DNA of 64,000 bases from Halochromatium roseum (GTDB taxonomy: Bacteria > Pseudomonadota > Gammaproteobacteria > Chromatiales > Chromatiaceae). The number at the start of each line of letters is the position of its first letter. Within the stretch, counting starts at the first letter, position 1. Below are positions 1-64,000 of this stretch, one piece after another. Location: assembly GCF_016653315.1 (NCBI RefSeq), contig NZ_NHSH01000006.1, positions 1-64,000 of the forward strand. Direction: 5' to 3'. The notes under the pieces are model-generated. The model saw nothing but the letters and a program-made list of their open reading frames with translations, ran no database searches and was not told the origin of the DNA. The position numbers and the translations under genes were made by a program.

Positions 1-2
1 CC

Positions 3-98
3 AACACGTTCAGAAATCGTGCTACTCGCATGGCTGATCAGGTGATCTTGGTCGTTGCAGGGTTGGCCAACCTCAAAAATAACTATGTTTTTCAATGA
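3..98 (+). other. possible 3' end of a gene entering the window
   Basis: An open frame runs from the window edge for 31 codons to a TGA at 96-98. Its end reads like a hydrophobic tail (MADQVILVVAGLANLKNN), which could be the C-terminus of a transposase or another protein. It faces the truncated diguanylate cyclase on the other strand. The frame is too short to name, and it may not be coding. Confidence 0.2.
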
Positions 99-109
99 GA
101 AAACGATTA

Positions 110-1309
110 TTATTTGGTCACAAGTCTGTTCGGTATGTTAGCTCCTTTCACTTTATTGATCAAATTCCCCGCCAGCGCATTTGTCTGCTTGTTCGTAGCA
201 TCTGTTGTCGCAACAATAAATTCCTCACCCCCGAAACGGGCAACTATATCTTCGCGGCGTTTAAAATTCTGTTTGATGCAATCGGCAACTCTTTGCAAGG
301 CGGCATCCCCTTTGAGATGACCATAGCTATCATTATACTTTTTAAAAAAATCGACATCGATCATATAGATCGTGACTCTTTCCTGTTGGCGCATGCTGCG
401 GAGCCATAAATTGTCAAAAGCTTCGAAAAAATGCTTTTTATTATATAACCCGGTCAGGGAATCGCGAATAGATTGTAGGCGGATAACTTGGTTTGCCTTT
501 TCAAGATCAGCTCGTATCCTAACCTGCTCTCTCAGGGCTTTGCCCAACATCTCAGAGGATTTTTCATTAATCTGCTTTTCAATAGCAAACTGCGCAGACA
601 TTCCTTTGAGTTTCCAGGCTAAAGTTTGCGCCAGCTCAGGCGATATATCAGCAGGCTGATCGATGACAAGTTGATCAATAGTTTCATCAATACTCTGGTT
701 CGAGTATTTGTAATCCTGCTTTTTGAAATGATAAGTAAGTCTGGCATGGATAAAATCCTGTTCTTGCGAAAGGATTTCGGTTTCCAGATCCAGCCACAAC
801 AGATCTCCCCATAAGAAGGTGCCATGATAAAAAACACCTCTTGTAAAATCCAATGGTAACATGTGTGCCACTTCGAGAACTGCATAACCTTTTTCTTCAT
901 CCAGTTCGACAAGCCGGGTAAAAAGTTTTTCAGCGTCATAATCCCTAAAAACTAGTTTAAGGCTTTGCGAATTATCTTGCATTTTGATTTGTCCAATACT
1001 ACCCCACCTCAACTCCCGACCGCCGTTTTCATACCAAGAGAGAACGAATTTTTGTCCCGCCTGATAAAGCAGCGTCGGATGGTAATATTCAGTTTCCCTC
1101 AGCGCTTTAAACAATTGCTTCAAATGAGAAATCGGATACCAACCCTCTGCGGAAACATCTTGGATTAGGGAGTCAATGTCATACGAACTGAGCGCGCTGA
1201 TACTGTAAAATGTATCTGCTACGCCCAATAAAAACGTGCCATGCACTTTTGTTTGATCTTCTCTAGACACCGGCTTATCTTGCAAATCAGCAATGTAATC
1301 CGTCGTCAT
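110..1309 (-). CDS. diguanylate cyclase (GGDEF), C-terminally truncated
   Basis: This 399-residue protein has an N-terminal region of about 240 residues without a recognisable domain, a short helical linker, and then a GGDEF domain that begins at DSLTGLYNKKHF. The domain has the metal and substrate motif MIDVDFFKKYND and the signature GGEEF, so it should make cyclic di-GMP. Only 35 residues follow GGEEF, where a full domain has about 85. The last strands and helix (the usual VTVSIGVA and YxAK elements) are missing, and no other frame downstream restores them. The start at 1309 is chosen because GGAGA lies 7 bases upstream; an in-frame start at 1339 lacks such a site. The gene is clearly AT-richer than its neighbours, which suggests transfer. 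The enzyme is probably inactive. Confidence 0.8.
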   Translation of the reverse strand: MTTDYIADLQDKPVSREDQTKVHGTFLLGVADTFYSISALSSYDIDSLIQDVSAEGWYPISHLKQLFKALRETEYYHPTLLYQAGQKFVLSWYENGGRELRWGSIGQIKMQDNSQSLKLVFRDYDAEKLFTRLVELDEEKGYAVLEVAHMLPLDFTRGVFYHGTFLWGDLLWLDLETEILSQEQDFIHARLTYHFKKQDYKYSNQSIDETIDQLVIDQPADISPELAQTLAWKLKGMSAQFAIEKQINEKSSEMLGKALREQVRIRADLEKANQVIRLQSIRDSLTGLYNKKHFFEAFDNLWLRSMRQQERVTIYMIDVDFFKKYNDSYGHLKGDAALQRVADCIKQNFKRREDIVARFGGEEFIVATTDATNKQTNALAGNLINKVKGANIPNRLVTK

Positions 1310-1481
1310 TATTGTGTCTCCAGCTCCATGATTCGGCAATAGTTTGAATTATGCTTATGACCTGTCATTACGTATGACGCTACAAATCAACCGCGCGAAT
1401 TACGAGCGTTGGCTGGCGGTGATTTGTCTTGTTATGCCTTGATAACTTAATGTATTTTTCGATTTCCATTGAACCGTGGCC

Positions 1482-1517
1482 GGGTGACCGTGGGTGATCA
1501 CTCACCCGCGGTCACCC
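1482..1517. repeat. long near-perfect palindrome
   Basis: Arms GGGTGACCG-T-GGGTGA and TCACCC-G-CGGTCACCC pair over 16 bp with a single mismatch around a tiny loop. No T-run follows on either side, so a terminator is unlikely. The right arm forms the last codons and the stop of the antitoxin remnant at 1502-1627. A repeat element or rearrangement junction fits better. Confidence 0.75.
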
Positions 1518-1627
1518 AGCTCATCCCACGTTTCCCAATCGTGCTCGGATAACCAGTGCATCAGTTTCATATATTCACGATAAGGAAGGCCTTCGATTTC
1601 TATCTTAATTTCTTCGAATGTTCTCAT
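1502..1627 (-). pseudogene. antitoxin remnant, 41 residues, cut at a palindrome
   Basis: The frame reads MRTFEEIKIEIEGLPYREYM and goes on to HDWETWDEL. This resembles the N-terminal part of small antitoxins of the DUF2281/VapB-like kind, which have an E-I-x-x-x-I-x-x-L-P helix and a D-W-E-x-W-D segment. Full members continue for about 25-35 more residues that bind the toxin. Here the frame runs into a palindrome and stops after GDRG. No toxin gene follows. The frame could still be translated, but the partner-binding tail is absent, so it is called a remnant. The family assignment rests on a remembered pattern. Confidence 0.55.
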
Positions 1628-1856
1628 AAAAGTACCTTTTTGGCCTAACCAGTGATTGTCTAGTTTCCGCCCAACCTATCACGGGAACTTAGCCTGGACA
1701 ACGCGGTGGTAGATACCGTGACACTGCGGGGTAACATCCGCAAAATGCTTGGTATCCCGCAACGTCCCGCCGACGCGCGAAATCGATTCAGAGGCTGCTT
1801 CTTGCTTCGATTCGGCGCTGACCACTGCGGGCATCGCGGCTTGAGCTTGGCAGCTG

Positions 1857-2519
1857 TTAAAGCCTGTAAAGCGAATTCGCATCGGTGCTGCCGAGGCGCG
1901 CGACCCTCCAAGCCTCTGCGATCTCGCGCGTCGCTCGCTCGGGGTCCGATGCGGCACAAATCGCCGAGACCACTGACATACCAGCCCCACCAGCGGACCA
2001 GATCGACGCGGCATGCTCGGCACTCAGGCCACCGATGGCCACGACCGGCAATGGGCTCTGCGCACAGATCGCCGCGAGCCCATCAAAACCGAGTGGTGAT
2101 GAATGATCGGGTTTGGTCGCCGTGGCAAACACCGGTCCGACGCCAAGGTAATCGACCAGACTCAGCTCCGGCGCCTCCAACTGCTCAAGGCGCTGCACCG
2201 ACAGCCCCAAGATGGCCTCGGCACCCAAGACCGCGCGCGCCTCAGCGACATCGCCGTCCGACTGCCCAAGATGCAGCCCATCGGCCCCAATGGCGACGGC
2301 GACCTTGAGCCGGTCATTGACGATCAGCGGCACTTGGGTACCGCGCAGCAGGGACTTGATCGCCTTGCCCTGCTCGATCAGCGCGGCATCGGAAGCCTGC
2401 TTGTCACGCAGTTGCACCGCGGTCGTCCCGCCACGCAGGGCAGCGGCAACGGTCGCAAGCAAGCCGGCTCGGGCGCAGAGCACGGCGTCGGTGATCAGAT
2501 AGACGGAGAGGTCGATCAT
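1857..2519 (-). CDS. thiE: thiamine-phosphate synthase
   Basis: This cytoplasmic enzyme joins hydroxymethylpyrimidine diphosphate and thiazole phosphate to give thiamine phosphate. At 220 residues it has the normal ThiE length. Family motifs are present in order: VQLRDK near residue 36, the diphosphate and Mg-binding VNDRLKVA near 67, LHLGQSD near 81, GVGPVFATATK near 126 and the phosphate-binding AIGGL near 161. It lies 9 bases after the acyl-CoA ligase gene on the same strand, so the two are probably co-transcribed, although their functions are not related. No TPP riboswitch is visible upstream. Confidence 0.95.
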   Translation of the reverse strand: MIDLSVYLITDAVLCARAGLLATVAAALRGGTTAVQLRDKQASDAALIEQGKAIKSLLRGTQVPLIVNDRLKVAVAIGADGLHLGQSDGDVAEARAVLGAEAILGLSVQRLEQLEAPELSLVDYLGVGPVFATATKPDHSSPLGFDGLAAICAQSPLPVVAIGGLSAEHAASIWSAGGAGMSVVSAICAASDPERATREIAEAWRVARLGSTDANSLYRL

Positions 2520-2528
2520 GGCGCCGGT

Positions 2529-4121
2529 CTAGGTAAACGCGACTCCGCGCTCGTGCTCACCGCTCAGTCGCAGTTCACGCTTCAAGATCTTACCGGCCGC
2601 GTTCTTCGGCATGCTGTCACGCAGCTCGATTCGGCGCGGCTGCTCGTGGCGGCCTAGATGCTCGCGGCACCATCGCTTCAGGTTAACGACGTCGATCGTC
2701 TGCCCAGGTAGCGCCACCAGATGGGCGATCACGATCTCACCATGGGCGGGATGAGGCTCACCAACGACGGCTGCTTCGGCAACCCCCGGATACCTCATCA
2801 AGGCCTCCTCGACGATGCGCGGATAGACGTTCATGCCATTGGTGATGATCAGATCCTTGATCCGATCGACCAGATAGAACCAGCCCGCATCGTCGCGCCG
2901 GCCGAGGTCGCCGGTGCGAAACCAATCGCCGAAGAAGCTCTCGGCGGTCGCCTCCGGCAGATTCCAATAACCGCGCATCACGCTCGGTCCACGCACGCAG
3001 ACCTCACCATGCTCGCCGTTCGGCAACGCGTTGCCGTCCGCATCGCAAATCCGCATCTCGACGCCGGGAATCGGCGGACCGATCGACGCCGGCTGACGTG
3101 GCCCCGCTGGCGGATTCACGGCGGTGACCGGGCCGCATTCGGTCGGACCATCGCCTTCTAGGATTGGCACGCCGAAACGCTGCTCGAACTGTTCCATCAC
3201 CGCTTGCGGCATTGCGGCACCGCCAGAGATGCAGAGCCGAACACTGGACCAAGCGGCAACCTGTTCCTCGGGTAGGCGCAACAAGAGCGCATAGAGGCTG
3301 GGTACGCCGAGAAAGAGGGTCGCCCGATGCGTGGCGATCCCTTGGACGATCAGCTGTGGATCAAAGCGCGGCACCGGAATCAGGGCAGTGCCGCTGAGCA
3401 GTGGCGTGAGCAGGCCAACGGTCGCGGCAAAGGCGTGGAACATCGGCAGCACGACCAGAAACCGATCGCGCTCCGGCTCTAGGGCCAGCACCTCGGCGAC
3501 GGCCTGAACATTCGCCGCCAGGTTGCCATGGGTGAGCACGGCGCCTTTGGGACGGCCAGTGGTTCCAGAAGTGTAGAGGATCACCGCATCGTCTGATCCT
3601 GATCGCTTGATCTCAGGCGGCGCTGCCGACTCCGCAACCATCCCCTCCATCACCAAGATGCCCGACCGCAGAGCATGCGCATCCAGCCTTTCCCGCTCAT
3701 CAACATCTGGCTCATTGCACCCCAGATCGCCGCCGATGCCAATCCGCAGCCGAACGCCAGGCGCATCAGCCAGTGCCGCGCGCGCCGTCTCGGCCATCGC
3801 CACATGCGCCATGAGTGTCCGGCAGTCGCAGTCCCGCAGCTGAAAGGCGACCGCGGCCGGATTCAAGAGCAGATTGATGGGCACGACGATCGCCCCCGCC
3901 TTGAGAATCCCGAGATAGGCGACGACAAACTCGGCCCCATTCGGGCAAAGCAACGCGACCCGCTCCCCCAGCTCAACCCCATTCCGCTGCAACCCAACGG
4001 CAATCGCATCGGAGGTCTGGTCCAAGCGCCGATAGCTCCAGACGGGATCCGTGAGCACGGCTGGTGCATCGGCCCAGCGCCCAACGGCGCGCCGAAACAA
4101 CGTCGATAGACTTTCGCTCAT
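2529..4121 (-). CDS. AMP-forming acyl-CoA ligase
   Basis: This 530-residue member of the ANL adenylating superfamily activates a carboxylic acid with ATP and then forms the CoA thioester. The P-loop motif ILYTSGTTGRPKG lies mid-protein. The hinge motif WFRTGDLG and the C-terminal catalytic lysine motif KNAAGKILKREL are all intact. Overall it looks most like long-chain fatty-acid:CoA ligases, but the substrate cannot be read from sequence. The start at 4121 (MSESLS) is preferred because an AAGGG site precedes it; an upstream in-frame start adds 28 low-complexity residues. It sits between hemN and thiE in the same direction. Confidence 0.88.
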   Translation of the reverse strand: MSESLSTLFRRAVGRWADAPAVLTDPVWSYRRLDQTSDAIAVGLQRNGVELGERVALLCPNGAEFVVAYLGILKAGAIVVPINLLLNPAAVAFQLRDCDCRTLMAHVAMAETARAALADAPGVRLRIGIGGDLGCNEPDVDERERLDAHALRSGILVMEGMVAESAAPPEIKRSGSDDAVILYTSGTTGRPKGAVLTHGNLAANVQAVAEVLALEPERDRFLVVLPMFHAFAATVGLLTPLLSGTALIPVPRFDPQLIVQGIATHRATLFLGVPSLYALLLRLPEEQVAAWSSVRLCISGGAAMPQAVMEQFEQRFGVPILEGDGPTECGPVTAVNPPAGPRQPASIGPPIPGVEMRICDADGNALPNGEHGEVCVRGPSVMRGYWNLPEATAESFFGDWFRTGDLGRRDDAGWFYLVDRIKDLIITNGMNVYPRIVEEALMRYPGVAEAAVVGEPHPAHGEIVIAHLVALPGQTIDVVNLKRWCREHLGRHEQPRRIELRDSMPKNAAGKILKRELRLSGEHERGVAFT

Positions 4122-4216
4122 GCCCGCCCTTCCGCTTCCGGCCACTCTGAATCTCGCTCTTCCGCCGCGCTTGCCAGTGCAGAGCGGCTGGTCGCCGTTC
4201 GCCACTCCAGATCACC

Positions 4217-5698
4217 CTAGATCACCTTCGAGAAACCACCTTGCCCCTGCTTGGCCTCCATGTAGGCATCGAAGGCCATGCAGATGTTGCGGATCAGCAT
4301 GCGACCCTTGGGCAACACGCGGATGCCGCTGCCATCGATCTCGAGCAAGCCGTCGGCCTGCATGCCCTTGAGCTTGGCGAGATCACGGCCGAAGTAATCC
4401 TGGAAATTTAGCTCCCAAGCGCGCTCGATCTCGCTGAAGTCGAGCTTGAAGTGACAGATCAGCCGGGTGATTACGTCGCGACGGATCTCATCATCGCGGC
4501 TCAGCTCGATGCCACGGAACACCGGCAGCCGGCCGGCGTCGATGTCGGCGTAGTACTCATCTAGCTCGCGCCGGTTCTGGCCGTAGGTGGCGCCGACCTT
4601 GCCGATCGAGGTCACGCCGATGCCGATCAGATCGCAGTCGGCATGGGTCGAATAGCCCTGGAAGTTGCGGTAGAGGGTGCCGTTGCGCTGCGCCAGCGCC
4701 AGCTCGTCATCGGGGCGGGCGAAGTGATCCATGCCGATATAGAGCCAGCCGGCCTCGGCCAGGCGCTCGGTGGTCGCTTGCAGGATCTCGAGCTTGACCT
4801 GCGGCGGTGGCAGCTGCTCCTCGTCGATCCGGCGCTGCGGCATGAAGCGGCGCGGCAGATGCGCGTAGTTGAACACCGACAGGCGCTCGGGGCCGACGGC
4901 GATGATCTTATCGAGGGTTTCCAGGAAACTTTCGGCAGTCTGATACGGCAGACCGTAGATCAGATCGATGCTGATCGAGCGGAAGCCCTCGGAGCGCGCG
5001 GCCTCGAGCACAGCGAAGGTCTCGTCCTCGCTCTGCACGCGGTTCACCGCCTTCTGCACCCGGGGGTCGAAATCTTGCACGCCAAGGCTCATGCGGTTGA
5101 AACCGATCTCGCGTAGCAGCGCGATGGTATCGCCCTTGGCCTCGCGTGGGTCGATCTCGATCGAGTACTCGCCGACCTCGTCGTCAGCCAGCTTGAAGTG
5201 CTTACGCGTCTCGGCCATCAGCTCGCGCATCTGCGCCGCGCTGATGAAGGTCGGCGTGCCGCCGCCCCAGTGCAATTGCTCGACCACGCGGTCGTCGTCG
5301 AACAACGCCGACTGCATCGCCAGCTCTTTATAGACCCGCTCGAGGTACGGCTGCACCATGGTGCGGTCCTTGGTTGCGATCTTATTGCAGGCGCAGTAGA
5401 AGCAGACCGTGTCGCAAAACGGGATGTGGAAGTAGAGCGATAACGGCCGACCGCTGGCGTTGGTCGCTTGGCAGACCTGCTTGTAGCGGTTCTCATCGAA
5501 GGCCGGATCGAACTCGAGCGCGGTCGGATAAGAGGTATAGCGCGGACCGCTCTGGTCGTAACGCTGGATCAGCGCCAGATCGAACACGGTGCGCTGATCG
5601 GCAGCGCCCTCGCTGGCCAAGGAGCGAGCAGCCCCAGCAGCGCCTTGACTGCGTTGCTGCTCACCGGGTGCTTCGGTCATGGTGGTGTTTTCAAGCAT
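4217..5698 (-). CDS. hemN: oxygen-independent coproporphyrinogen III oxidase
   Basis: This radical-SAM enzyme oxidatively decarboxylates coproporphyrinogen III to protoporphyrinogen IX without oxygen, for heme and, in phototrophs, bacteriochlorophyll synthesis. The 493-residue protein contains the [4Fe-4S] motif HIPFCDTVCFYCAC at about residues 91-104. Its upstream stretch RYDQSGPRYTSYPTALEF is the conserved N-terminus of true HemN rather than HemW. About 35 extra residues precede this conserved start. ATG codons at 5698 and 5680 are both possible. The HemN-type C-terminal domain is complete. Confidence 0.95.
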   Translation of the reverse strand: MLENTTMTEAPGEQQRSQGAAGAARSLASEGAADQRTVFDLALIQRYDQSGPRYTSYPTALEFDPAFDENRYKQVCQATNASGRPLSLYFHIPFCDTVCFYCACNKIATKDRTMVQPYLERVYKELAMQSALFDDDRVVEQLHWGGGTPTFISAAQMRELMAETRKHFKLADDEVGEYSIEIDPREAKGDTIALLREIGFNRMSLGVQDFDPRVQKAVNRVQSEDETFAVLEAARSEGFRSISIDLIYGLPYQTAESFLETLDKIIAVGPERLSVFNYAHLPRRFMPQRRIDEEQLPPPQVKLEILQATTERLAEAGWLYIGMDHFARPDDELALAQRNGTLYRNFQGYSTHADCDLIGIGVTSIGKVGATYGQNRRELDEYYADIDAGRLPVFRGIELSRDDEIRRDVITRLICHFKLDFSEIERAWELNFQDYFGRDLAKLKGMQADGLLEIDGSGIRVLPKGRMLIRNICMAFDAYMEAKQGQGGFSKVI

Positions 5699-5859
5699 TG
5701 TTATCGTCTACCTCAAGGCACCAGCAGCGGGCCTCGTTGCGTTGTATGGTTCAAGATGTCGTGTTGGACCCATCTCGAGTTGGACCCGAGCGACGCCGCC
5801 GATGCCAGGCTCTGTCGCCGATCGCGCCGTTGCAAACGCCGCGGCCGCGGCGTCGGCAC

Positions 5860-6801
5860 TCAGGAGCCAGCGACAGCCTCAGCAAAGTCCGCATGCGCGT
5901 CGACGAGCTCTTGGCGACGCATCAGAAACACGCCGTCGCCGCCGCGCTCGAATTCGAGCCAGGTGAACTGCACGCCGGGGAACCGATCCTGCAGGGTTTC
6001 CGCCGCGCTGCCAACCTCTACGATCAAGAGACCGTCATCAGCCAGGAAGTCCGGAGCGTCGCGCAGGATGCGTAAGACCAGATCAAGCCCTGACTCACCA
6101 GCGGCAAACGCCAGCTGAGGCTCATGCCGATACTCAGCAGGTAATGACTCGAGCTCTGCCGCGGCAACATAGGGTGGGTTGGAGACGATGACATCGTAAA
6201 CGGCCTCGTCATCGATCGCGGCAAAGAGATCCGACTCGATGATCCGAACCCGCTCCTCGAGACCATGAAGGGCGCGATTGCGCATCGCCACCCGCAGCGC
6301 GGCGGGCGAGATGTCAGCGAGATCAACATCCGTGTCTGGCAGATGCATGGCCGTGGCGATGCCGATACAGCCACTGCCGGCGCAGAGATCGAGCACACGG
6401 CCAACCTGAGCCGGATCGATCCAGGGCGCGAAGCCCTCGCTGACCAGCTCAGCAAGCGGAGAGCGCGGCACCATAACCTGATCGGAGACGATCATCTCCA
6501 GACCAGCGAACCAGGTGCGGCCGGTGAGGTAGGCGGAGGGCCGACGCTCGTCGACACGCCGTGCGAGTAGCGCAGTGATTGCTTCGCGTTCCGAGGCCGT
6601 GACGCGGCACTGGCCATAGTCGGCGATCAGCGCCACCGGCATCTTGAGTGCATCGGCGACCAGCCAGGCAGCCTCATCGAATGCATTATCAGTGCCATGG
6701 CCGAAGTGTAGCCCGGCCTCAATGAAGCGACAGGCACCCCAGCGAACGAGGTCCTGAATCGTCAGCAGCTCATCGGTTTCAACCTGCATGGTGACCTGCA
6801 T
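5860..6801 (-). CDS. prmB: ribosomal protein L3 glutamine N5-methyltransferase
   Basis: PrmB methylates a glutamine side chain of ribosomal protein L3 with SAM. The 313-residue protein has the SAM-binding motif VLDLCAGSGCIGIA at 136-149 and the substrate motif NPPY at 208-211. The segment VMVPRSPLAELV in front of the SAM motif separates PrmB from the release-factor enzyme PrmC. Two ATG codons, 12 bases apart, could both start it (6801 and 6789), and neither has a strong ribosome binding site. The same-strand gene hemN follows after 161 bases. Confidence 0.93.
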   Translation of the reverse strand: MQVTMQVETDELLTIQDLVRWGACRFIEAGLHFGHGTDNAFDEAAWLVADALKMPVALIADYGQCRVTASEREAITALLARRVDERRPSAYLTGRTWFAGLEMIVSDQVMVPRSPLAELVSEGFAPWIDPAQVGRVLDLCAGSGCIGIATAMHLPDTDVDLADISPAALRVAMRNRALHGLEERVRIIESDLFAAIDDEAVYDVIVSNPPYVAAAELESLPAEYRHEPQLAFAAGESGLDLVLRILRDAPDFLADDGLLIVEVGSAAETLQDRFPGVQFTWLEFERGGDGVFLMRRQELVDAHADFAEAVAGS

Positions 6802-7163
6802 GATGACAGGGGCTCTCGCTGATGCCTGGGACTCCGCTCGGCGCTGCGCAGCTATAGTGCTGCTACAGTGCTGCTAAAGTGCTGCTATCAGCGCAGCGAT
6901 GAAAGACGACGCGCTGAAACAGTACGGTAACGCCCGCGGCCTAGGTCGCCGGTTAGGATGGGTTCGAAGCGGGCCGAATCTGTAAGGATAGCATCAGCAG
7001 GGATTCGACTGCCGACAGGATGAGCCGAAGAGCTGATCTAGGCCAAGCTGAAGGGCTGCTGCCACTGGCACTGACAGGCTCACTCATCGACCCCCGAATA
7101 GAGCGCATCAGCCCTGGCCGGCCAGATCTGGCAATCGGCGGACCCGGCCGACCCAAGCGATCT
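6802..7163. other. intergenic stretch, 362 bases
   Basis: This stretch lies upstream of prmB and downstream of iscR, both on the minus strand. I see no convincing gene here. It contains one 11-bp tandem repeat (6856-6888) and no clear terminator or promoter. Open frames that cross it are out of frame with iscR and show no protein-like composition. Confidence 0.6.
6856..6888. repeat. 11-bp tandem repeat, three copies
   Basis: The unit AGTGCTGCTAN occurs three times head to tail; only the last base varies. It lies about 55 bases upstream of the prmB start on the minus strand, where it could alter promoter spacing. Confidence 0.85.
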
Positions 7164-7634
7164 CTAGGCAGCGCGCTGCTTGCGGACCGCCACTGAACGA
7201 TTGTCGACCCGCTCGCCCTGCCGCAGCTTGCGCTGACCGCGCTCCACCAGGTCAGCAAGCGAGATTTCACTGAGGAAGGTGAAGATCTCATCGCTGAGCT
7301 GGTCCCAAAGACTGTGAGTGAGGCAGCGCTCACCGCCGCGGCAGTTCTCTCGGCCACCACAGCGGGTAAACTCGACCCACTCGTCGACAGCACAGATGAC
7401 ATCCGCGATCGTGATCTCATCGGCGGACTTGCCGAGATAGTATCCACCCCCAGGACCTCGAATCCCACGCACGAGCTGTTTCGCGCGCAACGCCGCAAAC
7501 AGCTGCTCGAGATAAGACAAAGAGATACCCTGGTTGACCGAGATATCGGCCAGTGTCACCGGCCCTCTGCCCGAGTTCAGCGCAAGATCGAGCATAGCAG
7601 TGACGGCATAGCGGCCCTTGGTAGAGAGTCTCAT
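7164..7634 (-). CDS. iscR: Rrf2-family Fe-S cluster regulator IscR
   Basis: This 156-residue Rrf2 regulator starts [15 protein letters not shown], the typical N-terminal wing of IscR. It has the three-cysteine [2Fe-2S] site C-x5-C-x5-C ([13 protein letters not shown]) in the C-terminal half. IscR senses Fe-S status and controls Fe-S assembly and stress genes. The start at 7634 fits the family length; a longer frame adds 19 non-family residues. The usual partners iscSUA do not follow it here, so it is either a solo copy or split from its operon. Upstream on its strand, TTGACA and TTGACG boxes occur near 7700-7720, but I could not assign a -10 box. Confidence 0.9.
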
Positions 7635-7739
7635 GGTGTGATGCCTTAAGGTTGACGCAGCCTTACTCCAGCTGGGTACGTGGTTTTTCAATCGTCAATT
7701 GTCAAGCAAAACGCTCAACTTTTTTGCGAGAGGATGTTT

Positions 7740-8330
7740 ATGCCGCGCGTCGATACCGAGAGCTTTTACCGCCAGGCGTTAGCGCGCTACGGCGAGAACG
7801 CAGAAGGCGTACACTGGCGGTCCGCCGAGAGCCAGCAGATCCGCTTTGCCGTCCTGCGTGACCTGCTGCCAGCCGATCTCTCGCCCATCTCGCTGGTCGA
7901 CGTCGGCTGTGGCCTCGGCGATCTCCATGCCTTCCTCGTCGCGCGCAACGATCTGCCGCGCCAGTACATTGGCCTCGACGCCGTACTAACGATGGTCGAC
8001 CGCGCGCGGGCGCGCACTGGCTGCACAATCCTGCACCGAGACGTGCTCAGTGACCCCATCCCGGAGGCCGACTGGTATCTCGCGAGCGGCGCCATGGCGC
8101 TCTTGACACACGAAGAAACCGGTTTGTTCATCACGCGCTGCCTCAGCGCAGCGCGGCGAGGGTTGGTGTTCAACCTGCTCAAGGGCGATCACCAATCACT
8201 GACCTTCAACTATTTGATGCCCGAAGCGGTCGAGAACTGGGCCGCAGAAATGGACCTAGAGGTAGAGATCGTCGAGGGCTATCTGTCAGGCGACTTCAGT
8301 GTCGCCATGACACACAAGCACAGCGAATGA
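7740..8330 (+). CDS. class I SAM-dependent methyltransferase
   Basis: This 196-residue protein has the SAM-binding motif LVDVGCGLGDLH and then an acidic residue at the end of strand two (YIGLDA). That is the standard class I methyltransferase fold. The substrate is unknown. The start at 7740 is preferred because AGAGG lies 7 bases before it; the frame is open further upstream, but those residues do not look like protein. It is transcribed divergently from iscR, and the two share a region of about 105 bases. The following thioredoxin gene is 95 bases downstream. Confidence 0.82.
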   Translation: MPRVDTESFYRQALARYGENAEGVHWRSAESQQIRFAVLRDLLPADLSPISLVDVGCGLGDLHAFLVARNDLPRQYIGLDAVLTMVDRARARTGCTILHRDVLSDPIPEADWYLASGAMALLTHEETGLFITRCLSAARRGLVFNLLKGDHQSLTFNYLMPEAVENWAAEMDLEVEIVEGYLSGDFSVAMTHKHSE

Positions 8331-8343
8331 CCGCGCTCTAAAG

Positions 8344-8365
8344 GCGGAAACCAAGCGGAAACCAA
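8344..8365. repeat. 11-bp direct repeat, two copies
   Basis: GCGGAAACCAA occurs twice head to tail just after the methyltransferase gene. No function is evident. It is listed because similar short repeats recur across the window. Confidence 0.75.
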
Positions 8366-8425
8366 CGGGAGGTTCAAGGATTCTGTTAGACTGCCGCCTA
8401 CTTTTCAGCGACAGAGGAGCCGCTC

Positions 8426-8797
8426 ATGGCCGTCGTAGAGCTCAACGAGCAGACCTTCGAGCAGACTATCAACGATAACCCGTTCGTCATCGTCGACTTC
8501 TGGGCAACCTGGTGCGGTCCTTGCCGTTCCTTCGCGCCGGTGTTCGAAAAGGTCTCGAACGATCACGAGGATATCGTCTTCGCCAAGGTCAACACGGAAG
8601 AGGCACAAGGTATTGCTGCCCACTTCCAGATCCGGTCGATTCCAACGCTGATGATCTTCCGCGACAATGTGATCATCTTCTCCCAGCCTGGCGCGCTTCC
8701 CGAGAGTTCCTTCCGCGAACTGATCGGCAAGGCCAAGGAGCTGGATATGGAACAGGTCCGCGCCGATATCGCCAAACAGCAAGGCGACACAGCCTGA
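8426..8797 (+). CDS. thioredoxin
   Basis: This 123-residue thioredoxin-fold protein has the active site WATWCGPC and the conserved cis-proline in IPTLMIF, so it should be an active cytoplasmic dithiol-disulfide oxidoreductase. It has no signal peptide. It is slightly longer than TrxA because of a charged C-terminal helix (about 15 residues rich in K, Q and D). GAGGAG lies upstream of the ATG. It is a single-gene unit, or the first gene before the DUF1249 gene. A stable hairpin follows at 8847. Confidence 0.9.
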   Translation: MAVVELNEQTFEQTINDNPFVIVDFWATWCGPCRSFAPVFEKVSNDHEDIVFAKVNTEEAQGIAAHFQIRSIPTLMIFRDNVIIFSQPGALPESSFRELIGKAKELDMEQVRADIAKQQGDTA

Positions 8798-8846
8798 GGT
8801 AGCTCGGCGCATCACCCCCCGATTGGCCGGGCCGGCAAGCGCCCAA

Positions 8847-8866
8847 CCGGCCGCTAAAGCGGCCGG
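8847..8866 (+). terminator. GC-rich hairpin after the thioredoxin gene
   Basis: An 8-bp perfect stem, CCGGCCGC/GCGGCCGG, closes a TAAA loop 50 bases after the thioredoxin stop. The bases after it are only mildly T-rich (GGCTTATT), so it may be a weak intrinsic terminator or simply an RNA hairpin. Confidence 0.45.
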
Positions 8867-8938
8867 GCTAAGGGCTTATTCGCAGCGCGTCACCAGCCCT
8901 GGTGATGAGGCGCTTGTTTCAGGGTAAACGCACTCGCG

Positions 8939-9448
8939 ATGCAGGCATCCAAGCTCGTCTTTTCTCGTCTCGCTCTGCTGATGCCCGCGACCAACGTCGG
9001 CGGCTTGATGAGCCTGTGCGAAGAGAATTATGCGGCGCTGATGAGGCTGGCGCCCAACCTCCCTCAGCTGACAGGACAACTGCGCTCGCAGCCTGAGCGC
9101 ATCGCGGAGCTAACACTCTCCATCGTCGACCAATCTCCCTACACAACGACGCTGCGCCTGACCCACCTGCTCCAGGTCGAGGCTACCGCACAGCACCAGC
9201 AGCCGTCGGAGCCCGATGCCCTGCTCCGCGCCTATCACGATGCGGAGCAGGTCGAGGTCTTGAATCTCAGGCAAACCGTGCTCCCGATCCTGAGTCACTA
9301 CCAAGCGCCCGCCTTGGCCTCCAAGTGGCGCGCCAATCTGTTCGTCTCGAAATGGCTTAGCTACTGCTTGCATCAAGGATACCGGTTCTCGGCAAAAGCG
9401 GATCAGACAGCCGCTGCAGATTTCCACGAGTTGCTACCGAGCGCCTAA
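8939..9448 (+). CDS. DUF1249 family protein (YqiB-like)
   Basis: This 169-residue protein carries the hallmarks of DUF1249: LCEENYAALMRL near residue 26, the central LLRAYHDAEQVEVLN, and the C-terminal helix SKWLSYCLHQGY. The family is widespread in gammaproteobacteria, and its role is not established. About 12-20 residues ahead of the conserved core could be an over-long start; an internal Met at residue 15 is an alternative. It converges with the RyR-domain gene, with 18 bases between the two stops. Confidence 0.85.
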   Translation: MQASKLVFSRLALLMPATNVGGLMSLCEENYAALMRLAPNLPQLTGQLRSQPERIAELTLSIVDQSPYTTTLRLTHLLQVEATAQHQQPSEPDALLRAYHDAEQVEVLNLRQTVLPILSHYQAPALASKWRANLFVSKWLSYCLHQGYRFSAKADQTAAADFHELLPSA

Positions 9449-9466
9449 GCTCCCGGCAAAGCCTCG

Positions 9467-11395
9467 CTAATACTCGAAATTCCACTGCAGGCCGGTGCTT
9501 GGGCCGATATGAACCCGCTTGTGGTGCTCTTCTCCCGGGTTGGCCCCTGGGTTGGCCAGCTGTCCGGTCTCGCCAAGCTCGACCAGAATCTCCGCACGTT
9601 GATCAAGCCAACGCTCGAGGTCGCCGGGGCGTGACAGCGAGATTCGGCGCCTAGCCCGAGCCACCAAGGCCAGCGTCTGCAGACGCGACGCCGCATCAAG
9701 ACCCTCGAGCAAACCCGGCAGCGGCTGGGGTAATAGTAAGAAGAAGCTGGCACCAAACTCATTGATCGCGATATCAACAAATCGCCTCGATGCTTGATCT
9801 TCAAGCGTAGCCGCGATGACCAAGGCGCGATCCGGATAGCGTGAAACCAATCGCCTCAATACCCGCCGCATCAATACGGCAATCCTCGCCGCTGGTAGCT
9901 CAGCACCCGGCGACGCCCTATTGGGAGCCAGGCCGATCAACAGCATGCGCAGCACGCCAAGGCCAGAGCGCGCCAACAGGGTTGGCACCAGACGTACGGC
10001 AAATCGATCCAGATCCTTCATCGGCCCCGACAGTTGCTGATAGGGAATCAGCTGCGGGTGGTGCTTACGCTGATTGTCACGCGTCGGCGCATAGGACCAT
10101 CCGTCCAGCCAGCGGTCCGCGGCCCAGCGCCCGTGTTCGATCACGGCCAGCCGTTCGACTTCGATCGGCGCGAAGGCGAAGGATTCGACCTGGCTCTCCG
10201 GCACCGCTTGGCAGTCGGTCATCGCCAGCTTGGCCCAGAGATGATCCGCTTGGTGGCGATTCGCATCCCGATAGGATGAGGCCAGTGTCGACCAGGGTCT
10301 CCCGGCCGGTTCAAGGGATGGATCACGCCCCTGCGCCTCAGTGGTATCACGATAGTGGTTGTGGATCACCTGCGCGAGTTCATCGCCTTTGCCGTCTAGC
10401 AACACCGCGCGATCGAGCGCCAGCTGGCGGTAGCTGATCGGAATCAGCTGTCCATCCCAATCGCTGAGCTCGCCATTGGGCGTTGCATCGCCGATCTCGA
10501 TGAAGATGGGCGGCGAGCACTGCTGCATATCCAGCAGACGCTCGGCCAGCGTGCGCGCCTGGCTCAGAGCATCAGGTGCCCCTACTGGGGCGCCTGCTGG
10601 TGCCTCAGCTTCGGAATCTGGCCCTGAGCCTGGCCAGGACTCCGGCACAGAGCCTACCTCAGACGGCATTTGCGCCGCTCCCGCGGGCGCAAGCTCGCAG
10701 CAGACCATCGCCGCGGTTATCGGCGGCACACTCGCCAAGTCCAACCCATCCAGGGATCTAAACCGAAACTCGGCGATCTCATGGGCCTGCGGATAGGCCT
10801 GGATAAAGGCGCGCTCCCAGGACTCAGGGGCCTCGCTGAGCAGCGTGAAGCAGCTGCGCTGCTCGCCGTAGCCACTGATGCGCAGCGCATGCACCAATAG
10901 GGCCTCTGAGAAACGGCTGCGGCCGAGGATAGCCAGATGAATCGGCTGGCCAAACCGCGGGTCAGCACCCCAATGCAGGGGCCAGCTCGCCAGCAGACGC
11001 CGCGCGGCGGCGGTCGGGATCGAGACTTGCTCGAATTGCACATTGTCCGGCCAGCGTGCGCGCGCCTCGGCCAAGTCGCTCGCCGCAGGCGCTGCGCCGT
11101 CATCGATCAACAGCATGCGCAATGGCTGGCGTCGACGCCGTCCCTTCAGTCCGCATCCGAGCCGCGCCGACAATTCAGTCAGCAACGCAAGTGGTTCAGC
11201 CAGGCCCGCCAACAGCAGGACATCGGCAGCCAGAAGATCCTGCGGAGAAAGATCAGCAACCTCGGTCCTGATCAACCGTTCCGGGCCTCTTCGCAGCACG
11301 CGCGCGCAGGCATCGGCCACCTCGCCTTGGCCAAACAGGAGCAGGCGCCGGCGGCCCACTCGTTGCCAAGACACAGGCATCCAAGACAACGGCAT
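9467..11395 (-). CDS. RyR-domain protein with Rossmann-like and SLOG-like regions
   Basis: This 642-residue protein has several regions. Residues 17-90 and 152-235 look like two Rossmann or TrkA-N-like folds, with glycine-rich FGQGEVAD and LAILGRSRFSEALLVHAL. Residues about 240-275 are a Pro/Ala/Ser linker. Residues 340-475 match the bacterial ryanodine-receptor repeat (RyR) pattern: an IHNHYR helix, SYRDANRHQADHLWAKLA, then ERLAVIEHGRWAADRW and KDLDRFAVRLVPTLL. The C-terminus (about 485-610) has ATLEDQASRRFVDIAINEFG then FFLLLPQPLPG, which resembles SLOG nucleotide-sensor domains. No membrane segment is evident. The ATG at 11395 overlaps the OsmC stop by one base, so the pair is translationally coupled. 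The role is unknown; nucleotide or ligand sensing is inference. Confidence 0.75.
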   Translation of the reverse strand: MPLSWMPVSWQRVGRRRLLLFGQGEVADACARVLRRGPERLIRTEVADLSPQDLLAADVLLLAGLAEPLALLTELSARLGCGLKGRRRRQPLRMLLIDDGAAPAASDLAEARARWPDNVQFEQVSIPTAAARRLLASWPLHWGADPRFGQPIHLAILGRSRFSEALLVHALRISGYGEQRSCFTLLSEAPESWERAFIQAYPQAHEIAEFRFRSLDGLDLASVPPITAAMVCCELAPAGAAQMPSEVGSVPESWPGSGPDSEAEAPAGAPVGAPDALSQARTLAERLLDMQQCSPPIFIEIGDATPNGELSDWDGQLIPISYRQLALDRAVLLDGKGDELAQVIHNHYRDTTEAQGRDPSLEPAGRPWSTLASSYRDANRHQADHLWAKLAMTDCQAVPESQVESFAFAPIEVERLAVIEHGRWAADRWLDGWSYAPTRDNQRKHHPQLIPYQQLSGPMKDLDRFAVRLVPTLLARSGLGVLRMLLIGLAPNRASPGAELPAARIAVLMRRVLRRLVSRYPDRALVIAATLEDQASRRFVDIAINEFGASFFLLLPQPLPGLLEGLDAASRLQTLALVARARRRISLSRPGDLERWLDQRAEILVELGETGQLANPGANPGEEHHKRVHIGPSTGLQWNFEY

Positions 11396-11886
11396 CAATC
11401 GCTCTGGTGCAGCAGATTGCCCGCCTCATCGAGCACCAAGACGCTCATCGGTATGCCGGCCCGGACACTGGCTGAGACCACGCAGAAGTCTTCAAACAGG
11501 GTCTTGCAACGCTCGAACCGCTTTGATTCGAGCAGCGCCGGCGCAACGATCAAGCGCACCTCCATGCGGCCGATGCGCAAGCGTTTCTTCTCGTTACGCA
11601 CCATCACGCAGGTGACCTCGGTGCGCAGGCTCTGCTCCGGCGGCTCCTCCTTGCCGATGCAGTAGAGCAGACTTGCCGAGAGACAGTTGCCGACCGCGGC
11701 GGCGAGCAGCCGCGAGGCATTCGGTCCATTGGTGCCACCCAAGGGCGGTGGCTCATCCATCAGCAGATCGGCGGCGCGCTTCCAATCGAAGGCGACATTG
11801 ATCTCGAAGCCCTCGCGCTGCTCGAGCTGGATGGTGAAGCGGCCCGCTTCGTCGCTCGCCTGTGAAGCATTGGTCTCAGTTGTCAT
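11395..11886 (-). CDS. OsmC family protein
   Basis: This 163-residue OsmC/Ohr-family protein has both conserved redox cysteines, C68 in GNCLSASL and C135 in FEDFCVVSASVR. Members reduce organic hydroperoxides or handle other small reactive thiol substrates in the cytoplasm. The start at 11886 is chosen because GGAGACGAGA precedes it; two in-frame ATGs upstream add only Arg/Thr/Glu-rich residues. The stop overlaps the start of the RyR-domain gene, so the two form one operon. It lies 215 bases after eutC on the same strand. Confidence 0.85.
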   Translation of the reverse strand: MTTETNASQASDEAGRFTIQLEQREGFEINVAFDWKRAADLLMDEPPPLGGTNGPNASRLLAAAVGNCLSASLLYCIGKEEPPEQSLRTEVTCVMVRNEKKRLRIGRMEVRLIVAPALLESKRFERCKTLFEDFCVVSASVRAGIPMSVLVLDEAGNLLHQSD

Positions 11887-12101
11887 TCTCGTCTCCGTCT
11901 CCGTCGCCATCGATCGGGATCGCAACGCCTGTTGCCGAACCTGGTTCTTCGAATCCTGCCAGCCGCACGAGGTGCAGCCAAAGGTTATCGCCCAGGGTTA
12001 TAGCCAAGGGCGCCAATTCTCCTCCTAAAGATGGCCGCTGGCGAACAGAGAACAACGATGGGAAGCCTGCAGCGAGACGCGATCGTCGTCGCTTCCACCT
12101 C

Positions 12102-12947
12102 TCAGGATAATGCCCGGGGGTTGATCAGGGTTCTATCATCCTTGAGTCCGACACCGCTGAGCCCCTGGCGAAAAGCGCCCACGATGAGCCCTGTCAGCAG
12201 TTGGGCGGCTTCGGCGTAGGCGAGACCGCCGGTGCGAATATTGGAGATGCAGTTACGTTCGGCATCGTTTCGGCCGGGACGCGGCTGGTAGGTGAGATAG
12301 ATGCCCATGCTATCAGCGGCGCTCAGGCCGGGCCGCTCGCCGATCAAGATCACCGATAGGCGCGCGCGCAAGGCTGCGCCGATCTCATCCGCTAGGGCGA
12401 CGCGCGCCTGGCTTGCTACGACCGTTGTGGCCAGGCGCCAGCCTTGGGATCTGGCTAGCGGCAGCCAGGCGTCAAGAAACGGCACAGCGTTGTCATGGAT
12501 CGCACGCGCGGACAGGCCGTCAGCAACGATCACCGCCACGTCTGGCGCTAATGTGCGACTGGATGCATGGTCTGGGTCTGCCGCATCCGTTGCAGACCTG
12601 GACGACGCCTGCGACTGCCTGTGTGTCTGAAGCGCGGCACGACCCGCAGAGCTCAGTCGCCGCCCCAAGTCAGGACGCTGAAGGTAGCAGGCCCTGTCCA
12701 GAGCGGCACTCTGCAACGCCATGCTGTCGAGACCGCGCACGCGAAGCGCCTGCTCGATGGCAGGAACATCGAAAGGCAGGTGCACCGCATCGCGGGCGCG
12801 TGCGTGGTCTCGATCGAAGGCCAACAACTCAGAGGTGCTGAGACTGCTGCCGCTGCGTGCGAGGCCGATGCGTGCCGCGGTGAGATCAGCCAGCGTGCGC
12901 AGATCATTGGGACAGTCGAGTCTCGGCAATGTCGCTAATCGCGTCAT
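12102..12947 (-). CDS. eutC: ethanolamine ammonia-lyase small subunit
   Basis: EutC pairs with EutB to convert ethanolamine to acetaldehyde and ammonia using adenosylcobalamin. The 281-residue protein has the family start ADLTAARIGLARSGSSLST followed by LLAFDRDHARARDAVH, and the C-terminal GGLAYAEAAQLLTGL. The Ala/Ser/Asp-rich segment at about 105-130 is a variable loop. The start codon overlaps the eutB stop by four bases (ATGA). No reactivase eutA or microcompartment genes are adjacent. Confidence 0.94.
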   Translation of the reverse strand: MTRLATLPRLDCPNDLRTLADLTAARIGLARSGSSLSTSELLAFDRDHARARDAVHLPFDVPAIEQALRVRGLDSMALQSAALDRACYLQRPDLGRRLSSAGRAALQTHRQSQASSRSATDAADPDHASSRTLAPDVAVIVADGLSARAIHDNAVPFLDAWLPLARSQGWRLATTVVASQARVALADEIGAALRARLSVILIGERPGLSAADSMGIYLTYQPRPGRNDAERNCISNIRTGGLAYAEAAQLLTGLIVGAFRQGLSGVGLKDDRTLINPRALS

Positions 12948-14347
12948 GGATGCTCGTCTCCGGTCTGCTGTGCGAGTGCCTGCAGCAGCGGGGCGGCAAG
13001 CCCCGGCGGGGCCAGACGCCCATGCGTATCGATGATGCCGATACGGGCGAGCCAGGCCTCGAACTCGGGCGCCGGAGGCCGCTTCAACACCTGGCGCAGG
13101 TAGTTGGCGTCGTGAAACGACGTGCTCTGGTAATACAGCATGATGTCGTCAGCGCCAGGCACGCCCATGATGAAATTGACCCCCGCGACGCCGAGCAGGG
13201 TGAGCAGATTGTCCATGTCATTCTGATCGGCCTCGGCGTGGTTGGTATAGCAGATGTCACAGCCCATGGGCACACCCAGGAGCTTGCCGCAACAGTGATC
13301 CTCGAGTCCGGCACGAATGATCTGCTTGCCGTCGTAGAGATACTCGGGGCCGATGAAGCCGACCACCGTATTGACCAGCAATGGCTCGAACTGTCGCGCG
13401 ACACCATAGGCGCGCGCTTCCAGGGTTTGCTGATCGATGTTGTGATGCGCATTCGCGGACAAGGCACTGCCCTGTCCTGTCTCGAAATACATCAGGTTGT
13501 TACCGATGCTGCCGCGGCCAAGCGCCCGGCCCGCGTCGAGCGCCTCCTGCAACAGGGCGAGATTGATGCCAAAGCTATTGTTCGCACCCTCGGTGCCGGC
13601 AATCGACTGAAACACCAGATCAACCGGCGCACCCCGCTCGATAGCCAGCAAGGTGTTGGTGAGATGCGCCAGCACACAGGACTGCACCGGCATCTCGAAG
13701 CGCAGCCTGAGTTCATCGAGCAACTGCAGCAGATGGGTCGCTGTCTGCACATTGTCTGTGGCCGGGTTGATGCCGATCACCGCATCACCCGAGCCGTTCA
13801 GCAACCCATCCAAGATGGACGCGGCGATACCAGTCACATCATCGGTTGGATGGTTGGGCTGCAAGCGGGTCGACAACCGGCCCGGCAGCCCGATACTGGT
13901 GCGAAAGCGCGTCACCACCGAGGTCTTGGACGCGACCAGGATCAGATCCTGATTGCGCATCAGTTTTGATACAGCAGCGACCATCTCCGGTGTCAAACCT
14001 GGCGCCAGCGCCGACAGGCAAGCCGTATCAGTCTCATAGGCCAGCAGCCAGTCGCGAAACTCGCCGACCGTCATGGATGCCACCAGTTGGAATGCGACGG
14101 CATCGTGGGTATCCAGGATCAGGCGCGTGACCGCGTCGGACTCGTACGGGATGATCGCCTCGTTCAGAAAGGTGCTCAGTGGAAGATCAGCGAGTGCGTA
14201 ACGTGCGGCAATGCGCTCTTCTTCGCTGCGGGCTGCAACCCCAGCCAGGCCATCACCGGACTTGAGTGGGCTCGCCTTGGCCAGTAGATCGCCCAATCCC
14301 TCGAAACAATAGCTCGTGGTGCCAAGGCGTGCGCGATAGGTCGCCAT
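12944..14347 (-). CDS. eutB: ethanolamine ammonia-lyase large subunit
   Basis: EutB is the catalytic TIM-barrel subunit of the B12-dependent lyase. The 467-residue protein contains recognisable blocks such as LSTFLNEAIIPYESDAVTRL, VIGINPATDN, FETGQGSALSANAHHNIDQQ and GFIGPEYLYDGKQIIRAGLE, and GVNFIMGVPGADD near the C-terminus. Length and motifs are complete. It is the first gene of eutBC. The 128 bases upstream hold no obvious promoter. The setting beside amt suggests use of ethanolamine as a nitrogen source. Confidence 0.95.
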   Translation of the reverse strand: MATYRARLGTTSYCFEGLGDLLAKASPLKSGDGLAGVAARSEEERIAARYALADLPLSTFLNEAIIPYESDAVTRLILDTHDAVAFQLVASMTVGEFRDWLLAYETDTACLSALAPGLTPEMVAAVSKLMRNQDLILVASKTSVVTRFRTSIGLPGRLSTRLQPNHPTDDVTGIAASILDGLLNGSGDAVIGINPATDNVQTATHLLQLLDELRLRFEMPVQSCVLAHLTNTLLAIERGAPVDLVFQSIAGTEGANNSFGINLALLQEALDAGRALGRGSIGNNLMYFETGQGSALSANAHHNIDQQTLEARAYGVARQFEPLLVNTVVGFIGPEYLYDGKQIIRAGLEDHCCGKLLGVPMGCDICYTNHAEADQNDMDNLLTLLGVAGVNFIMGVPGADDIMLYYQSTSFHDANYLRQVLKRPPAPEFEAWLARIGIIDTHGRLAPPGLAAPLLQALAQQTGDEHP

Positions 14348-14475
14348 GCTGGGACTCCAGTCGCTTGTTGCGGAGGACGCTGCCGGTCAGGCGACATCAG
14401 CAGTCGCCGCAGAACTGAGCGCCTTGAGGAGGCCGCAGCCGACGGGAGGCCGGCCGCAGCCAAGCGGCAGCCAGT

Positions 14476-14652
14476 CTAGCCGCCGTTCTTGACCCTCTGG
14501 AAGCTGTGCTTCTCGTGCACCATCATGGCCGCGATCACACCAACCGTCACGAGGACCGAGAGCAAGAACAGCAGGACCAACATGGCCGGACTATCAGCAA
14601 AGGTGAAGTAGGCGCTCGCCCCTTCCCAACTGGTGATCGGACTCGAATTCAT
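14476..14652 (-). CDS. 58-residue single-span membrane protein
   Basis: A small gene between eutB and amt encodes 58 residues. A polar N-terminus with aromatic residues (SSPITSWEGASAYFTF) is followed by one hydrophobic span (MLVLLFLLSVLVTVGVIAAM) and a basic tail (VHEKHSFQRVKNGG). Translation is well supported: AGGAGATCAGG precedes the ATG at 14652. The gene lies 82 bases after amt on the same strand, so it may be co-transcribed with it. I do not recognise a family. A transporter-associated microprotein is only a guess from context. Confidence 0.7.
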   Translation of the reverse strand: MNSSPITSWEGASAYFTFADSPAMLVLLFLLSVLVTVGVIAAMMVHEKHSFQRVKNGG

Positions 14653-14734
14653 AACCTGATCTCCTGAAGCTTAATCTTGAACAGGCGCCTTATTTGCCAG
14701 TTGGCAAGACGCCCTACACATCCGATGAAGGGCA

Positions 14735-16072
14735 TCAGCCCTGAATCGGCGGCATCGCCGCACCGTGCGGGATCGCTGGCGGACCTGAGGATTCTGGATA
14801 GGCGCGGGATGGGATCTCGGTGATATCAAGCCCCGCCTCTTCTGCTTCCGCCGGCACCCGCAAGAGACCGATCGACTTCAACAGCAACGACACCAGATAG
14901 CCAGGGATGAAGCCGAGCGCTGCCATCACCAACGCCCCTACGAGCTGTCCGCCCAGACTGATCGCGGGACCATCAACATTCGGGTAGCCGCCCGCGAAGA
15001 GTCCCACCGAGAGCACACCGATAAGACCACCAACGCCGTGCACACTAAAGGCGCCGACCGCATCATCGAGACGAAACCTCTGCAGCAACTTGTCCGCATA
15101 GGCGATCACGACGCCACCGATGAAGCCGATAAGGAACGCAAGGGGTGGATAGTAGAGATCGATCCCGGAGGCTGCAGCGATAATGCCCGCCAGACCACCC
15201 GACATCATCCAAAATGGATCGCGGGTGATCAGGTAGGCGCCGATGATTCCGCCTGCAAAGCCCATTAAGATATTGAACGCGAACGACGATAGTGTGGCCG
15301 GCGTGTTGTAGATCGTCACCCATTGATCACCGCTGGTGTAGATGATGCAGCCCCCGATGAAGCCGAAGAAGCCGACGATGATCAGCATCAAGCCGATCAG
15401 CGACATCGGCGTGCTGTGTCCGACAATGGGCAGTGTGGTCCCGTCTGGCGCGAAGCGGCCGATGCGCGGGCCGAGATTGATCAACACGCCGAGGGTAAAG
15501 AAGCCAGCCACCATATGCACAACGCCTGCGGCGCCGGTGTCGTGGTAGCCGAGCTTCAGCGTCAACCAGCCCTCGGGATGCCAACCCCAGGCAGCGCCCA
15601 GTATCCACACCGCCGAGCCCAGCAACACCGCCAAGATCAGAAAGGCCGACAGCCGGATGCGCTCGATCACCGCGCCCGACATGATCGAAGCTGTCGTCGC
15701 CGCGAACAGCGTGAAGGCGGCCCAGAAGACGCCGGTCGCGTTGTCGCTCAGGTTCGGCCCCATCGACTCGCCCCAGGGAATGCCACCGGCCGCGTCATCC
15801 AAGCGGAGACTGAACCCATCCGGGAAGCCGAGATAGATGAACCAGCCAAAAAAGAAGAAGGTCGGAATCACGAAGGCGAAGGCGAGGATATTCTTCACCC
15901 CCGACGCCAGCGTGTTCTTGAGACGCGAGGCGCCCATCTCGTAGGCGAGGAAGCCGACATGGATCAAGACCATCACGGCGGTGCACCACCAATAATAGAC
16001 CTCCATGTTGACCGTCCCTGACATCTCGATCATCGATTTCAGCTGTTCAAGCTCTTCTGCACTCATCAGCAT
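14735..16072 (-). CDS. amt: ammonium transporter (Amt/Rh family)
   Basis: This 445-residue inner-membrane channel has about 11-12 hydrophobic spans. The two pore histidines of the twin-His motif are visible in DTGAAGVVHMVAG and in AFSVHGVGGLIGVLSVGLF. It carries ammonium and, in this family, often methylammonium. The C-terminal 40 residues are cytoplasmic. GAGGG lies just before the ATG at 16072. No glnK-type PII gene is next to it. Its neighbours are eutBC and the methylamine-type operon, so it probably supplies or recaptures ammonium or methylammonium. Confidence 0.93.
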   Translation of the reverse strand: MLMSAEELEQLKSMIEMSGTVNMEVYYWWCTAVMVLIHVGFLAYEMGASRLKNTLASGVKNILAFAFVIPTFFFFGWFIYLGFPDGFSLRLDDAAGGIPWGESMGPNLSDNATGVFWAAFTLFAATTASIMSGAVIERIRLSAFLILAVLLGSAVWILGAAWGWHPEGWLTLKLGYHDTGAAGVVHMVAGFFTLGVLINLGPRIGRFAPDGTTLPIVGHSTPMSLIGLMLIIVGFFGFIGGCIIYTSGDQWVTIYNTPATLSSFAFNILMGFAGGIIGAYLITRDPFWMMSGGLAGIIAAASGIDLYYPPLAFLIGFIGGVVIAYADKLLQRFRLDDAVGAFSVHGVGGLIGVLSVGLFAGGYPNVDGPAISLGGQLVGALVMAALGFIPGYLVSLLLKSIGLLRVPAEAEEAGLDITEIPSRAYPESSGPPAIPHGAAMPPIQG

Positions 16073-16397
16073 GCGCCCTCGGTTCGGTTTAGACAGCGGG
16101 GGTGAAACAGCCGATCGCTAGGCCAGCGATCAGATAGCGAGCAAAGGCTGCGAGAAGACCCTGCATGCAGGATCCTCAGCATCTTCGACCAGCGATTCAC
16201 TGCAAGGCAGATTTTTTTCTTTCAAGGAACATGCCAGAAACGGCTTCACCCACCACGATCGGCGGTCAATAGTGCGCCTGCAGCTGGAGCCCAGGCTGGT
16301 TCAGTCAAGCCAAAGTCCCTGGTATCCCTGATGAAGAGCCAGCAAACAACTTGGTTGGCGTCACCAGGCGCCAGGTCGGTGCCGATCGCGCTCTGCT
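16073..16397. other. intergenic region upstream of amt
   Basis: These 325 bases lie between the regulator gene and amt, both on the minus strand. No gene is visible. The only notable element is a sigma-54-like site at 16221-16236, next to a T-run on the plus strand (16212-16220). Confidence 0.6.
16221..16236 (-). promoter_or_regulatory. sigma-54-like promoter upstream of amt (weak)
   Basis: On the minus strand this reads TGGCATGTTCCTTGAA. It matches the TGGCA and TTG parts of the sigma-54 consensus with correct spacing, but the critical -12 GC is GA. It lies about 150 bases before the amt start. The nitrogen context makes it plausible; the mismatch makes it uncertain. Confidence 0.3.
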
Positions 16398-17132
16398 TCA
16401 GGATTCATCCGCGTAGGTGATCACCGAGAGCATCCGAATCGGCACCTCGATGAGACGCTCCGGGCCATGGGGGATCTGGCCGTCGAAGGTGAGACTGTCA
16501 CCGGGAGCCATGCCGAAGACCTGGTTGCCGTGCCGGTACTCGATACGTCCCTCGAGGAGATGAATGAACTCGGTACCTGGATGGGAGAAGCTCGGGAAGA
16601 CCTCGCTGGCATCATCCATGGTCACCAGGAAAGGCTCGAACAACTTACGCGGCCCTTGCTTGTAACTGAGCAGGTGGTAGGTGTGGCCCTTGTCGGTACC
16701 GCGCCGCACCACCTCCAGCCCCTCACCGCTGCGAATCAGTTGAGCATGGCCATCGGCCCGATCAAAATCCGCAAACAGCTTTGAGAGCGGCATACCGAGG
16801 GTGTCGCAGAGCCGACTCAGGGTATCGAGACTGGTGGAGACTTGGGCATTCTCGATCTTACTCACCATGCCCTGGCTAATCCCCGAGATCCGCGACACGT
16901 CAGCGATCTTGAGTCCCTGACTGACGCGTTCGCGCTTGACCTGCAGCGCAATGTGCTGCTCAAGCCGCAGCCTTGGCGCTGACTTGGCGCCTGACCCGGT
17001 CAGCGCCAGCGTCTCGCTGATCGACGGCGCGCCGAGCGGCCCCTCCTCAACAAGACCGCCCTCCGGTTGGCGGCGCTTCCGGCCTCTGGTATCAGTCAAC
17101 GCCTCGCTCCTCTTGCCGCCGTTCCGGCCCAT
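16398..17132 (-). CDS. XRE-family regulator with cupin sensor domain
   Basis: The 244-residue protein begins with about 55 residues of basic or disordered sequence. A helix-turn-helix XRE domain follows (about 55-115; LKIADVSRISGISQGMVSKI), and then a cupin domain (about 165-240; HPGTEFIHLLEGRIEY and GDSLTFDGQIPHGPERL). This layout is common in regulators of amine, amino-acid and C1 catabolism. It is divergent from the purU-mgd-gmaS-mgs operon across 302 bases, so it is the likely local regulator, with a small amine or pathway intermediate as ligand (inference). Downstream on the same strand lies amt. Confidence 0.87.
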   Translation of the reverse strand: MGRNGGKRSEALTDTRGRKRRQPEGGLVEEGPLGAPSISETLALTGSGAKSAPRLRLEQHIALQVKRERVSQGLKIADVSRISGISQGMVSKIENAQVSTSLDTLSRLCDTLGMPLSKLFADFDRADGHAQLIRSGEGLEVVRRGTDKGHTYHLLSYKQGPRKLFEPFLVTMDDASEVFPSFSHPGTEFIHLLEGRIEYRHGNQVFGMAPGDSLTFDGQIPHGPERLIEVPIRMLSVITYADES

Positions 17133-17369
17133 CGCCCAAAATCAGTGCAGGAAAATAATGTTCGCACCAGGAAAGATCACCCATTCAGCGGTAGGGGCCG
17201 GCCCGCAAAGGCATAAGCCCGACCGCGCTCATCGAATGAACCCTACTCGGGGCGTCCAGATGATTGCCAAAAACAGCATCAGCAACAAATCACTGCAGCA
17301 AGGACTGGGCGATGATCGTCAAACGCCAAGGTCTCCGATACCAGCTGGAGTCAGGAACCGAGAGACACT

Positions 17370-17385
17370 TGGCAACGTTGTTGCA
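17370..17385 (+). promoter_or_regulatory. sigma-54 promoter upstream of purU
   Basis: TGGCAACGTTGTTGCA matches the sigma-54 pattern TGGCA-N6-TTGCA exactly, with GG at -24 and GC at -12. Transcription would begin near 17396, about 39 bases before the purU ATG. Sigma-54 control fits a nitrogen-scavenging operon. Confidence 0.75.
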
Positions 17386-17422
17386 TTCCTCAAATGCAAT
17401 AAAATTTCCTTTTGAGAAATTT
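17381..17422 (+). promoter_or_regulatory. two inverted repeats in the 5' leader of purU
   Basis: TTGCATT (17381-17387) pairs with AATGCAA (17393-17399) across 5 bases, over the expected transcription start. AAATTTC (17402-17408) pairs with GAAATTT (17416-17422) just before the start codon. Either could be an operator for the divergent XRE-cupin regulator, or an RNA hairpin near the ribosome binding region, which is otherwise weak. Confidence 0.45.
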
Positions 17423-17434
17423 TCAGACTCAACG

Positions 17435-18289
17435 ATGGAAAGATCCTACCGCCTCGTCATTTCCTGTCCGGACCAAGTCGGCATCGTCGCTGCCGTCAGT
17501 GATTTCATCGCCAACCATCAGGGCTGGATCACTGAGGCGCATCACTATACGGACCCGGCTAGCCAGTGGTTCTTCATGCGCTATGTGGTGCGCGCAAGCT
17601 CACTCCCCTTTGGCCTAGTGGGGTTTCGGCAGCACTTCGAACCCATCGCCGAGCGCTTTGGCATGCATTGGTATCTCAACGATACCGGCGTCAACAAGCG
17701 GGTCGTACTGATGGCTAGCAAACAGGAGCATTGCCTATCAGACCTGCTCTACCGCTGGCGCAGCGGCGAGCTCGCGTTTGATATCCCCTGCGTGTTGTCC
17801 AATCATCAGGATCTGCGCGACTACGTGGAATGGCACGGCATCCCGTTTCACCATCTGCCGGTCGACCCCAGCGACAAAGGCCCGCACTTCGCGGCGGTCA
17901 GCGAGACGATCAAGACGGTGGGTGCCGATGCGGTGGTGCTGGCGCGTTATATGCAGATCCTTCCGCCCGACCTCTGTGAGCGCTATCCCAGCGCGATCAT
18001 CAACATTCACCATAGCTTCCTGCCCTCGTTCGTCGGCGCCAAGCCCTACCACCAGGCATCCGCTCGCGGCGTCAAGTTGATCGGCGCCACCTGCCACTAT
18101 GTCACCAGTGAGCTCGATGCCGGCCCGATCATCGAGCAGGACGTGGTGCGCGTCAATCATCACAACACGGTCGAGGACATGGTCCGCCTGGGCAAGGACG
18201 TCGAGAAGACGGTGCTTGCCCGCGGTCTGCGCTATCACTTGGAAGACCGGGTGCTGGTGCACGACAACAAGACCATCGTGTTTGCCTGA
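17435..18289 (+). CDS. purU: formyltetrahydrofolate deformylase
   Basis: PurU hydrolyses 10-formyl-tetrahydrofolate to formate and tetrahydrofolate. The 284-residue protein has an N-terminal ACT domain (LVISCPDQVGIVAAVSDFI) and a C-terminal formyltransferase-like domain with INIHHSFLPSFVGAKPYHQA and the catalytic region ELDAGPIIEQDV. The ATG at 17435 fits the family start; the frame is open 57 codons upstream, but those residues lie in the promoter. It is the first gene of the methylamine-type operon. There it would free tetrahydrofolate from the C1 units released by the dehydrogenase. Confidence 0.93.
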   Translation: MERSYRLVISCPDQVGIVAAVSDFIANHQGWITEAHHYTDPASQWFFMRYVVRASSLPFGLVGFRQHFEPIAERFGMHWYLNDTGVNKRVVLMASKQEHCLSDLLYRWRSGELAFDIPCVLSNHQDLRDYVEWHGIPFHHLPVDPSDKGPHFAAVSETIKTVGADAVVLARYMQILPPDLCERYPSAIINIHHSFLPSFVGAKPYHQASARGVKLIGATCHYVTSELDAGPIIEQDVVRVNHHNTVEDMVRLGKDVEKTVLARGLRYHLEDRVLVHDNKTIVFA

Positions 18290-18299
18290 GGCCAGCGTC

Positions 18300-19541
18300 A
18301 TGCCCTTACGTCTGTTGAAGTTTGCCCTGCGCGGCACCGACGCCGAGCCCCGCTTCTTTCCGCCCGAGCAACCACTGGCCGATCAGTATGACATCGTCAT
18401 CATCGGGGGCGGCGGGCACGGTCTCGCCTGCGCCTACTATCTAGCACGCGAGCATGGTGTTAAGAGGGTCGCAGTGCTTGAGCAGGGCTACCTAGGTGGC
18501 GGCAACACCGGGCGCAACACCACCATCGTGCGCTCCAACTATCTGACCCCCGAGGGGGTCCAGTTCTATGACCAGAGCTTGAAGCTCTTTCAGGATCTGT
18601 CAGAAGACCTCGACCTTAACCTCTTCTATTCCACCCGCGGACATTTCACGCTAGCCCACTCCGATAGCGCGCTGCGTACCATGCGTTGGCGTGCCGAGGT
18701 CAATAAGCACTTCGGCATCGACAGCGAGTTGGTCGACCGTCAGCGCATCGCCAAGGCAGTGCCGGAGATGGATCTAGACTGCGGTGGCGATCAGCCCGTC
18801 CTGGGTGCCTTGTGGCACGCCCCAGGTGCCGTCGCGCGGCATGATGCGGTCGCCTGGGGCTATGGTCGGGGTGCCTGGCAGCGCGGCGTCGAGATTCACC
18901 AAAAGACCCGCGTCACCGGCATCCGCGTCGAGGGCGAACGGGTGCGGGGCGTGCAGACCAACCGCGGCGAGATCGCCTGCGACAAGCTGATCTCGATGGT
19001 CGCTGGCTTCACCCCGCGCATCACCGAGATGGTCGGTCTGCAGACACCGATCGAGATCTTCCCTTTGCAGGCCTGCGTCACCGAGCCGGTGAAGCCCTTT
19101 CTCAATAGCATCATCGTCTCCGGCAGTCTGCACGTCTATGTGAGTCAGTCCTCCCGCGGGGAGCTGGTGATGGGGGCCTCCGTGGACCCGAGCGTCTTGC
19201 ACAGCACCCGCTCGAGCTTCGGCTTCGTCGAGGAATTGGCGGATAAGCTGCTCGACCTCTTCCCGCTCACCGGGCGGCTGCGGGTGATGCGGCAATGGGC
19301 CGGCATGAGTGACATGACCCCAGACTTCGCGCCGATCATGGGCACGACCCCGATCACCGGCTTCTACCTGGATGCCGGCTGGGGCACCTGGGGCTTCAAG
19401 GCCACGCCGATCAGCGGCAAGACCATGGCCTGGACCGCGGTCAACGATCAAAACCACGAACTGATCAAGCCCTTCCGGCTATCCCGCTTCACCGACTTCG
19501 ACCTGGTCGGCGAACGCGGCGCGGCATCGGTCGGACACTAA
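18300..19541 (+). CDS. mgdA: N-methylglutamate dehydrogenase subunit A (sarcosine oxidase beta-like)
   Basis: This 413-residue FAD flavoprotein resembles the beta subunit of heterotetrameric sarcosine oxidase. The FAD-binding Rossmann motif is DIVIIGGGGHGLACAYYLA near residue 30. Next comes GGGNTGRNTTIVRSNY, which corresponds to the flavin-binding region, and a C-terminal FAD motif WGTWGFKATPISGK. In the N-methylglutamate pathway it oxidises the N-methyl group of N-methylglutamate. It starts 10 bases after purU. Gene order B-D-A-G, with gmaS and the three synthase genes behind it, points to N-methylglutamate rather than sarcosine as substrate. Confidence 0.85.
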   Translation: MPLRLLKFALRGTDAEPRFFPPEQPLADQYDIVIIGGGGHGLACAYYLAREHGVKRVAVLEQGYLGGGNTGRNTTIVRSNYLTPEGVQFYDQSLKLFQDLSEDLDLNLFYSTRGHFTLAHSDSALRTMRWRAEVNKHFGIDSELVDRQRIAKAVPEMDLDCGGDQPVLGALWHAPGAVARHDAVAWGYGRGAWQRGVEIHQKTRVTGIRVEGERVRGVQTNRGEIACDKLISMVAGFTPRITEMVGLQTPIEIFPLQACVTEPVKPFLNSIIVSGSLHVYVSQSSRGELVMGASVDPSVLHSTRSSFGFVEELADKLLDLFPLTGRLRVMRQWAGMSDMTPDFAPIMGTTPITGFYLDAGWGTWGFKATPISGKTMAWTAVNDQNHELIKPFRLSRFTDFDLVGERGAASVGH

Positions 19542-19574
19542 GTTGGACACGAAGTCGGACACCAAGAGACCAGC

Positions 19575-19856
19575 ATGAAACTGATCCCCTTACCTGACCT
19601 GGGTCCACACCCGGTGACAGAATTCGACTACGGCGGCGAGCAGTCTCGCCCGCCACTGGTGGCCGATGACGCCACCTGGGCCGCGCATGTCTTTAATCGC
19701 ACCGGCGCCCCCGGGGTGCTGCGCGAATGGTGGTACCACCGGCCTACCGGGGGGTGGTACCTGTTCGAGCGCGATACGGCCCAGGATCGCTTCCTCCGCT
19801 CCATTCCCGTGCAGGACATCTGCTATGAGCTCCCGACTGACACCTCAGCCGTTTGA
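19575..19856 (+). CDS. mgdB: N-methylglutamate dehydrogenase subunit B (sarcosine oxidase delta-like)
   Basis: This 93-residue small subunit of the SoxD family has conserved patterns EFDYGGEQSRP and REWWYHRPTGGWYLFERDT. True sarcosine oxidase delta subunits bind zinc through a CPxCG pair near the N-terminus and a His-Cys pair later. Here the N-terminal pair reads PLPDLG and the later cysteine is missing, so the zinc site is absent. Its last 32 bases overlap the start of the next gene. It has a structural role in the four-subunit enzyme. Confidence 0.82.
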   Translation: MKLIPLPDLGPHPVTEFDYGGEQSRPPLVADDATWAAHVFNRTGAPGVLREWWYHRPTGGWYLFERDTAQDRFLRSIPVQDICYELPTDTSAV

Positions 19857-22776
19857 GTGGATCGAGCGCGCTCGCCCGCTGCGCTTCACGCTCGAGGGCG
19901 AGGCCATCGATGCGCTACAGGGCGACTGCATTAGCAGTGCCTTGTGGGCCAATGGCGTGCGCATCCTCGGTCGCAGCTTCAAATATCACCGCCCACGCGG
20001 CATCTTTTCACTCGCCAATCACGACATCAACGCCCTGTTCGAGTACGTCGATGACACCCATCTGCGCGGCGATGTAACACCGGTGCCGGCTGGCATCAAC
20101 CTCACCGCCTGCAACACCCTGGGCGGGCTCAAGCAGGACCGATACCGTTGGCTCGATCAACTCTCACCCGCGCTGCCGGTCGGCTTCTATTACAAGGTGT
20201 TCCACAAACCCCGCTGGCTGTTCCCGTTCTGGGAGCGTCTGCTGCGCCACACCGCCGGGCTCGGGCAGGTCCGCAGCAGCTGGCGGCGGCGCATCACCCC
20301 GAAGTGGTATGAGCATTGCGATCTGCTGGTCATCGGCGCGGGGCCAGCCGGCATGGCCGCGGCACTCACCGCCGCCGAGGCCGGCGCCGATGTAATCCTG
20401 GTCGATGAGCATCCGCATATCGGCGGAAGCCTGGACTATCAATGGACCAATGATCCCGGCGCCGAGGCGCCGCGCGCCACGCTCAAACAGGGCGTCACCG
20501 CGCATCCACGGATTCGCATCATGACGGCTACCGTTGCTGCCGGCTACTACCAGGATCAGTGGGTACCGCTGGCCGGCCCAGCCGGCATCGCCAAGACCCG
20601 CAGTCGCGCGCTGATCGTCGCGACCGGCGTCATCGAGCAGCCAGCCGTCTTTCGCAACAACGACCTGCCTGGCGTCATGCTCGCCTCCGCGGCTCAGCGC
20701 CTGATTGCGCGCTACGCGGTCAAGCCCTGCGAGCGGGCGGTGCTCTTAGTGGCCAATGCCGAGGGTTATCGCGCCGCGCTCGATCTGCAAGCCGCCGGCG
20801 TCGAGCTTATCGCCGTCGTCGACCTAGGCGAGCCAGCCGAGCGCGGTCCACTGGCCAGCAAGCTCGCTGCCACCGGCGTCGAGATCCTCGCCCATCACGG
20901 CCTCTATGCAGCCTCTGGCAAGGATCGCCTGAGTGCCGTCAGTGTCGCGCCACTGGGCGCCGACGGCAGCCTCGACGACACCCAGGAGCGCTGGCTGCGC
21001 TGCGACGGCGTCATCCTCAGCGTCGGCTGGGCGCCGGCGGCGCATCTGCTCTACCAAGCCGGCGCAACACTCGGGTACAGCCAGACCTTAGAGCAGTTCG
21101 TACCGCTCGAGCTGCCACCGGGCATCCAGGCGGCAGGCCGCGTCAATGGTGTGTTCGAGCTGCAGGCGCAGATCGAGGATGGCCGTCGTGCCGCCCGCGC
21201 GGCGCTCGCAGAACTGACAGCAGCAACCGACGTTGCGAGCGAGATCAAGACCAGCGGCCCAGCCAGCAATCACGACCTGGCCCAATACCGCGACCCGAAC
21301 GCCCACTCTCACCCCTGGCCGATTGTGGCGCATCCCAAGGGCAAGAACTTCGTCGACCTGGATGAGGATCTGCAGCTTGAGGATCTGTTGCAAGCCGCAC
21401 GCGAGGGTTTCGACAACATCGAGCTGTTGAAACGGTTCTCGACCGTTGGCATGGGACCAAGCCAGGGCAAGCACGCCAACATGAACGCGATTCGCGTATT
21501 GGCCAAGGTCCTCGGCAAGGCCATCGACGAGACCGGCTCCACCACGGCCCGCCCCTTCTATCACCCCCTGCGTCTGGACGACCTGGCCGGTCGACGCTTC
21601 CGCGTGCATCAACGCTCGGCCTTGCACGAACGCCATGAGCAGGCCGGTGCCTGCTTCATGGAGGCTGGTGCCTGGCAACGCCCGGAGTTTTACGGCAAAG
21701 CCGAACAGCGCGAGGCCCGCGTGCGCGAGGAAGTCGCGGCGGTGCGTGGTGCGCTCGGTCTGATCGACGTCTCGACGCTGGGTAAGATCGAGGTCCTTGG
21801 GCGCGACGCCGCACGCTTACTCGACGCCGCCTATAGCATGCGCATGACCAGGCTCAAAGCTGGCATGACGCGCTATGCGCTAATGGTCGACGAGGCAGGC
21901 GTCATCATCGACGACGGCATCGTCGGCCGCTTGGGTGAGCAGCAGTATTACCTGACCGCGACCAGCAGCCATGCCAACGCGACCTATCGCAGCCTCACGC
22001 GCTTCGCCTTGGAGTGGGGACTCCAAGTCCGGCTGGTCAATCGCACCGGGCAGCTCTCGGCGATGAATCTGGCTGGGCCAAACAGCCGCCGACTGCTCGC
22101 CGAGTTGATTGATATCGATCTCACTGACGACGCCTTTCCCTATCTCGGACTGCGCGAAGCGACCATCGGCAAGATCCCCGCGCGCCTGATGCGGGTGGGT
22201 TTCGTCGGCGAGCTCGGTTATGAGATCCATGTGCCCTATCACCGCGGCGCCGAACTCTGGGATCTGCTGATGCGCAAGGGCCAGCCCTACGGTATCCGTC
22301 CCTTCGGTGTCGAGGCCCAACGAAGGCTGCGCATGGAGAAAGGCCACATCATTGTCGGCCAAGACACAGACGGTCTGACCACGCCGTTCGAGGTCGGTAT
22401 GTCCTGGGCCGTGCACCTGAAGAAGCCTTTCTTCGTCGGTCAGCGCAGTCTGCAGATCCTCAAGCCAGGGACGGCGCGCAGCCTAGTGGGCTTCGAGCTG
22501 CAGCCCGGACACGGCTGGCCCGAGGTGGCCGAATGTCATCTGGTGATCGTCGACGGCGACATCCGCGGTCGCGTCACCAGCGTTGCATTCAGCCCCGCGC
22601 GCGGACGCATCATTGGCATGGCATTGGTGGACAGCGAGGTTGCCGGCCTTGGCCGAACACTCCCCATCCGCGCCACCGACGGGGTCCTGGTGACGGCGAC
22701 CCAGGTGGCGATGCCGTTCTACGATCCTGACGGACTGCGCCAGCAGGCCGACGTGCAACGGCAGGAGGTCGCCTGA
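19825..22776 (+). CDS. mgdC: N-methylglutamate dehydrogenase subunit C (sarcosine oxidase alpha-like)
   Basis: This 983-residue subunit resembles the alpha subunit of sarcosine oxidase. Residues 20-110 form a 2Fe-2S-ferredoxin-like or cofactor-binding N-domain. Residues about 165-520 form an NAD(P)/FAD oxidoreductase domain with VIGAGPAGMAAALTAAEAGA and a second motif near ALIVATGVIEQPAVF. Residues about 590-983 match the GcvT/aminomethyltransferase fold, which would bind tetrahydrofolate and collect the C1 unit as methylene-tetrahydrofolate. The start at 19825 is chosen because AGGA precedes it; it overlaps the previous gene by 32 bases. Confidence 0.87.
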   Translation: MSSRLTPQPFEWIERARPLRFTLEGEAIDALQGDCISSALWANGVRILGRSFKYHRPRGIFSLANHDINALFEYVDDTHLRGDVTPVPAGINLTACNTLGGLKQDRYRWLDQLSPALPVGFYYKVFHKPRWLFPFWERLLRHTAGLGQVRSSWRRRITPKWYEHCDLLVIGAGPAGMAAALTAAEAGADVILVDEHPHIGGSLDYQWTNDPGAEAPRATLKQGVTAHPRIRIMTATVAAGYYQDQWVPLAGPAGIAKTRSRALIVATGVIEQPAVFRNNDLPGVMLASAAQRLIARYAVKPCERAVLLVANAEGYRAALDLQAAGVELIAVVDLGEPAERGPLASKLAATGVEILAHHGLYAASGKDRLSAVSVAPLGADGSLDDTQERWLRCDGVILSVGWAPAAHLLYQAGATLGYSQTLEQFVPLELPPGIQAAGRVNGVFELQAQIEDGRRAARAALAELTAATDVASEIKTSGPASNHDLAQYRDPNAHSHPWPIVAHPKGKNFVDLDEDLQLEDLLQAAREGFDNIELLKRFSTVGMGPSQGKHANMNAIRVLAKVLGKAIDETGSTTARPFYHPLRLDDLAGRRFRVHQRSALHERHEQAGACFMEAGAWQRPEFYGKAEQREARVREEVAAVRGALGLIDVSTLGKIEVLGRDAARLLDAAYSMRMTRLKAGMTRYALMVDEAGVIIDDGIVGRLGEQQYYLTATSSHANATYRSLTRFALEWGLQVRLVNRTGQLSAMNLAGPNSRRLLAELIDIDLTDDAFPYLGLREATIGKIPARLMRVGFVGELGYEIHVPYHRGAELWDLLMRKGQPYGIRPFGVEAQRRLRMEKGHIIVGQDTDGLTTPFEVGMSWAVHLKKPFFVGQRSLQILKPGTARSLVGFELQPGHGWPEVAECHLVIVDGDIRGRVTSVAFSPARGRIIGMALVDSEVAGLGRTLPIRATDGVLVTATQVAMPFYDPDGLRQQADVQRQEVA

Positions 22777-23393
22777 TGGCTTCGATAGCAACGCTCGATT
22801 CGATGCAGCCTGTGTCACCGACCGCGACCCGCTCAGTCAGCCTCCAGCCTCGGGCACGTCCACTTTGGCACCTACTCGGGCCGGGCAGCCCCGGCGCGGT
22901 ACAGTCCGCAGGCTTGCCGCTACCCGAGATCATGCAAGCGGCGGCGCTGACGGATGGCTTCATCGCGCGCACCGGGCGGGAAGAATTCCTGATCGCGGCC
23001 ACAACGCCACCCACAGCGGATGGTCTCTGCTGCTGGTGCTATGGCCGCGATGATCGCGTGCTGGCACTGACCGGCCCCGACTGGCGCCGCGTCATGGCCC
23101 AGGTTTGCCATGCGGACCTCCGCGGCTTCGGCCCGAATGACTGGCAGCTGTTGGCCGCTGCGGGCGTCAATCTCTGGTGTCTCGGCATCGACGAAGGTCT
23201 GCTGCTGGGCTGCGATCCGAGCCTCGGCCACTACCTGCAACAGACGCTGACGGAGGTGGTGCGCGACCTGACTGCGGCCAGCGGCCAATCAGGCGTGCAA
23301 CCGACCTCACAGAGACCGACACCAACGCTAGCACCAGAGCCAGCATCAGCATCAGCATCAGCATCACCATCGCGCATCGGAGACCAACTATGA
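22776..23393 (+). CDS. mgdD: N-methylglutamate dehydrogenase subunit D (sarcosine oxidase gamma-like)
   Basis: This 205-residue gamma-like subunit shows the weakly conserved SoxG pattern around [18 protein letters not shown] and ends the dehydrogenase set. Its ATG overlaps the mgdC stop by one base, and its stop overlaps the gmaS start by four. The last 35 residues are low-complexity, rich in Thr, Pro, Ala and Ser. They include (Ala-Ser)n encoded by a 6-bp tandem repeat at 23341-23364, so the tail length may vary between strains. Confidence 0.75.
23341..23364. repeat. 6-bp tandem repeat inside mgdD
   Basis: CAGCAT is repeated four times, 25 bases before the gmaS start. The unit length is a multiple of three, so slippage changes the Ala-Ser tail of MgdD without shifting the frame. 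Confidence 0.9.
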
Positions 23394-24724
23394 CGCCGCA
23401 AGACATCGACAGGTTCATCAGCGACAACGACATCAAGTATGTGCTAGCCCAGTTTGTCGATATCCACGGCGTGGCCAAGACCAAGGCGGTACCAGCGCAT
23501 TGCATCCACGACGTCATCAACGATGGCGCCGGATTCGCCGGCTTTGCCGTCTGGGGATTGGGCATGGAGCCGCAAAGCGCTGACTTCATGGCCAAGGGTG
23601 ATCCGACCACGCTCAGCATCGTGCCCTGGCAACCGGGCTATGCCCGCATCGTCTGCACCGGTCATGTCAAGGACCAGCCTTATCCCTATGACTCGCGCTA
23701 TGTGCTGCTGCGCCAGCTCGAGCGGATCAAACACAAGGGCTGGACCCTCTACAGCGGTCTCGAGCCCGAGATGTGCCTGATGCGACGCGGCGCCGATGGC
23801 CGCCTCAACCCAGTGGACCACAGCGATGTGCTGGATAAACCTTGCTACGACTACAAAGGGCTGTCACGGGCACGCGCGTTTCTGGAGCAACTGGTCGAAT
23901 CGCTGCAGAGCGTCGGCTTCGATGTCTATCAGATTGACCACGAAGACGCCAACGGCCAGTTCGAGATCAACTACACCTATAGCGACGCACTGACCTCCGC
24001 CGATCGCTTCATCTTCGTGCGCATGGCCGCCGGAGAAATCGCCAACGGCCTGGGTATGATCTGCTCGTTCATGCCCAAGACCGACTCCAGCCGGACCGGC
24101 AGCGGCATGCACTTCCATTTATCCATCGCCGATGCCGAGAACAACAACCTGTTCACCGACGCCTCCGATCCCTCCGGGATGGGCCTCTCCAAGCTCGGCT
24201 ATCAGTTCCTGGCAGGGCTGCTGCATCACGCCTCGGCCCTCTGCGCCTTCGCAGCACCGACCGTCAATTCCTACAAGCGCCTGGTGGTGGGCCGCGCACT
24301 CTCCGGCGCCACCTGGGCACCGGCCTATATCGGCTATGGCGACAACAACCGCTCGGCCATGGTGCGTATCCCCTACGGTCGCCTCGAGTTCCGACTGCCG
24401 GACTCCGGCTGCAACCCCTATCTGGTGCATGCAGCGATCATTGCCGCGGGTCTCGACGGCATCGAGCGTGATCTCGATCCCGGTGAGCCCATGAATATCA
24501 ACTTCTATAACCTGGAGCGTGACGAATGTGTCCGTCGCGGCATCGGCATCCTGCCCCAGAACCTCGATGAGGCCATCAATGCGTTGGAGGCAGACCCCCT
24601 GTTCGCCGAGGCGCTGGGCTCAGAGATCGTTGGTGAATTCATCAAGGTCAAGCGCATGGAGTGGACCGAATACAGTCGGCATGTGTCCGACTGGGAGGTC
24701 CAGCACTATGCCGAATTTTTCTGA
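23390..24724 (+). CDS. gmaS: gamma-glutamylmethylamide synthetase (glutamine synthetase family)
   Basis: This 444-residue member of the glutamine synthetase family would couple methylamine to glutamate with ATP to give gamma-glutamylmethylamide. The N-terminus [18 protein letters not shown] is typical of the GlnT/GmaS branch rather than of housekeeping GlnA. Catalytic-core motifs include [24 protein letters not shown], the ATP loop region NSYKRLVVG, and [19 protein letters not shown]. The substrate call rests mainly on the flanking mgd and mgs genes. The start overlaps the mgdD stop (ATGA). Confidence 0.86.
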
Positions 24725-24774
24725 TCGAACCGAGCTAATCAGGCTTTTCGTTCACAGCTGACGAGATCGAGATC

Positions 24775-25707
24775 ATGTGTGGAATCGTGGGACTCTATCT
24801 GAAGGACCCTGCGCTGGAGCCGCGTCTGGGTGAACTCTTTGCGCCGATGCTGGCAGCGATGTCTGACCGCGGCCCCGACAGCGCCGGTTTTGCCATCTAC
24901 GGCGATGAGGTCGGACCAGGCCGTATCAAACTGACGCTGCAGCACGAGGACCCGGCGTTCGACTGGAGCGCCATTGCCAGCGCCTTAGCAGCGCGTTCCG
25001 GAAACACTGCTGGCAGCGAGCCAGACTGGTTCCAGAACGCCACGGCGGCGGTGTTCAAGCTCGCCACCAGCGAAGGCGAGGCCCGTGCGGCATTCAGCGA
25101 ACTCGCGCCGGACGCCCACATCATGAGCGTCGGCCGCAGCATCGAGATCCTCAAGGGCGTCGGTCGCCCCCAAGCCATCATCGAGCGCTTCAACCTGCCG
25201 GCGATGCAGGGAACTCACAGCATCGGCCATACCCGCATGGCCACCGAAAGCGCGGTCAGCATGGCCGGCAGCCACCCATTCTCGACCGGACAGGATCTCT
25301 GCCTGGTGCACAATGGCTCGCTGTCCAATCACAACTGGCTGCGCAAGCGGCTCGAGAAGCAGGGCATCCGCTTCGAGACCGAGAACGACTCGGAGGTTGC
25401 GGCTGGCTATCTGACCTGGCGCCTGCGCGCCGGTGACAGCCTCGAACAGGCACTGCACAAGGGCCTTGAAGACCTAGATGGGTTTTTCACCTTGACCATC
25501 GGCACCCGCGACGGCTTCGCCGTGATTCGCGACCCGGTCGCCTGCAAGCCCGCAGTGCTGGCCGAGACCGACCAATACGTCGCCATGGCCTCCGAGTACC
25601 GTGCCTTGGTGCATCTGCCCGGCATCGAGCAGGCCAGCGTTTGGGAGCCAGACCCGGCCAGGGTCTATCTGTGGGAGCGTACTCAGGCGCTAGGAGCCGT
25701 AGCATGA
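24775..25707 (+). CDS. mgsA: N-methylglutamate synthase subunit A (class II glutamine amidotransferase)
   Basis: This 310-residue protein is equivalent to the N-terminal amidotransferase domain of glutamate synthase. It begins MCGIVGLY, with Cys2 as the nucleophile after Met removal. It has RGPDSAGFAIYGDE, the substrate region IGHTRMATES, and LVHNGSLSNHNWLR. In the pathway it releases methylamine from gamma-glutamylmethylamide and passes it to MgsC. Fifty bases separate it from gmaS, and its stop overlaps mgsB (ATGA). Confidence 0.87.
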   Translation: MCGIVGLYLKDPALEPRLGELFAPMLAAMSDRGPDSAGFAIYGDEVGPGRIKLTLQHEDPAFDWSAIASALAARSGNTAGSEPDWFQNATAAVFKLATSEGEARAAFSELAPDAHIMSVGRSIEILKGVGRPQAIIERFNLPAMQGTHSIGHTRMATESAVSMAGSHPFSTGQDLCLVHNGSLSNHNWLRKRLEKQGIRFETENDSEVAAGYLTWRLRAGDSLEQALHKGLEDLDGFFTLTIGTRDGFAVIRDPVACKPAVLAETDQYVAMASEYRALVHLPGIEQASVWEPDPARVYLWERTQALGAVA

Positions 25708-26387
25708 AAACCATTGATCTCGACCATCAAAGCGTCCGTGAGCTGAACCAAGGGCTGCACGATCAGGCCAGCGCTTGCACTGAACCGGAGTGGCTAGTGC
25801 TCAACCCGGCTGGCAAGCATGCGATCGCCTGCGGCCTCAACGCCAAGCTCAGCGTTGATATTCAGGGCCATGCCGGCTATTACTGCGCTGGCATGAACCA
25901 GCAGGCCAGCGTGACCCTACATGGCAATGCCGGCCAGGGCGTGGCCGAGAACATGATGTCAGGCCTGGTGCGGGTCAGGGGCAATGCATCACAGTCCGCA
26001 GCCGCGACCGCGCATGGCGGTCTGCTGGTTGTGGAAGGGGATGCGGCAGCGCGCTGCGGGATCTCAATGAAGGGCGTGGACATCGTCGTCGGCGGCAGCG
26101 TCGGCCACATGAGCGCCTTTATGGCCCAAGCCGGCCGGCTGGTCGTCTGCGGCGATGCCGGCGAGACCTTGGGCGACTCGCTGTACGAGGCGCGGATCTA
26201 CGTCAAGGGCAAGGTCGCCTCGCTCGGCGCCGACTGCATCGAGAAGCCGATGCGCGATGAACACCTCGCCGAGCTGCGCGAACTACTGAACCGCGCCGGC
26301 ATCGACGCCAACCCCTCCGACTTCCGGCGTTACGGCTCCGCGCGCGAGCTGTATCATTTCAAGGTCGACAACGCCGCCGCCTACTGA
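25704..26387 (+). CDS. mgsB: N-methylglutamate synthase subunit B (GXGXG domain)
   Basis: This 227-residue protein is equivalent to the C-terminal beta-helix (GXGXG) domain of glutamate synthase. Repeated hydrophobic strands with glycine turns are visible, for example GHAGYYCAGMNQQASVTL, GNAGQGVAENMMSG and GDAGETLGDSLYEARIYVKG. The domain has a structural role, holding the amidotransferase and the FMN domain together. The start overlaps the mgsA stop by four bases, and mgsC starts 10 bases after it. Confidence 0.86.
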   Translation: MKTIDLDHQSVRELNQGLHDQASACTEPEWLVLNPAGKHAIACGLNAKLSVDIQGHAGYYCAGMNQQASVTLHGNAGQGVAENMMSGLVRVRGNASQSAAATAHGGLLVVEGDAAARCGISMKGVDIVVGGSVGHMSAFMAQAGRLVVCGDAGETLGDSLYEARIYVKGKVASLGADCIEKPMRDEHLAELRELLNRAGIDANPSDFRRYGSARELYHFKVDNAAAY

Positions 26388-26397
26388 GGATACGACT

Positions 26398-27723
26398 ATG
26401 ACCGACGTCTACGTCAAGGCCGGCCTACGCGAGTCGGCCACCTTCGATCGCATCACCATCAACGAGATCCAACGCGCCGCCGACACCGGCATCTACGACA
26501 TCCGCGGCTTTGGTGCCAAGCGCCGCGTCCCACACTTCGACGACCTGCTCTTCCTCGGCGCCAGCATGTCGCGCTACCCCCTTGAGGGCTATCGGGAAAA
26601 ATGCGCCACTGATGTCACCCTCGGCACCCGCTTCGCCAAGCGGCCACTCAAGCTGGATATTCCTGTCACCATCGCCGGCATGAGCTTTGGCGCACTCTCG
26701 GCTCAGGCCAAAGAGGCCCTCGGCCGCGGCGCATCGATCGTCGGCACCAGCACCACCACCGGCGATGGCGGCATGACGCCCGAGGAGCGGGGCCAGTCCA
26801 AACATCTGGTCTATCAGTACCTTCCCTCGCGTTATGGGATGAACCCAGACGATCTGCGCAAGGGCGACGCCATCGAGGTGGTCCTGGGCCAGGGCGCCAA
26901 GCCCGGCGGCGGCGGCATGCTGCTCGGTCAGAAGATCACTGAGCGCGTGGCCGGCATGCGCACGCTGCCCGTCGGCATCGACCAGCGCAGCGCCTGCCGG
27001 CATCCGGACTGGACCGGGCCGGACGACTTGGCGATCAAGATCGAGGAGTTGCGCGAGATCACCGATTGGCAGAAACCGATCTTCATCAAGATTGGCGCTA
27101 CGCGTACCTATTACGACGTCAAGCTCGCGGTGAAGGCTGGCGCCGACGTCATCGTGCTCGACGGCATGCAGGGCGGTACCGCCGCCACGCAGGAGGTGTT
27201 CATTGAGCATGTCGGCATCCCCACCTTAGCGGCCATCCCGCAGGCGGTGCAGGCGCTGCAAGAGATGGACATGCATCGCCAGGTGCAGTTGATCGTCTCT
27301 GGTGGCATCCGCACCGGTGCCGACGTTGCCAAAGCCATGGCGCTCGGCGCGGATGCGGTTGGCATCGGCACTGCGGCACTGATCGCGATGGGCTGCAACC
27401 ACCCCAAGTGGAACCAGGACTACGAGGCCATCGGCTCTGCCGCTGGCTATTACGACGACTATCATGAAGGCCGTTGCCCGGCCGGCATCTCGACGCAAGA
27501 CCCAGAGTTGTCGCAGCGGCTCGACCCGGTCGACGGCGGCCGGCGCCTGGCCAACTATCTGCGTGTGCTGACCATGGAGGCGCAGACGCTTGCTCGCGCC
27601 TGCGGCAAGTCGCACCTACACAACCTAGAGCCGGAGGATCTGGTGGCACTGACGGTGGAAGCCGCAGCCATGGCGCGGGTCCCATTGGCCGGGACGAACT
27701 GGATTCCCGGGCAGGGCTTCTGA
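26398..27723 (+). CDS. mgsC: N-methylglutamate synthase subunit C (FMN glutamate synthase domain)
   Basis: This 441-residue protein is equivalent to the FMN-binding barrel of glutamate synthase. Motifs are GMSFGALSAQAKEALGRGA, GDGGMTPEERG, QGAKPGGGGMLLGQKI, VIVLDGMQGGTAATQEVF and IVSGGIRTGADVAKAMALGA (flavin phosphate site). In glutamate synthase a [3Fe-4S] cluster is held by three cysteines after the barrel. Here only two cysteines remain (in MGCNHP and EGRCPAG), separated by YYDDYHEG, so a normal cluster looks unlikely. It would make N-methylglutamate from methylamine and 2-oxoglutarate. Confidence 0.87.
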   Translation: MTDVYVKAGLRESATFDRITINEIQRAADTGIYDIRGFGAKRRVPHFDDLLFLGASMSRYPLEGYREKCATDVTLGTRFAKRPLKLDIPVTIAGMSFGALSAQAKEALGRGASIVGTSTTTGDGGMTPEERGQSKHLVYQYLPSRYGMNPDDLRKGDAIEVVLGQGAKPGGGGMLLGQKITERVAGMRTLPVGIDQRSACRHPDWTGPDDLAIKIEELREITDWQKPIFIKIGATRTYYDVKLAVKAGADVIVLDGMQGGTAATQEVFIEHVGIPTLAAIPQAVQALQEMDMHRQVQLIVSGGIRTGADVAKAMALGADAVGIGTAALIAMGCNHPKWNQDYEAIGSAAGYYDDYHEGRCPAGISTQDPELSQRLDPVDGGRRLANYLRVLTMEAQTLARACGKSHLHNLEPEDLVALTVEAAAMARVPLAGTNWIPGQGF

Positions 27724-27758
27724 CGAACAGCGCGCGGACATCGCCGCTAGGAGCCGCT

Positions 27759-28280
27759 ATGGAGCAACCTCAGATCGAGATCAGCACAGCCGATCTCGAT
27801 GACCCGACAGACACTGCCGCCCTGATTGCCCTGCTGGATGCCTATGCCGCCGACCCGATGGGGGCTGGTAGCCCCCTGTCCGCGGCGACCCGACGTGAAC
27901 TCGTGCCCGGCCTGCGTACTGTCCCTGGCGCCTGCGTGCTGCTCGCTCGGGCAAATCGGGTGCCCGTAGGCGTCGCCGTCTGTTTCACCGGTTTCTCGAC
28001 CTTCCGCGCCAGACCGCTGACCAATGTGCACGACCTGGCCGTGTTGCCCAACTGGCGCGGCCAGGGCATCGGCAAGCAGTTATTGGCAGCGGTGGAGACA
28101 ATCGCGCGCGAACGCAACCACTGCAAGGTCACGCTGGAGGTGCGCGAGGATAATCCGGCGGCTCGCGGGCTGTATCGAAACCTGGGCTTCGGGGGCGGTT
28201 CGGTTGCCAGTACGGATGCGGGCGCAAAGGCGGACGACGGACAGGCGGTACAATACCTGTTCTTGGAGAAGCGGCTTTAG
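27759..28280 (+). CDS. GNAT family N-acetyltransferase
   Basis: This 173-residue GNAT protein has the acetyl-CoA motif LPNWRGQGIGKQLLAAVE and the later EVREDNPAARGLYRNLGF. The substrate is unknown. It starts 35 bases after mgsC behind CTAGGAG, so it may be the last gene of the sigma-54 operon. Acetylation of an amine intermediate is possible, but this is only inference. Confidence 0.85.
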   Translation: MEQPQIEISTADLDDPTDTAALIALLDAYAADPMGAGSPLSAATRRELVPGLRTVPGACVLLARANRVPVGVAVCFTGFSTFRARPLTNVHDLAVLPNWRGQGIGKQLLAAVETIARERNHCKVTLEVREDNPAARGLYRNLGFGGGSVASTDAGAKADDGQAVQYLFLEKRL

Positions 28281-28336
28281 CGGTTAACCTTGGTCGCGCA
28301 CAAGCTCGACTCGAAACGCTCAACGACAATCTGCCT

Positions 28337-29131
28337 ATGCTTGACTCCGAGAACGATGCTGATGGTCTTGCCATGTCGTTCCGATTCACATTGACCGACG
28401 CTGCCGCCAACTTGGGCCTACGCACACTGGTCTGGGTCGAGCATGATCTGAACAACCAAGCGCAGCCCGCTGGTCTCGAGGCGTTGCGCGCAGCACTGCT
28501 GATTGAGGCGCAGGAGCACAATGCCGCCCGCATCGATATCCTCGAAGGCTATCGGCCATTGCGGGCGCGAGTCGGCCGGTCGATCAAACGCTTTCCGCCG
28601 TCGCCGATCGCCCTGCGGGGGCAGTTCGAGCGCCGTGGCACACTCATGCCGATCAGCCCTGTCGTGGACATCTACAACCTGGTGTCGTTGGTCACGGGGC
28701 TGTCCATTGGCGCCCACGACCTAGCGCGTATCCACGGCTCTGTACGCCTCGACGTGACGAGCGGCCATGAGACCTTCGTACCGCTCGGCAGCGCACTCAA
28801 CGAGGCGCATCCGCGCCCAGTCCCAGCCGGCGAGTATGCCTACATCGATGCCGACGATCGGGTACTGTGCCGTCTTGAATATCGCCAATCGAGCCTGAGC
28901 AGCCTGTCCTCAGACAGTCGTGACGGCCTGTTTATCGTACAGGGGCACAACGCGACCCCTTGCCAACTGCTGCAGCAGGTCGGAGACCGGGTCAGCGCCC
29001 TACTCGGCCACTACTGCGGTTCCGGTCGTGGCGAGGTCTGGCTGCACTGCCGCGACCGGAGCGCGCAACAGGAGACCGTTCGCCAGTCACCACTCGGGAT
29101 CAGCGCTCGATCCCGCACCGAGCCGCGGTAG
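28337..29131 (+). CDS. B3/B4 tRNA-binding domain protein
   Basis: This 264-residue protein is built around the B3/B4 domain of the phenylalanyl-tRNA synthetase beta subunit: ISPVVDIYNLVSLVTGLSIG, GAHDLARIHGSVRLD, and PAGEYAYIDADDRVLCR. Free-standing B3/B4 proteins are thought to edit mischarged tRNA or act on related aminoacyl substrates. The start is uncertain; an internal ATG at 28373 (MSFRFTLTD) is equally good and better matches the domain length. The last 121 bases overlap the 3' end of the convergent GGCT-like gene. Confidence 0.83.
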   Translation: MLDSENDADGLAMSFRFTLTDAAANLGLRTLVWVEHDLNNQAQPAGLEALRAALLIEAQEHNAARIDILEGYRPLRARVGRSIKRFPPSPIALRGQFERRGTLMPISPVVDIYNLVSLVTGLSIGAHDLARIHGSVRLDVTSGHETFVPLGSALNEAHPRPVPAGEYAYIDADDRVLCRLEYRQSSLSSLSSDSRDGLFIVQGHNATPCQLLQQVGDRVSALLGHYCGSGRGEVWLHCRDRSAQQETVRQSPLGISARSRTEPR

Positions 29132-29418
29132 ATATAGGTCCAGGCCCGACCAAAGCGCGTTGCGATCAAGCGCCGGCCATAGAGCCGTGGATAATCCTCA
29201 AGGGCGTCCAGCGCTCTGAGTCCCGCATGATCGACCCGATACAGCTCACCCAAGACCGCGGTACGTCCTTTACTGATCAACCCTGGATAGGCGCCGAGCC
29301 GCAGCAGGGTAAAACGCGGCTCGGTGCGATGCTCACCAACCCATTCGGCGTCTTCGAGCAGCCGGTGATTGACCTCGCCCCGGAGCAAGGTGCCGTAAAC
29401 AAAGACCAAATGCCGCAT
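29011..29418 (-). CDS. gamma-glutamylcyclotransferase-like (AIG2/GGCT) protein
   Basis: This 135-residue protein of the GGCT/AIG2 fold begins with FVYGTLLRGEVNHRLL, the substrate-cavity signature. The catalytic glutamate is in LDALEDYP, and the fold ends at IPSGDWR near residue 114, where related proteins stop. The last 22 residues are Cys/Ser/Arg-rich and encoded on top of the B3/B4 gene, so they look like read-through past a lost stop. The substrate may be a gamma-glutamyl peptide or amine; the latter would be of interest beside a gamma-glutamylmethylamide pathway. Confidence 0.8.
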   Translation of the reverse strand: MRHLVFVYGTLLRGEVNHRLLEDAEWVGEHRTEPRFTLLRLGAYPGLISKGRTAVLGELYRVDHAGLRALDALEDYPRLYGRRLIATRFGRAWTYIYRGSVRDRALIPSGDWRTVSCCALRSRQCSQTSPRPEPQ

Positions 29419-29524
29419 CGCAACCGCTCTGAATCTAACAACCGATAAACCAATCAGCTCATCGGGCCAAAGCCGCTGATCTCAGGTGATTCGAACCCTG
29501 CGACCGGCATCAACGCCAGCCCGC

Positions 29525-30493
29525 TCAGTCCGTGCCAAAGGCCGCCAAGAAGGCCTCGACGAAACGCGGGTAGTCAGTGTCGGACAACTGGTTGATCCCG
29601 GCCGCCGCCTTGCGACCGCCGCCGGTCTCGAACTGGCGACAGAGTGCATCGGCGCCATCCGGACGGTTGATCGGCGCACGCACACTGACCACAAACCCGC
29701 CTTGCTCGAGCTGGGTCATCATGGCATGCGCTCGACTCGGTGCCTGCTGCGCCAGTTCGTTGGCAAACACACCACCGACCCGGCGTGCCCAGGGCGCAGC
29801 CGGGAGCACCATCAATAGGTGCGTCGCATTCTGGTGCTCCGGGCTCATGGCGCGCGCGCGCGCCATGTCGTCAGCATAGCCGGTCCGCAAGGCCTCAAAA
29901 GCCTGGTCGCAACGCACGAACTCGAGCGGGTCGGCGTAGGGGCGCAAACGCGCGAACAATGCATCGGGCGGAAAATGCAGATCCGCCACCGTTGCGCCAT
30001 AGCCGTTGTAATTCAGCAGGATACCAAGCTCGCGCAGGCGCTCGAGCGCATCCTGCTGCAAACCCAGTGGCGCTGCTGCGCGGATTGCGGCGGCATCGAA
30101 GTTATCGCCAAAGGTGCCGACCACGGCCCAAGCGCGCTGACGGCCCTGAAGCAGGTCGTCGACCAGCAGACTGGTGCCGCGATCGGCGCGGGTGTCGATG
30201 TGGGTCTGTAGGTTCGGATGCTCGGGGATCTCGCCAGGATAATGATGATCGACGTAGCGCACGCTGACCCCACGCTCGAGCAGTTCCATCAGCGCAGTGC
30301 GATTCTTATCGAGCGAGACATCTAACACCGTGACCTGATCACCGGCCTCGGCAGGCACCTGCTGCACAAGTGCGATCTCGCGCTTCGTGCCGGTGATCAA
30401 GCGCGCCTGTTCCGCCTCCGGCTCACTCAAATGCAGCTGCTGCAGGGCGCAGAGGCCGTCGGCATCGCCATTGAAGACATCGTAGCGGTTCAT
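29525..30493 (-). CDS. DHH family phosphoesterase
   Basis: This 322-residue DHH/DHHA1 protein has the metal-binding motifs NGDADGLCALQQL, VLDVSLDKNR and YVDHHYPG (the DHH triad), and a C-terminal DHHA1 domain with ETGGGRKAAAGINQ. Family members cut phosphodiester or phosphoanhydride bonds in nucleotides, short RNA or polyphosphate; the substrate here is unknown. The start has GAGG upstream. It is divergent from the S1-repeat gene. Confidence 0.87.
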   Translation of the reverse strand: MNRYDVFNGDADGLCALQQLHLSEPEAEQARLITGTKREIALVQQVPAEAGDQVTVLDVSLDKNRTALMELLERGVSVRYVDHHYPGEIPEHPNLQTHIDTRADRGTSLLVDDLLQGRQRAWAVVGTFGDNFDAAAIRAAAPLGLQQDALERLRELGILLNYNGYGATVADLHFPPDALFARLRPYADPLEFVRCDQAFEALRTGYADDMARARAMSPEHQNATHLLMVLPAAPWARRVGGVFANELAQQAPSRAHAMMTQLEQGGFVVSVRAPINRPDGADALCRQFETGGGRKAAAGINQLSDTDYPRFVEAFLAAFGTD

Positions 30494-30835
30494 TCGCGTA
30501 TTTGCCTCTTGCGTCGTTCTCTTCTGTCAGTCTTGGCCATTTATCAGGCCGGGATTAGCTTAACGCGCGGATGGCACCGGTGCCCAGTGACGCTGTGTGA
30601 GCATGTCTGACCGCCACCCAACCGAGCTACAGACCGACAACGTCGGACGCCACTGAGCTTAGACACCCACAAAATGCCTCAGATCACAAGAAAAGCTCCC
30701 TTTTGCTGGCATCAGGCCTTGCCAGACGAGTAGAATTTACACCGCTTGTGCCGTGAATACCCGTCTGCTCAAGGCACTTGCGAGCTCGCTTCCCAATCCC
30801 ATATCCCGACCGGCCCGAAGACAGGCCCGCCAGTG
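30494..30835. other. intergenic stretch between divergent genes
   Basis: These 342 bases lie between the DHH gene (minus) and the S1-repeat gene (plus). It should hold both promoters. A TAGAAT box occurs at 30731-30736, but no -35 box sits at proper spacing. A tiny hairpin CCGAC-AAC-GTCGG is the only structure seen. I see no gene or RNA. Confidence 0.55.
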
Positions 30836-32074
30836 ATGACCGACGACAACGATTTCGAGGCCCTGCTCAAGGAGCTGGAAAAGACCGAGCAGGCGGTGGC
30901 CGCTCGGCCCAAGGTAGGTGACCGAGTCAAGGGCACCATCATCGAGATCGGCGAGGAGCATGTGTTCGTCGATATCGGTGGCAAGGCCGAGGCAACCATG
31001 GAGGTCGCCAACCTGCGCAATGCGGATGGGCTGATCAACAAGGCCGTCGGCGACAGCATCGAGGCCGCCGTCACCGGCGTCGATCCGGACAGCGGCACCC
31101 TGGTGCTGGGAAGTCGCCACGGCCGCCATGCCCATGGCGCCGATCAGCTCGAGGCGGCGTTTCAGGCCGGCACGCCGGTCGAGGGCCAGATCACCGGCAC
31201 GACCAAAGGCGGTCTCGAGGTTCAGATCGCCGGCCAGCGCGCCTTCTGCCCGGCCTCGCAGGCCGATATACGCTTCATTGAAGACCTCTCGACCCTGGTT
31301 GGTGAGCGCGCCTCGTTCCGCATCACCAAGTTCGAGGGTGGTCGGCGGATGAACCTGGTGGTCTCGCGTCGTGCCGTGCTGGCTGAGGAACAGGCCGAGC
31401 GCGCCGCCGAACTGCGCGCCAAGCTCGAGCCCGGTGCCGTACTGCCAGGTGTCGTCGTTGGTCTGCAGGAATTCGGCGCCTTCGTCGATCTCGGTGGCGT
31501 CGAGGGCATGATCCATATCAGCGAGCTGGCGCTCGGTCGGGTGCGGCATCCGGAAGAGGTGCTCAGCATCGGCCAAGAGCTCGAGGTCGCGGTGCTACGG
31601 GTCGAGCAGACCAATAATCCCAAGCGCCCGGAGCGGATTGCGCTTTCGATTCGCGCACTGGCGAAGAACCCCTGGTCGGATGCCGCCCAGCGCTATCATC
31701 CTGGCACCCGCGTGCGTGGCCGCATCGAGCGGCTCGAACCCTTCGGCGCCTTTGTCGAGATCGAGCCAGGGCTCACCGGTCTGGTTCATGTCAGCGAGCT
31801 CGGCGCCGGTCGACGTGTCGAGCATCCCAAAGACATCGTCCAGGTTGGTCAAGAGGTCGATGCCGTGATCGTGCAGGTCGACACCGAGCGCCGCCGCATC
31901 GGTCTCTCGCTCGCTGCCGATCGCGTCGTCGAGGCCGAGGCCAGCAGCGCACAACCGACCTCGCCCACGGACTCAAAAAACGATCGCCGCGCGACCGAGA
32001 GTCCCGAGGAGCCGGGCCTCGGCACCCTCGGCGAGCTGCTCAAGGCCCAGCTCGGGCAGGATGACGCGCGCTGA
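30836..32074 (+). CDS. S1-domain RNA-binding protein, four repeats
   Basis: This 412-residue protein has four S1 (OB-fold) repeats, roughly at 26-95, 103-185, 207-285 and 295-370. The third and fourth are the clearest (GVVVGLQEFGAFVDLGG with MIHISELA, and GRIERLEPFGAFVEIEPG with LVHVSELG). A Ser/Pro/Glu tail follows. It is shorter than ribosomal protein S1 and resembles S1-like accessory proteins found in many proteobacteria. A role in translation or RNA binding is likely. ATG at 30836 is preferred; the frame is open 30 codons further upstream. Confidence 0.86.
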   Translation: MTDDNDFEALLKELEKTEQAVAARPKVGDRVKGTIIEIGEEHVFVDIGGKAEATMEVANLRNADGLINKAVGDSIEAAVTGVDPDSGTLVLGSRHGRHAHGADQLEAAFQAGTPVEGQITGTTKGGLEVQIAGQRAFCPASQADIRFIEDLSTLVGERASFRITKFEGGRRMNLVVSRRAVLAEEQAERAAELRAKLEPGAVLPGVVVGLQEFGAFVDLGGVEGMIHISELALGRVRHPEEVLSIGQELEVAVLRVEQTNNPKRPERIALSIRALAKNPWSDAAQRYHPGTRVRGRIERLEPFGAFVEIEPGLTGLVHVSELGAGRRVEHPKDIVQVGQEVDAVIVQVDTERRRIGLSLAADRVVEAEASSAQPTSPTDSKNDRRATESPEEPGLGTLGELLKAQLGQDDAR

Positions 32075-32221
32075 GCCGGTCTAACAGACTGCGCGCTTCG
32101 CCACCCCCCGATGCTGAAGCGCATGTTCCACGGCAATCCATCCCTTAGGTGACCACCGACAATGCCTTGACTGGGCGAGCGACTGACAATCCCAAGCTCA
32201 GATCAGCGCGGAGAGAGACCC

Positions 32222-33205
32222 ATGTCAGACAAGGCCCCCTGGATCACCTACAGGCCTGAGCTCAAGGTGATGGACTGTACGGTGCGCGATGGCGGCTTGG
32301 TCAATAGCCATCGCTTCAGCGACGACTTCGTCAGCGCCTGTTATCAGGCCTGCATCGCGGCGGGTGTCGATTACATGGAGATCGGCTACAAGAACTCCCC
32401 AAAGACCTTCCCTCGCGAGAAGTTTGGTCCTTGGCGCCATTGTGACGAGAGCGATCTCAAACGCGTTGTCGGCGATCACGACCCCGTCGCGACCGGGCTG
32501 AAGCTCGCCGCCATGGCCGATGCGGGCAAAAGCGATTGGGAAACGCAGATCGTCCCCGCCGCCGAGAGCCCGCTGAGCATGATCCGTGTGGCCTTTTATG
32601 CGCATCAGGTGTCAGAAGCGGTCGACATGATCCGCTTTGGCGCCGAGCAGGGCTATGAGACCACGGCCAACCTGATGGCGGTTTCGAACATCACCGAGGA
32701 AGAGATCGACACCGTCCTTGAGGCCATCGCGCCGACGCCAGCCAGTACCATGGTCATCGTCGACAGCTTCGGCCATCTCTACCGCGAGCAGGTCGACCGT
32801 CTCTATCACAAGTATGCGAATGCGCTGAAAGGCACCGGTAAGGAGATCGGCATCCACGCCCACAACAACCTGCAGCTGGCATTCGCCAACACGATCGAGG
32901 CGATTATTCTGGGCTGCAATCGCGTTGATGCAACCATCTTTGGCTTTGGTCGTGGCGCTGGTAACTGCCACACCGAGATGCTGCTCGGCTTCCTGCGCAA
33001 CCCAAAGTTCGAGGTGCGCCCGATCATCGAGGTGATCCAGCAACACATCCTGCCGCTACGCCGCGAGATCGAATGGGGACCGATGATCCCCTACAACCTC
33101 ACCGGCCAGCTCAATCTGCATCCACGCGCGGCGATCGAGTGGCGCGAAGGCCCCACGCCCGACGACTTCCTCGCCTTCTACGACAAGGTTGTCTCCGAGA
33201 TCTAG
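32222..33205 (+). CDS. HMGL-like (DRE-TIM) aldolase of unknown substrate
   Basis: This 327-residue protein has the DRE-TIM metallolyase fold, with the metal-binding start MDCTVRDGG (the D-x-R-D-G motif). It also has a barrel strand MVIVDSFGHLYREQVDRL and the second metal site IGIHAHNNLQLAFANT, plus GFGRGAGNCHTEM. Family members include HMG-CoA lyase, homocitrate synthase and 4-hydroxy-2-oxovalerate aldolase. This one lacks the extra C-terminal regulatory domains, so it is a short, aldolase-type member. No pathway neighbour reveals its substrate. It converges with trhP, with 17 bases between stops. Confidence 0.85.
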   Translation: MSDKAPWITYRPELKVMDCTVRDGGLVNSHRFSDDFVSACYQACIAAGVDYMEIGYKNSPKTFPREKFGPWRHCDESDLKRVVGDHDPVATGLKLAAMADAGKSDWETQIVPAAESPLSMIRVAFYAHQVSEAVDMIRFGAEQGYETTANLMAVSNITEEEIDTVLEAIAPTPASTMVIVDSFGHLYREQVDRLYHKYANALKGTGKEIGIHAHNNLQLAFANTIEAIILGCNRVDATIFGFGRGAGNCHTEMLLGFLRNPKFEVRPIIEVIQQHILPLRREIEWGPMIPYNLTGQLNLHPRAAIEWREGPTPDDFLAFYDKVVSEI

Positions 33206-33222
33206 GATCTGAGGAAGCGACG

Positions 33223-34713
33223 TTAAATCACCTTCGCAAGCAGCGACTCCGGCGCGAGCGGTTGTTCAGGCATCGGGATACGCACCGTCCAGCCGTCGCC
33301 AGGCGCGGCCTCAAGCGGCCGGCCATCGGTCGCGCTCAGCTGCTCGAGACGGAAGCGCTGCAGACCGCGAGGGGTGATCCACTCCAACTCATCGCCAAGC
33401 ACAAAGCGGTTACGAACGCGAATCTCGGCCAGACCACTCGCGGCATCGACTCGCGCCAGCTCGCCGACGAATTGCCGACGCTCACTGACTGAGCTGCCAG
33501 CCGCATAGTTCTGCAGCTCTGAAGGTGCGTGGCGGCGCAGAAATCCCTCGGTGTAGCCGCGATTCGCCAAGCCTTCGAGTTCGTCGAGCAGGCCGCGATC
33601 GAAGCCACGCCCAGCGGCGGCATCGTCAATCGCGCGGCGGTAGACCGAGGTGGTCCGCGCCGTGTAATAGTGCGACTTGGTCCGGCCTTCGATCTTCAGC
33701 GAGTCGACGCCGATCGCACTCAACCGGTCGACATGCTCAACGGCGCGCAGATCGCGCGAGTTCATCACATAGCTGCCGTGCTCGTCCTCGAACAGCGCCA
33801 TGTACTCTCCGGGGCGCTCGGCCTCTTCTAGGAGCCAAGCCTGGTCGGCCTCCGGATGACGCCCTGCGGTCGGGGTTGGTCCTAAGGCCCCTAACCCAGG
33901 CAACCGCCCCTCTCCTCGGCTCGCGGTCGCCAATGGGTCGTTGGCTGACAGGCCGCCCGGCACCGCTCGCGTCGTCTCGTCCATCCTCACCTCGGCGTCC
34001 TGGCTGGCATCTGCGTTGCCCCCTCGTGAACCAGAGGGCGCTGTCGACGACGGCGCAACCGCTTGCCCAACGCGATAGGACCAGCGGCACGCATTGGTGC
34101 AGCTACCCTGGTTCGCATCACGATGATTGAGATAACCCGAGAGCAGACAGCGGCCAGAGTAGGCGATGCAGAGCGCGCCATGGACGAAGACCTCCAGCTC
34201 CATGTCTGGGCAGGCCTGGCGGATCTCGGCGATCTCATCGAGCGACAGCTCGCGCGAGAGGATCACGCGCCGAATGCCTTGCTGTTGCCAGAAACGCACC
34301 GCCGCCGCGTTGGTCGTATTGGCCTGCACCGAAAGGTGGATGGCGATCTCCGGCCAACGCTCACGCACCAGCAGGATCAGGCCAGGATCGGACATGATCA
34401 GCGCATCTGGGGCAAGCGCGATCACCGGCTCCAAGTCGGCGATAAAGGTCGCCAGCTTGGCACCGTGTGGCATCAGATTGGCGGCCAGATAGAAGCATTT
34501 GCCGGCGGTACGCACTGCGGCGATGCCTTCGCCGAGCGCCTCAAGGGTGCCGAACTCGTTGTTGCGCACCCGCAGACTGTAGCGCGGGATGCCCGCATAG
34601 ACGGCATCGGCACCATAGGCCAGTGCGTAGCGCAGGTTGCGCAGGGTTCCGGCTGGCGCGAGCAGCTCGGGCAATCCTGTTGGGCCTGACGTCACTCTTA
34701 CCCCTGGCTTCAT
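33223..34713 (-). CDS. trhP: U32 family protein, tRNA hydroxylation (TrhP/YegQ-like)
   Basis: This 496-residue U32 protein matches YegQ/TrhP, which takes part in 5-hydroxyuridine formation in tRNA. Seen motifs are PELLAPAGTLRNLRYALAYG, the cysteine set ALCIAYSGRCLL with GSCTNACRW (probable Fe-S ligands), MNSRDLRAVEHVDRL and LKIEGRTKSHYYTA. Between residues about 217 and 288 there is a low-complexity segment about twice the length of the linker in E. coli YegQ. Its stop is close to the convergent aldolase gene, and its start overlaps the stop of the upstream ChaN-PDZ gene by four bases. Confidence 0.86.
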   Translation of the reverse strand: MKPGVRVTSGPTGLPELLAPAGTLRNLRYALAYGADAVYAGIPRYSLRVRNNEFGTLEALGEGIAAVRTAGKCFYLAANLMPHGAKLATFIADLEPVIALAPDALIMSDPGLILLVRERWPEIAIHLSVQANTTNAAAVRFWQQQGIRRVILSRELSLDEIAEIRQACPDMELEVFVHGALCIAYSGRCLLSGYLNHRDANQGSCTNACRWSYRVGQAVAPSSTAPSGSRGGNADASQDAEVRMDETTRAVPGGLSANDPLATASRGEGRLPGLGALGPTPTAGRHPEADQAWLLEEAERPGEYMALFEDEHGSYVMNSRDLRAVEHVDRLSAIGVDSLKIEGRTKSHYYTARTTSVYRRAIDDAAAGRGFDRGLLDELEGLANRGYTEGFLRRHAPSELQNYAAGSSVSERRQFVGELARVDAASGLAEIRVRNRFVLGDELEWITPRGLQRFRLEQLSATDGRPLEAAPGDGWTVRIPMPEQPLAPESLLAKVI

Positions 34714-36089
34714 TGCAAGGTCACGTCGAAGCTGAGCTGCTCGGCACCACCGACCAGTGGGTTGCGCAGCACCGCGATCGGCATCTGCTGGCCCGGCCGG
34801 CTATCCATCAGCGCGATCCGAATATCGGCGTAGGAATCAATCGCGGTATCGCCGATCTCGATGATCCGATCACCCTCTTTGACCCCCGCATCTCGGGCCC
34901 CGCTCTGCTGCGCAAAACCCTGGATCACGACGCCCTGGCCCTTGGAATTGGTATCCAGCATGACCCCCATCAGACCCGTCTTCGGCAAGCCGACTGGCTG
35001 CGGATAGAGCAGGAAATCGGCCATGTCTGGATCGAGCGGGCGCTGTTGGCCACTCATCACGATCGACATCGGCACATCCAGCCGCCGTTTGACCCGCGAC
35101 GGGATGCCGCGCCCGTATTCGACATGGCCCGCACCCGCAAGCACGATCAGCTGCGACTCAGGATGGGCTTGCAGCCAACGGACCGCGCGCTCGGCCATGC
35201 CCTCATCCCAGAGCAGCTGGACCTCGAGAAAATGCTCGAACGAGGCATCGTCCGTCTTGGGATGTATCTCGAACACCCTCTGCAGGCTGGCTCGATAGTT
35301 TGGAGCCTCGCGATCGATCTCGCTTGGGATCATCGCCGCCTCGGCGGGGCTGAGTGACTTGATACCACCATCACCGACCTTTTCGGTGATCTCGCGCGGC
35401 AGGTTGAGTGCGATCAGCGGGAGGCCATGCTCACGCGCATAGCGCAGGATCGGCCGGTAGAGGCGATAGTCGAAGCGCCAGCGCTCGAAGTACTCGGTCT
35501 CGCGCAGCAATGCCTCTTCGCTGAGGTCGCCGGCAACATAGGCATCAAGCTTGTCCTGGAACGGCTGCTGGAAGAATTCCATGCCGATCGCGACCGGGTT
35601 GCCACGCTCGTGCAGCCCGCGGATGATCTCGAGCTGGTTCAGGTGATCTTCATAGCGATCGTGGGATTCGCCGATGAACACCACCCGTTTATCCACAAGC
35701 TGCTCGATCAGGCCATCGAGTTCGCCCAGACTGGCGAGATCGAGCACCTTGGTGTCCGGGTCCATGCTTGGGTCCATGGGGTCCAGGTGCGGATCTGTCG
35801 CAGGATGGATTGCCGCCTCAGCAGGGGGCATCCCTGCATAATCGACCATTGCCACGCCTTGCACGGGACCAGAATTGTGCTCGGCATGGGAGCTATTGGA
35901 CCCGGCCGCAGCGCTGGAGGCGTTAGCCCCAGCCCCAGGCATCGCAATCAACCCGCCCGAGAACAGGCAGCACACAGACAGTAGACCGAGTATCGCCGCT
36001 CGAGTCGGGCGCTGACAGGTCGGGATTCTAGGCAGGATTCTAGGCAGGATTCTAGGCAGGATTCTAGGCAGGAAAGGCGATCGCAGCAT
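34710..36089 (-). CDS. ChaN-like heme/iron-binding domain plus PDZ, exported
   Basis: This 459-residue protein has a basic N-terminus carrying four LPRI repeats, then a signal-like span (AAILGLLSVCCLFSGGLIA) and a Ser/Ala-rich linker. A ChaN-like domain follows at about 120-340 (VVFIGESHDRYEDHLNQLEI, IGMEFFQQPFQ, LIVLAGAGHVEYG). It ends with a PDZ domain at about 365-450 (GARDAGVKEGDRIIEIGDTA). ChaN-like proteins bind heme or iron at the cell envelope; the PDZ domain suggests peptide or partner binding. The start at 36089 is chosen because upstream residues are not protein-like. The LPRI block comes from a 12-bp tandem repeat. Confidence 0.84.
   Translation of the reverse strand: MLRSPFLPRILPRILPRILPRIPTCQRPTRAAILGLLSVCCLFSGGLIAMPGAGANASSAAAGSNSSHAEHNSGPVQGVAMVDYAGMPPAEAAIHPATDPHLDPMDPSMDPDTKVLDLASLGELDGLIEQLVDKRVVFIGESHDRYEDHLNQLEIIRGLHERGNPVAIGMEFFQQPFQDKLDAYVAGDLSEEALLRETEYFERWRFDYRLYRPILRYAREHGLPLIALNLPREITEKVGDGGIKSLSPAEAAMIPSEIDREAPNYRASLQRVFEIHPKTDDASFEHFLEVQLLWDEGMAERAVRWLQAHPESQLIVLAGAGHVEYGRGIPSRVKRRLDVPMSIVMSGQQRPLDPDMADFLLYPQPVGLPKTGLMGVMLDTNSKGQGVVIQGFAQQSGARDAGVKEGDRIIEIGDTAIDSYADIRIALMDSRPGQQMPIAVLRNPLVGGAEQLSFDVTLQ
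36024..36071. repeat. 12-bp tandem repeat encoding LPRI
   Basis: GATTCTAGGCAG occurs four times without change. On the minus strand it encodes Leu-Pro-Arg-Ile repeats ahead of the hydrophobic export segment of the ChaN-PDZ protein. A unit of four codons lets copy number vary in frame. Confidence 0.95.
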
Positions 36090-36204
36090 GGTAGAGATCT
36101 CTAGGTTTGATTGCTCGCGCACAGGGGGAACTGACGACTCAAGGCTCCATGCAACGGCGAGTTGGCAAGCGAAGGGGTCCGTGTCGACTTGGTGCACCGT
36201 TAGG

Positions 36205-36256
36205 AACCTCAGTTGGCAACCTCAGTTGGCAACCTCGACTGGGAACCTCGGCTGGT
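36205..36256. repeat. 13-bp tandem repeat, four copies
   Basis: The unit AACCTCAGTTGGC is present twice exactly and twice with 3-4 changes in the second half. AACCT begins every copy. Confidence 0.92.
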
Positions 36257-36433
36257 AACCTAACTCTTATGGCGCAGCACCACCCCGAAAAATGAATCGC
36301 GTGAGATTCAGGTTAAGCACTCAGCGCGATGATTGAGCCTTCAAGCCAGCAGCAGCCAGAACACCAAAAGTCCCCTATCGAAAGTCGAACGTAGCGATAA
36401 GGCAGAGTGTCTGTTACCGGTGCATCGGCGCGT

Positions 36434-36498
36434 CATCCTGAACCATCATCCTGGACCATCATCCTGGACCATCACCCTGGACCATCACCCTGGACCAT
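36434..36498. repeat. 13-bp tandem repeat, five copies
   Basis: The unit CATCCTGGACCAT is present in five head-to-tail copies with one or two base changes. It lies 100 bases before the M1 peptidase start. Confidence 0.92.
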
Positions 36499-36598
36499 CA
36501 TTCAGAATGATCAGCCCGTTGTGATTCAGGCGCATCAGGGGATGGCACTCACGGCAAGCACCTTATCGCCTTCTGAACACACTTAAGTGACAGCGACC

Positions 36599-38860
36599 AT
36601 GCATGATTCCAACAAGTTCCTGCCGACGCTTCCACCAACGGCGCACCTCTGGCTCATTTTCCTCGGCCTGCTAGGGCTGCTAGGGCTGAGCACGCCCAGT
36701 CCTGCAGCGTCAGGGGTGAGCAGCAAGCAGCCTGTGGTCGCTCACCAGATCCGCATCCGTCTCGACCCGCGCGACGGCTCGCTCAGTGCGACCGATCGCC
36801 TTCGACTTCCGGTCGAATCGCCCGAGACATCAGGCTCGACATCGTCGTCAGCGGGTCGCCCAGCGGTCATCTTCATCCAGCTGCATCAAGGACTCAAGCC
36901 CGAGATCCTCAGCGACAATGCCACGCTAGAACCCGTTGCTAGACGCGGTCACCTGGCTCAATACCGATTAGAGGCTCAGCCTGGATCAGAGGTCGAGTTC
37001 GGCTATCAAGGCCGTATCCAACACGACTTCCGTGCCGTGCGCGAGGGGATGGGACGCGAACGGCAGCAATTGATCGGCACCATCAACCCCGAGGGCGTCT
37101 TCCTCAGCGGCTACAGCGGATGGTACCCAAAAGTGTTGGGCACCCTCGAGACGGTCTCGCTCGAAGTCAGCCTGCCGCCAGACTGGCTTGCGGTTGCCCA
37201 GGGTGAAGGCCCCGAGATCCAGGAGGACGGTGAACAGGTGCGCATCGGCTGGCGCGAGAAGGCACCGCAGGACGAACTCTATCTCATCGCCGCTCCATTC
37301 ACGCTGTATCGGCAAGCGGACGAAAACGCCGAGGCGCAAGCCTTTCTGCGCAACGCTGATGCCGATCTTGCAGCGCGTTATCTCGAGGCGGCCAGGACCT
37401 ACATCGACCGCTACAGTCAGCTGATTGGCCCCTATCCCTATGCCAAGTTTGCCCTGGTCGAAAACTTCTGGGAGACCGGCTATGGCATGCCCTCGTTCAC
37501 CCTCCTCGGCCCTCAAGTGCTGCGACTGCCGTTCATCCTGCACTCATCCTACCCGCACGAGATCCTGCACAACTGGTGGGGCAACGGGGTTTATGTCGAC
37601 TCTTCACAGGGCAATTGGAGTGAGGGACTAACCGCCTATCTCGCCGACCATCTGAACCAGGAGATCGACGGCAAAGGCGCCGATTACCGTCGCGACCAGC
37701 TCAAGGCCTACGCCGACTATGTACGCGATCACCAAGATCTACCGTTGAGCGACTTCCGGGGCCGCCATGGCGCCGCCTCGCAGGCGATCGGCTACGGCAA
37801 GGCGCTCATGCTATTCCACATGCTCCGCACTCAGCTCGGCGATCAAACCTTTGTGCAGAGCCTTCAGCGCTTCTACCGCGACCATCGTTTCTCCGAAGCC
37901 GGCTGGGATGCGATCCAGAGCGCCTTCGAGGCCGAATCCGACACGGATCTCAGCGACTTTTTCACCGCTTGGACCTCGCGCCCCGGCGCACCCAGCCTGG
38001 CCCTCGAGGACATCGCAGCCGAACCGCTGGACGACGGTCGCTGGCGCCTGAGCGGCCGGCTCGAGCAGACGCAATCCAGCGAGCCCTTCCCGATGGCGGT
38101 GCCGATTGCGCTCCTCGACGCCTCAGGCGCCGCCAGCGAGTTGCTGGTGACAATGGATCAGCGCATCGCTGAGTTCACGACGGTGCTGGATGCTCAGCCG
38201 GCCCGAATCGCCGTCGACCCGCGCTTCGATAGCTTTCGCACCCTGGCCGAGGGCGAATCGACCGCCAGCCTGAGTAACCTGTTCGGCGCTGAGTCCGGGG
38301 TCATCCTCGTCCCAGCAGATGCGCCACCCGAGCTGCGTACGGCCTATCAGCAGCTCGCCGAGGCTTGGCAGCGCGGCCAGGAAGGTTGGTCGGTTGCGCT
38401 CGATTCGGAGCTCGAGGACTTGCCCTCGGATCGAGCGATCTGGCTGCTCGGCTGGCGCAACCGTTGGCTCCCGGCATTGGCCGAGATCGGCACCGAACAG
38501 CGCTCATTTAGGCTCGACTCAGCACAGCAGCGCATCAACCTGCTCGGCGCCGAGCATGCTGAGCAGATCCCGGTGATCAGCACCCATCACCATGGGCAGC
38601 CGCTCGGCTGGGTGGGCGCTGACAGCGCCGAGGCCGTGATCGGCCTCGCGCGCAAGCTGCCCCATTACGGCAAATATGGCTATCTGCTGTTCGAGGGATC
38701 TGCGCCGACCAATGTTGTCAAAGGACAGTGGCCGGCAGGCGAGTCGAACCTGACGCGCTGGCTTTCGGAGTCCAGACCGCCGCTCGCCTACCCATCACGG
38801 CCCACATTACTCGAGTTTGAAACCGCGCCGCGATCTGCGCTGCACCCCGTCGTTCCTTGA
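36599..38860 (+). CDS. secreted M1 family metallopeptidase
   Basis: This 753-residue protein has an N-terminal signal peptide (hydrophobic FLGLLGLLGL, then APS/A-type cleavage region). Its catalytic zinc site is HEILHNWWGN near residue 320, and the third ligand Glu lies in EGLTAYLADH about 18 residues later. That is the M1 aminopeptidase pattern. The N-terminal domain is beta-rich; the exopeptidase GAMEN motif appears weakly as GYGMPSF. About 280 residues follow the catalytic domain and look unrelated to known domains. The ATG at 36599 is preferred to a GTG four codons earlier. It probably acts in the periplasm. Confidence 0.86.
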   Translation: MHDSNKFLPTLPPTAHLWLIFLGLLGLLGLSTPSPAASGVSSKQPVVAHQIRIRLDPRDGSLSATDRLRLPVESPETSGSTSSSAGRPAVIFIQLHQGLKPEILSDNATLEPVARRGHLAQYRLEAQPGSEVEFGYQGRIQHDFRAVREGMGRERQQLIGTINPEGVFLSGYSGWYPKVLGTLETVSLEVSLPPDWLAVAQGEGPEIQEDGEQVRIGWREKAPQDELYLIAAPFTLYRQADENAEAQAFLRNADADLAARYLEAARTYIDRYSQLIGPYPYAKFALVENFWETGYGMPSFTLLGPQVLRLPFILHSSYPHEILHNWWGNGVYVDSSQGNWSEGLTAYLADHLNQEIDGKGADYRRDQLKAYADYVRDHQDLPLSDFRGRHGAASQAIGYGKALMLFHMLRTQLGDQTFVQSLQRFYRDHRFSEAGWDAIQSAFEAESDTDLSDFFTAWTSRPGAPSLALEDIAAEPLDDGRWRLSGRLEQTQSSEPFPMAVPIALLDASGAASELLVTMDQRIAEFTTVLDAQPARIAVDPRFDSFRTLAEGESTASLSNLFGAESGVILVPADAPPELRTAYQQLAEAWQRGQEGWSVALDSELEDLPSDRAIWLLGWRNRWLPALAEIGTEQRSFRLDSAQQRINLLGAEHAEQIPVISTHHHGQPLGWVGADSAEAVIGLARKLPHYGKYGYLLFEGSAPTNVVKGQWPAGESNLTRWLSESRPPLAYPSRPTLLEFETAPRSALHPVVP

Positions 38861-38931
38861 CCTAAGCCGCTTTCAGCAACTGGCTGTCGCTGCTAGTCTC
38901 GGACCGAAAACTCACCAAAGGAGGTAACAAC

Positions 38932-40404
38932 ATGTCACGCATCGTCATCCTCGGCGCGGGCATCTCGGGCCACACCACCGCACGCTGGCTCGGAAAATGG
39001 CTTGGCGAAAAACAACAGGCAGGTCAGCATGAGATCGTCGTCGTCTCGCCGAACGAGAAATGGAACTGGATCCCATCCAATATCTGGGTTGGCGTCGGCG
39101 AGATGACCGAAAAACAGGTGACCTTCCCGCTCGCGCCGATCTACAAAAAGATGGGCGTGACCTTCAAGCAGGCCAAGGCGATCTCGATCCATCCAGAAGG
39201 CGGTGAGGGCAGCGAATCGCCTTATGTGACCTTCGAATACACCGAGGCCGCGCGCGCCGGTCAGACCGAAACCATGACCTACGATTACTTGGTCAACGCC
39301 ACCGGCCCCAAGCTGAACTTTGGCGCCACGCCTGGGCTGGGTCCGGACGCGGGCTACACCACGTCGGTCTGCACCCCGGGCCACGCGCTGCATGCCAATG
39401 AAGAGCTGCAAGCGAACATCGCCGCGATGAAACGCGGTGAGACCCGTACCTTTGTCGTCGGCACCGGTCACGGCATGTGCACCTGTCAGGGCGCCGCCTT
39501 CGAGTACATCTACAACATCGAGCACATGTTCCGCGACAAAGGGGTGCGCGACAAAGCACGCATCATCTGGATCAGCAACGAATACGAGCTTGGCGATTTC
39601 GGCATGGGTGGCGTGCACATCAAGCGCGGCGGCTATATCACCAATGGCAAGGTGTTTGCCGAGTCACTGATGGTCGAGCGTGGCATGGAGTGGATCGTGC
39701 GTGCGGCAGTGAAGCGCGTCGAACCGGGTAAGCTCTATTACGAACTCCTCGACGGCACCGAGCACGAGCTGGAGTTCGACTTTGCGATGCTGATCCCGCC
39801 TTTCGCCGGTCAGCCGCTCAAGGCCTATGGCAAGGACGGCAGCGACATCAGCAGCGAGGTGTTCGCACCCAATGGCTTTATGAAGGTTGACGGCGACTAC
39901 AGGCCGAAGCCCTACGAAGAATGGAGCAAGGCCGACTGGCCAAAGACCTATCAGACGCCGAAGTACAAGAATGTCTTCGCCATCGGCATCGCCTTTGCCC
40001 CGCCGCATTTGATCAGCAAGCCGATGCAGAGTCCCAACGGCACGCCGATCAACCCGACTCCACCACGCACCGGCATGCCAGCGGCGACCATTGGCAAGGC
40101 GGTGGCCGCGAATATCTGCGATATGCTCGGCGGCGCAGCGGAGCCGACCCACACCGCATCGATGGCTGAGATGGGCGCGGCCTGTGTCGCCTCGACCGGC
40201 ATGCACATCTTTACCGGCTCCGCCGCCACCATGACCGTGTATCCGGTGGTACCGGATTACGAGACCTACCCCGAATACGGTCGTGACATCAATCTGACCT
40301 TTGGCGAGGTCGGCCTTGCCGGGCACTGGCTGAAGTACATCCTCCATCATGTCTTCATCTACCAAGCCAAGCTCAGGCCGGGCTGGTCACTGTTGCCGCA
40401 CTGA
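38932..40404 (+). CDS. sulfide:quinone oxidoreductase-like flavoprotein
   Basis: This 490-residue two-dinucleotide-binding flavoprotein has an N-terminal FAD motif (IVILGAGISGHTTARWL) and the SQR-like NWIPSNIWVGVG. Cysteines at about 147 (SVCTPGHA), 183 and 185 (HGMCTCQGA) may include the redox pair. The C-terminus (KYILHHVFIYQAKLRPGW) is amphipathic and could anchor it to the membrane. It would oxidise sulfide and reduce quinone. A perfect ribosome site AAAGGAGGT lies 7 bases before the ATG, which suggests high expression. The 66-residue gene follows 34 bases later and soeABC converges on it. Confidence 0.82.
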   Translation: MSRIVILGAGISGHTTARWLGKWLGEKQQAGQHEIVVVSPNEKWNWIPSNIWVGVGEMTEKQVTFPLAPIYKKMGVTFKQAKAISIHPEGGEGSESPYVTFEYTEAARAGQTETMTYDYLVNATGPKLNFGATPGLGPDAGYTTSVCTPGHALHANEELQANIAAMKRGETRTFVVGTGHGMCTCQGAAFEYIYNIEHMFRDKGVRDKARIIWISNEYELGDFGMGGVHIKRGGYITNGKVFAESLMVERGMEWIVRAAVKRVEPGKLYYELLDGTEHELEFDFAMLIPPFAGQPLKAYGKDGSDISSEVFAPNGFMKVDGDYRPKPYEEWSKADWPKTYQTPKYKNVFAIGIAFAPPHLISKPMQSPNGTPINPTPPRTGMPAATIGKAVAANICDMLGGAAEPTHTASMAEMGAACVASTGMHIFTGSAATMTVYPVVPDYETYPEYGRDINLTFGEVGLAGHWLKYILHHVFIYQAKLRPGWSLLPH

Positions 40405-40438
40405 TACCCGGAGCCACGCAATCCAAGAGGAGCAGTCC

Positions 40439-40639
40439 ATGACCACCAACGCAACCAGCCAGCCTGGCGCCGAAAGCTCAACGACGCCAAAGAACAAGGA
40501 ACCGTATCAGCAGGCCTACTATCCGCCGGTGCCGACCGGCTTCACACGCTTCATGCGCAGCAACCTGATTTGGCAGTTCTGGCGATTTATCGCCATCAAT
40601 ATCAAGATGTTCAAGCTGATGCTGAGCTCACATCACTGA
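40439..40639 (+). CDS. 66-residue protein downstream of the SQR-like gene
   Basis: This small protein has a polar Ser/Thr/Pro-rich N-terminus, then YYPPVPTGFTRFMRS and a C-terminal stretch LIWQFWRFIAINIKMFKLML. That stretch is hydrophobic but includes basic residues, so it may be an amphipathic membrane helix. AAGAGGAG precedes the ATG. The distance to the SQR-like gene and the shared terminator make one transcript likely. I do not know a family for it; an anchor or accessory subunit of the SQR-like protein is inference. Confidence 0.75.
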   Translation: MTTNATSQPGAESSTTPKNKEPYQQAYYPPVPTGFTRFMRSNLIWQFWRFIAINIKMFKLMLSSHH

Positions 40640-40755
40640 AGCAGCAGAGCAACGGTGAGTCACGCCCTATCTTCTACTTCCCGATAATCGCCTTACAGGA
40701 GCGCTCAAATCGGGAAGACGTTGCCGTTGCGCACTCTGATCTGCTGACCACGAAA

Positions 40756-40785
40756 AAGGCCCGAACATGGTCATGTTCGGGCCTT
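40756..40785. terminator. bidirectional intrinsic terminator
   Basis: A perfect 14-bp stem AAGGCCCGAACATG/CATGTTCGGGCCTT has a 2-base loop, with A-rich sequence on the left and T-rich on the right. It lies between the SQR-66-residue transcript (plus) and soeABC (minus) and can stop both. Confidence 0.92.
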
Positions 40786-40837
40786 CATTTCTTACCGTTA
40801 TCCCCAAATTATCCCGAAATGATCCCCAGACCAACGT

Positions 40838-41818
40838 CTAGGAGATCTGCTGGTAGTACAGATTCTGCGGATGCTCGGCCTCGGCGAAGAAATACCAGCG
40901 CTCAGCGATGAGTCCGATGTACTGAACCACGAAGGCCAGGATTGGCAGTGTCGGCGACGCCAGCGCATAGGCGAGCAGCACCAAGGCGATGGGCAGTGGG
41001 AAGACCAACACCATGAACATGACGCGAATCAGCTTTAGGGTCTCTGGGCTCTGATGATGGAAAAATTCGCGGGTGTTGAACGAGTCTGCTGAAAAGCCCT
41101 GCGACTTCTGCACGATCCCCCGGTGACGAATTCCAATCGCCGTCTGCAGATTGCTCCGATGCTTGATCGATGCATTCCGCATCAACGAAGCGGTTCGCGT
41201 GCCAAGACCGAGCAAGGTCGCAATGACCGCCCAAGTGCCAAAGAAGCCGACCAGATGGTTGCCGAGCAGCGCCGAATAAGCGGCGGCGAGCATGAATCCG
41301 GAGGCGGTGCCTAGGAAGATGAAGTTCACAATAGTATAGGGCGAATGCCATTCCTGCAGGAACTTAACGCTGGCATAGATCATTCCGGTGCTGACGAACA
41401 GCGCCAGCGTGACGAGCACGCCGAGCATACCGAGGACAAAGGTCGCATCGATGGGCAGTGTCCCTTCCCCCAGCACGATGAACGGCTGCGTCCAGCCGGC
41501 CCAATGGAAGACGCCGTAGAGGAAGACGATACCCATCATTGCTGGCAGCACGATCACCTCGCGCGAGAGCCAAGAGGTACGCCACATCGCAGCCGCCCGC
41601 CACGCCCGCTCGGGGCGTCCGAGGTGAAAGAACGACGCCGCGAGCCCACCGACCAGCAAGGCCAGCGACAGGGCGCTACCGACCGCATAGAACGAGGCCG
41701 GCTGTGGCTCGACCAATTCAACGGTCGAATAGAACTGGCCGGTGAACAGGGCCAAGAAGAGGCCCTGACCCGCGCCGATGAGCGTGGTCAAAAAGATGAC
41801 AGAGAAAGCTGGATGCAT
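40838..41818 (-). CDS. soeC: sulfite dehydrogenase membrane anchor SoeC
   Basis: This 326-residue integral membrane protein of the DmsC/NrfD-like anchor family has about eight hydrophobic spans, for example FSVIFLTTLIGAGQGLFLAL and IALVLLAYALASPTLPILAF. It would anchor SoeAB to the cytoplasmic face and pass electrons to quinone. It is the third gene of soeABC, 87 bases after soeB. The sequence FHLGRPERAWRA after the second span is a common pattern in this family. Confidence 0.9.
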   Translation of the reverse strand: MHPAFSVIFLTTLIGAGQGLFLALFTGQFYSTVELVEPQPASFYAVGSALSLALLVGGLAASFFHLGRPERAWRAAAMWRTSWLSREVIVLPAMMGIVFLYGVFHWAGWTQPFIVLGEGTLPIDATFVLGMLGVLVTLALFVSTGMIYASVKFLQEWHSPYTIVNFIFLGTASGFMLAAAYSALLGNHLVGFFGTWAVIATLLGLGTRTASLMRNASIKHRSNLQTAIGIRHRGIVQKSQGFSADSFNTREFFHHQSPETLKLIRVMFMVLVFPLPIALVLLAYALASPTLPILAFVVQYIGLIAERWYFFAEAEHPQNLYYQQIS

Positions 41819-41905
41819 CGGAAATAGCCTGATCGAGGTTCAGATGAGGAGGAAGCAGCGCGTTGCTACCAGATGACATTTACCAGAGACATCTACCAGA
41901 GATAT

Positions 41906-42628
41906 CTACCAGGTCACGTCTTCCATGGTCTCTTCACCCTGGTAGACAGTGATGTCTTCCTTGGTGAGCGGATTATCGGAGCGCTGCAGGTCTTCCTCGG
42001 TCACATGCATGTGCGTCTTCTGACGTGGCAGATAATGGTTGGCAGGATTGGTGCCCCACTCCGGCATCAGCGCATAGCCGCCACGTTCACGGATCGCGAC
42101 CGAGACCTCGGAATCCGGATCATGCACATCGCCATAAAGCCGCGCATTGGTCGGGCAGGCGATCACACAGGCCGGCTTGCGCTCAGCCTCAGGAAGCGTG
42201 TGATCGGTGATGCGATCGATGCATAGCGTGCACTTCTTCATCACCTTCTGCTGCTCGTCCAGCTCACGCACACCATAGGGGCAGGCCCAAGAGCAGTATT
42301 TACAGCCGATGCACTTGTCATAGTCGACCAGCACCACGCCGTTGTCCTCACGCTTATAGGAGGCGCCGGTTGGGCAGACAGGGACGCAAGGCGGATCTTC
42401 GCAATGCAGGCAGCTCTTTGGAAAGTGCACCGTTTCGGTACTGGGGAAGCTGCCGACCTCGTAGGTCTGCACCCGGTTGAAGAAGGTGCCGGTCGGATTA
42501 GCGTCGTAAGGATTCTCATCCACCATCGGGCCAGCCCAGCCCGAGGTATTCCATTGTTTACAGGAGGTCACGCAGGCATGGCAGCCAACGCAGACGTTCA
42601 GATCGATAACGAGGGCAAGTTGAGTCAT
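41906..42628 (-). CDS. soeB: sulfite dehydrogenase iron-sulfur subunit SoeB
   Basis: This 240-residue ferredoxin-like subunit has four cysteine clusters for [4Fe-4S] centres: CVGCHACVTSCKQW, CLHCEDPPCVPVCP, CIGCKYCSWACP, and CTLC with CVIACP later. It matches the electron-transfer subunit of DMSO reductase-type complexes and would link the molybdenum site of SoeA to SoeC. No signal peptide is present, in line with a cytoplasmic complex. Confidence 0.93.
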   Translation of the reverse strand: MTQLALVIDLNVCVGCHACVTSCKQWNTSGWAGPMVDENPYDANPTGTFFNRVQTYEVGSFPSTETVHFPKSCLHCEDPPCVPVCPTGASYKREDNGVVLVDYDKCIGCKYCSWACPYGVRELDEQQKVMKKCTLCIDRITDHTLPEAERKPACVIACPTNARLYGDVHDPDSEVSVAIRERGGYALMPEWGTNPANHYLPRQKTHMHVTEEDLQRSDNPLTKEDITVYQGEETMEDVTW

Positions 42629-42762
42629 GGGTCTATCGCGGGTAATGCTGGCCCGGAGGCATTGGGCTCGGTGGACGCGCTGGCCAAGGTTCGAACAGGC
42701 CGACTGCGCTCCGAGCTTGATCGAGCAACCACGGCCGGCGACTCAGCGCCGGCCGCTGCTGG

Positions 42763-45669
42763 TTATTTACGGCCAAAGAGACCAGCCACATAGGCCTGCC
42801 AACGCACCCTCGGCCGTGACAGCTGGCCCGGCAGCGACTTCATTGGCGGGAACTGTGGCTCGGTGATCTTCGGCTCCTGCGCATTGGCCTTATAGATGCG
42901 CACACGCGTATCGAACCAGGCGGCCTGTCCGGTGAGCGGATCGGAATTGGACAAGATCTGTTTGCCGTCGCTGCTGACCACAGGCAGTTCTTCGCTGATG
43001 ATGTGGTTGAGCAGGAAGCCCTTCTTCGACTCATCAGCCCTGTCGCTCAAACCCCAGGCGCCAGTGGCCTTACCGATGGCGTTCCAAGTCCAGACCGTAC
43101 TCGGCTCGACCGCCTCGGAGTAGCGACACATGCACTTGACCTTACCGAGATGCGACTCGACCCAGATCCAGTCACCGTCCTGAATATCCAAGGCGATCGC
43201 CATCTTTGGGTTCACGAACAGGTAATTATGACTGTGAATCTGACGTAGCCAGGCGTTCTGACTATCCCAGCTGTGGTACATCGCCATCGGTCGTTGGGTC
43301 AGCGCCGTGAGCGGGAAGCGCTTGGTATCGACACGCTGCGCCTCGAGGCTGTCGTAGTAGAACGGCAGCGGATCGAAGAAGGTCTCGATGCGCTCCCGAT
43401 AGCGCTCCGGGGGCTGCCGACCGGGCCACTTACCCTGCGCCGCGGCGCGGAATCGCTGCAGGATCTCGGAGTAGATGTGGATGGTGATCGGCTCGGCCCA
43501 CTTGGTCATGCCATGCGCGCGCGCCCAGTGCAGGTAACCCTTGTTCCAGTTGCGCATGTACTGGTAGCTGCGTGGCAGCTCATGGTGGAACACGCAATGG
43601 TTGGCCGCGTACTGCTCCCATTGATTCGGATTCGGCTCGCCCTTCAGCGACTTGTCGCCGTGCTTGCCGCGATACCCGGCGAGGAAGCCGATCCCCGAGC
43701 CGGGGGAAGTCTCGTAGTTAACGACGAAGTCGGGGTAGTTCTTATATTTGGCCGTGCCATCGGCATTGGTGAAAGCCGGTAGACCAAGACGGGCGCCCAG
43801 TTCGATGATCACATCTTGGAACGGCCGGCACTCCCCTTTTGGCGGCAACACCGGCAGGCGCACCGAGTCGACGGGGCCGTCAAACTCAGAGATCGGTCGA
43901 TCCAGCATCGAGAGCACATCGTGGCGCTCGAGATAGGTCGTATCCGGCAGCACCAGGTCGGCAAAGGCGACGGTCTCTGAGGCGTAGGTGTCACAGACCA
44001 CCAGGAACGGGATCTTGTACTCGCCGTTCTCGTCCTGGTCGGTCAGCATCTTGCGCGTCTCGACCGTGTTCATCGACGAGTTCCAGGCCATATTGGCCAT
44101 GAACAGGAACAGCGTGTCGATGGGATAGGGGTCACCACGCCAGGCGTTCGTGATGACGTTGTGCATCAGGCCATGAGCAGCGAGCGGATACTCCCAGGAG
44201 AAGGCCTTGTCGATGCGTACCGGCTCGCCATCATCGTCGACGAAGAGATCCTCGGGCTTGCCCGGCCAACCCAGCGGCAGGCCATCGAGCGGCGTATTCG
44301 GCTGCACTGCATCCGGGCTGTTCGGTGGCTTCGGGCAGGGCGGAATCGGCCGCGGGAACGGCGCCTTGTGGCGGAATCCACCGGGACGGTCGATGGTGCC
44401 GAGCACCGTCATCAGGATGCTCAACGCACGGATGGTCTGGAAGCCGTTCGAATGCGCCGCCAGGCCGCGCATCGCATGGAAGGCGACCGGATTGCCGGTG
44501 ACCCGGTCGTGCTCCTTGTCCCAAACGTCAGTCCAGTTGATTGGCAGCTCGATCTTATGATCGCGCGCCATCACGCCCATCTCATGCGCCAGCCGGCGGA
44601 TGGTTGCGGCCGGAATCCCGGTGATGCTCTCGGCCCATTCCGGCGTATAGTCGTCGACGCGCTCCTTGAGCAGTTGGAACGAGGTCTTCACCGGCGTTCC
44701 ATCTGGCATGGTATAGCCGCCGAGCAGGCGCGGATCAGCGCCCTCGCTATGGGTCAGCACCGGCCCGGTATTGCGATCCCACCACAGCTTATCCTGCGGA
44801 TCGGTACAACCACGGGTGACCTCAATGGTCTCGTCACGGACGAACATGCCGTGGTCATCGCGCTCGGGGTCATCAATCACCAGCTCAGCGGCATTGGTGT
44901 ACTGGATCAGGAAGTCACGGTCGAACAGGCCAAGCTTGAGGATCTCATGGGTCAAGGCGAGAAAGAGCGCGCCATCGGTGCCGGGCTTGATCGGCACCCA
45001 TTCATCCGCAATCGCGCCATAGCCGGAGCGTACCGGGTTGATGGCGATGAAGCGCCCGCCCTCGCGCTTGAACTTCGAGAGCGCCATCTTCATCGGGTTC
45101 GAGTGATGGTCCTCGGCAGTACCGATCATGATGAACAGCTTGGCGTGATCAAGGTCAGGCCCGCCGAACTCCCAGAACGAGCCGCCGATCGAGTAGATCA
45201 TGCCGGTGGCCATGTTGACCGAGCAGAAGCCGCCGTGCGCGGCGTAGTTCGGGGTGCCGAACTGCTTGGCGAACATGCCGGTCAGGGCCTGCATCTGATC
45301 GCGGCCGGTGAAGAGCGCGAACTTCTTTGGGTCCGTCGCGCGCAGCTTGCCAAGGCGCTCGCTGAGCATGGTCATCGCCTCGTCCCAGGAGATCTCCTCG
45401 AACGCAGAGGTACCGCGCTTGGCATTGGCCTTGCGGCGCAAGGGCTTGGTCAGCCGCGCCGGCGAGACCTGCTTCATGATCCCAGACGAGCCCTTGGCAC
45501 AGAGAATGCCCTTGTTCAGCGGGTGGTCCGGGTTGCCTTCGATGTAGCGGACCTGACCATCGCGCAGGTGCACGCGAATGCCGCAGCGACAGGCGCACAT
45601 ATAGCAGGTGGTCTCCTTAACCTCGGTCTGGCCAATCTCGGCATCGTGTTGCACAGCAGGGTCTTTCAT
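42763..45669 (-). CDS. soeA: sulfite dehydrogenase molybdoprotein subunit SoeA
   Basis: This 968-residue molybdopterin oxidoreductase of the DMSO reductase family would oxidise sulfite to sulfate in the cytoplasm. The N-terminal [4Fe-4S] motif is CYMCACRCG with a later cysteine in GILCAKGSSG. Pterin-binding regions follow (FTGRDQMQAL, GTAEDHHSNPMKM, ATIRRLAHEMG), and there is a C-terminal Molydop_binding domain. It has no twin-arginine signal, unlike periplasmic relatives such as PsrA and PhsA, which supports the SoeA assignment. It is the first gene of soeABC. Confidence 0.92.
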   Translation of the reverse strand: MKDPAVQHDAEIGQTEVKETTCYMCACRCGIRVHLRDGQVRYIEGNPDHPLNKGILCAKGSSGIMKQVSPARLTKPLRRKANAKRGTSAFEEISWDEAMTMLSERLGKLRATDPKKFALFTGRDQMQALTGMFAKQFGTPNYAAHGGFCSVNMATGMIYSIGGSFWEFGGPDLDHAKLFIMIGTAEDHHSNPMKMALSKFKREGGRFIAINPVRSGYGAIADEWVPIKPGTDGALFLALTHEILKLGLFDRDFLIQYTNAAELVIDDPERDDHGMFVRDETIEVTRGCTDPQDKLWWDRNTGPVLTHSEGADPRLLGGYTMPDGTPVKTSFQLLKERVDDYTPEWAESITGIPAATIRRLAHEMGVMARDHKIELPINWTDVWDKEHDRVTGNPVAFHAMRGLAAHSNGFQTIRALSILMTVLGTIDRPGGFRHKAPFPRPIPPCPKPPNSPDAVQPNTPLDGLPLGWPGKPEDLFVDDDGEPVRIDKAFSWEYPLAAHGLMHNVITNAWRGDPYPIDTLFLFMANMAWNSSMNTVETRKMLTDQDENGEYKIPFLVVCDTYASETVAFADLVLPDTTYLERHDVLSMLDRPISEFDGPVDSVRLPVLPPKGECRPFQDVIIELGARLGLPAFTNADGTAKYKNYPDFVVNYETSPGSGIGFLAGYRGKHGDKSLKGEPNPNQWEQYAANHCVFHHELPRSYQYMRNWNKGYLHWARAHGMTKWAEPITIHIYSEILQRFRAAAQGKWPGRQPPERYRERIETFFDPLPFYYDSLEAQRVDTKRFPLTALTQRPMAMYHSWDSQNAWLRQIHSHNYLFVNPKMAIALDIQDGDWIWVESHLGKVKCMCRYSEAVEPSTVWTWNAIGKATGAWGLSDRADESKKGFLLNHIISEELPVVSSDGKQILSNSDPLTGQAAWFDTRVRIYKANAQEPKITEPQFPPMKSLPGQLSRPRVRWQAYVAGLFGRK

Positions 45670-46112
45670 GGGCTTGTCGTTCGTCTGGCCTCTGGGGAAT
45701 GTCGATACATTCTAATATTTGCGCAGCGTAAATGGGTAAGCGCAGAGAACAAAAACAACGTTTTATTGATTGAGGTAATCTCCGCGCGCCTTCGCGGGGT
45801 CGCCAACCTCAAGGGCTGCCCGAGAACGCGCAGGACTTGTCACTGATCAAAGGCTTACACCAAAACATGCCAAGCCTTGATGGTTATCAGCGCCAAGCCT
45901 GAGGTCGCTACTCAGACTCAATGCTTGAGGGTTTCCCCAGCGGGTGTTCCTAACGCCTGGACGTGACGCGAGCGGCCACGACAGGGGAAGTGCGGTATCA
46001 GCGGCCGACCACTCCGGTCCGTAGAGCCCGCATGAGCATCCACTGCTGTTCCTGGCGTTCGGTCGGAGCAAGCCCTGCCGCTCATTGATTCGACTCCCAA
46101 AGGAACCACAGC
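45670..46112. other. divergent intergenic region, soeA / persulfide reductase
   Basis: These 443 bases should carry the promoters for soeABC (minus) and for the persulfide reductase gene (plus). The first 100 bases next to soeA are AT-richer (45710-45780). A small hairpin CCGCG-CGCCTT-CGCGG is seen near 45783-45800. I see no coding region. Confidence 0.55.
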
Positions 46113-47816
46113 ATGTCATCGCAACCCACCCGCATCGTCGTCATCGGCGGCTCCGCCGCTGGTCCCAAGGCCGCCGCCAAGGCTCGGCGCCTGGATGAAT
46201 TCGCCGAGATCACCCTGGTCCAGCGCGAGCAGGATCTGTCGATGGCCTCCTGCGGCTTCCCCTACTACGTCGGCGGCACCTTCGATGATCGCAACCTGCT
46301 CATCTGCACCGCTGCCGGCACCGTGCGCGATCCCAATTTCTACGGCAAGGCCAAGGGCATCGAGGCCCTGGTGCTGACCGAGGCCCTGCGCATCGACCGC
46401 GAGGCGAAGACCGTCACCGTCAAGCATCTGCCGACCGAGACCGAGCGCACCCTGCACTACGATCGGCTGGTGATCGCCACCGGCGCCCGCCCGGTCTGCC
46501 CGAATGCCCCAGGGTTCGATCTCGAGGGCGTGCAGACCCTGCACACCATGGGCGATGCCGATGCGCTGCGCGCGGTGCGCGACACCCAGGGTGTCGACAA
46601 GGCGGTGGTGGTCGGTGGCGGTCTGATCGGCTTCGAGGTCTGCGAGGCGCTGCGCTTGGCTGGCATCGATACCACGGTGATCGAAAAGACCGATCAGATC
46701 CTGCCGTTCCTCGATCCCGACCTGGCCAAGCTGGTCGAGAACCATATCCGCGCCCATGGCCCGGACATCATCGTCGGCAACGGCGTCGCCGAATTCCTCG
46801 GCGACAACGGCAAGCTCAGTGGCGTGAAGCTCGACAATGGCACCGAGCTGCCCTGTCAGTTGGCGGTGGTCGCGGTCGGGGTGCGCCCGAATATCGACCT
46901 GGCCTTGCTTGCCGGGTTGGAGATCGGCGATCAGGGCGGCATCCGCGTCAATGAACGCATGCAGACCTCGGACCCAGACATCTACGCGGTCGGCGACTGC
47001 GTCGAGTGCAAATCCTTGGTCAGCGGACACTGGATGCGCGCGCCCTATGGCGATCTGGCCAACCTGCAGGGCCGCGTCGCCGGGCAGAACATCATCGAGG
47101 AAAACAGCGCCAGCTTCCCCGGCATCACCCAGACCGGCATCTGCAAGATCTTCGATTTCACCGTCGGCTTCACCGGCCTCTCGGCGCAGGCGGCGAAGGC
47201 GGCCGGCTTCGAGGATATCGAGTCCGCGACCATCGCCGGGCTCGACATCCCGGTGTTCATGGGTGGCAAGCTGTTGATCAGCAAGCTGGTGGCCGAGCGC
47301 GAGAGCGGCCGCATCATCGGCTATCAGTGCATCGGCCCCGGCGATGTCAGCAAGCGGGTCGCGACCATGGCGATGGCGATCCGCGGCCGCTTCACGGTCG
47401 ACGATATGGTCAACGCCGACCTGCCCTATGCCCCGCCCTACTCGCTGGCGCTGGATCACACCATCATCGCCGCCCATGTCATGGAGAACAAGCTCAAGGG
47501 GCGAATGCGGGGGCTCTCGGTCACCGAGGTCAAGCAGCGTGTCGACCAAGGCGCCGACTGTTTCATCCTGGACACCCGCAATCCGGAGGAGTACGAGGCG
47601 ATGCGGCTCGGCATCGGCGAGACCCTGATCCCGCTTGGTGCCTTGCGGGGTCGGCTGAACGAACTGCCAGAGGATAAGGACCGCGAGATCATCCTCTACT
47701 GCAAGATCTCGCTACGCGGCTACGAAGGCGCGGCGATCCTGCGGCAGCACGGCTGGCGCAACGTCAAGGTGATGGAAGGCGGGATCATGGCCTGGCCCTA
47801 CGCGCGGGAGAAGTGA
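46113..47816 (+). CDS. CoA-disulfide/persulfide reductase with rhodanese domain
   Basis: This 567-residue flavoprotein resembles rhodanese-fused CoA disulfide reductases (also called NADH-dependent persulfide reductases). FAD binding is at VVIGGSAAGPKAAAKA. The redox cysteine is C47 in SMASCGFPYYVGG, and NAD binding is at AVVVGGGLIGFEVCEALRLA. A dimerisation domain follows. The C-terminal rhodanese domain (about 460-567) has active-site Cys530 in LYCKISLRGYEG. It would reduce CoA or protein persulfide to thiol and sulfide. The gene lies divergent to soeABC, and AAAGGA precedes its start. Confidence 0.88.
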   Translation: MSSQPTRIVVIGGSAAGPKAAAKARRLDEFAEITLVQREQDLSMASCGFPYYVGGTFDDRNLLICTAAGTVRDPNFYGKAKGIEALVLTEALRIDREAKTVTVKHLPTETERTLHYDRLVIATGARPVCPNAPGFDLEGVQTLHTMGDADALRAVRDTQGVDKAVVVGGGLIGFEVCEALRLAGIDTTVIEKTDQILPFLDPDLAKLVENHIRAHGPDIIVGNGVAEFLGDNGKLSGVKLDNGTELPCQLAVVAVGVRPNIDLALLAGLEIGDQGGIRVNERMQTSDPDIYAVGDCVECKSLVSGHWMRAPYGDLANLQGRVAGQNIIEENSASFPGITQTGICKIFDFTVGFTGLSAQAAKAAGFEDIESATIAGLDIPVFMGGKLLISKLVAERESGRIIGYQCIGPGDVSKRVATMAMAIRGRFTVDDMVNADLPYAPPYSLALDHTIIAAHVMENKLKGRMRGLSVTEVKQRVDQGADCFILDTRNPEEYEAMRLGIGETLIPLGALRGRLNELPEDKDREIILYCKISLRGYEGAAILRQHGWRNVKVMEGGIMAWPYAREK

Positions 47817-47859
47817 CCAGCGGGTCACTCTTGACCCTCGGGGTGACCATTGATCACCC
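47813..47859. repeat. two hairpins after the persulfide reductase gene
   Basis: GTGACC/GGTCAC (47813-47828) spans the stop codon, and GGGTGA/TCACCC (47841-47859) follows it. No T-run is present. They could slow or partly end transcription before the next gene. The GGGTGA/TCACCC core resembles the palindrome at 1482-1517. Confidence 0.5.
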
Positions 47860-47950
47860 GTTCAACACAGGAGTCACCATCGGCATTGGTCGCCGTCCCC
47901 GACCAGTGCCATCATGCTGTGATTCCGAAACCCAACCGGACAGACGCCAG

Positions 47951-48313
47951 ATGGAATTCTTTGCCACCGCCCGATGCAGCTTCACCCCTGATCACCTCCA
48001 AGACCAGGTCACCGGTCCACGACTGGCAGAACTCTGCGCGTCGATCGACCGGGTGCTGCAGTGGTCGGATGCGCAGGATGCTGGCGAGATCTACTGCCTC
48101 TGGGGGCAGTTCGCCGTGCGCCGCGAGCGCATCCGCGACGGACTGCGCTTCACCCTGCCCGGCTGTCCGAATGCGCTGGCCTGGACGATCACCGAAGACC
48201 CCGAAGGTACGCTGATCCACTGCACCATCAACCGCAGCGAGCATGATCCGGATTTCATCGCGTCGATCGAGGAGTTCGTCGCTGATTGGGCGCAGGGTCT
48301 GCAGCGGTTGTGA
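47951..48313 (+). CDS. conserved-looking protein of unknown function, 120 residues
   Basis: This 120-residue soluble protein begins MEFFATARCSF and ends EEFVADWAQGLQRL, with a mix of strands and helices typical of a compact domain. The stretch LRFTLPGCPNALAWTI and the acidic ending suggest a small alpha-beta fold. I do not recognise the family. It lies 134 bases after the persulfide reductase gene on the same strand. A longer frame starts at 47813, but its extra residues look like intergenic DNA. A role in sulfur metabolism is only suggested by position. Confidence 0.65.
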   Translation: MEFFATARCSFTPDHLQDQVTGPRLAELCASIDRVLQWSDAQDAGEIYCLWGQFAVRRERIRDGLRFTLPGCPNALAWTITEDPEGTLIHCTINRSEHDPDFIASIEEFVADWAQGLQRL

Positions 48314-48349
48314 TCAGACGCACGCAAGACCCAACGATGTTGGGAGGAC

Positions 48350-48724
48350 ATGATGGCACAATTGATCCATGGTGATTTAGCGGCCAAGACACCCGCTGAG
48401 TTTGAGTATCGCGGATTACGCGGCACACCTTATTGCGTGATCTATTGTAATAGAGCACTCAAGAAAGATCGACTCTACCTGCTCGACACCAGGGAAAAGT
48501 TATACTACCCCATTGCTGAATGGGATGAAAATGACAGGGATGCATGGAAGAAATGGTATGAATTTCTTCTCGGCATCAATAACAAGATTGGAGAAGAAAG
48601 GGGGCGCATGAAGGATCAAGGTTATTCCTGGTCAGACCTCGACAAAGTCGAACAAATAGTTGCGGATGAAGATAAGATGATCAAGAACCTGCAAGACGAT
48701 TCCTGGTCCGTACTCGCCAATTGA
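48350..48724 (+). CDS. AT-richer hypothetical protein, 124 residues
   Basis: This 124-residue protein is rich in charged and aromatic residues. Its N-terminal part has strands (YCVIYCNRALKKDRLYLLD) and its C-terminal part is helical and acidic (DLDKVEQIVADEDKMIKNL). GGGAGGA sits just before two consecutive ATG codons (48350 and 48353). Base composition is clearly lower in G+C than in the flanking genes, which suggests recent gain. I do not recognise it, and no partner gene is evident. Confidence 0.6.
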   Translation: MMAQLIHGDLAAKTPAEFEYRGLRGTPYCVIYCNRALKKDRLYLLDTREKLYYPIAEWDENDRDAWKKWYEFLLGINNKIGEERGRMKDQGYSWSDLDKVEQIVADEDKMIKNLQDDSWSVLAN

Positions 48725-48766
48725 CTGATCGCTTTTGCTCGCTGTGGAGCTAGAGGTCGCTGTATC

Positions 48767-48807
48767 GCAGAAAGACGACGAGCACCCATCCAAACGAACG
48801 CTCAGGA
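48767..48807. repeat. 41-bp direct repeat, left copy
   Basis: Bases 48767-48807 match 50256-50296 in the same orientation at 37 of 41 positions. The shared core includes GACGACGAGCACCCATCC and CGAACGCTCAGGA. The copies flank the VapC chimera and the Rpn-family gene. Confidence 0.85.
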
Positions 48808-48978
48808 GGAAAACGGATTCAGGAGCTTGACGCCGCTCAAAGTGAAATTGGCTGTGTTGCGGGTGACCAAAGTCAGGTCGTTGTGGTCGATGCTGAGCCA
48901 GATGTCGTCCGAGAGGGCGAGCAAGTCATCCCGCGTCTGCTCCAACTGCTCGAGAATGCTGCGAATGCGATCCATCAT
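48802..48978 (-). pseudogene. chimera with a VapC (PIN toxin) C-terminus
   Basis: A 58-codon frame has two different parts. Residues 1-34 (MMDRIRSILEQLEQTRDDLL and on to IWLSIDHND) look like the start of another small helical protein. Residues from about 34 (LTLVTRNTANFTLSGVKLLN) match the end of VapC PIN-domain toxins, where the last acidic site and final strand lie. The PIN catalytic core is missing, so it cannot be a nuclease. The stop lies inside the left 41-bp repeat. It is most likely a deletion product fused in frame; whether it is translated is unknown. Confidence 0.6.
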
Positions 48979-49351
48979 CGGTCACCTCGTCCGGTTTGAA
49001 GACCCCCCTGCTCAGCGAGCGCGCCGGCCAAGCAAACCTTGATTTCTCGTGGCTCAGGTTCTAGCCTCTCCTCTGGCTAGGGACGAAATTCGGCTTCATG
49101 CCGTGTGGTACGCGGGTTTCGATCCGCAGACCCTATATCCCCGGCCCCCTCAACTTCTTCTCCAAGGCATCCAAAGTCAGCGGCTAAGCCTTGCGCTAGA
49201 ACGCCCCGCATCGCCCATCGTGGAGCTGATCCAGCTCGCGAATCTCACCGATCTGATGCGAGACTCACCTGATACTAGGTCAGCATCAGGTACGGTCCTA
49301 CCGACGTTCGTCGAAACACAGTAGCGCCCAAGGGTCGTAGGCAGTTGGCTA
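48979..49351. other. stretch without an intact gene
   Basis: These 373 bases between the VapC chimera and the Rpn-family gene carry only broken frames. On the minus strand, short pieces such as IGEIRELDQLHDG and LTLDALEKKLRG look protein-like but are cut by stops, which suggests gene decay. No name can be given. Confidence 0.5.
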
Positions 49352-50242
49352 TCAATCGGCTTTCGGCCCACGCAGTTGAGCCTTGAGCCGCTCGATCTCG
49401 GCTAACGCATCCTCTTTGGCGGCACGCTCCTGCTCTGCGGTTGCCTGCGCCTGCTCTGCGGTTGCCTGCGCCTGCTCTACAGCCGCCTGCGCATGTTGCA
49501 AACGAAGCCGCGCCTGTTCGATCTCAGCTCGCCGGTCGTCGAGTTCTTCTTGGATACTGGCCTGCTGGCGCAGGTAGTTCTGTCGCGCCTGATAGGCATG
49601 GTAGGCGCGGTCTTTCTCGGAAAAGCCTTCTAGGGTACTCATGGCTTGCTCCATCTCAGGGGTCTGCATCCAGGGCGGTAGCGCGTCGGTGTCGAGCTTA
49701 TCGCCGTCTTTGAAGAACTTCAGCCACCGCTCCTGCTCATTTTGGACCAGGTCGGCATGGAACTTGTTCAGTTCCGCCAGCCAGATTCCGCCATGGGCAA
49801 CGAGACAATGCCCATTGGCATCGCGCAGGCGGAAGTCGTGCAGGTAGACGTCATTGTCGGGGAGCAAGTCCTCTGCCAGCAGCCAGATCGCATAGGTGGG
49901 CTTAAGCTTGGTATAGGGTTCGCCGCTGCTCAACTGGGAGCTGTAGAGATCGGCCCAGCCATAGCTGATACGCGCCGGCAAGTCGCGATAGATCAGCAGT
50001 TGGATCTCGATCTGGTAGAGCTGCCCGGAGTCGTCGCGGGCCTTGACATCGACGATGCTGAGCTTGTCGTCGAGAAATTCGCGCTCGTTGTAGGGGTTGA
50101 GGATCTCGACCGAAGTGATCGGGGCCGGCAGTTCCGAGCCGAGTATGGCGTTGAGGAAGTGGATCAACAACGCACGGTTGGTCTCGGCGCCGAGCAGGGC
50201 CTTGAAGACGCAGTCGATCTTGGGGTCGATAGGGTGGCGCAT
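49352..50242 (-). CDS. Rpn-family PD-(D/E)XK nuclease / transposase-like protein
   Basis: This 296-residue protein belongs to the recombination-promoting nuclease group. It begins MRHPIDPKIDCVFKALLG, followed by NRALLIHFLNAILG. The PD-(D/E)XK core is at about 60-85 (LSIVDVKARDDSG then YQIEIQLL). After about residue 225 comes a long coiled coil with heptads (EQARLRLQHAQAAVEQAQAT), partly made by 21-bp tandem repeats. Such proteins are linked to recA-independent recombination and occur in many near-copies per genome. ATG at 50242 is preferred; an upstream GTG lies inside the 41-bp repeat. Confidence 0.85.
   Translation of the reverse strand: MRHPIDPKIDCVFKALLGAETNRALLIHFLNAILGSELPAPITSVEILNPYNEREFLDDKLSIVDVKARDDSGQLYQIEIQLLIYRDLPARISYGWADLYSSQLSSGEPYTKLKPTYAIWLLAEDLLPDNDVYLHDFRLRDANGHCLVAHGGIWLAELNKFHADLVQNEQERWLKFFKDGDKLDTDALPPWMQTPEMEQAMSTLEGFSEKDRAYHAYQARQNYLRQQASIQEELDDRRAEIEQARLRLQHAQAAVEQAQATAEQAQATAEQERAAKEDALAEIERLKAQLRGPKAD
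49431..49493. repeat. 21-bp tandem repeat in the Rpn coiled coil
   Basis: Two exact copies of a 21-base unit (49431-49451 and 49452-49472) and one degenerate copy encode the heptad QAQATAE. One repeat equals one heptad, so copy changes lengthen the coil in frame. Confidence 0.92.
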
Positions 50243-50255
50243 GCTGGGGAGTCTA

Positions 50256-50296
50256 GCAGAAGGACGACGAGCACCCATCCGGCCGAACGCTCAGGA
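50256..50296. repeat. 41-bp direct repeat, right copy
   Basis: Right partner of 48767-48807, starting 14 bases upstream of the Rpn-family start codon. The four mismatches are one A/G and a three-base block. Confidence 0.85.
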
Positions 50297-50328
50297 TTGA
50301 CGCAGCTGCGCATCAATACCGCGTAGTG

Positions 50329-51900
50329 CTATTCGAGAACCAGCTTCCGCCCAAACGGATGCCGGGCATTCGCGTTGACAGCCGGCACGGTCCAGATCAC
50401 CGGATAACTGGGCTTGTAGTCCGCTGGGCCATCGAGATCGGTGAGGAACAGGGCGATATCCGGGGCGTGGCGCTCGGCCTCGCGTAGCAGCGGGCTGAAG
50501 TCGGTGCCACCACCGCCCTCAAAGGCCAGTTCGCGCAGGTTGGAGCGGCCAGGCTCGAACTGGGCGACGCCGGTCACGCGATCATCGCCAGCGATGATCG
50601 TGAGTCCTGCCTCAAGGCGGCGGCTGATGGCCTCGATCTCGCGCGCGAAGCGCTCGAGCAACGACGGATCGATGGAGCCAGAGAGGTCGACCATGACCAC
50701 CAACCGCGGCACTGCACGCGAGGCGGTGCGGCCTGGCTCCCAGGGCAGACGCTGTCCGCTGGCAGTGCGCCCCTGATTGGCCAGATAGGAGCGCGACGGA
50801 CGCGACCAGGATTGATCCGGCGTGCGCGCCAGACCGCGGGTAAGCAGCGTGCGCAGCAGGTGCTCCCAAGGCGTGCGCACTTTTGGCAGGTCGGCGATCA
50901 GCTCCCGCAGCATGGAGTGGGCGCCGTCGCCGGCGTGGGCGCGGATCAGCCGCTCGCGCCATTCGCGCGCCTGTTCAGCCTCTTGCTCGGGACGTAGATC
51001 ATCGTCGGCAGGTAGCAGATCACGTGGCGTCTCGGCCCCGAGCCAGCGCGCGCGGCTAGCGCGCGGACCGTCCTCGCGCGCAGCACTCGGCGCCGCATTC
51101 AACTCAGTCTCGAGCTGCTGACCAGCGCGGCCACTACGCTGGCCACTGTTGCCGTCTCGCCGGCGGTTGCTACGGTTCTGATCGCCGGTACCCGCTTGCA
51201 AGCGCGGACGTCGGTCATCAATGGCACGGTAGAGCCGCTCGAGATCCCATTCGAGCAGCGCCGCAGCAGGACGCTGCTCGCGATGCAGGATGCTGGAGAT
51301 CAGCCCTTCGAGCATGACTGCATTGCGCGGCAGCTCGAGCCAGGGCAGATGTCCGAGGGTGCTGTTGACGATGGCATCAGCGCAGAGATTGAAGAGCTGC
51401 GGATCAACATCGCCGATCAGGCGCGCCAGTGCCCGCTCGCGTTGCGCGTGCTGCAGCGCGACATGGAGCACCTGATGCGCGACTTGGCCGATCTGCAGCG
51501 GCAGGCTGAGCGCATCAAAGGCTGGGGTGTAGAAGATGGTGCGGCCATCATTGGCGACCATGGCCGTTAGACCGGCCTCGGCCTCAACCGCCTCGCGCTC
51601 ATTCAGCCGGCTGCGAGAGCTATCCTCAGTCACCCCGCTGCGAGAAGCATCAGCCTCAGGTGCTCCGCCGCGAGAGGTACCTTCAGCCGCCCAGCCGCGA
51701 GAGGCTCCTTCATTCGCCGCGCTGCGAGCGCGATGCTGAGTGTTGGCTAGACCTTCTAGACCCACACCCTGCTGCTGCCCCGGGAGCACATCGACATCCT
51801 GATGACGAACCCAGAGCGCGAGTCCACCGGTCGAAGGTGCGTACTCGACCATCTTCTGGATCGCGCGGGTACCGCGATGGGTATGAAGGGAGGCTTGCAT
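50329..51900 (-). CDS. VWA-like protein (DUF2201 type), partner of a MoxR ATPase
   Basis: This 523-residue protein has an N-terminal region related to the putative metallopeptidase part of DUF2201. Here the family HExxH-like site reads HQVLH (142-146), so the catalytic Glu appears replaced. Residues about 235-300 are low complexity. The C-terminal VWA-like domain (398-523) has a MIDAS site DLSGS at 405-409, with GGGGTDFSP near 462 and FLTDLDG near 485. Such proteins act with MoxR-type AAA ATPases, possibly as metal or cofactor insertion chaperones. A Ser-Arg-rich segment (65-100) consists of degenerate 10-residue repeats. Confidence 0.84.
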   Translation of the reverse strand: MQASLHTHRGTRAIQKMVEYAPSTGGLALWVRHQDVDVLPGQQQGVGLEGLANTQHRARSAANEGASRGWAAEGTSRGGAPEADASRSGVTEDSSRSRLNEREAVEAEAGLTAMVANDGRTIFYTPAFDALSLPLQIGQVAHQVLHVALQHAQRERALARLIGDVDPQLFNLCADAIVNSTLGHLPWLELPRNAVMLEGLISSILHREQRPAAALLEWDLERLYRAIDDRRPRLQAGTGDQNRSNRRRDGNSGQRSGRAGQQLETELNAAPSAAREDGPRASRARWLGAETPRDLLPADDDLRPEQEAEQAREWRERLIRAHAGDGAHSMLRELIADLPKVRTPWEHLLRTLLTRGLARTPDQSWSRPSRSYLANQGRTASGQRLPWEPGRTASRAVPRLVVMVDLSGSIDPSLLERFAREIEAISRRLEAGLTIIAGDDRVTGVAQFEPGRSNLRELAFEGGGGTDFSPLLREAERHAPDIALFLTDLDGPADYKPSYPVIWTVPAVNANARHPFGRKLVLE

Positions 51901-51936
51901 CGACGGGGATACGGCTGAGTGCAGACGACTCGCAGA

Positions 51937-53031
51937 CTAGCCACTGAGCCCAGCCTGCTCGCGCGCTTCGCTGTAGCGCCGATAAGCGGGACTCTCGAGC
52001 ACCGCGCCTTCAAGCCCGGTCTCGAGCGCGCGCTCCAACAGCAGTTCCATTGCCAAGGTCTGCGCCTCACGGATCGGCAGCGGCTCGCGGGCTGGCGCAT
52101 CCGGTAACTGCTCGATGATGGCCAGTGCACGGGCCATGCGTTCCGGGTCGCTCGCCGCCGCCAGCAGCGCATAGATCATGCCGTAGAGCGCATCCAGGTT
52201 GGTCGGCAACAGCGCCGCGGTAGCCTCGCCCGGCTCGGCCTCGAGCAGCGCGACGACGTCGACGCCGGCTTGGATCTCCTTGAGCACGCCAAACAGCTCG
52301 GCGGCATTGGCGGCGCCGATGCGACCCTGCACGAAGACCCGCTTGGCCTGTTCGGAGAGACCAGAGCGCAACACGTTGGAGATGTCCTCCCAACCGCGCG
52401 GGCTGGCACCGATCAGGTGGTCATTGGCGAGCTGCGTCTGGGTATCGTCGAGCTTGTCCGGGCGCACCTTCAGATAGGCCATCACCTCAGGCGCAAAGCC
52501 CTGGGCAACGGCATAGCTGAGGAAGGCATCGATCACGGTCTGGACATTGAAATGGAACATCCGATCCGCCAACGCGGTACCCATGTCATGACTAACGGCA
52601 CCGTGGAAACTGGCATTGCCGGCCGCCACCAGCTGCCAGCCATCCGGCAACCGGTAATGACCCACACGCCGATCTAGGATCAGCGAGTAGGCCGAGATCT
52701 GCAGCCGCTGATCGGCCGCGGTCAGCTCATCGAGAAACAGGATGCCTTCGGGCTGATCGGCGCTCGGCAGGAACTCGGGTGGAAACCAGACCGTTTTGGC
52801 CTGGGTCTCGTCGGCATAGATGGCGCCGCGGATATCGACCGGCTCGATGGTGGTGAGGCGTAGATCGATCAGCGGGACGCCGAAGTGGTCGGCGACCTGA
52901 CGCACGATCGATGACTTGCCGACACCGCGCGTGCCCCAGAGCATCGAGGCACGCTGGCGTAGTACCGGATCAGCATATTGTTCGATGAGCGCCTGCTTGG
53001 CCGCAGCAATCGAGACCGGCGGGATATTCAT
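51937..53031 (-). CDS. MoxR-type AAA+ ATPase
   Basis: This 364-residue AAA+ ATPase has Walker A GTRGVGKSS (33-41), Walker B ILFLDE (97-102), and sensor region GWQLVAAGNASFHGAV. It resembles MoxR/YehL-like chaperone ATPases, which remodel or load cofactors into partner proteins together with a VWA protein. It lies between the membrane-protein gene, whose stop overlaps its start by four bases, and the VWA gene 36 bases downstream. The partner system cannot be named from sequence. Confidence 0.88.
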   Translation of the reverse strand: MNIPPVSIAAAKQALIEQYADPVLRQRASMLWGTRGVGKSSIVRQVADHFGVPLIDLRLTTIEPVDIRGAIYADETQAKTVWFPPEFLPSADQPEGILFLDELTAADQRLQISAYSLILDRRVGHYRLPDGWQLVAAGNASFHGAVSHDMGTALADRMFHFNVQTVIDAFLSYAVAQGFAPEVMAYLKVRPDKLDDTQTQLANDHLIGASPRGWEDISNVLRSGLSEQAKRVFVQGRIGAANAAELFGVLKEIQAGVDVVALLEAEPGEATAALLPTNLDALYGMIYALLAAASDPERMARALAIIEQLPDAPAREPLPIREAQTLAMELLLERALETGLEGAVLESPAYRRYSEAREQAGLSG

Positions 53032-54092
53032 CCGGCTTCAACACCTTGCACGGAGCGACCCTTTAAGTGCCCTTTGCCGTCATCGATCATCCAGTCGCGA
53101 CCAACCAAACGGCGCGGCATGGGTGGAATCTCGATCACCGGCAGCTCACGCATCATGAAGATACCGATCAGCAACATCGGTGGCGCATGGAAGATGAGCA
53201 TGCGCGCGACTGAAGCCTGCTCAAGCGTGAATAGCTGGACCAAGGGCGCCGAGCCGAGCAGACCGATACCGATGAGCAATGGGATCGCGCGCTGGAAGGT
53301 GGCGCGCCAGCGCGCCCTCTGCCAGCGGGCATGAAAATCGGCCGGATCACTGCGTAGGGTCTTGGCAAGATGGCTGACGGCCTGCGACAGCTTGGACTCG
53401 GCATCCCGCGTTCGTGCCGGCTCATCGGCAGCAATGCGCAGGCTGCCGCGCCAGAATTTGCCGAGCGGGCGCAGCGGACGCCAATCCCAACCCAATACCG
53501 CAAACAGATCGGCCGGCACTTGCAGACGCTGCCCGGCCTCGGCGTCCAACTCGATGTCAGCTGGCATCTTGCGTCCGGTCTTGGCGTTCAGGGTCAACAC
53601 CGTCCCCTCGACTCGCGCCTCTGCAGTGGTCAACTGCAAACGCCAATAGGCGGGCCGCTGCTCGCTCGCCGCCACCGGCTGCAGCCGATAGCTTCGAGCA
53701 ATGTGCACCCCTTCAACGGCGATGATCTGCCGCTCGACCGCGATCGCCTCGACCTGCTCCAACAGCAGCCCAGCATCGGTCCCCTCGATCTCGAGCGTCG
53801 AACTGAGCCCGGAGTCATCGGTAAGGGTCCGACACAAGCGGAAAAGGTCGTCTTCAGGGTGCTCAAGGACCAGGCTTTCGGTCAGCGCTTCGCCCGCAAG
53901 TGGCAGGTTGGGATGGCTGACGGGCTTAAAGTTGAGCCGGCGCAGAGCACGATCGCTCGCAGCGAGATCGACCTGGCAACCCCGGCGGCTGAACGGCGCA
54001 ACCAGTTCGAGAATCTGATGATGGGTCAGCGGAATCGGTCCGGTAGACTCGGCTTCGACCGCAGCGGGCGGGGTGACGACAATACGAACCAT
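53028..54092 (-). CDS. unknown protein with two C-terminal membrane spans
   Basis: This 354-residue protein has a soluble N-terminal part of about 265 residues (mixed alpha-beta, without a known motif) and then two hydrophobic segments (AIPLLIGIGLLGSAPLVQLF and MLIFHAPPMLLIGIFMMREL), followed by a proline-rich tail. It is the first gene of the MoxR/VWA operon; its stop overlaps the ATPase start (ATGA). It may anchor the ATPase and VWA proteins to the membrane (inference). I do not recognise the family. Confidence 0.72.
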   Translation of the reverse strand: MVRIVVTPPAAVEAESTGPIPLTHHQILELVAPFSRRGCQVDLAASDRALRRLNFKPVSHPNLPLAGEALTESLVLEHPEDDLFRLCRTLTDDSGLSSTLEIEGTDAGLLLEQVEAIAVERQIIAVEGVHIARSYRLQPVAASEQRPAYWRLQLTTAEARVEGTVLTLNAKTGRKMPADIELDAEAGQRLQVPADLFAVLGWDWRPLRPLGKFWRGSLRIAADEPARTRDAESKLSQAVSHLAKTLRSDPADFHARWQRARWRATFQRAIPLLIGIGLLGSAPLVQLFTLEQASVARMLIFHAPPMLLIGIFMMRELPVIEIPPMPRRLVGRDWMIDDGKGHLKGRSVQGVEAG

Positions 54093-54194
54093 AATGACAA
54101 GCTCGATCCAGATGAGGTTGCAGGATGATGACGATACACGGCTTCAGCATCAACGGCATCCCCGCCTCATCCATGAAAATGCTGTGGATTTGAA

Positions 54195-54240
54195 GTGCAA
54201 ATTTGCACGTCAAATTTGCACGTCAAATTTGCACGTCAAA
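54195..54240. repeat. 13-bp tandem repeat with palindromic units
   Basis: The array starts with the perfect palindrome GTGCAAATTTGCAC (54195-54208). Two exact copies of GTCAAATTTGCAC follow (54209-54221, 54222-54234), and then a partial one. It is AT-rich in a GC-rich setting and lies between the MoxR operon and the protease gene, downstream of the protease stop. Confidence 0.93.
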
Positions 54241-54267
54241 ATAGATTCAGGAAAGCCTCGAGATCGC

Positions 54268-55146
54268 TCATGGCCAAGCCTCCCAACCTGCCAAAGGCGC
54301 CAGGTTCACGGCCATATTCGAGCGCGCCCCATGCCGGGCATTGAGCCCATAGACGACGCTGTGGATGCCGACCACGCGGCCCTGATAGAGCACGGGGCCA
54401 CCGGAATCGCCTGGACAGAGTGAGGGCGCCTGCTCCGACTTCTGACCGGCTTCGGTATAGAAGTTGACCGCATCGACCCGAATCACCCGCGTCCAGCCCG
54501 AACGGCGCGCGGCCGCTGCTCGGTTACCGACTCGACGCAGATCGGCGCAGCCAAAGCCGACCAGCTCGACCTCTGCGCCCGCTGCTAGCGGTGTGAAATC
54601 GACTTCGGCAACGGGGATCTCCGGGGTGGCTGTGCGCAGCCGAATCAAGGCGATGTCAGGATAGCGCTCAGCGAAGTGGTAACGCATGCGCAATCCCTGC
54701 TCAAGCTGTTCGGTCGGTAGCGCCGACGCCATGCTGCTCAGCTCAGCGAGACGCTGCCGACGATAATCGACTAGCTTTGCCAATCCCTCTCGGTACGCAT
54801 CCGGCAACAGGATGTCGTCAACGACGGCAATCATCGCGCCCTTGTCGCTCAGCTGTTGCGGGGCATTGTCGAGCGAGATCTCGGCAGCGTGTCGAAACGC
54901 CGACATCAGCTCGCCGCTGCGCGCATTCACCACGCAATGCGCGGCGGTCAGCAGCGTCTGCGGACCGATTTTCACGGCGCTACAGATGAACCGTTGATCA
55001 GCACGGAGACTCAACACTTCGGGATGACGCTGCACGCTGTCCTCGCTTCCGCCGCTCAACGCCAAGGCAGTGCTGGCGATCAGCAGCCAAGGGCCGAGTC
55101 CGAAGCGTGCGAGACGCAAGCGCCTTCTTGGATTATGGATTGGCAT
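54268..55146 (-). CDS. secreted trypsin-like serine protease
   Basis: This 292-residue S1-family protease has a basic N-terminus followed by a signal-like span (PWLLIASTALAL). The catalytic triad is intact: H70 in TAAHC, D164 in YPDIALIRL and S248 in CPGDSGGP. The gap between His and Asp (94 residues) is about 40 longer than in trypsin, because of a helical insertion rich in Leu, Glu and Arg (about 105-155). It probably acts in the periplasm or outside the cell. It is divergent from the binding-protein/porin operon. Confidence 0.88.
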   Translation of the reverse strand: MPIHNPRRRLRLARFGLGPWLLIASTALALSGGSEDSVQRHPEVLSLRADQRFICSAVKIGPQTLLTAAHCVVNARSGELMSAFRHAAEISLDNAPQQLSDKGAMIAVVDDILLPDAYREGLAKLVDYRRQRLAELSSMASALPTEQLEQGLRMRYHFAERYPDIALIRLRTATPEIPVAEVDFTPLAAGAEVELVGFGCADLRRVGNRAAAARRSGWTRVIRVDAVNFYTEAGQKSEQAPSLCPGDSGGPVLYQGRVVGIHSVVYGLNARHGARSNMAVNLAPLAGWEAWP

Positions 55147-55439
55147 CCGCGGTCATCATGAAAGCTGATTGCACGCCACAGGCTTGCGCACCATCGCCAC
55201 TCCTCAGTAAAGTGCATACCAGTCCAGGGTTAAAAGAGATGCCGGCATGCAGCCCCTTGCGAAGGGCCGTCTGATTGCAGGCGAAATGCGCGCTTCAGCC
55301 CTTACTGAGTCGGAGCTGCTAGGATGTACCCCAGCCAGTGCGGTTAAAGGATTTCTCAAACACTCCCAACGGGGTGCGGCGTGCGCGTTGTCGGTCATTA
55401 GCACCCTGGACGGCGCGCACCGTGACTCCGTTCCCCCGC

Positions 55440-55868
55440 ATGCAGTGGCCGCAGGTCAGCGCCCTGATCTCAGCCCTATGCTTCAGCCTTTCTGCGCTGA
55501 GCTTGGCACAGGCGCAGCAGATCATCGTCAACGATGATGTCACGATCAGCGACATTGATCGTAATCGTGCACGACTGATCTTCACCATGCGGATCAACCA
55601 ATGGTCCGATCAACTGCCGGTCGCCGTCTTCGTCCTCCCCGACGACGCCCCACTGCACCAGGCCTTCGCCAAAAGCGCCCTCGGGGTCTTCCCGTACCAG
55701 CTCAGACAGACCTGGGACCGCCAAGTCTTCTCTGGCACCGGCCAGGCACCACTCCAGGTTGCCAACGAAGCAGAAATGGTCCAACGCGTTCGTCAAACAC
55801 CAGGCGCCATCGGCTATGTTGGCCAGCCACTGAGCCTGCCCGGGATCAAGGTCGTCGAGGTCAAATAG
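55440..55868 (+). CDS. PstS-like periplasmic binding protein, short form
   Basis: This 142-residue exported protein has a signal peptide (hydrophobic VSALISALCFSLSALSLAQA) and a short version of the phosphate-binding-protein fold. The recognisable C-terminal part is TWDRQVFSGTGQAP, EAEMVQRVRQTPGAIGYV and the final strand GIKVVEVK. Such short PstS-like proteins bind small anions or act as sensor partners without an ABC transporter. The start is ambiguous: ATG at 55440, or GTG at 55422. The porin gene starts 2 bases after its stop. No pst genes are adjacent. Confidence 0.78.
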   Translation: MQWPQVSALISALCFSLSALSLAQAQQIIVNDDVTISDIDRNRARLIFTMRINQWSDQLPVAVFVLPDDAPLHQAFAKSALGVFPYQLRQTWDRQVFSGTGQAPLQVANEAEMVQRVRQTPGAIGYVGQPLSLPGIKVVEVK

Positions 55869-55870
55869 TC

Positions 55871-57091
55871 GTGGACTTACGCAGCGTTCTCACAACCTGG
55901 ATCTTGCTGCTCGCGGTCGGCAGCAGTATCGCCGACAATTTCACAGAGTCAAATGCGGATCAACGACTTGCCGATCAACTGCAGCTGCATGGGTTCGCCA
56001 GCCAGGGGGCGCTCAAAACCTCAGCCAACCGGTTCTACGGCGACAGTCCAAACACCTCGTTCGACTTCACCGAGATCGGCTTGAATGCGTCTTGGCGCCT
56101 GAATCCACGGCTCAGGCTGGCGGGACAGCTGCTCTACCGACGAGCCGGCGAGATGAGTGACGACGAGCCACAGGTCGATTTCCTACTCGCGGATATCACC
56201 CTAGCCAGCGGCGATAGCTACCGTGTTGGAACCCGGATCGGCCGCATCAAGAACCGCCTTGGCCTGTATAACGAAACCCGCGATGTGCCTTTCACTCACC
56301 CCGGCATCTTCTTGCCACAGGTGGTCTATTTCGACAAGGTCCGCAACCTAATATTGTCCGCGGACGGTATCCTCGCCTATACCGATCTCTACCAACCCTT
56401 CGGCCTCTTTTCGGCGAGTCTGGCGAGCGGATTGCCCGTGGTCGATACGAATGTTGAAACGGCGTATTTGTTCGGCGACCTGCCCGGTGGTCTCGAGCCG
56501 GACGAGAACAGCTGGCTAGCCAGCCTCTGGTATTACTCACAGAACGAACGCTTGAAGCTCGGCTGGAGCGGCGCCGCCGTCTCGCTGAAGTTCGACCCCC
56601 AGCAAGGCGGCCCACTGCCGATCGGACCGGGCACGGTCGACATCCTCTACTGGATTGCATCCGCGCAGTACAACACCGAGCGCTGGAGTTTCACCACCGA
56701 GTACATGGCCGAGCCCATGCGGTGGCGGGACTTCGGACCCCTGCGCCCGGATCGAGACGCCACCGCCGAAGGGTACTATGCGCAAGTCACCCATCGACCG
56801 CTGCCCAAGTGGCAGCTGATGCTACGCTATGAAGAAGGTTTCGCCGATCGCGCCGATCGCGATGGCCTCAAACTCGAACAGCAGACCTTCGGCCTGATAC
56901 CGGCAAAGGCAACCTCATCGCGCATTCTCACGCTCGGGTTGCGCTGGGATCTCAATCAACAATGGATGCTCAAGACCGAGTATCAGCGCCACATCGGTAA
57001 CTTCATCCTGTCTGAGATCGAGAACCCCGACTTCGGCAGCTTTGACAAACACTGGGATCTGTTTGCGATTCAAGCCGCATTCAGGTTTTGA
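55871..57091 (+). CDS. outer-membrane beta-barrel (porin-like) protein
   Basis: This 406-residue protein has an N-terminal signal (LTTWILLLAVGSSIA) and many alternating amphipathic strands with aromatic belts, such as RLAGQLLYRR and WSFTTEYMAEP. It ends in AAFRF; the C-terminal Phe is typical for barrel assembly. The start is GTG at 55871, with GAGG 11 bases before it. No porin family can be named with certainty. It lies between a periplasmic binding protein and a c-di-GMP enzyme, which suggests a ligand-uptake or sensing unit. Confidence 0.78.
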   Translation: MDLRSVLTTWILLLAVGSSIADNFTESNADQRLADQLQLHGFASQGALKTSANRFYGDSPNTSFDFTEIGLNASWRLNPRLRLAGQLLYRRAGEMSDDEPQVDFLLADITLASGDSYRVGTRIGRIKNRLGLYNETRDVPFTHPGIFLPQVVYFDKVRNLILSADGILAYTDLYQPFGLFSASLASGLPVVDTNVETAYLFGDLPGGLEPDENSWLASLWYYSQNERLKLGWSGAAVSLKFDPQQGGPLPIGPGTVDILYWIASAQYNTERWSFTTEYMAEPMRWRDFGPLRPDRDATAEGYYAQVTHRPLPKWQLMLRYEEGFADRADRDGLKLEQQTFGLIPAKATSSRILTLGLRWDLNQQWMLKTEYQRHIGNFILSEIENPDFGSFDKHWDLFAIQAAFRF

Positions 57092-57112
57092 GCAAGTCGG
57101 CTGGAGGCCATT

Positions 57113-59563
57113 TTGCACAAGCCATTCGCAACCGACACCAGTGCTGAGCACCGACCCTTCTTCGGCCTCGGTTGGAAGGTGTTCATCGGCATCAGTGTTG
57201 CACTGGCGATCGTCATTCTGTCGCTGACGCTTTACTCCCACAAGGTCTTGGTTGACCAGTTCGAACGCAGCCAAGCCTACCTTCGCCACCGCCAGACCGA
57301 GCACTTCGCTAGCCTGATCGCAGATCGCTTTCAACAGATGGCGCGGGTGGCCAGCATGGTGCCGCGCCTCGAATCCCCAGCCATCGACAGCTCGGCGACA
57401 GATCATCTTCGCGACGCGCTTCAGGTCGATGGCACCCTGCTCGACCTCGAGTGGGATATTCGTTCAGTGCACTGGATCAAGATCGGTGGCACATCGCTCA
57501 CCCTCTGGCCCTCGGAGGGGTTACCGCTGCCAGCGTCTTTGCTGCGCGAGGTACAGCAGAATCCAGAACAGATCAGCGAGCACATCCTCTGTAGTGAAGA
57601 TGCCTGTCGCCAATACTTGGCCTCCCCGGTGCTATGGAACGGCGAAACCGCCGGCAGCCTGGTACTCGGGCGGACCATCGCAAGCATCCTGCTGGCGTTC
57701 CGCGAGCTGACCGATTCAGATCTTGCCATCGCACGGCCGGTTGACATTACTGAATCCAGTACAGCCTCAGCGCCCCCCCCGCTGCAATTCTTCGGAGCGA
57801 CGCAGGCCGAGCAAGTCTTGCCCTTGCTGCAATCAATCCCGACCGCCGCCTTACTCGCCAGCAACGCTCAGGCACCCTTGGCCATCCCGCTCGGAGGCGA
57901 CTGGTATGAGGTCTTTCGGATCGATCCTGCGGACAGCGAACTGCTCGGTTTTGTCATCAACCGGATCACTGATGCGCGGCGCAGCATCAGCCAGATGTCG
58001 CGCAATAGCCTGCTGATCGGCCTGCTCGGTCTGCTCGTGGCCGAGGCGCTGCTACTGCTCATCATGCGCCGCCCCATCAACCGCATTCGCACCCTATCGC
58101 GGCTGCTGCCCTTGCTGGCAGAGAACCGTTTCGAGGCCCTCGCTGATCAACTCCAGAGCGCCCAGAGCCCGACCGGTCTGCGCGACGAGATTGACGAAAC
58201 CATCGCCGTTGCACTGCGTTTGAACCAGCGCATGGCGCAGATGCAGGCCGAGCGCGAGACGGCACAAGACGAGCTGCGCTGGCTTGCCGATCACGACCCA
58301 CTCACGGCGTTGCTCAATCGTCGGCGCTTCGACCAGGAGCTGTCCAAGCTCATCGAACACAGCAAGCGCAACCAGGGCCGCGGCGCCCTGATCTTCATCG
58401 ACCTGGATAATTTTAAGGACGTCAACGATACCAGCGGACATCAGATCGGCGACCGCTTACTCAAGCGGATCGGCAAACGGCTGACCGCCTGTCTCAGCGC
58501 GGACGACAAGATCGGCCGCTTCGGCGGTGACGAGTTTGCGGTGCTCGTCGCCACGGCCACGCAGGAACAGGTGCTGAATCTGGCCGAGCAGCTCCAAGAA
58601 CGCATCCACACAACCAGGGTGCAAGCCACAGGTCACCGACACCAGGTCTCTGCCAGCATCGGCATCGTGCTCTTCCCCGATCATGGCAACGACCCTCAAA
58701 CGCTCATGGCCAATGCCGACTTGGCCATGTATCAAGCCAAGGCGCAGCATCGTCAACGCTGCCACCTCTACTCCAATCAAGACACCGCCCGCGCCGCGGC
58801 GAACGCGCGCGTGCTGTGGAATCGAGAGATGACCGAGGCGATTAAGGTCGGTCGGCTGCGGCTGTTCTACCAACCACTGATGGCACTGCCAGAGCGAACG
58901 ATCTGGCGCGCCGAAGGCCTGTTGCGCATGTACCTTGCCGATGGGCGGCTCGCAACCCCAAATGAATTCATCCCTATTGCTGAGCGCAGCGGGCTCATCA
59001 ACGCCATCGATCGCTGGGTCATGGCCGAGGCGATTCGCGTCCTGACCAAGCATCCTCACCTGTCGTTGAGCATTAACCTGTCCGCAAAGGCACTGGCCGA
59101 CACCTCGATCGAGGCCGAACTCGCGCGCTTACTGCGCAGCTCGCAGATCGATCCGCAACGGCTCACGCTCGAAATCACCGAGACGGTTGCCATCGATAGC
59201 ATCAGCGCCGCGGTAGAGCGGATCAAGCGCATGCGCGCCCTCGGCTGCCACTTTGCATTAGATGACTTCGGTAGCGGCTTTGCCTCTTACGCCTACCTGA
59301 AGCAGCTGCCGGTGGATGACGTAAAGATCGACGGCAGTTTTATCCGCGACTTGGATCGAAACGCAGAAGATCGCATCTTCGTGCAGGCGACGACCGAGAT
59401 GGCGCACGCGATGGGCAAGAAAGTGGTCGCAGAGTTCGTTGAGTCAGCAGCCATCCTTGAGGTGCTCCTCGAGCTCGGCGTCGATTTCGCACAAGGCTAT
59501 TTCATCGGCCGCCCAGCGCCGGAGCCGCCGGCTACCGCGCAAACAGTGAAAGCAAACAGTTAA
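57113..59563 (+). CDS. membrane sensor with GGDEF and EAL domains
   Basis: This 816-residue protein has a first membrane span at 21-40, then a periplasmic sensor domain of about 250 residues (no named family, with a CSEDAC cysteine pair), and a second span near 300-320. A GGDEF domain follows (RFGGDEF near 470), and an EAL domain (about 580-806) comes last. All EAL catalytic residues are visible: E in EGLLR (Ala to Gly in the signature), N in INLS, E in LEITE, DDFGSG, K in VKIDG, E in AEFVE and Q in FAQGYF. It could make and break c-di-GMP. The start is TTG at 57113 behind GGAGG. Confidence 0.88.
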   Translation: MHKPFATDTSAEHRPFFGLGWKVFIGISVALAIVILSLTLYSHKVLVDQFERSQAYLRHRQTEHFASLIADRFQQMARVASMVPRLESPAIDSSATDHLRDALQVDGTLLDLEWDIRSVHWIKIGGTSLTLWPSEGLPLPASLLREVQQNPEQISEHILCSEDACRQYLASPVLWNGETAGSLVLGRTIASILLAFRELTDSDLAIARPVDITESSTASAPPPLQFFGATQAEQVLPLLQSIPTAALLASNAQAPLAIPLGGDWYEVFRIDPADSELLGFVINRITDARRSISQMSRNSLLIGLLGLLVAEALLLLIMRRPINRIRTLSRLLPLLAENRFEALADQLQSAQSPTGLRDEIDETIAVALRLNQRMAQMQAERETAQDELRWLADHDPLTALLNRRRFDQELSKLIEHSKRNQGRGALIFIDLDNFKDVNDTSGHQIGDRLLKRIGKRLTACLSADDKIGRFGGDEFAVLVATATQEQVLNLAEQLQERIHTTRVQATGHRHQVSASIGIVLFPDHGNDPQTLMANADLAMYQAKAQHRQRCHLYSNQDTARAAANARVLWNREMTEAIKVGRLRLFYQPLMALPERTIWRAEGLLRMYLADGRLATPNEFIPIAERSGLINAIDRWVMAEAIRVLTKHPHLSLSINLSAKALADTSIEAELARLLRSSQIDPQRLTLEITETVAIDSISAAVERIKRMRALGCHFALDDFGSGFASYAYLKQLPVDDVKIDGSFIRDLDRNAEDRIFVQATTEMAHAMGKKVVAEFVESAAILEVLLELGVDFAQGYFIGRPAPEPPATAQTVKANS

Positions 59564-59624
59564 AGCGCTGGCAGGATAGCCAGTCTCGCGCAAACACCGA
59601 TGAACCACATGAGGAGCAATCAGC

Positions 59625-60104
59625 ATGGAGCGCGTCTATCTGTTACCCGGCGAATACCATGTCGCCCAAACGCCGTGCGAGCTTGCCACCCTGCTGGGAA
59701 GCTGCGTTGGGGTCTGTTTGCGCCATATCGACAAACCCTACGCCGCCATGAACCACTTTCTGCTGGCCAGGGCGCGTCCTGAAGACATCGACATCGGTCG
59801 TTATGGCGACCGCGCCACGACCGCGATTATTCACCTCATGCGCCGGCTCGACCCGACCGAAGGCGTGCTACGCGCGCAGCTCTTCGGCGGCGCCCAGGTC
59901 ATCGATTGTCTCGCGCCAAATGGCGACATCGGCCGCGCCAATATCGCGGTTGCTCGGCAGATCCTCGCGGCGCATCACATCCCAATTGAAGCAGAAGATG
60001 TCGGCGGCACCCGTGGCCGTCGCATCTCCTTCAATACTGCCACCGGACAGATCAGGGTTCAGATGCTCCAGACCGCGGCCGAGTTTGTCGCCGCCAATCG
60101 TTGA
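59625..60104 (+). CDS. cheD: chemoreceptor glutamine deamidase
   Basis: CheD converts glutamine to glutamate in chemoreceptors and tunes chemotaxis. The 159-residue protein has catalytic Cys27 in LLGSCVGVCL, the conserved His in MNHFLL, and the signatures AQLFGGAQVI and VGGTRGRRISFNT. AGGAGC lies before the ATG at 59625. No other che genes are near, but it follows the GGDEF-EAL gene by 61 bases and might be co-transcribed with it. Confidence 0.93.
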   Translation: MERVYLLPGEYHVAQTPCELATLLGSCVGVCLRHIDKPYAAMNHFLLARARPEDIDIGRYGDRATTAIIHLMRRLDPTEGVLRAQLFGGAQVIDCLAPNGDIGRANIAVARQILAAHHIPIEAEDVGGTRGRRISFNTATGQIRVQMLQTAAEFVAANR

Positions 60105-60148
60105 GCCGTCCTCAACAGCCGACTGATCAGCGTTCAGCGAACCGTTGA

Positions 60149-60595
60149 TCAGCCGGCGCTAGGACCAGGCCAGAACTCCTGATCGAAGAGCGCTTGTGCC
60201 TGATAAGGACAGTCTGCGGGAAAGCTGGACTGAGGGAGTCCGGTTTCGAAGCTCGCGAGATCGACAGCATCGGTATAGGCGTCGAGGATTTCCGCATCGA
60301 CAAAACGCTTGAGACTCGGGCTATCCTTAAGCAGCTTCGCGAGATCCTTGCGTTGCACCCGGATGATGCCCGCCCAGCTCGATGAGCGCTGATCCGGCTG
60401 ATATTGCCACTTGAGGAGATGACCAATCAAGATGCGCAGCCGCCGATAGAACTCTCGACGCTCGTTGCCCATTTCCTGCTCCAAGGCCTCGGCCAGCTGC
60501 TCAATGTCGAGATCCTGTATTCGCCCCGCCTTCAACAAGCGGCTTTGTTGCTCGAGCCAGCCATATCGATCAGGTGTTCGTACTGGTTCATTCAT
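60149..60595 (-). CDS. DUF29 family protein
   Basis: This 148-residue helical protein matches DUF29: RYGWLEQQSRLLKAGRIQDL, LAEALEQEMGNERREFYRRL, LIGHLLKWQYQPDQRSSSW and the late GLPQSSFPADCPY. The family is common in cyanobacteria and proteobacteria that carry many mobile elements. Its role is not established. It converges with cheD across 44 bases and lies downstream of sdhE on the same strand. Confidence 0.87.
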   Translation of the reverse strand: MNEPVRTPDRYGWLEQQSRLLKAGRIQDLDIEQLAEALEQEMGNERREFYRRLRILIGHLLKWQYQPDQRSSSWAGIIRVQRKDLAKLLKDSPSLKRFVDAEILDAYTDAVDLASFETGLPQSSFPADCPYQAQALFDQEFWPGPSAG

Positions 60596-60659
60596 AGGCC
60601 TTAGCTTGCATAGGGCTTAGCTCGCGCAGGGATCGCCTTGCGGAGAACTCACCTTGATG

Positions 60660-61022
60660 TCAACGCTCTGCGCCAGCATCGCTCGACGATGTTCGCGGTC
60701 CTTCAAGCATGCAGTCTTGAATCGCCGCAACCAGGCGACTGAGCGCGGGATCTGCCGGCACCGCCTGGCCGAGCAGCCAATCCTGCAGAATCTGGTCTTG
60801 ATAGCCGAGCAAGCGCTCGAAGTCAGCGCTCCCGGCGGAGTCTAGCTCGGCATAGCGCTGATCCAAAAAGCGGTTCAGCAACAGGTCGAGCTCAAGCATG
60901 CCGCGCCGGCATTGCCAGCGCAGGCGCTGGATCTGGCGCTCCAAGTCTAAGGCCTCAGCCTGAAAGGACCCAGCGCGACGCTGAGCAAGAGAAGCCGCGC
61001 TGCCGCCACACTCACTCACCAC
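60660..61022 (-). CDS. sdhE: succinate dehydrogenase assembly factor SdhE
   Basis: This 120-residue protein includes the SdhE core with its RGxxE motif (RLRWQCRRGMLELDLLL), then FLDQRYAELDS and LLGYQDQILQDWLLG. SdhE helps attach FAD covalently to SdhA. The core is flanked by 30 extra N-terminal and about 15 C-terminal residues. The start is uncertain: GTG codons at 61022 and nearby lie in a 7-bp tandem repeat. It is the last gene of the sdh operon, 14 bases after sdhB. Confidence 0.88.
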   Translation of the reverse strand: MVSECGGSAASLAQRRAGSFQAEALDLERQIQRLRWQCRRGMLELDLLLNRFLDQRYAELDSAGSADFERLLGYQDQILQDWLLGQAVPADPALSRLVAAIQDCMLEGPRTSSSDAGAER

Positions 61023-61041
61023 TCACCACTCACCACTCAAA
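61014..61041. repeat. 7-bp tandem repeat across the sdhB-sdhE junction
   Basis: ACTCACC occurs three times, with a fourth near-copy ACTCAAA that includes the sdhB stop. On the coding strand the units read GGTGAGT, which contains both SD-like GGTGAG and GTG start codons. Copy-number changes are not multiples of three. Confidence 0.88.
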
Positions 61042-61762
61042 CCGACTGCTCGAGCATCAGTTCTTTGATCTGACCAATCGCCTTGGTCGGATTCAGACCC
61101 TTGGGACAAACCTCGACGCAGTTCATGATGCTATGGCAGCGGAACAGCTTGTACGGTCCTTCCAACGCATCCAACCGCTCCTCGGTGGCCTGATCACGGC
61201 TGTCCGCCAGGAAGCGCCAGGACTGCAGCAGCGCCGCGGGACCATGGAACTTGTCCGGGTTCCACCAGAACGATGGGCAGGCCGTCGAGCAACAACCGCA
61301 GAGGATGCACTCATAAAGCCCATCGAGTTTCTCGCGGTCTTCGGGCGACTGTCGCACCTCCTGCTCAGGGAGCGGGTCTTTGCGGATCAGATAGGGCTCG
61401 ACCGCGCGGTATTGCTCGTAGAACTGGGTCATGTCGACAACCAGATCGCGGATCACCGGCCGTCCCGGCAGCGGGCGCACCTGGATCGGCTGCTTCAGGT
61501 CCGCGACCGGGGTGATGCAGGCCAGGCAGTTGGTGCCGTTGGCGTTGACGCCGTCGGAGCCACAGACACCCTCGCCGCAGGAATGACGGAAGGCGAAGGT
61601 CTCGTCCTGCTCCTTGATCGCGAGCAGGGCCTCGCGCAGCATCATGCCTGGCGCGGCTTCGATCTCGAAGGTCTGCATGTAGGGCTTGGCGCCGGATGCC
61701 GCCAAGCTGGAGCCGGTGTCGCTATCGGGCTGGTAACGGTAGACGCTGATCGTGACGGACAT
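61037..61762 (-). CDS. sdhB: succinate dehydrogenase iron-sulfur subunit
   Basis: SdhB carries electrons from SdhA to quinone. The 241-residue protein has the N-terminal [2Fe-2S] motif SCGEGVCGSDGVNANG with a later CLAC, then C-terminal clusters CILCGCCSTACPS and CHSIMNCVEVCPKG for [4Fe-4S] and [3Fe-4S]. It is cytoplasmic-side and membrane-attached through SdhCD. It lies between sdhA (18 bases upstream) and sdhE. Confidence 0.95.
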   Translation of the reverse strand: MSVTISVYRYQPDSDTGSSLAASGAKPYMQTFEIEAAPGMMLREALLAIKEQDETFAFRHSCGEGVCGSDGVNANGTNCLACITPVADLKQPIQVRPLPGRPVIRDLVVDMTQFYEQYRAVEPYLIRKDPLPEQEVRQSPEDREKLDGLYECILCGCCSTACPSFWWNPDKFHGPAALLQSWRFLADSRDQATEERLDALEGPYKLFRCHSIMNCVEVCPKGLNPTKAIGQIKELMLEQSV

Positions 61763-61780
61763 GCGTGGTCGGTCCTCCTC

Positions 61781-63556
61781 TTAATAAACCCGCGGCTTCG
61801 GCGGAAAAGACTCAACCGTGAGCGGCTTGGTGCGCACTGGCTTGTAGTCCATGCGATCGCCCTCGCGCAGATAGAGGCTGTGTTTCATCCAGCGCTCGTC
61901 GTCGCGCTCCGGAAAATCGACGCGTGAGTGGGCACCGCGGCTCTCATCGCGGTGCAGGGCGGACATCATCGTCGCCATGCCGACATCGACCAGATTGTCC
62001 AGCTCGAGTGCCTCGATCCGCGCGGTGTTGAAGGTCTGGCTGTGATCACGGAGGCGAACGCCCTCGACCCGCTCACGCAGCGCCTTGAGCTTTTCGACGC
62101 CTTCGGCCATGGTCGGCTGATCGCGGAAGACACCGCAGTGATCCTCCATCAACCGGCGGAGCTCCGCCTTCACATCCGCGACGCGCTCGCCCTCGCCTTG
62201 GCGCTCCCAGCGCGCTAGTCGTGCAATCGCCGGCTCAATGTGTGCATCGCGCATCGGTCGGTGATTCGGATGCTCGGCGACATAGCTCAGGATGTCGGTG
62301 CCCGCGGCGCGGCCGAAGACCAGGATGTCGAGCAATGAGTTGCCGCCCAGGCGGTTGGCGCCATGCACCGAGACACAGGCACATTCGCCCGCCGCATAGA
62401 GCCCCGGCACCACCTCTTCGGGACCATGTCGAGCTGGTGCCACGACCCGCGCATGGCGATCGGTCGGGATGCCGCCCATCGCATAGTGCGCGGTCGGGAA
62501 CACCGGGATCGGCTCCTTGGCGGGATCGATGCCGAGGAATACCCGACAGATATCGGTGATCCCAGGCAGGCGGTGATGCACGACATCGGCGCCCAGGTGA
62601 TCGACCTTGAGCAGCACATAGTCCTTGTTGGGTCCGCAGCCACGGCCCTCGCGGATCTCGGTGACGATCGAACGCGAGACCATATCGCGGCTGGCGAGAT
62701 CCCGCGCCTTGGGCGCGTAGCGCTCCATGAAGCGCTCGCCCTCGCCGTTGACCAGATAGCCACCCTCGCCGCGCGCACCCTCGGTGATCAGCATGCCCTT
62801 GCCGGCGACACCAGTGGGATGGAACTGATAGAACTCCATGTCCTGCAGCGGCACCCCGGCGCGCAGCGCCATCGCCATGCCGTCACCGGTATTGATGAAG
62901 GCGTTGGTATTGGTGCGGAACACCTGGCCATAGCCGCCAGTGGCGAGCAGCGTGGTCTTGGCTTCGATGATCAGCGGTTCGCCGCTCTCGATGTCCAACA
63001 CCAACGCGCCAATCGCGACCCCTTCATCGTCGCGAATCAGGTCAACCGCAAAGTACTCGTCGAAGAAGTGGGTCTTGGCGCGCAGGTTCTGCTGATACAG
63101 CGTGTGCAGGATGGCGTGGCCGGTGCGATCCGCGGCGGCACAGGTGCGGGCCGCCTGCTCGCCGCCGAAGTTCTGGCTTTGGCCGCCAAAGGCACGCTGG
63201 TAGATCTTGCCATTGTCGAGCCGCGAGAACGGCACACCGGCATGCTCGAGCTCGTAGACGGTGGGGATCGCCTCGCGGCACATGGTCTCGATGGCATCCT
63301 GATCGCCCAGGTAGTCCGAGCCCTTGACGGTATCGAACATGTGCCAGTGCCAATTATCGGGCAGCGCATTGGCCAGGGCAGCGTTGACACCGCCCTGGGC
63401 GGCCACCGTGTGCGAACGGGTTGGAAACACCTTCGAGACCACGGCGACGCGCAGATTAGCAGCGGCAAGGCGCAGCGCGGCGTTGAGACCCGCGCCGCCA
63501 GCGCCAATGATCAGCGCATCGAAATGTCGGTGGGGTAGAGAGTGGGCAGCGGGCAT
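61781..63556 (-). CDS. sdhA: succinate dehydrogenase flavoprotein subunit
   Basis: This 591-residue catalytic subunit oxidises succinate to fumarate. The N-terminal FAD motif is ALIIGAGGAGLNAALRLA, and the covalent FAD histidine is in RSHTVAAQGG. Substrate-site patterns include QFHPTGVAGKG and TEGARGEGGYLVNG, with HGANRLGGNSLLD later. The C-terminal domain is complete. ATG at 63556 is chosen; a TTG three codons earlier, overlapping the sdhD stop, is possible. Confidence 0.96.
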   Translation of the reverse strand: MPAAHSLPHRHFDALIIGAGGAGLNAALRLAAANLRVAVVSKVFPTRSHTVAAQGGVNAALANALPDNWHWHMFDTVKGSDYLGDQDAIETMCREAIPTVYELEHAGVPFSRLDNGKIYQRAFGGQSQNFGGEQAARTCAAADRTGHAILHTLYQQNLRAKTHFFDEYFAVDLIRDDEGVAIGALVLDIESGEPLIIEAKTTLLATGGYGQVFRTNTNAFINTGDGMAMALRAGVPLQDMEFYQFHPTGVAGKGMLITEGARGEGGYLVNGEGERFMERYAPKARDLASRDMVSRSIVTEIREGRGCGPNKDYVLLKVDHLGADVVHHRLPGITDICRVFLGIDPAKEPIPVFPTAHYAMGGIPTDRHARVVAPARHGPEEVVPGLYAAGECACVSVHGANRLGGNSLLDILVFGRAAGTDILSYVAEHPNHRPMRDAHIEPAIARLARWERQGEGERVADVKAELRRLMEDHCGVFRDQPTMAEGVEKLKALRERVEGVRLRDHSQTFNTARIEALELDNLVDVGMATMMSALHRDESRGAHSRVDFPERDDERWMKHSLYLREGDRMDYKPVRTKPLTVESFPPKPRVY

Positions 63557-63561
63557 AAGGA

Positions 63562-63903
63562 TCAACCAATCTGAACCAAGATCAAGGCCTGCAGCGCCCA
63601 GAGGCCGGAGGCGAGGAACACCAGCGCGAACAGCGACAACAGCCCGACACGCAGGCCAATCGGCTTGATGTAGTCGATCAGCACATCACGGATGCCGACC
63701 CAGGCATGGGCCAGCAGCAACGGGATGAAGACCAACAGACCAACCGCCACCCAGGGCGAACCTGCCCAAGCGGCCAGCTGGCTATGGTCCTGCGGCGGCG
63801 CGAACGCAAAGAAAAGCACCAAGTAGAGCCCGAACAGGCCCAGATAGACGGCACTGACGCGCTGCACGAGCCAGGCCTTGAGACCAGAGGCGCGCCGGCT
63901 CAT
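63562..63903 (-). CDS. sdhD: succinate dehydrogenase membrane anchor subunit D
   Basis: This 113-residue membrane protein has three hydrophobic spans, the first reading AVYLGLFGLYLVLFFAF and the last LSLFALVFLASGLWALQAL. It has the RVSAVYLGLF start and the AHAWVGIRDVLIDYI pattern near the quinone and heme site (the histidine in AHAW). It anchors SdhAB with SdhC. The start overlaps the sdhC stop by four bases. Confidence 0.9.
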   Translation of the reverse strand: MSRRASGLKAWLVQRVSAVYLGLFGLYLVLFFAFAPPQDHSQLAAWAGSPWVAVGLLVFIPLLLAHAWVGIRDVLIDYIKPIGLRVGLLSLFALVFLASGLWALQALILVQIG

Positions 63904-64000
63904 CGCAGCACCACCGCCCCAATCAGGGTCAGTGCCAGGGCGCTAGAGAGTGCCGTCCAAGCCGTCTTACGGGCGCTCGGACGGTCGAGTCCCCAACCGA
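63900..64000 (-). CDS. sdhC: succinate dehydrogenase cytochrome b subunit, 3' end only
   Basis: The last 32 codons of sdhC are in the window (ending TLIGAVVLR); the rest lies beyond it. The fragment has the lead WGLDRPSARK and a final hydrophobic span, which is how SdhC proteins end. The stop overlaps the sdhD start (ATGA). Identity rests on position and this ending. Confidence 0.8.
   Translation of the reverse strand, partial: GWGLDRPSARKTAWTALSSALALTLIGAVVLR

Follow-up and report, generated by a model that had tools for sequence, protein, structure and literature searches.

The window, the whole stretch of DNA analysed here (64,000 nucleotides from Halochromatium roseum), carries a row of three genes on the + strand, and all features described below lie on that strand. 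The first gene (55440..55868; 142 aa counted from ATG 55440) encodes a secreted, single-lobe relative of domain II of PstS, which we call half-PBP; the second (55871..57091, with its stop at 57091; 406 aa, GTG start, C-terminal Phe) encodes a porin-like protein, putatively an outer-membrane beta-barrel; and the third (57113..59563; 816 aa, TTG start) encodes an inner-membrane GGDEF-EAL receptor with a predicted double-Cache sensor. The open reading frame coordinates (55868/55871 and 57091/57113) bear out the three-gene unit, its spacing of 2 and 21 bases and its GTG and TTG starts as the original prediction gave them. A GGAGG lies five bases 5' of the TTG, and the third gene shares its reading frame with the stop of the barrel gene, which means that its own translation has to start past that stop. 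Both starts are retained in L003, a 97% relative that differs by a one-base indel immediately 5' of the TTG; the idea that they mark some special translation was dropped. The start of half-PBP is uncertain: ATG 55440 reads ATA in L003, GTG 55338 and GTG 55371 are common to both, and either of these may be the true start instead. A scan for promoters and terminators gave matches no commoner than in shuffled sequence. A CheD gene 61 bases downstream was considered as a fourth member and set aside, a gene matching it in size and place occurring only in the near-identical L003 and L098 among the loci compared. All three genes are under purifying selection in comparison with L003 (dN/dS 0.18 for the barrel and 0.16 for the receptor), and half-PBP is the most constrained of them (0.04). 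Short gaps and rare starts mean little taken alone; it is the conservation of the set that exceeds chance.

The profile matches of half-PBP are partial and fall below curated cut-offs: PBP_like_2 in Pfam (E 0.0011, 19.2 vs 27 bits) covers profile positions 97-186 of 267 only, and ptsS_2 in NCBIfam scores 19.8 vs 206.6. In the structural model, residues 22-142 match domain II only (residues 76-210 of E. coli PstS in 1qui), and the closest folds are PstS relatives (4q8r, Z 15.4 over 107 residues). Half-PBP is thereby predicted, with high confidence, to be one lobe homologous to PstS domain II and without the two-lobed cleft. It is no truncated pseudogene, an option ruled out by its low dN/dS and by its uniform length over many loci; the longest open reading frames of strong-family members run to about 135-210 aa. 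The name PstS-like that the small protein had been given stands as homology, confined to the domain II lobe. R..SGT is the phosphate loop of PstS domain II; it is missing from half-PBP, where the loop reads LPDDAPLH. His73 occupies the former phosphate-loop position in 70 of 71 strong members, and Arg, His or Lys does so in most weak members (duplicates with identical C-terminal ends and rows with more than 60 gaps were excluded from these counts, as from that of the 28 other dCache_3 proteins below). Trp92, Gly99 and Pro104 are conserved together with His73 on one face. Judged from its placement, His73 may provide weak anion binding. A closed two-lobed phosphate trap is unsupported, however, because half-PBP is a single lobe without the phosphate loop and has a nearly invariant His instead, and the PstS-style capture of phosphate or another oxyanion that had been proposed for it is set aside as the main reading. 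Half-PBP is thus like PstS and the other PBP_like_2 solute-binding proteins in its homology to domain II, and unlike PstS in having one lobe, a lost phosphate loop and no Pst transporter alongside.

All porin profile matches of the window's second protein are below threshold in Pfam, and we call it a barrel because of porin matches at the level of its family, its terminal Phe and its signal-peptide-like N-terminus. The gene gave weak porin profiles and no OmpA-type match. Porin_O_P (PF07396, OprO/OprP type) matches 4 of 21 family barrels at E<=0.1, but does not match the window barrel at E<=1. These four barrels, the PstS relatives as closest folds and the basic residue at the old phosphate loop are what can be said for a scheme in which a phosphate porin lets in phosphate or another oxyanion that the PstS-like protein captures and presents to the receptor. 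Against it are the single lobe and lost R..SGT loop of the strong family, the window barrel itself and the absence of Pst transporter genes from the flanks read around the trio, and we consider the scheme improbable.

The periplasmic region of the receptor (57245..57979, approximate limits) lies between two transmembrane helices. dCache_3 (PF14827) scores 24.6 bits in the window receptor, just below the 25.7 cut-off, and is found at E<=0.1 in 20 of 23 members of the sensor family, with 76.3 bits in L012. A model of the domain (pLDDT 80) has double-Cache domains as its top matches (Z 10-13), and on this modelling the region is predicted to adopt a double-Cache fold. LuxQ is among these matches (3c38, Z 12.1, rmsd 3.0, 189 aligned; the LuxP-LuxQ complex 2hj9_C, Z 12.0), within Z 1 of many small-molecule-binding Cache domains. 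The sole invariant periplasmic residues of the family are a CX3-4C pair and one Pro (Cys160, Cys165 and Pro172; 57590..57628), seen in 24 of 24 aligned rows. Of 34 family sensors, 33 were checked (all but G190:C66) and 32 of these carry the pair, vs 0 of 28 other dCache_3 proteins; to judge by these sequences it marks a subfamily of double-Cache sensors. On the output side, the GGDEF domain (58286..58759; Pfam 1.1e-47) has an intact RFGGDEF motif and is without the RxxD inhibitory site, and the EAL domain (58823..59515; Pfam 6.2e-67) keeps EGLLR and DDFGSG; the best solved match is PA0861 (RbdA; E 2.8e-90). By its domains and retained motifs the enzyme appears to be of the bifunctional type.

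A survey of the trio's conservation had been set beforehand as a check on the original prediction, which clearly passes it: the complete trio was found at 22 of 25 related loci (L003-L027), its order maintained in numerous genera that span more than one class, from purple sulfur bacteria to Alteromonadales, beta-proteobacterial and Magnetococcales bins. Strains of Shewanella and Alishewanella are among its hosts. (Duplicates with identical C-terminal ends were removed before these and the distance and neighbour counts below.) Across 370 class genomes, searched with each profile separately, the strong half-PBP (>=110 bits) and the sensor occur together in 28, half-PBP alone in 3, the sensor alone in 4 and neither in 335 (Fisher p 1.7e-34), an association that is partly ascertainment since half-PBP had served to find the loci behind the sensor profile. 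The strong form is thus present in 31 of the 370 genomes, and a weak form (E<=1e-12) in 77. For 25 of 35 half-PBPs the sensor follows on the same strand, 1.2-1.5 kb further downstream, and among the 145 dCache_3 places in these genomes a strong half-PBP is found within 5 kb of 21 of the 26 that belong to this sensor family vs none of the remaining 119. The view that unrelated genes have come together by chance or by hitch-hiking has nothing to recommend it besides the short gaps, a common feature of bacterial genomes; it is contradicted by the co-occurrence, the shared gene order and the purifying selection, and is scarcely credible.

We lean towards reading the trio as a conserved trans-envelope sensory unit in which half-PBP is the link between barrel and sensor, and the trio is probably a dedicated route for surface information into the cell. 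Half-PBP would be a periplasmic connector that binds the barrel, something arriving through it, or both, and that in one bound state engages the Cys-pair double-Cache domain, so altering how much c-di-GMP is made relative to how much is degraded. A disulfide probably braces the Cys pair as a hairpin, which would give the docking face its shape or tune it by redox state. Two modes can be envisaged: half-PBP might carry a small ligand, in the style of LuxP or NspS, or the barrel might sequester half-PBP, in the style of YfiB and YfiR. A PBP-sensor link of its own is suggested by the Ferrimonas locus L018, because it retains half-PBP and the sensor while the barrel is missing.

By analogy, the best reading is that the trio works like LuxPQ, NspS-MbaA or YfiBNR, yet is a member of none. 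Like LuxP-LuxQ of Vibrio autoinducer-2 sensing, it would pair a double-Cache sensor with a binding protein that works on it, and the sensor model has LuxQ among its closest fold matches. LuxP is two-lobed and of another PBP class, LuxQ is a histidine kinase, and we know of no barrel in that system. NspS is likewise two-lobed, YfiN has no EAL domain, and Shewanella PdeB, a conceivable further member of the group described here, is sulfate-linked. The trio's single-lobe PstS domain II relative, in place of a complete solute-binding protein, and its CX3-4C double-Cache domain set it apart from NspS-MbaA. In that polyamine-sensing system of Vibrio cholerae, where NspS is described as a norspermidine-binding protein, a periplasmic binding-protein relative is paired with a membrane GGDEF-EAL enzyme, as in the single unit here, but no barrel appears in the parts of the account drawn on (PMC5646818). 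The Pseudomonas aeruginosa system YfiBNR shares with the trio an outer-membrane protein, a small periplasmic hub, an inner-membrane c-di-GMP enzyme and, in the portions of the source used, an importance of disulfides; its outer-membrane part, YfiB, is a peptidoglycan-binding lipoprotein and not, as predicted for the trio, a barrel (PMC4655355). Half-PBP has no YfiR-type match among the matches listed, PBP_like_2 appearing instead. We found no paper describing the trio in the open-access literature searched.

The three-layer path of the original prediction survives as an envelope arrangement, which is the best reading of a conserved trio, but not as a fixed set of three. L009 is without the sensor, and half-PBP and barrel occur without an adjacent sensor in H. 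roseum's own genome (C66), in G058 (L195) and in G301 (L200). The stable core is the pair of half-PBP and barrel, an adjacent barrel being found at 47 of 48 strong half-PBPs; a signalling gene lies within 2.2 kb at only 40 of 48. (Neighbours were labelled barrels by a rule on length and last residue and, for the 47 of 48, a hydrophobic N-terminus.) In distance correlations over 40 trios, barrel-sensor reaches 0.84 (partial 0.74) vs 0.60 (partial 0.11) for PBP-sensor, values confounded by the short, noisy PBP and by shared phylogeny; they favour a barrel-sensor link, or mere co-inheritance, against a PBP-centred one. Barrel and half-PBP could accordingly be an uptake or assembly pair, with half-PBP a periplasmic helper or plug that never contacts the sensor, the sensor independently detecting the barrel's substrate in a Cache pocket of its own and the genes grouped for co-regulation. 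The neighbour counts, the sensorless pairs, the stronger barrel-sensor correlation and a tandem PBP-barrel-PBP-barrel-sensor arrangement in L199 all fit such a pair. It does not explain L018, with its PBP and sensor and no barrel, and a pure uptake helper would have no need of the MCP, histidine kinase or GGDEF genes that often directly adjoin distant half-PBPs. We think it rather unlikely.

Distant half-PBPs also adjoin barrels, and chemoreceptors, histidine kinases, other GGDEF-EALs or a SpoIIE phosphatase are found nearby. These loci are a non-random sample, mostly the top of the list of weak half-PBPs and those with long frames, and the MCP, HATPase and GGDEF labels come from motif patterns, with Pfam confirmation for the scanned subset. 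Since the barrel-PBP pair is found without an adjacent sensor, it makes a module with exchangeable readers and not a fixed trio. For most c-di-GMP receptors the signal is not known, and the trio is an input unit that recurs and is simple to recognise, since every part carries a marker. If the sensory-unit reading is true, a lobe of a solute-binding protein serves as a signalling connector, an outer-membrane barrel is tied to c-di-GMP, chemotaxis and kinase outputs, and there are testable partners for many receptors annotated just 'GGDEF-EAL' and proteins annotated 'phosphate-binding'. More tentatively, half-PBP and barrel may be an unnamed, general trans-envelope input module, a surface-sensing unit that evolution has coupled to five or more types of reader (GGDEF-EAL, HD-GYP, histidine kinase, chemoreceptor and SpoIIE phosphatase), in which half-PBP would signal whether the barrel is open, blocked or loaded and would not capture a solute. 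The module might even reach a cytoplasmic J-domain by a fusion through the inner membrane: some of the distant half-PBPs are fused to one.

The trio occupies 55440-59563 on the forward strand as three consecutive genes, set 2 and 21 bases apart. The first encodes a small secreted protein (the half-PBP), the second a barrel-like outer-membrane protein with a GTG start, and the third an 816-residue GGDEF-EAL protein (the sensor) whose TTG start has GGAGG five bases upstream, so the spacing and rare starts of the original prediction were seen as described. Both rare starts are retained in Lamprobacter modestohalophilus (L003), whose PBP is 97% identical to the window's. At 57110-57116 the two loci differ by a one-base indel in the T run right before the TTG, which is the start common to both. 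ATG 55440 reads ATA in L003, and the start of the first gene is therefore unsettled. Comparison of these loci shows purifying selection on all three genes, with dN/dS of 0.18 for the barrel, 0.16 for the GGDEF-EAL protein and 0.04 for the half-PBP, the most constrained of the trio. A trypsin-like secreted protease gene (54268-55146, reverse strand) lies divergently upstream. A CheD chemoreceptor deamidase gene (59625-60104, forward strand) begins 61 bases past the GGDEF-EAL gene, a placement found elsewhere only in the near-identical relative.

On its predicted structure, the small protein is one half of a binding protein. The model (pLDDT 89, above 90 at most residues past the signal peptide) matches PstS domain II (4q8r; Z 15.4, rmsd 1.7, 107 residues) and corresponds to E. 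coli PstS residues 76-210 in 1qui; sequence comparison also recovers the domain II region. The PstS phosphate loop, R..SGT, is absent from the half-PBP family, which has a loop ending in His73 instead. This residue is present in 70 of 71 distinct strong half-PBPs (profile score at least 110 bits), distant members (under 100 bits) mostly have Arg, His or Lys at its position, and Trp92 and Gly99 are invariant in strong and distant proteins alike. With a single lobe and the R..SGT loop missing, the PstS-like capture of phosphate or another oxyanion first envisaged is not supported. One lobe alone is unable to close round a ligand; dimerisation or a partner lobe is possible.

Searching named genomes with the small protein as query gave 69 loci, of which L003-L027 (25 loci) form the close family; from about L030 onward almost every hit is a full-length PstS-type protein, going by its length and the genes around it. 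The trio is conserved, which passes the check first proposed: the order half-PBP, barrel, sensor is complete in 22 of the 25 close loci, counting L027, whose PBP is cut down to its end by a contig edge. The sensor is absent from L009, L014 ends after the barrel, and the barrel is absent from L018 (Ferrimonas). The half-PBP thus also occurs with either partner alone: with the sensor in L018 and with the barrel in C66, a contig of the window's own genome, and in genomes G058 (L195) and G301 (L200). Hosts of the trio are Chromatiaceae, Alteromonadales (Alishewanella, Shewanella, Alteromonas, Bowmanella), beta-proteobacterial bins and one Magnetococcales bin (L012), where an HD-GYP output replaces GGDEF-EAL.

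In an independent, tool-drawn sample of 370 genomes of the class, the half-PBP profile hit 122 places in 77 genomes at E<=1e-12, with a score gap between those of at least 112 bits (35 places, 31 genomes) and those of at most 94 bits, and the sensor profile hit 34 places in 32 genomes. Strong PBP and sensor occur together in 28 genomes, PBP only in 3, sensor only in 4 and neither in 335 (Fisher p 1.7e-34), with the caveat that sensors adjoining the PBP were the source of the sensor profile. Of the 35 strong half-PBPs, 25 are followed by a same-strand sensor at the distance of one barrel length. In two of the four genomes with the sensor only, G374 and G205, the sensor adjoins a barrel fragment where the contig breaks off, so the PBP may just be missing from the assembly. 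Components are separated in G301 and in one G190 copy, and in G253 a PBP-barrel pair is convergent with one sensor while a second sensor is solitary. Genome G157 has a tandem PBP-barrel-PBP-barrel followed by one sensor (L199:2529-8456).

In its predicted structure (pLDDT 80), the periplasmic part of the sensor is a double Cache domain. Its fold matches include LuxQ (Z 12.1) and the LuxP-LuxQ complex (Z 12.0), with which many ligand-binding Cache domains tie. Membrane-flanking motifs aside, Cys160, Cys165 and Pro172 are the sole invariants in 24 of 24 sensors. The two cysteines end and begin adjacent strands in the model, so a disulfide-braced hairpin is likely. The CX3-4C pair is found in 32 of 33 sensors checked in the 370-genome set; the 28 other dCache_3 proteins compared, most of them chemoreceptors, all lack it. 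These genomes hold 145 dCache_3 places. This sensor family accounts for 26, and 21 of those have a strong half-PBP within 5 kb; the remaining 119 include none near a strong half-PBP and one near a weak one. The window enzyme retains RFGGDEF, is without the RxxD site and shows EGLLR instead of EALLR; among solved structures, RbdA PA0861 matches it best. Most family enzymes have both GGDEF and EAL; L205 and L206 have GGDEF only, and one has HD-GYP.

We propose, as the likeliest way of working, that the half-PBP, positioned between the membranes, would link the barrel, or a solute entering by it, to the Cys-pair Cache domain, and that this linkage would alter c-di-GMP turnover. Over 40 trios, distance correlations are highest for barrel-sensor (0.84, partial 0.74), intermediate for PBP-barrel (0.66, partial 0.35) and lowest for PBP-sensor (0.60, partial 0.11), which counts against the PBP as linker. 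The shortness of the mature PBP, only ~120 residues, lowers its correlations, but the sensor may instead be linked to the barrel, or the genes may just be inherited together. A PBP-mediated path fits two known designs: LuxPQ and NspS-MbaA (PMC5646818), where a binding protein serves as co-receptor, and YfiBNR (PMC4655355), where an outer-membrane protein sequesters a periplasmic hub. SBP-stimulated receptors, c-di-GMP enzymes among them, are an accepted general mechanism (PMC9602780). No description of a set of half-PBP, barrel and receptor was found in the open-access literature searched.

Among loci that were not randomly chosen, a barrel neighbours 40 of 58 distant half-PBPs versus 47 of 48 strong ones; a signalling gene lies no more than 2.2 kb from 30 of the 58 distant proteins, and 10 of the 58 have neither barrel nor signalling gene. 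Pfam-confirmed neighbours are chemoreceptors (L213, L216, L222, L223), histidine kinases (L227, L118, L196), GGDEF-EAL proteins with dCache_1 (L225, L214, L218) and a SpoIIE phosphatase (L112). Because distant half-PBPs adjoin barrels with such varied signalling genes, the stable core is the half-PBP and barrel, and the reader is exchangeable. That this core is a general input module plugged into exchangeable readers is a bolder and rather doubtful reading. In L259-L262, which have a barrel gene alongside, the half-PBP makes up the C-terminal end of a protein of 563-674 residues. This protein also has a stretch that looks transmembrane, a long linker and an N-terminal part that scored as DnaJ in two of the three scanned (L259, L262). 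In L112:2233-7867, from a host in the window's own family, the barrel, half-PBP, SpoIIE-type phosphatase and an HD-domain gene are codirectional.

The window's own genome has a second half-PBP and barrel pair on C66 (L097:7898-9591), sharing 50% and 37% identity with the pair in the window; its genes overlap by four bases and have no adjoining sensor gene. On another contig, C83 (L125:104-3285), there is a four-base overlap between a binding protein, PhnD-like in look, and a membrane PAS-GGDEF protein that has a CX5C pair and matches dCache_3 weakly. This may be a second route to c-di-GMP via a full-length binding protein. Elsewhere in the window, at 9470-11398 (reverse strand), a RyR (ryanodine-receptor) domain is present in a bacterial protein (Pfam E 3.9e-11). 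A sarcosine-oxidase-alpha-like gene and a glutamine-synthetase-like gene (19666-24721, forward strand) are suggestive of an N-methylglutamate type pathway. On the reverse strand, 50329-53031 holds a DUF2201/VWA protein gene and then an AAA/MoxR-like ATPase gene, the latter assigned by eye.
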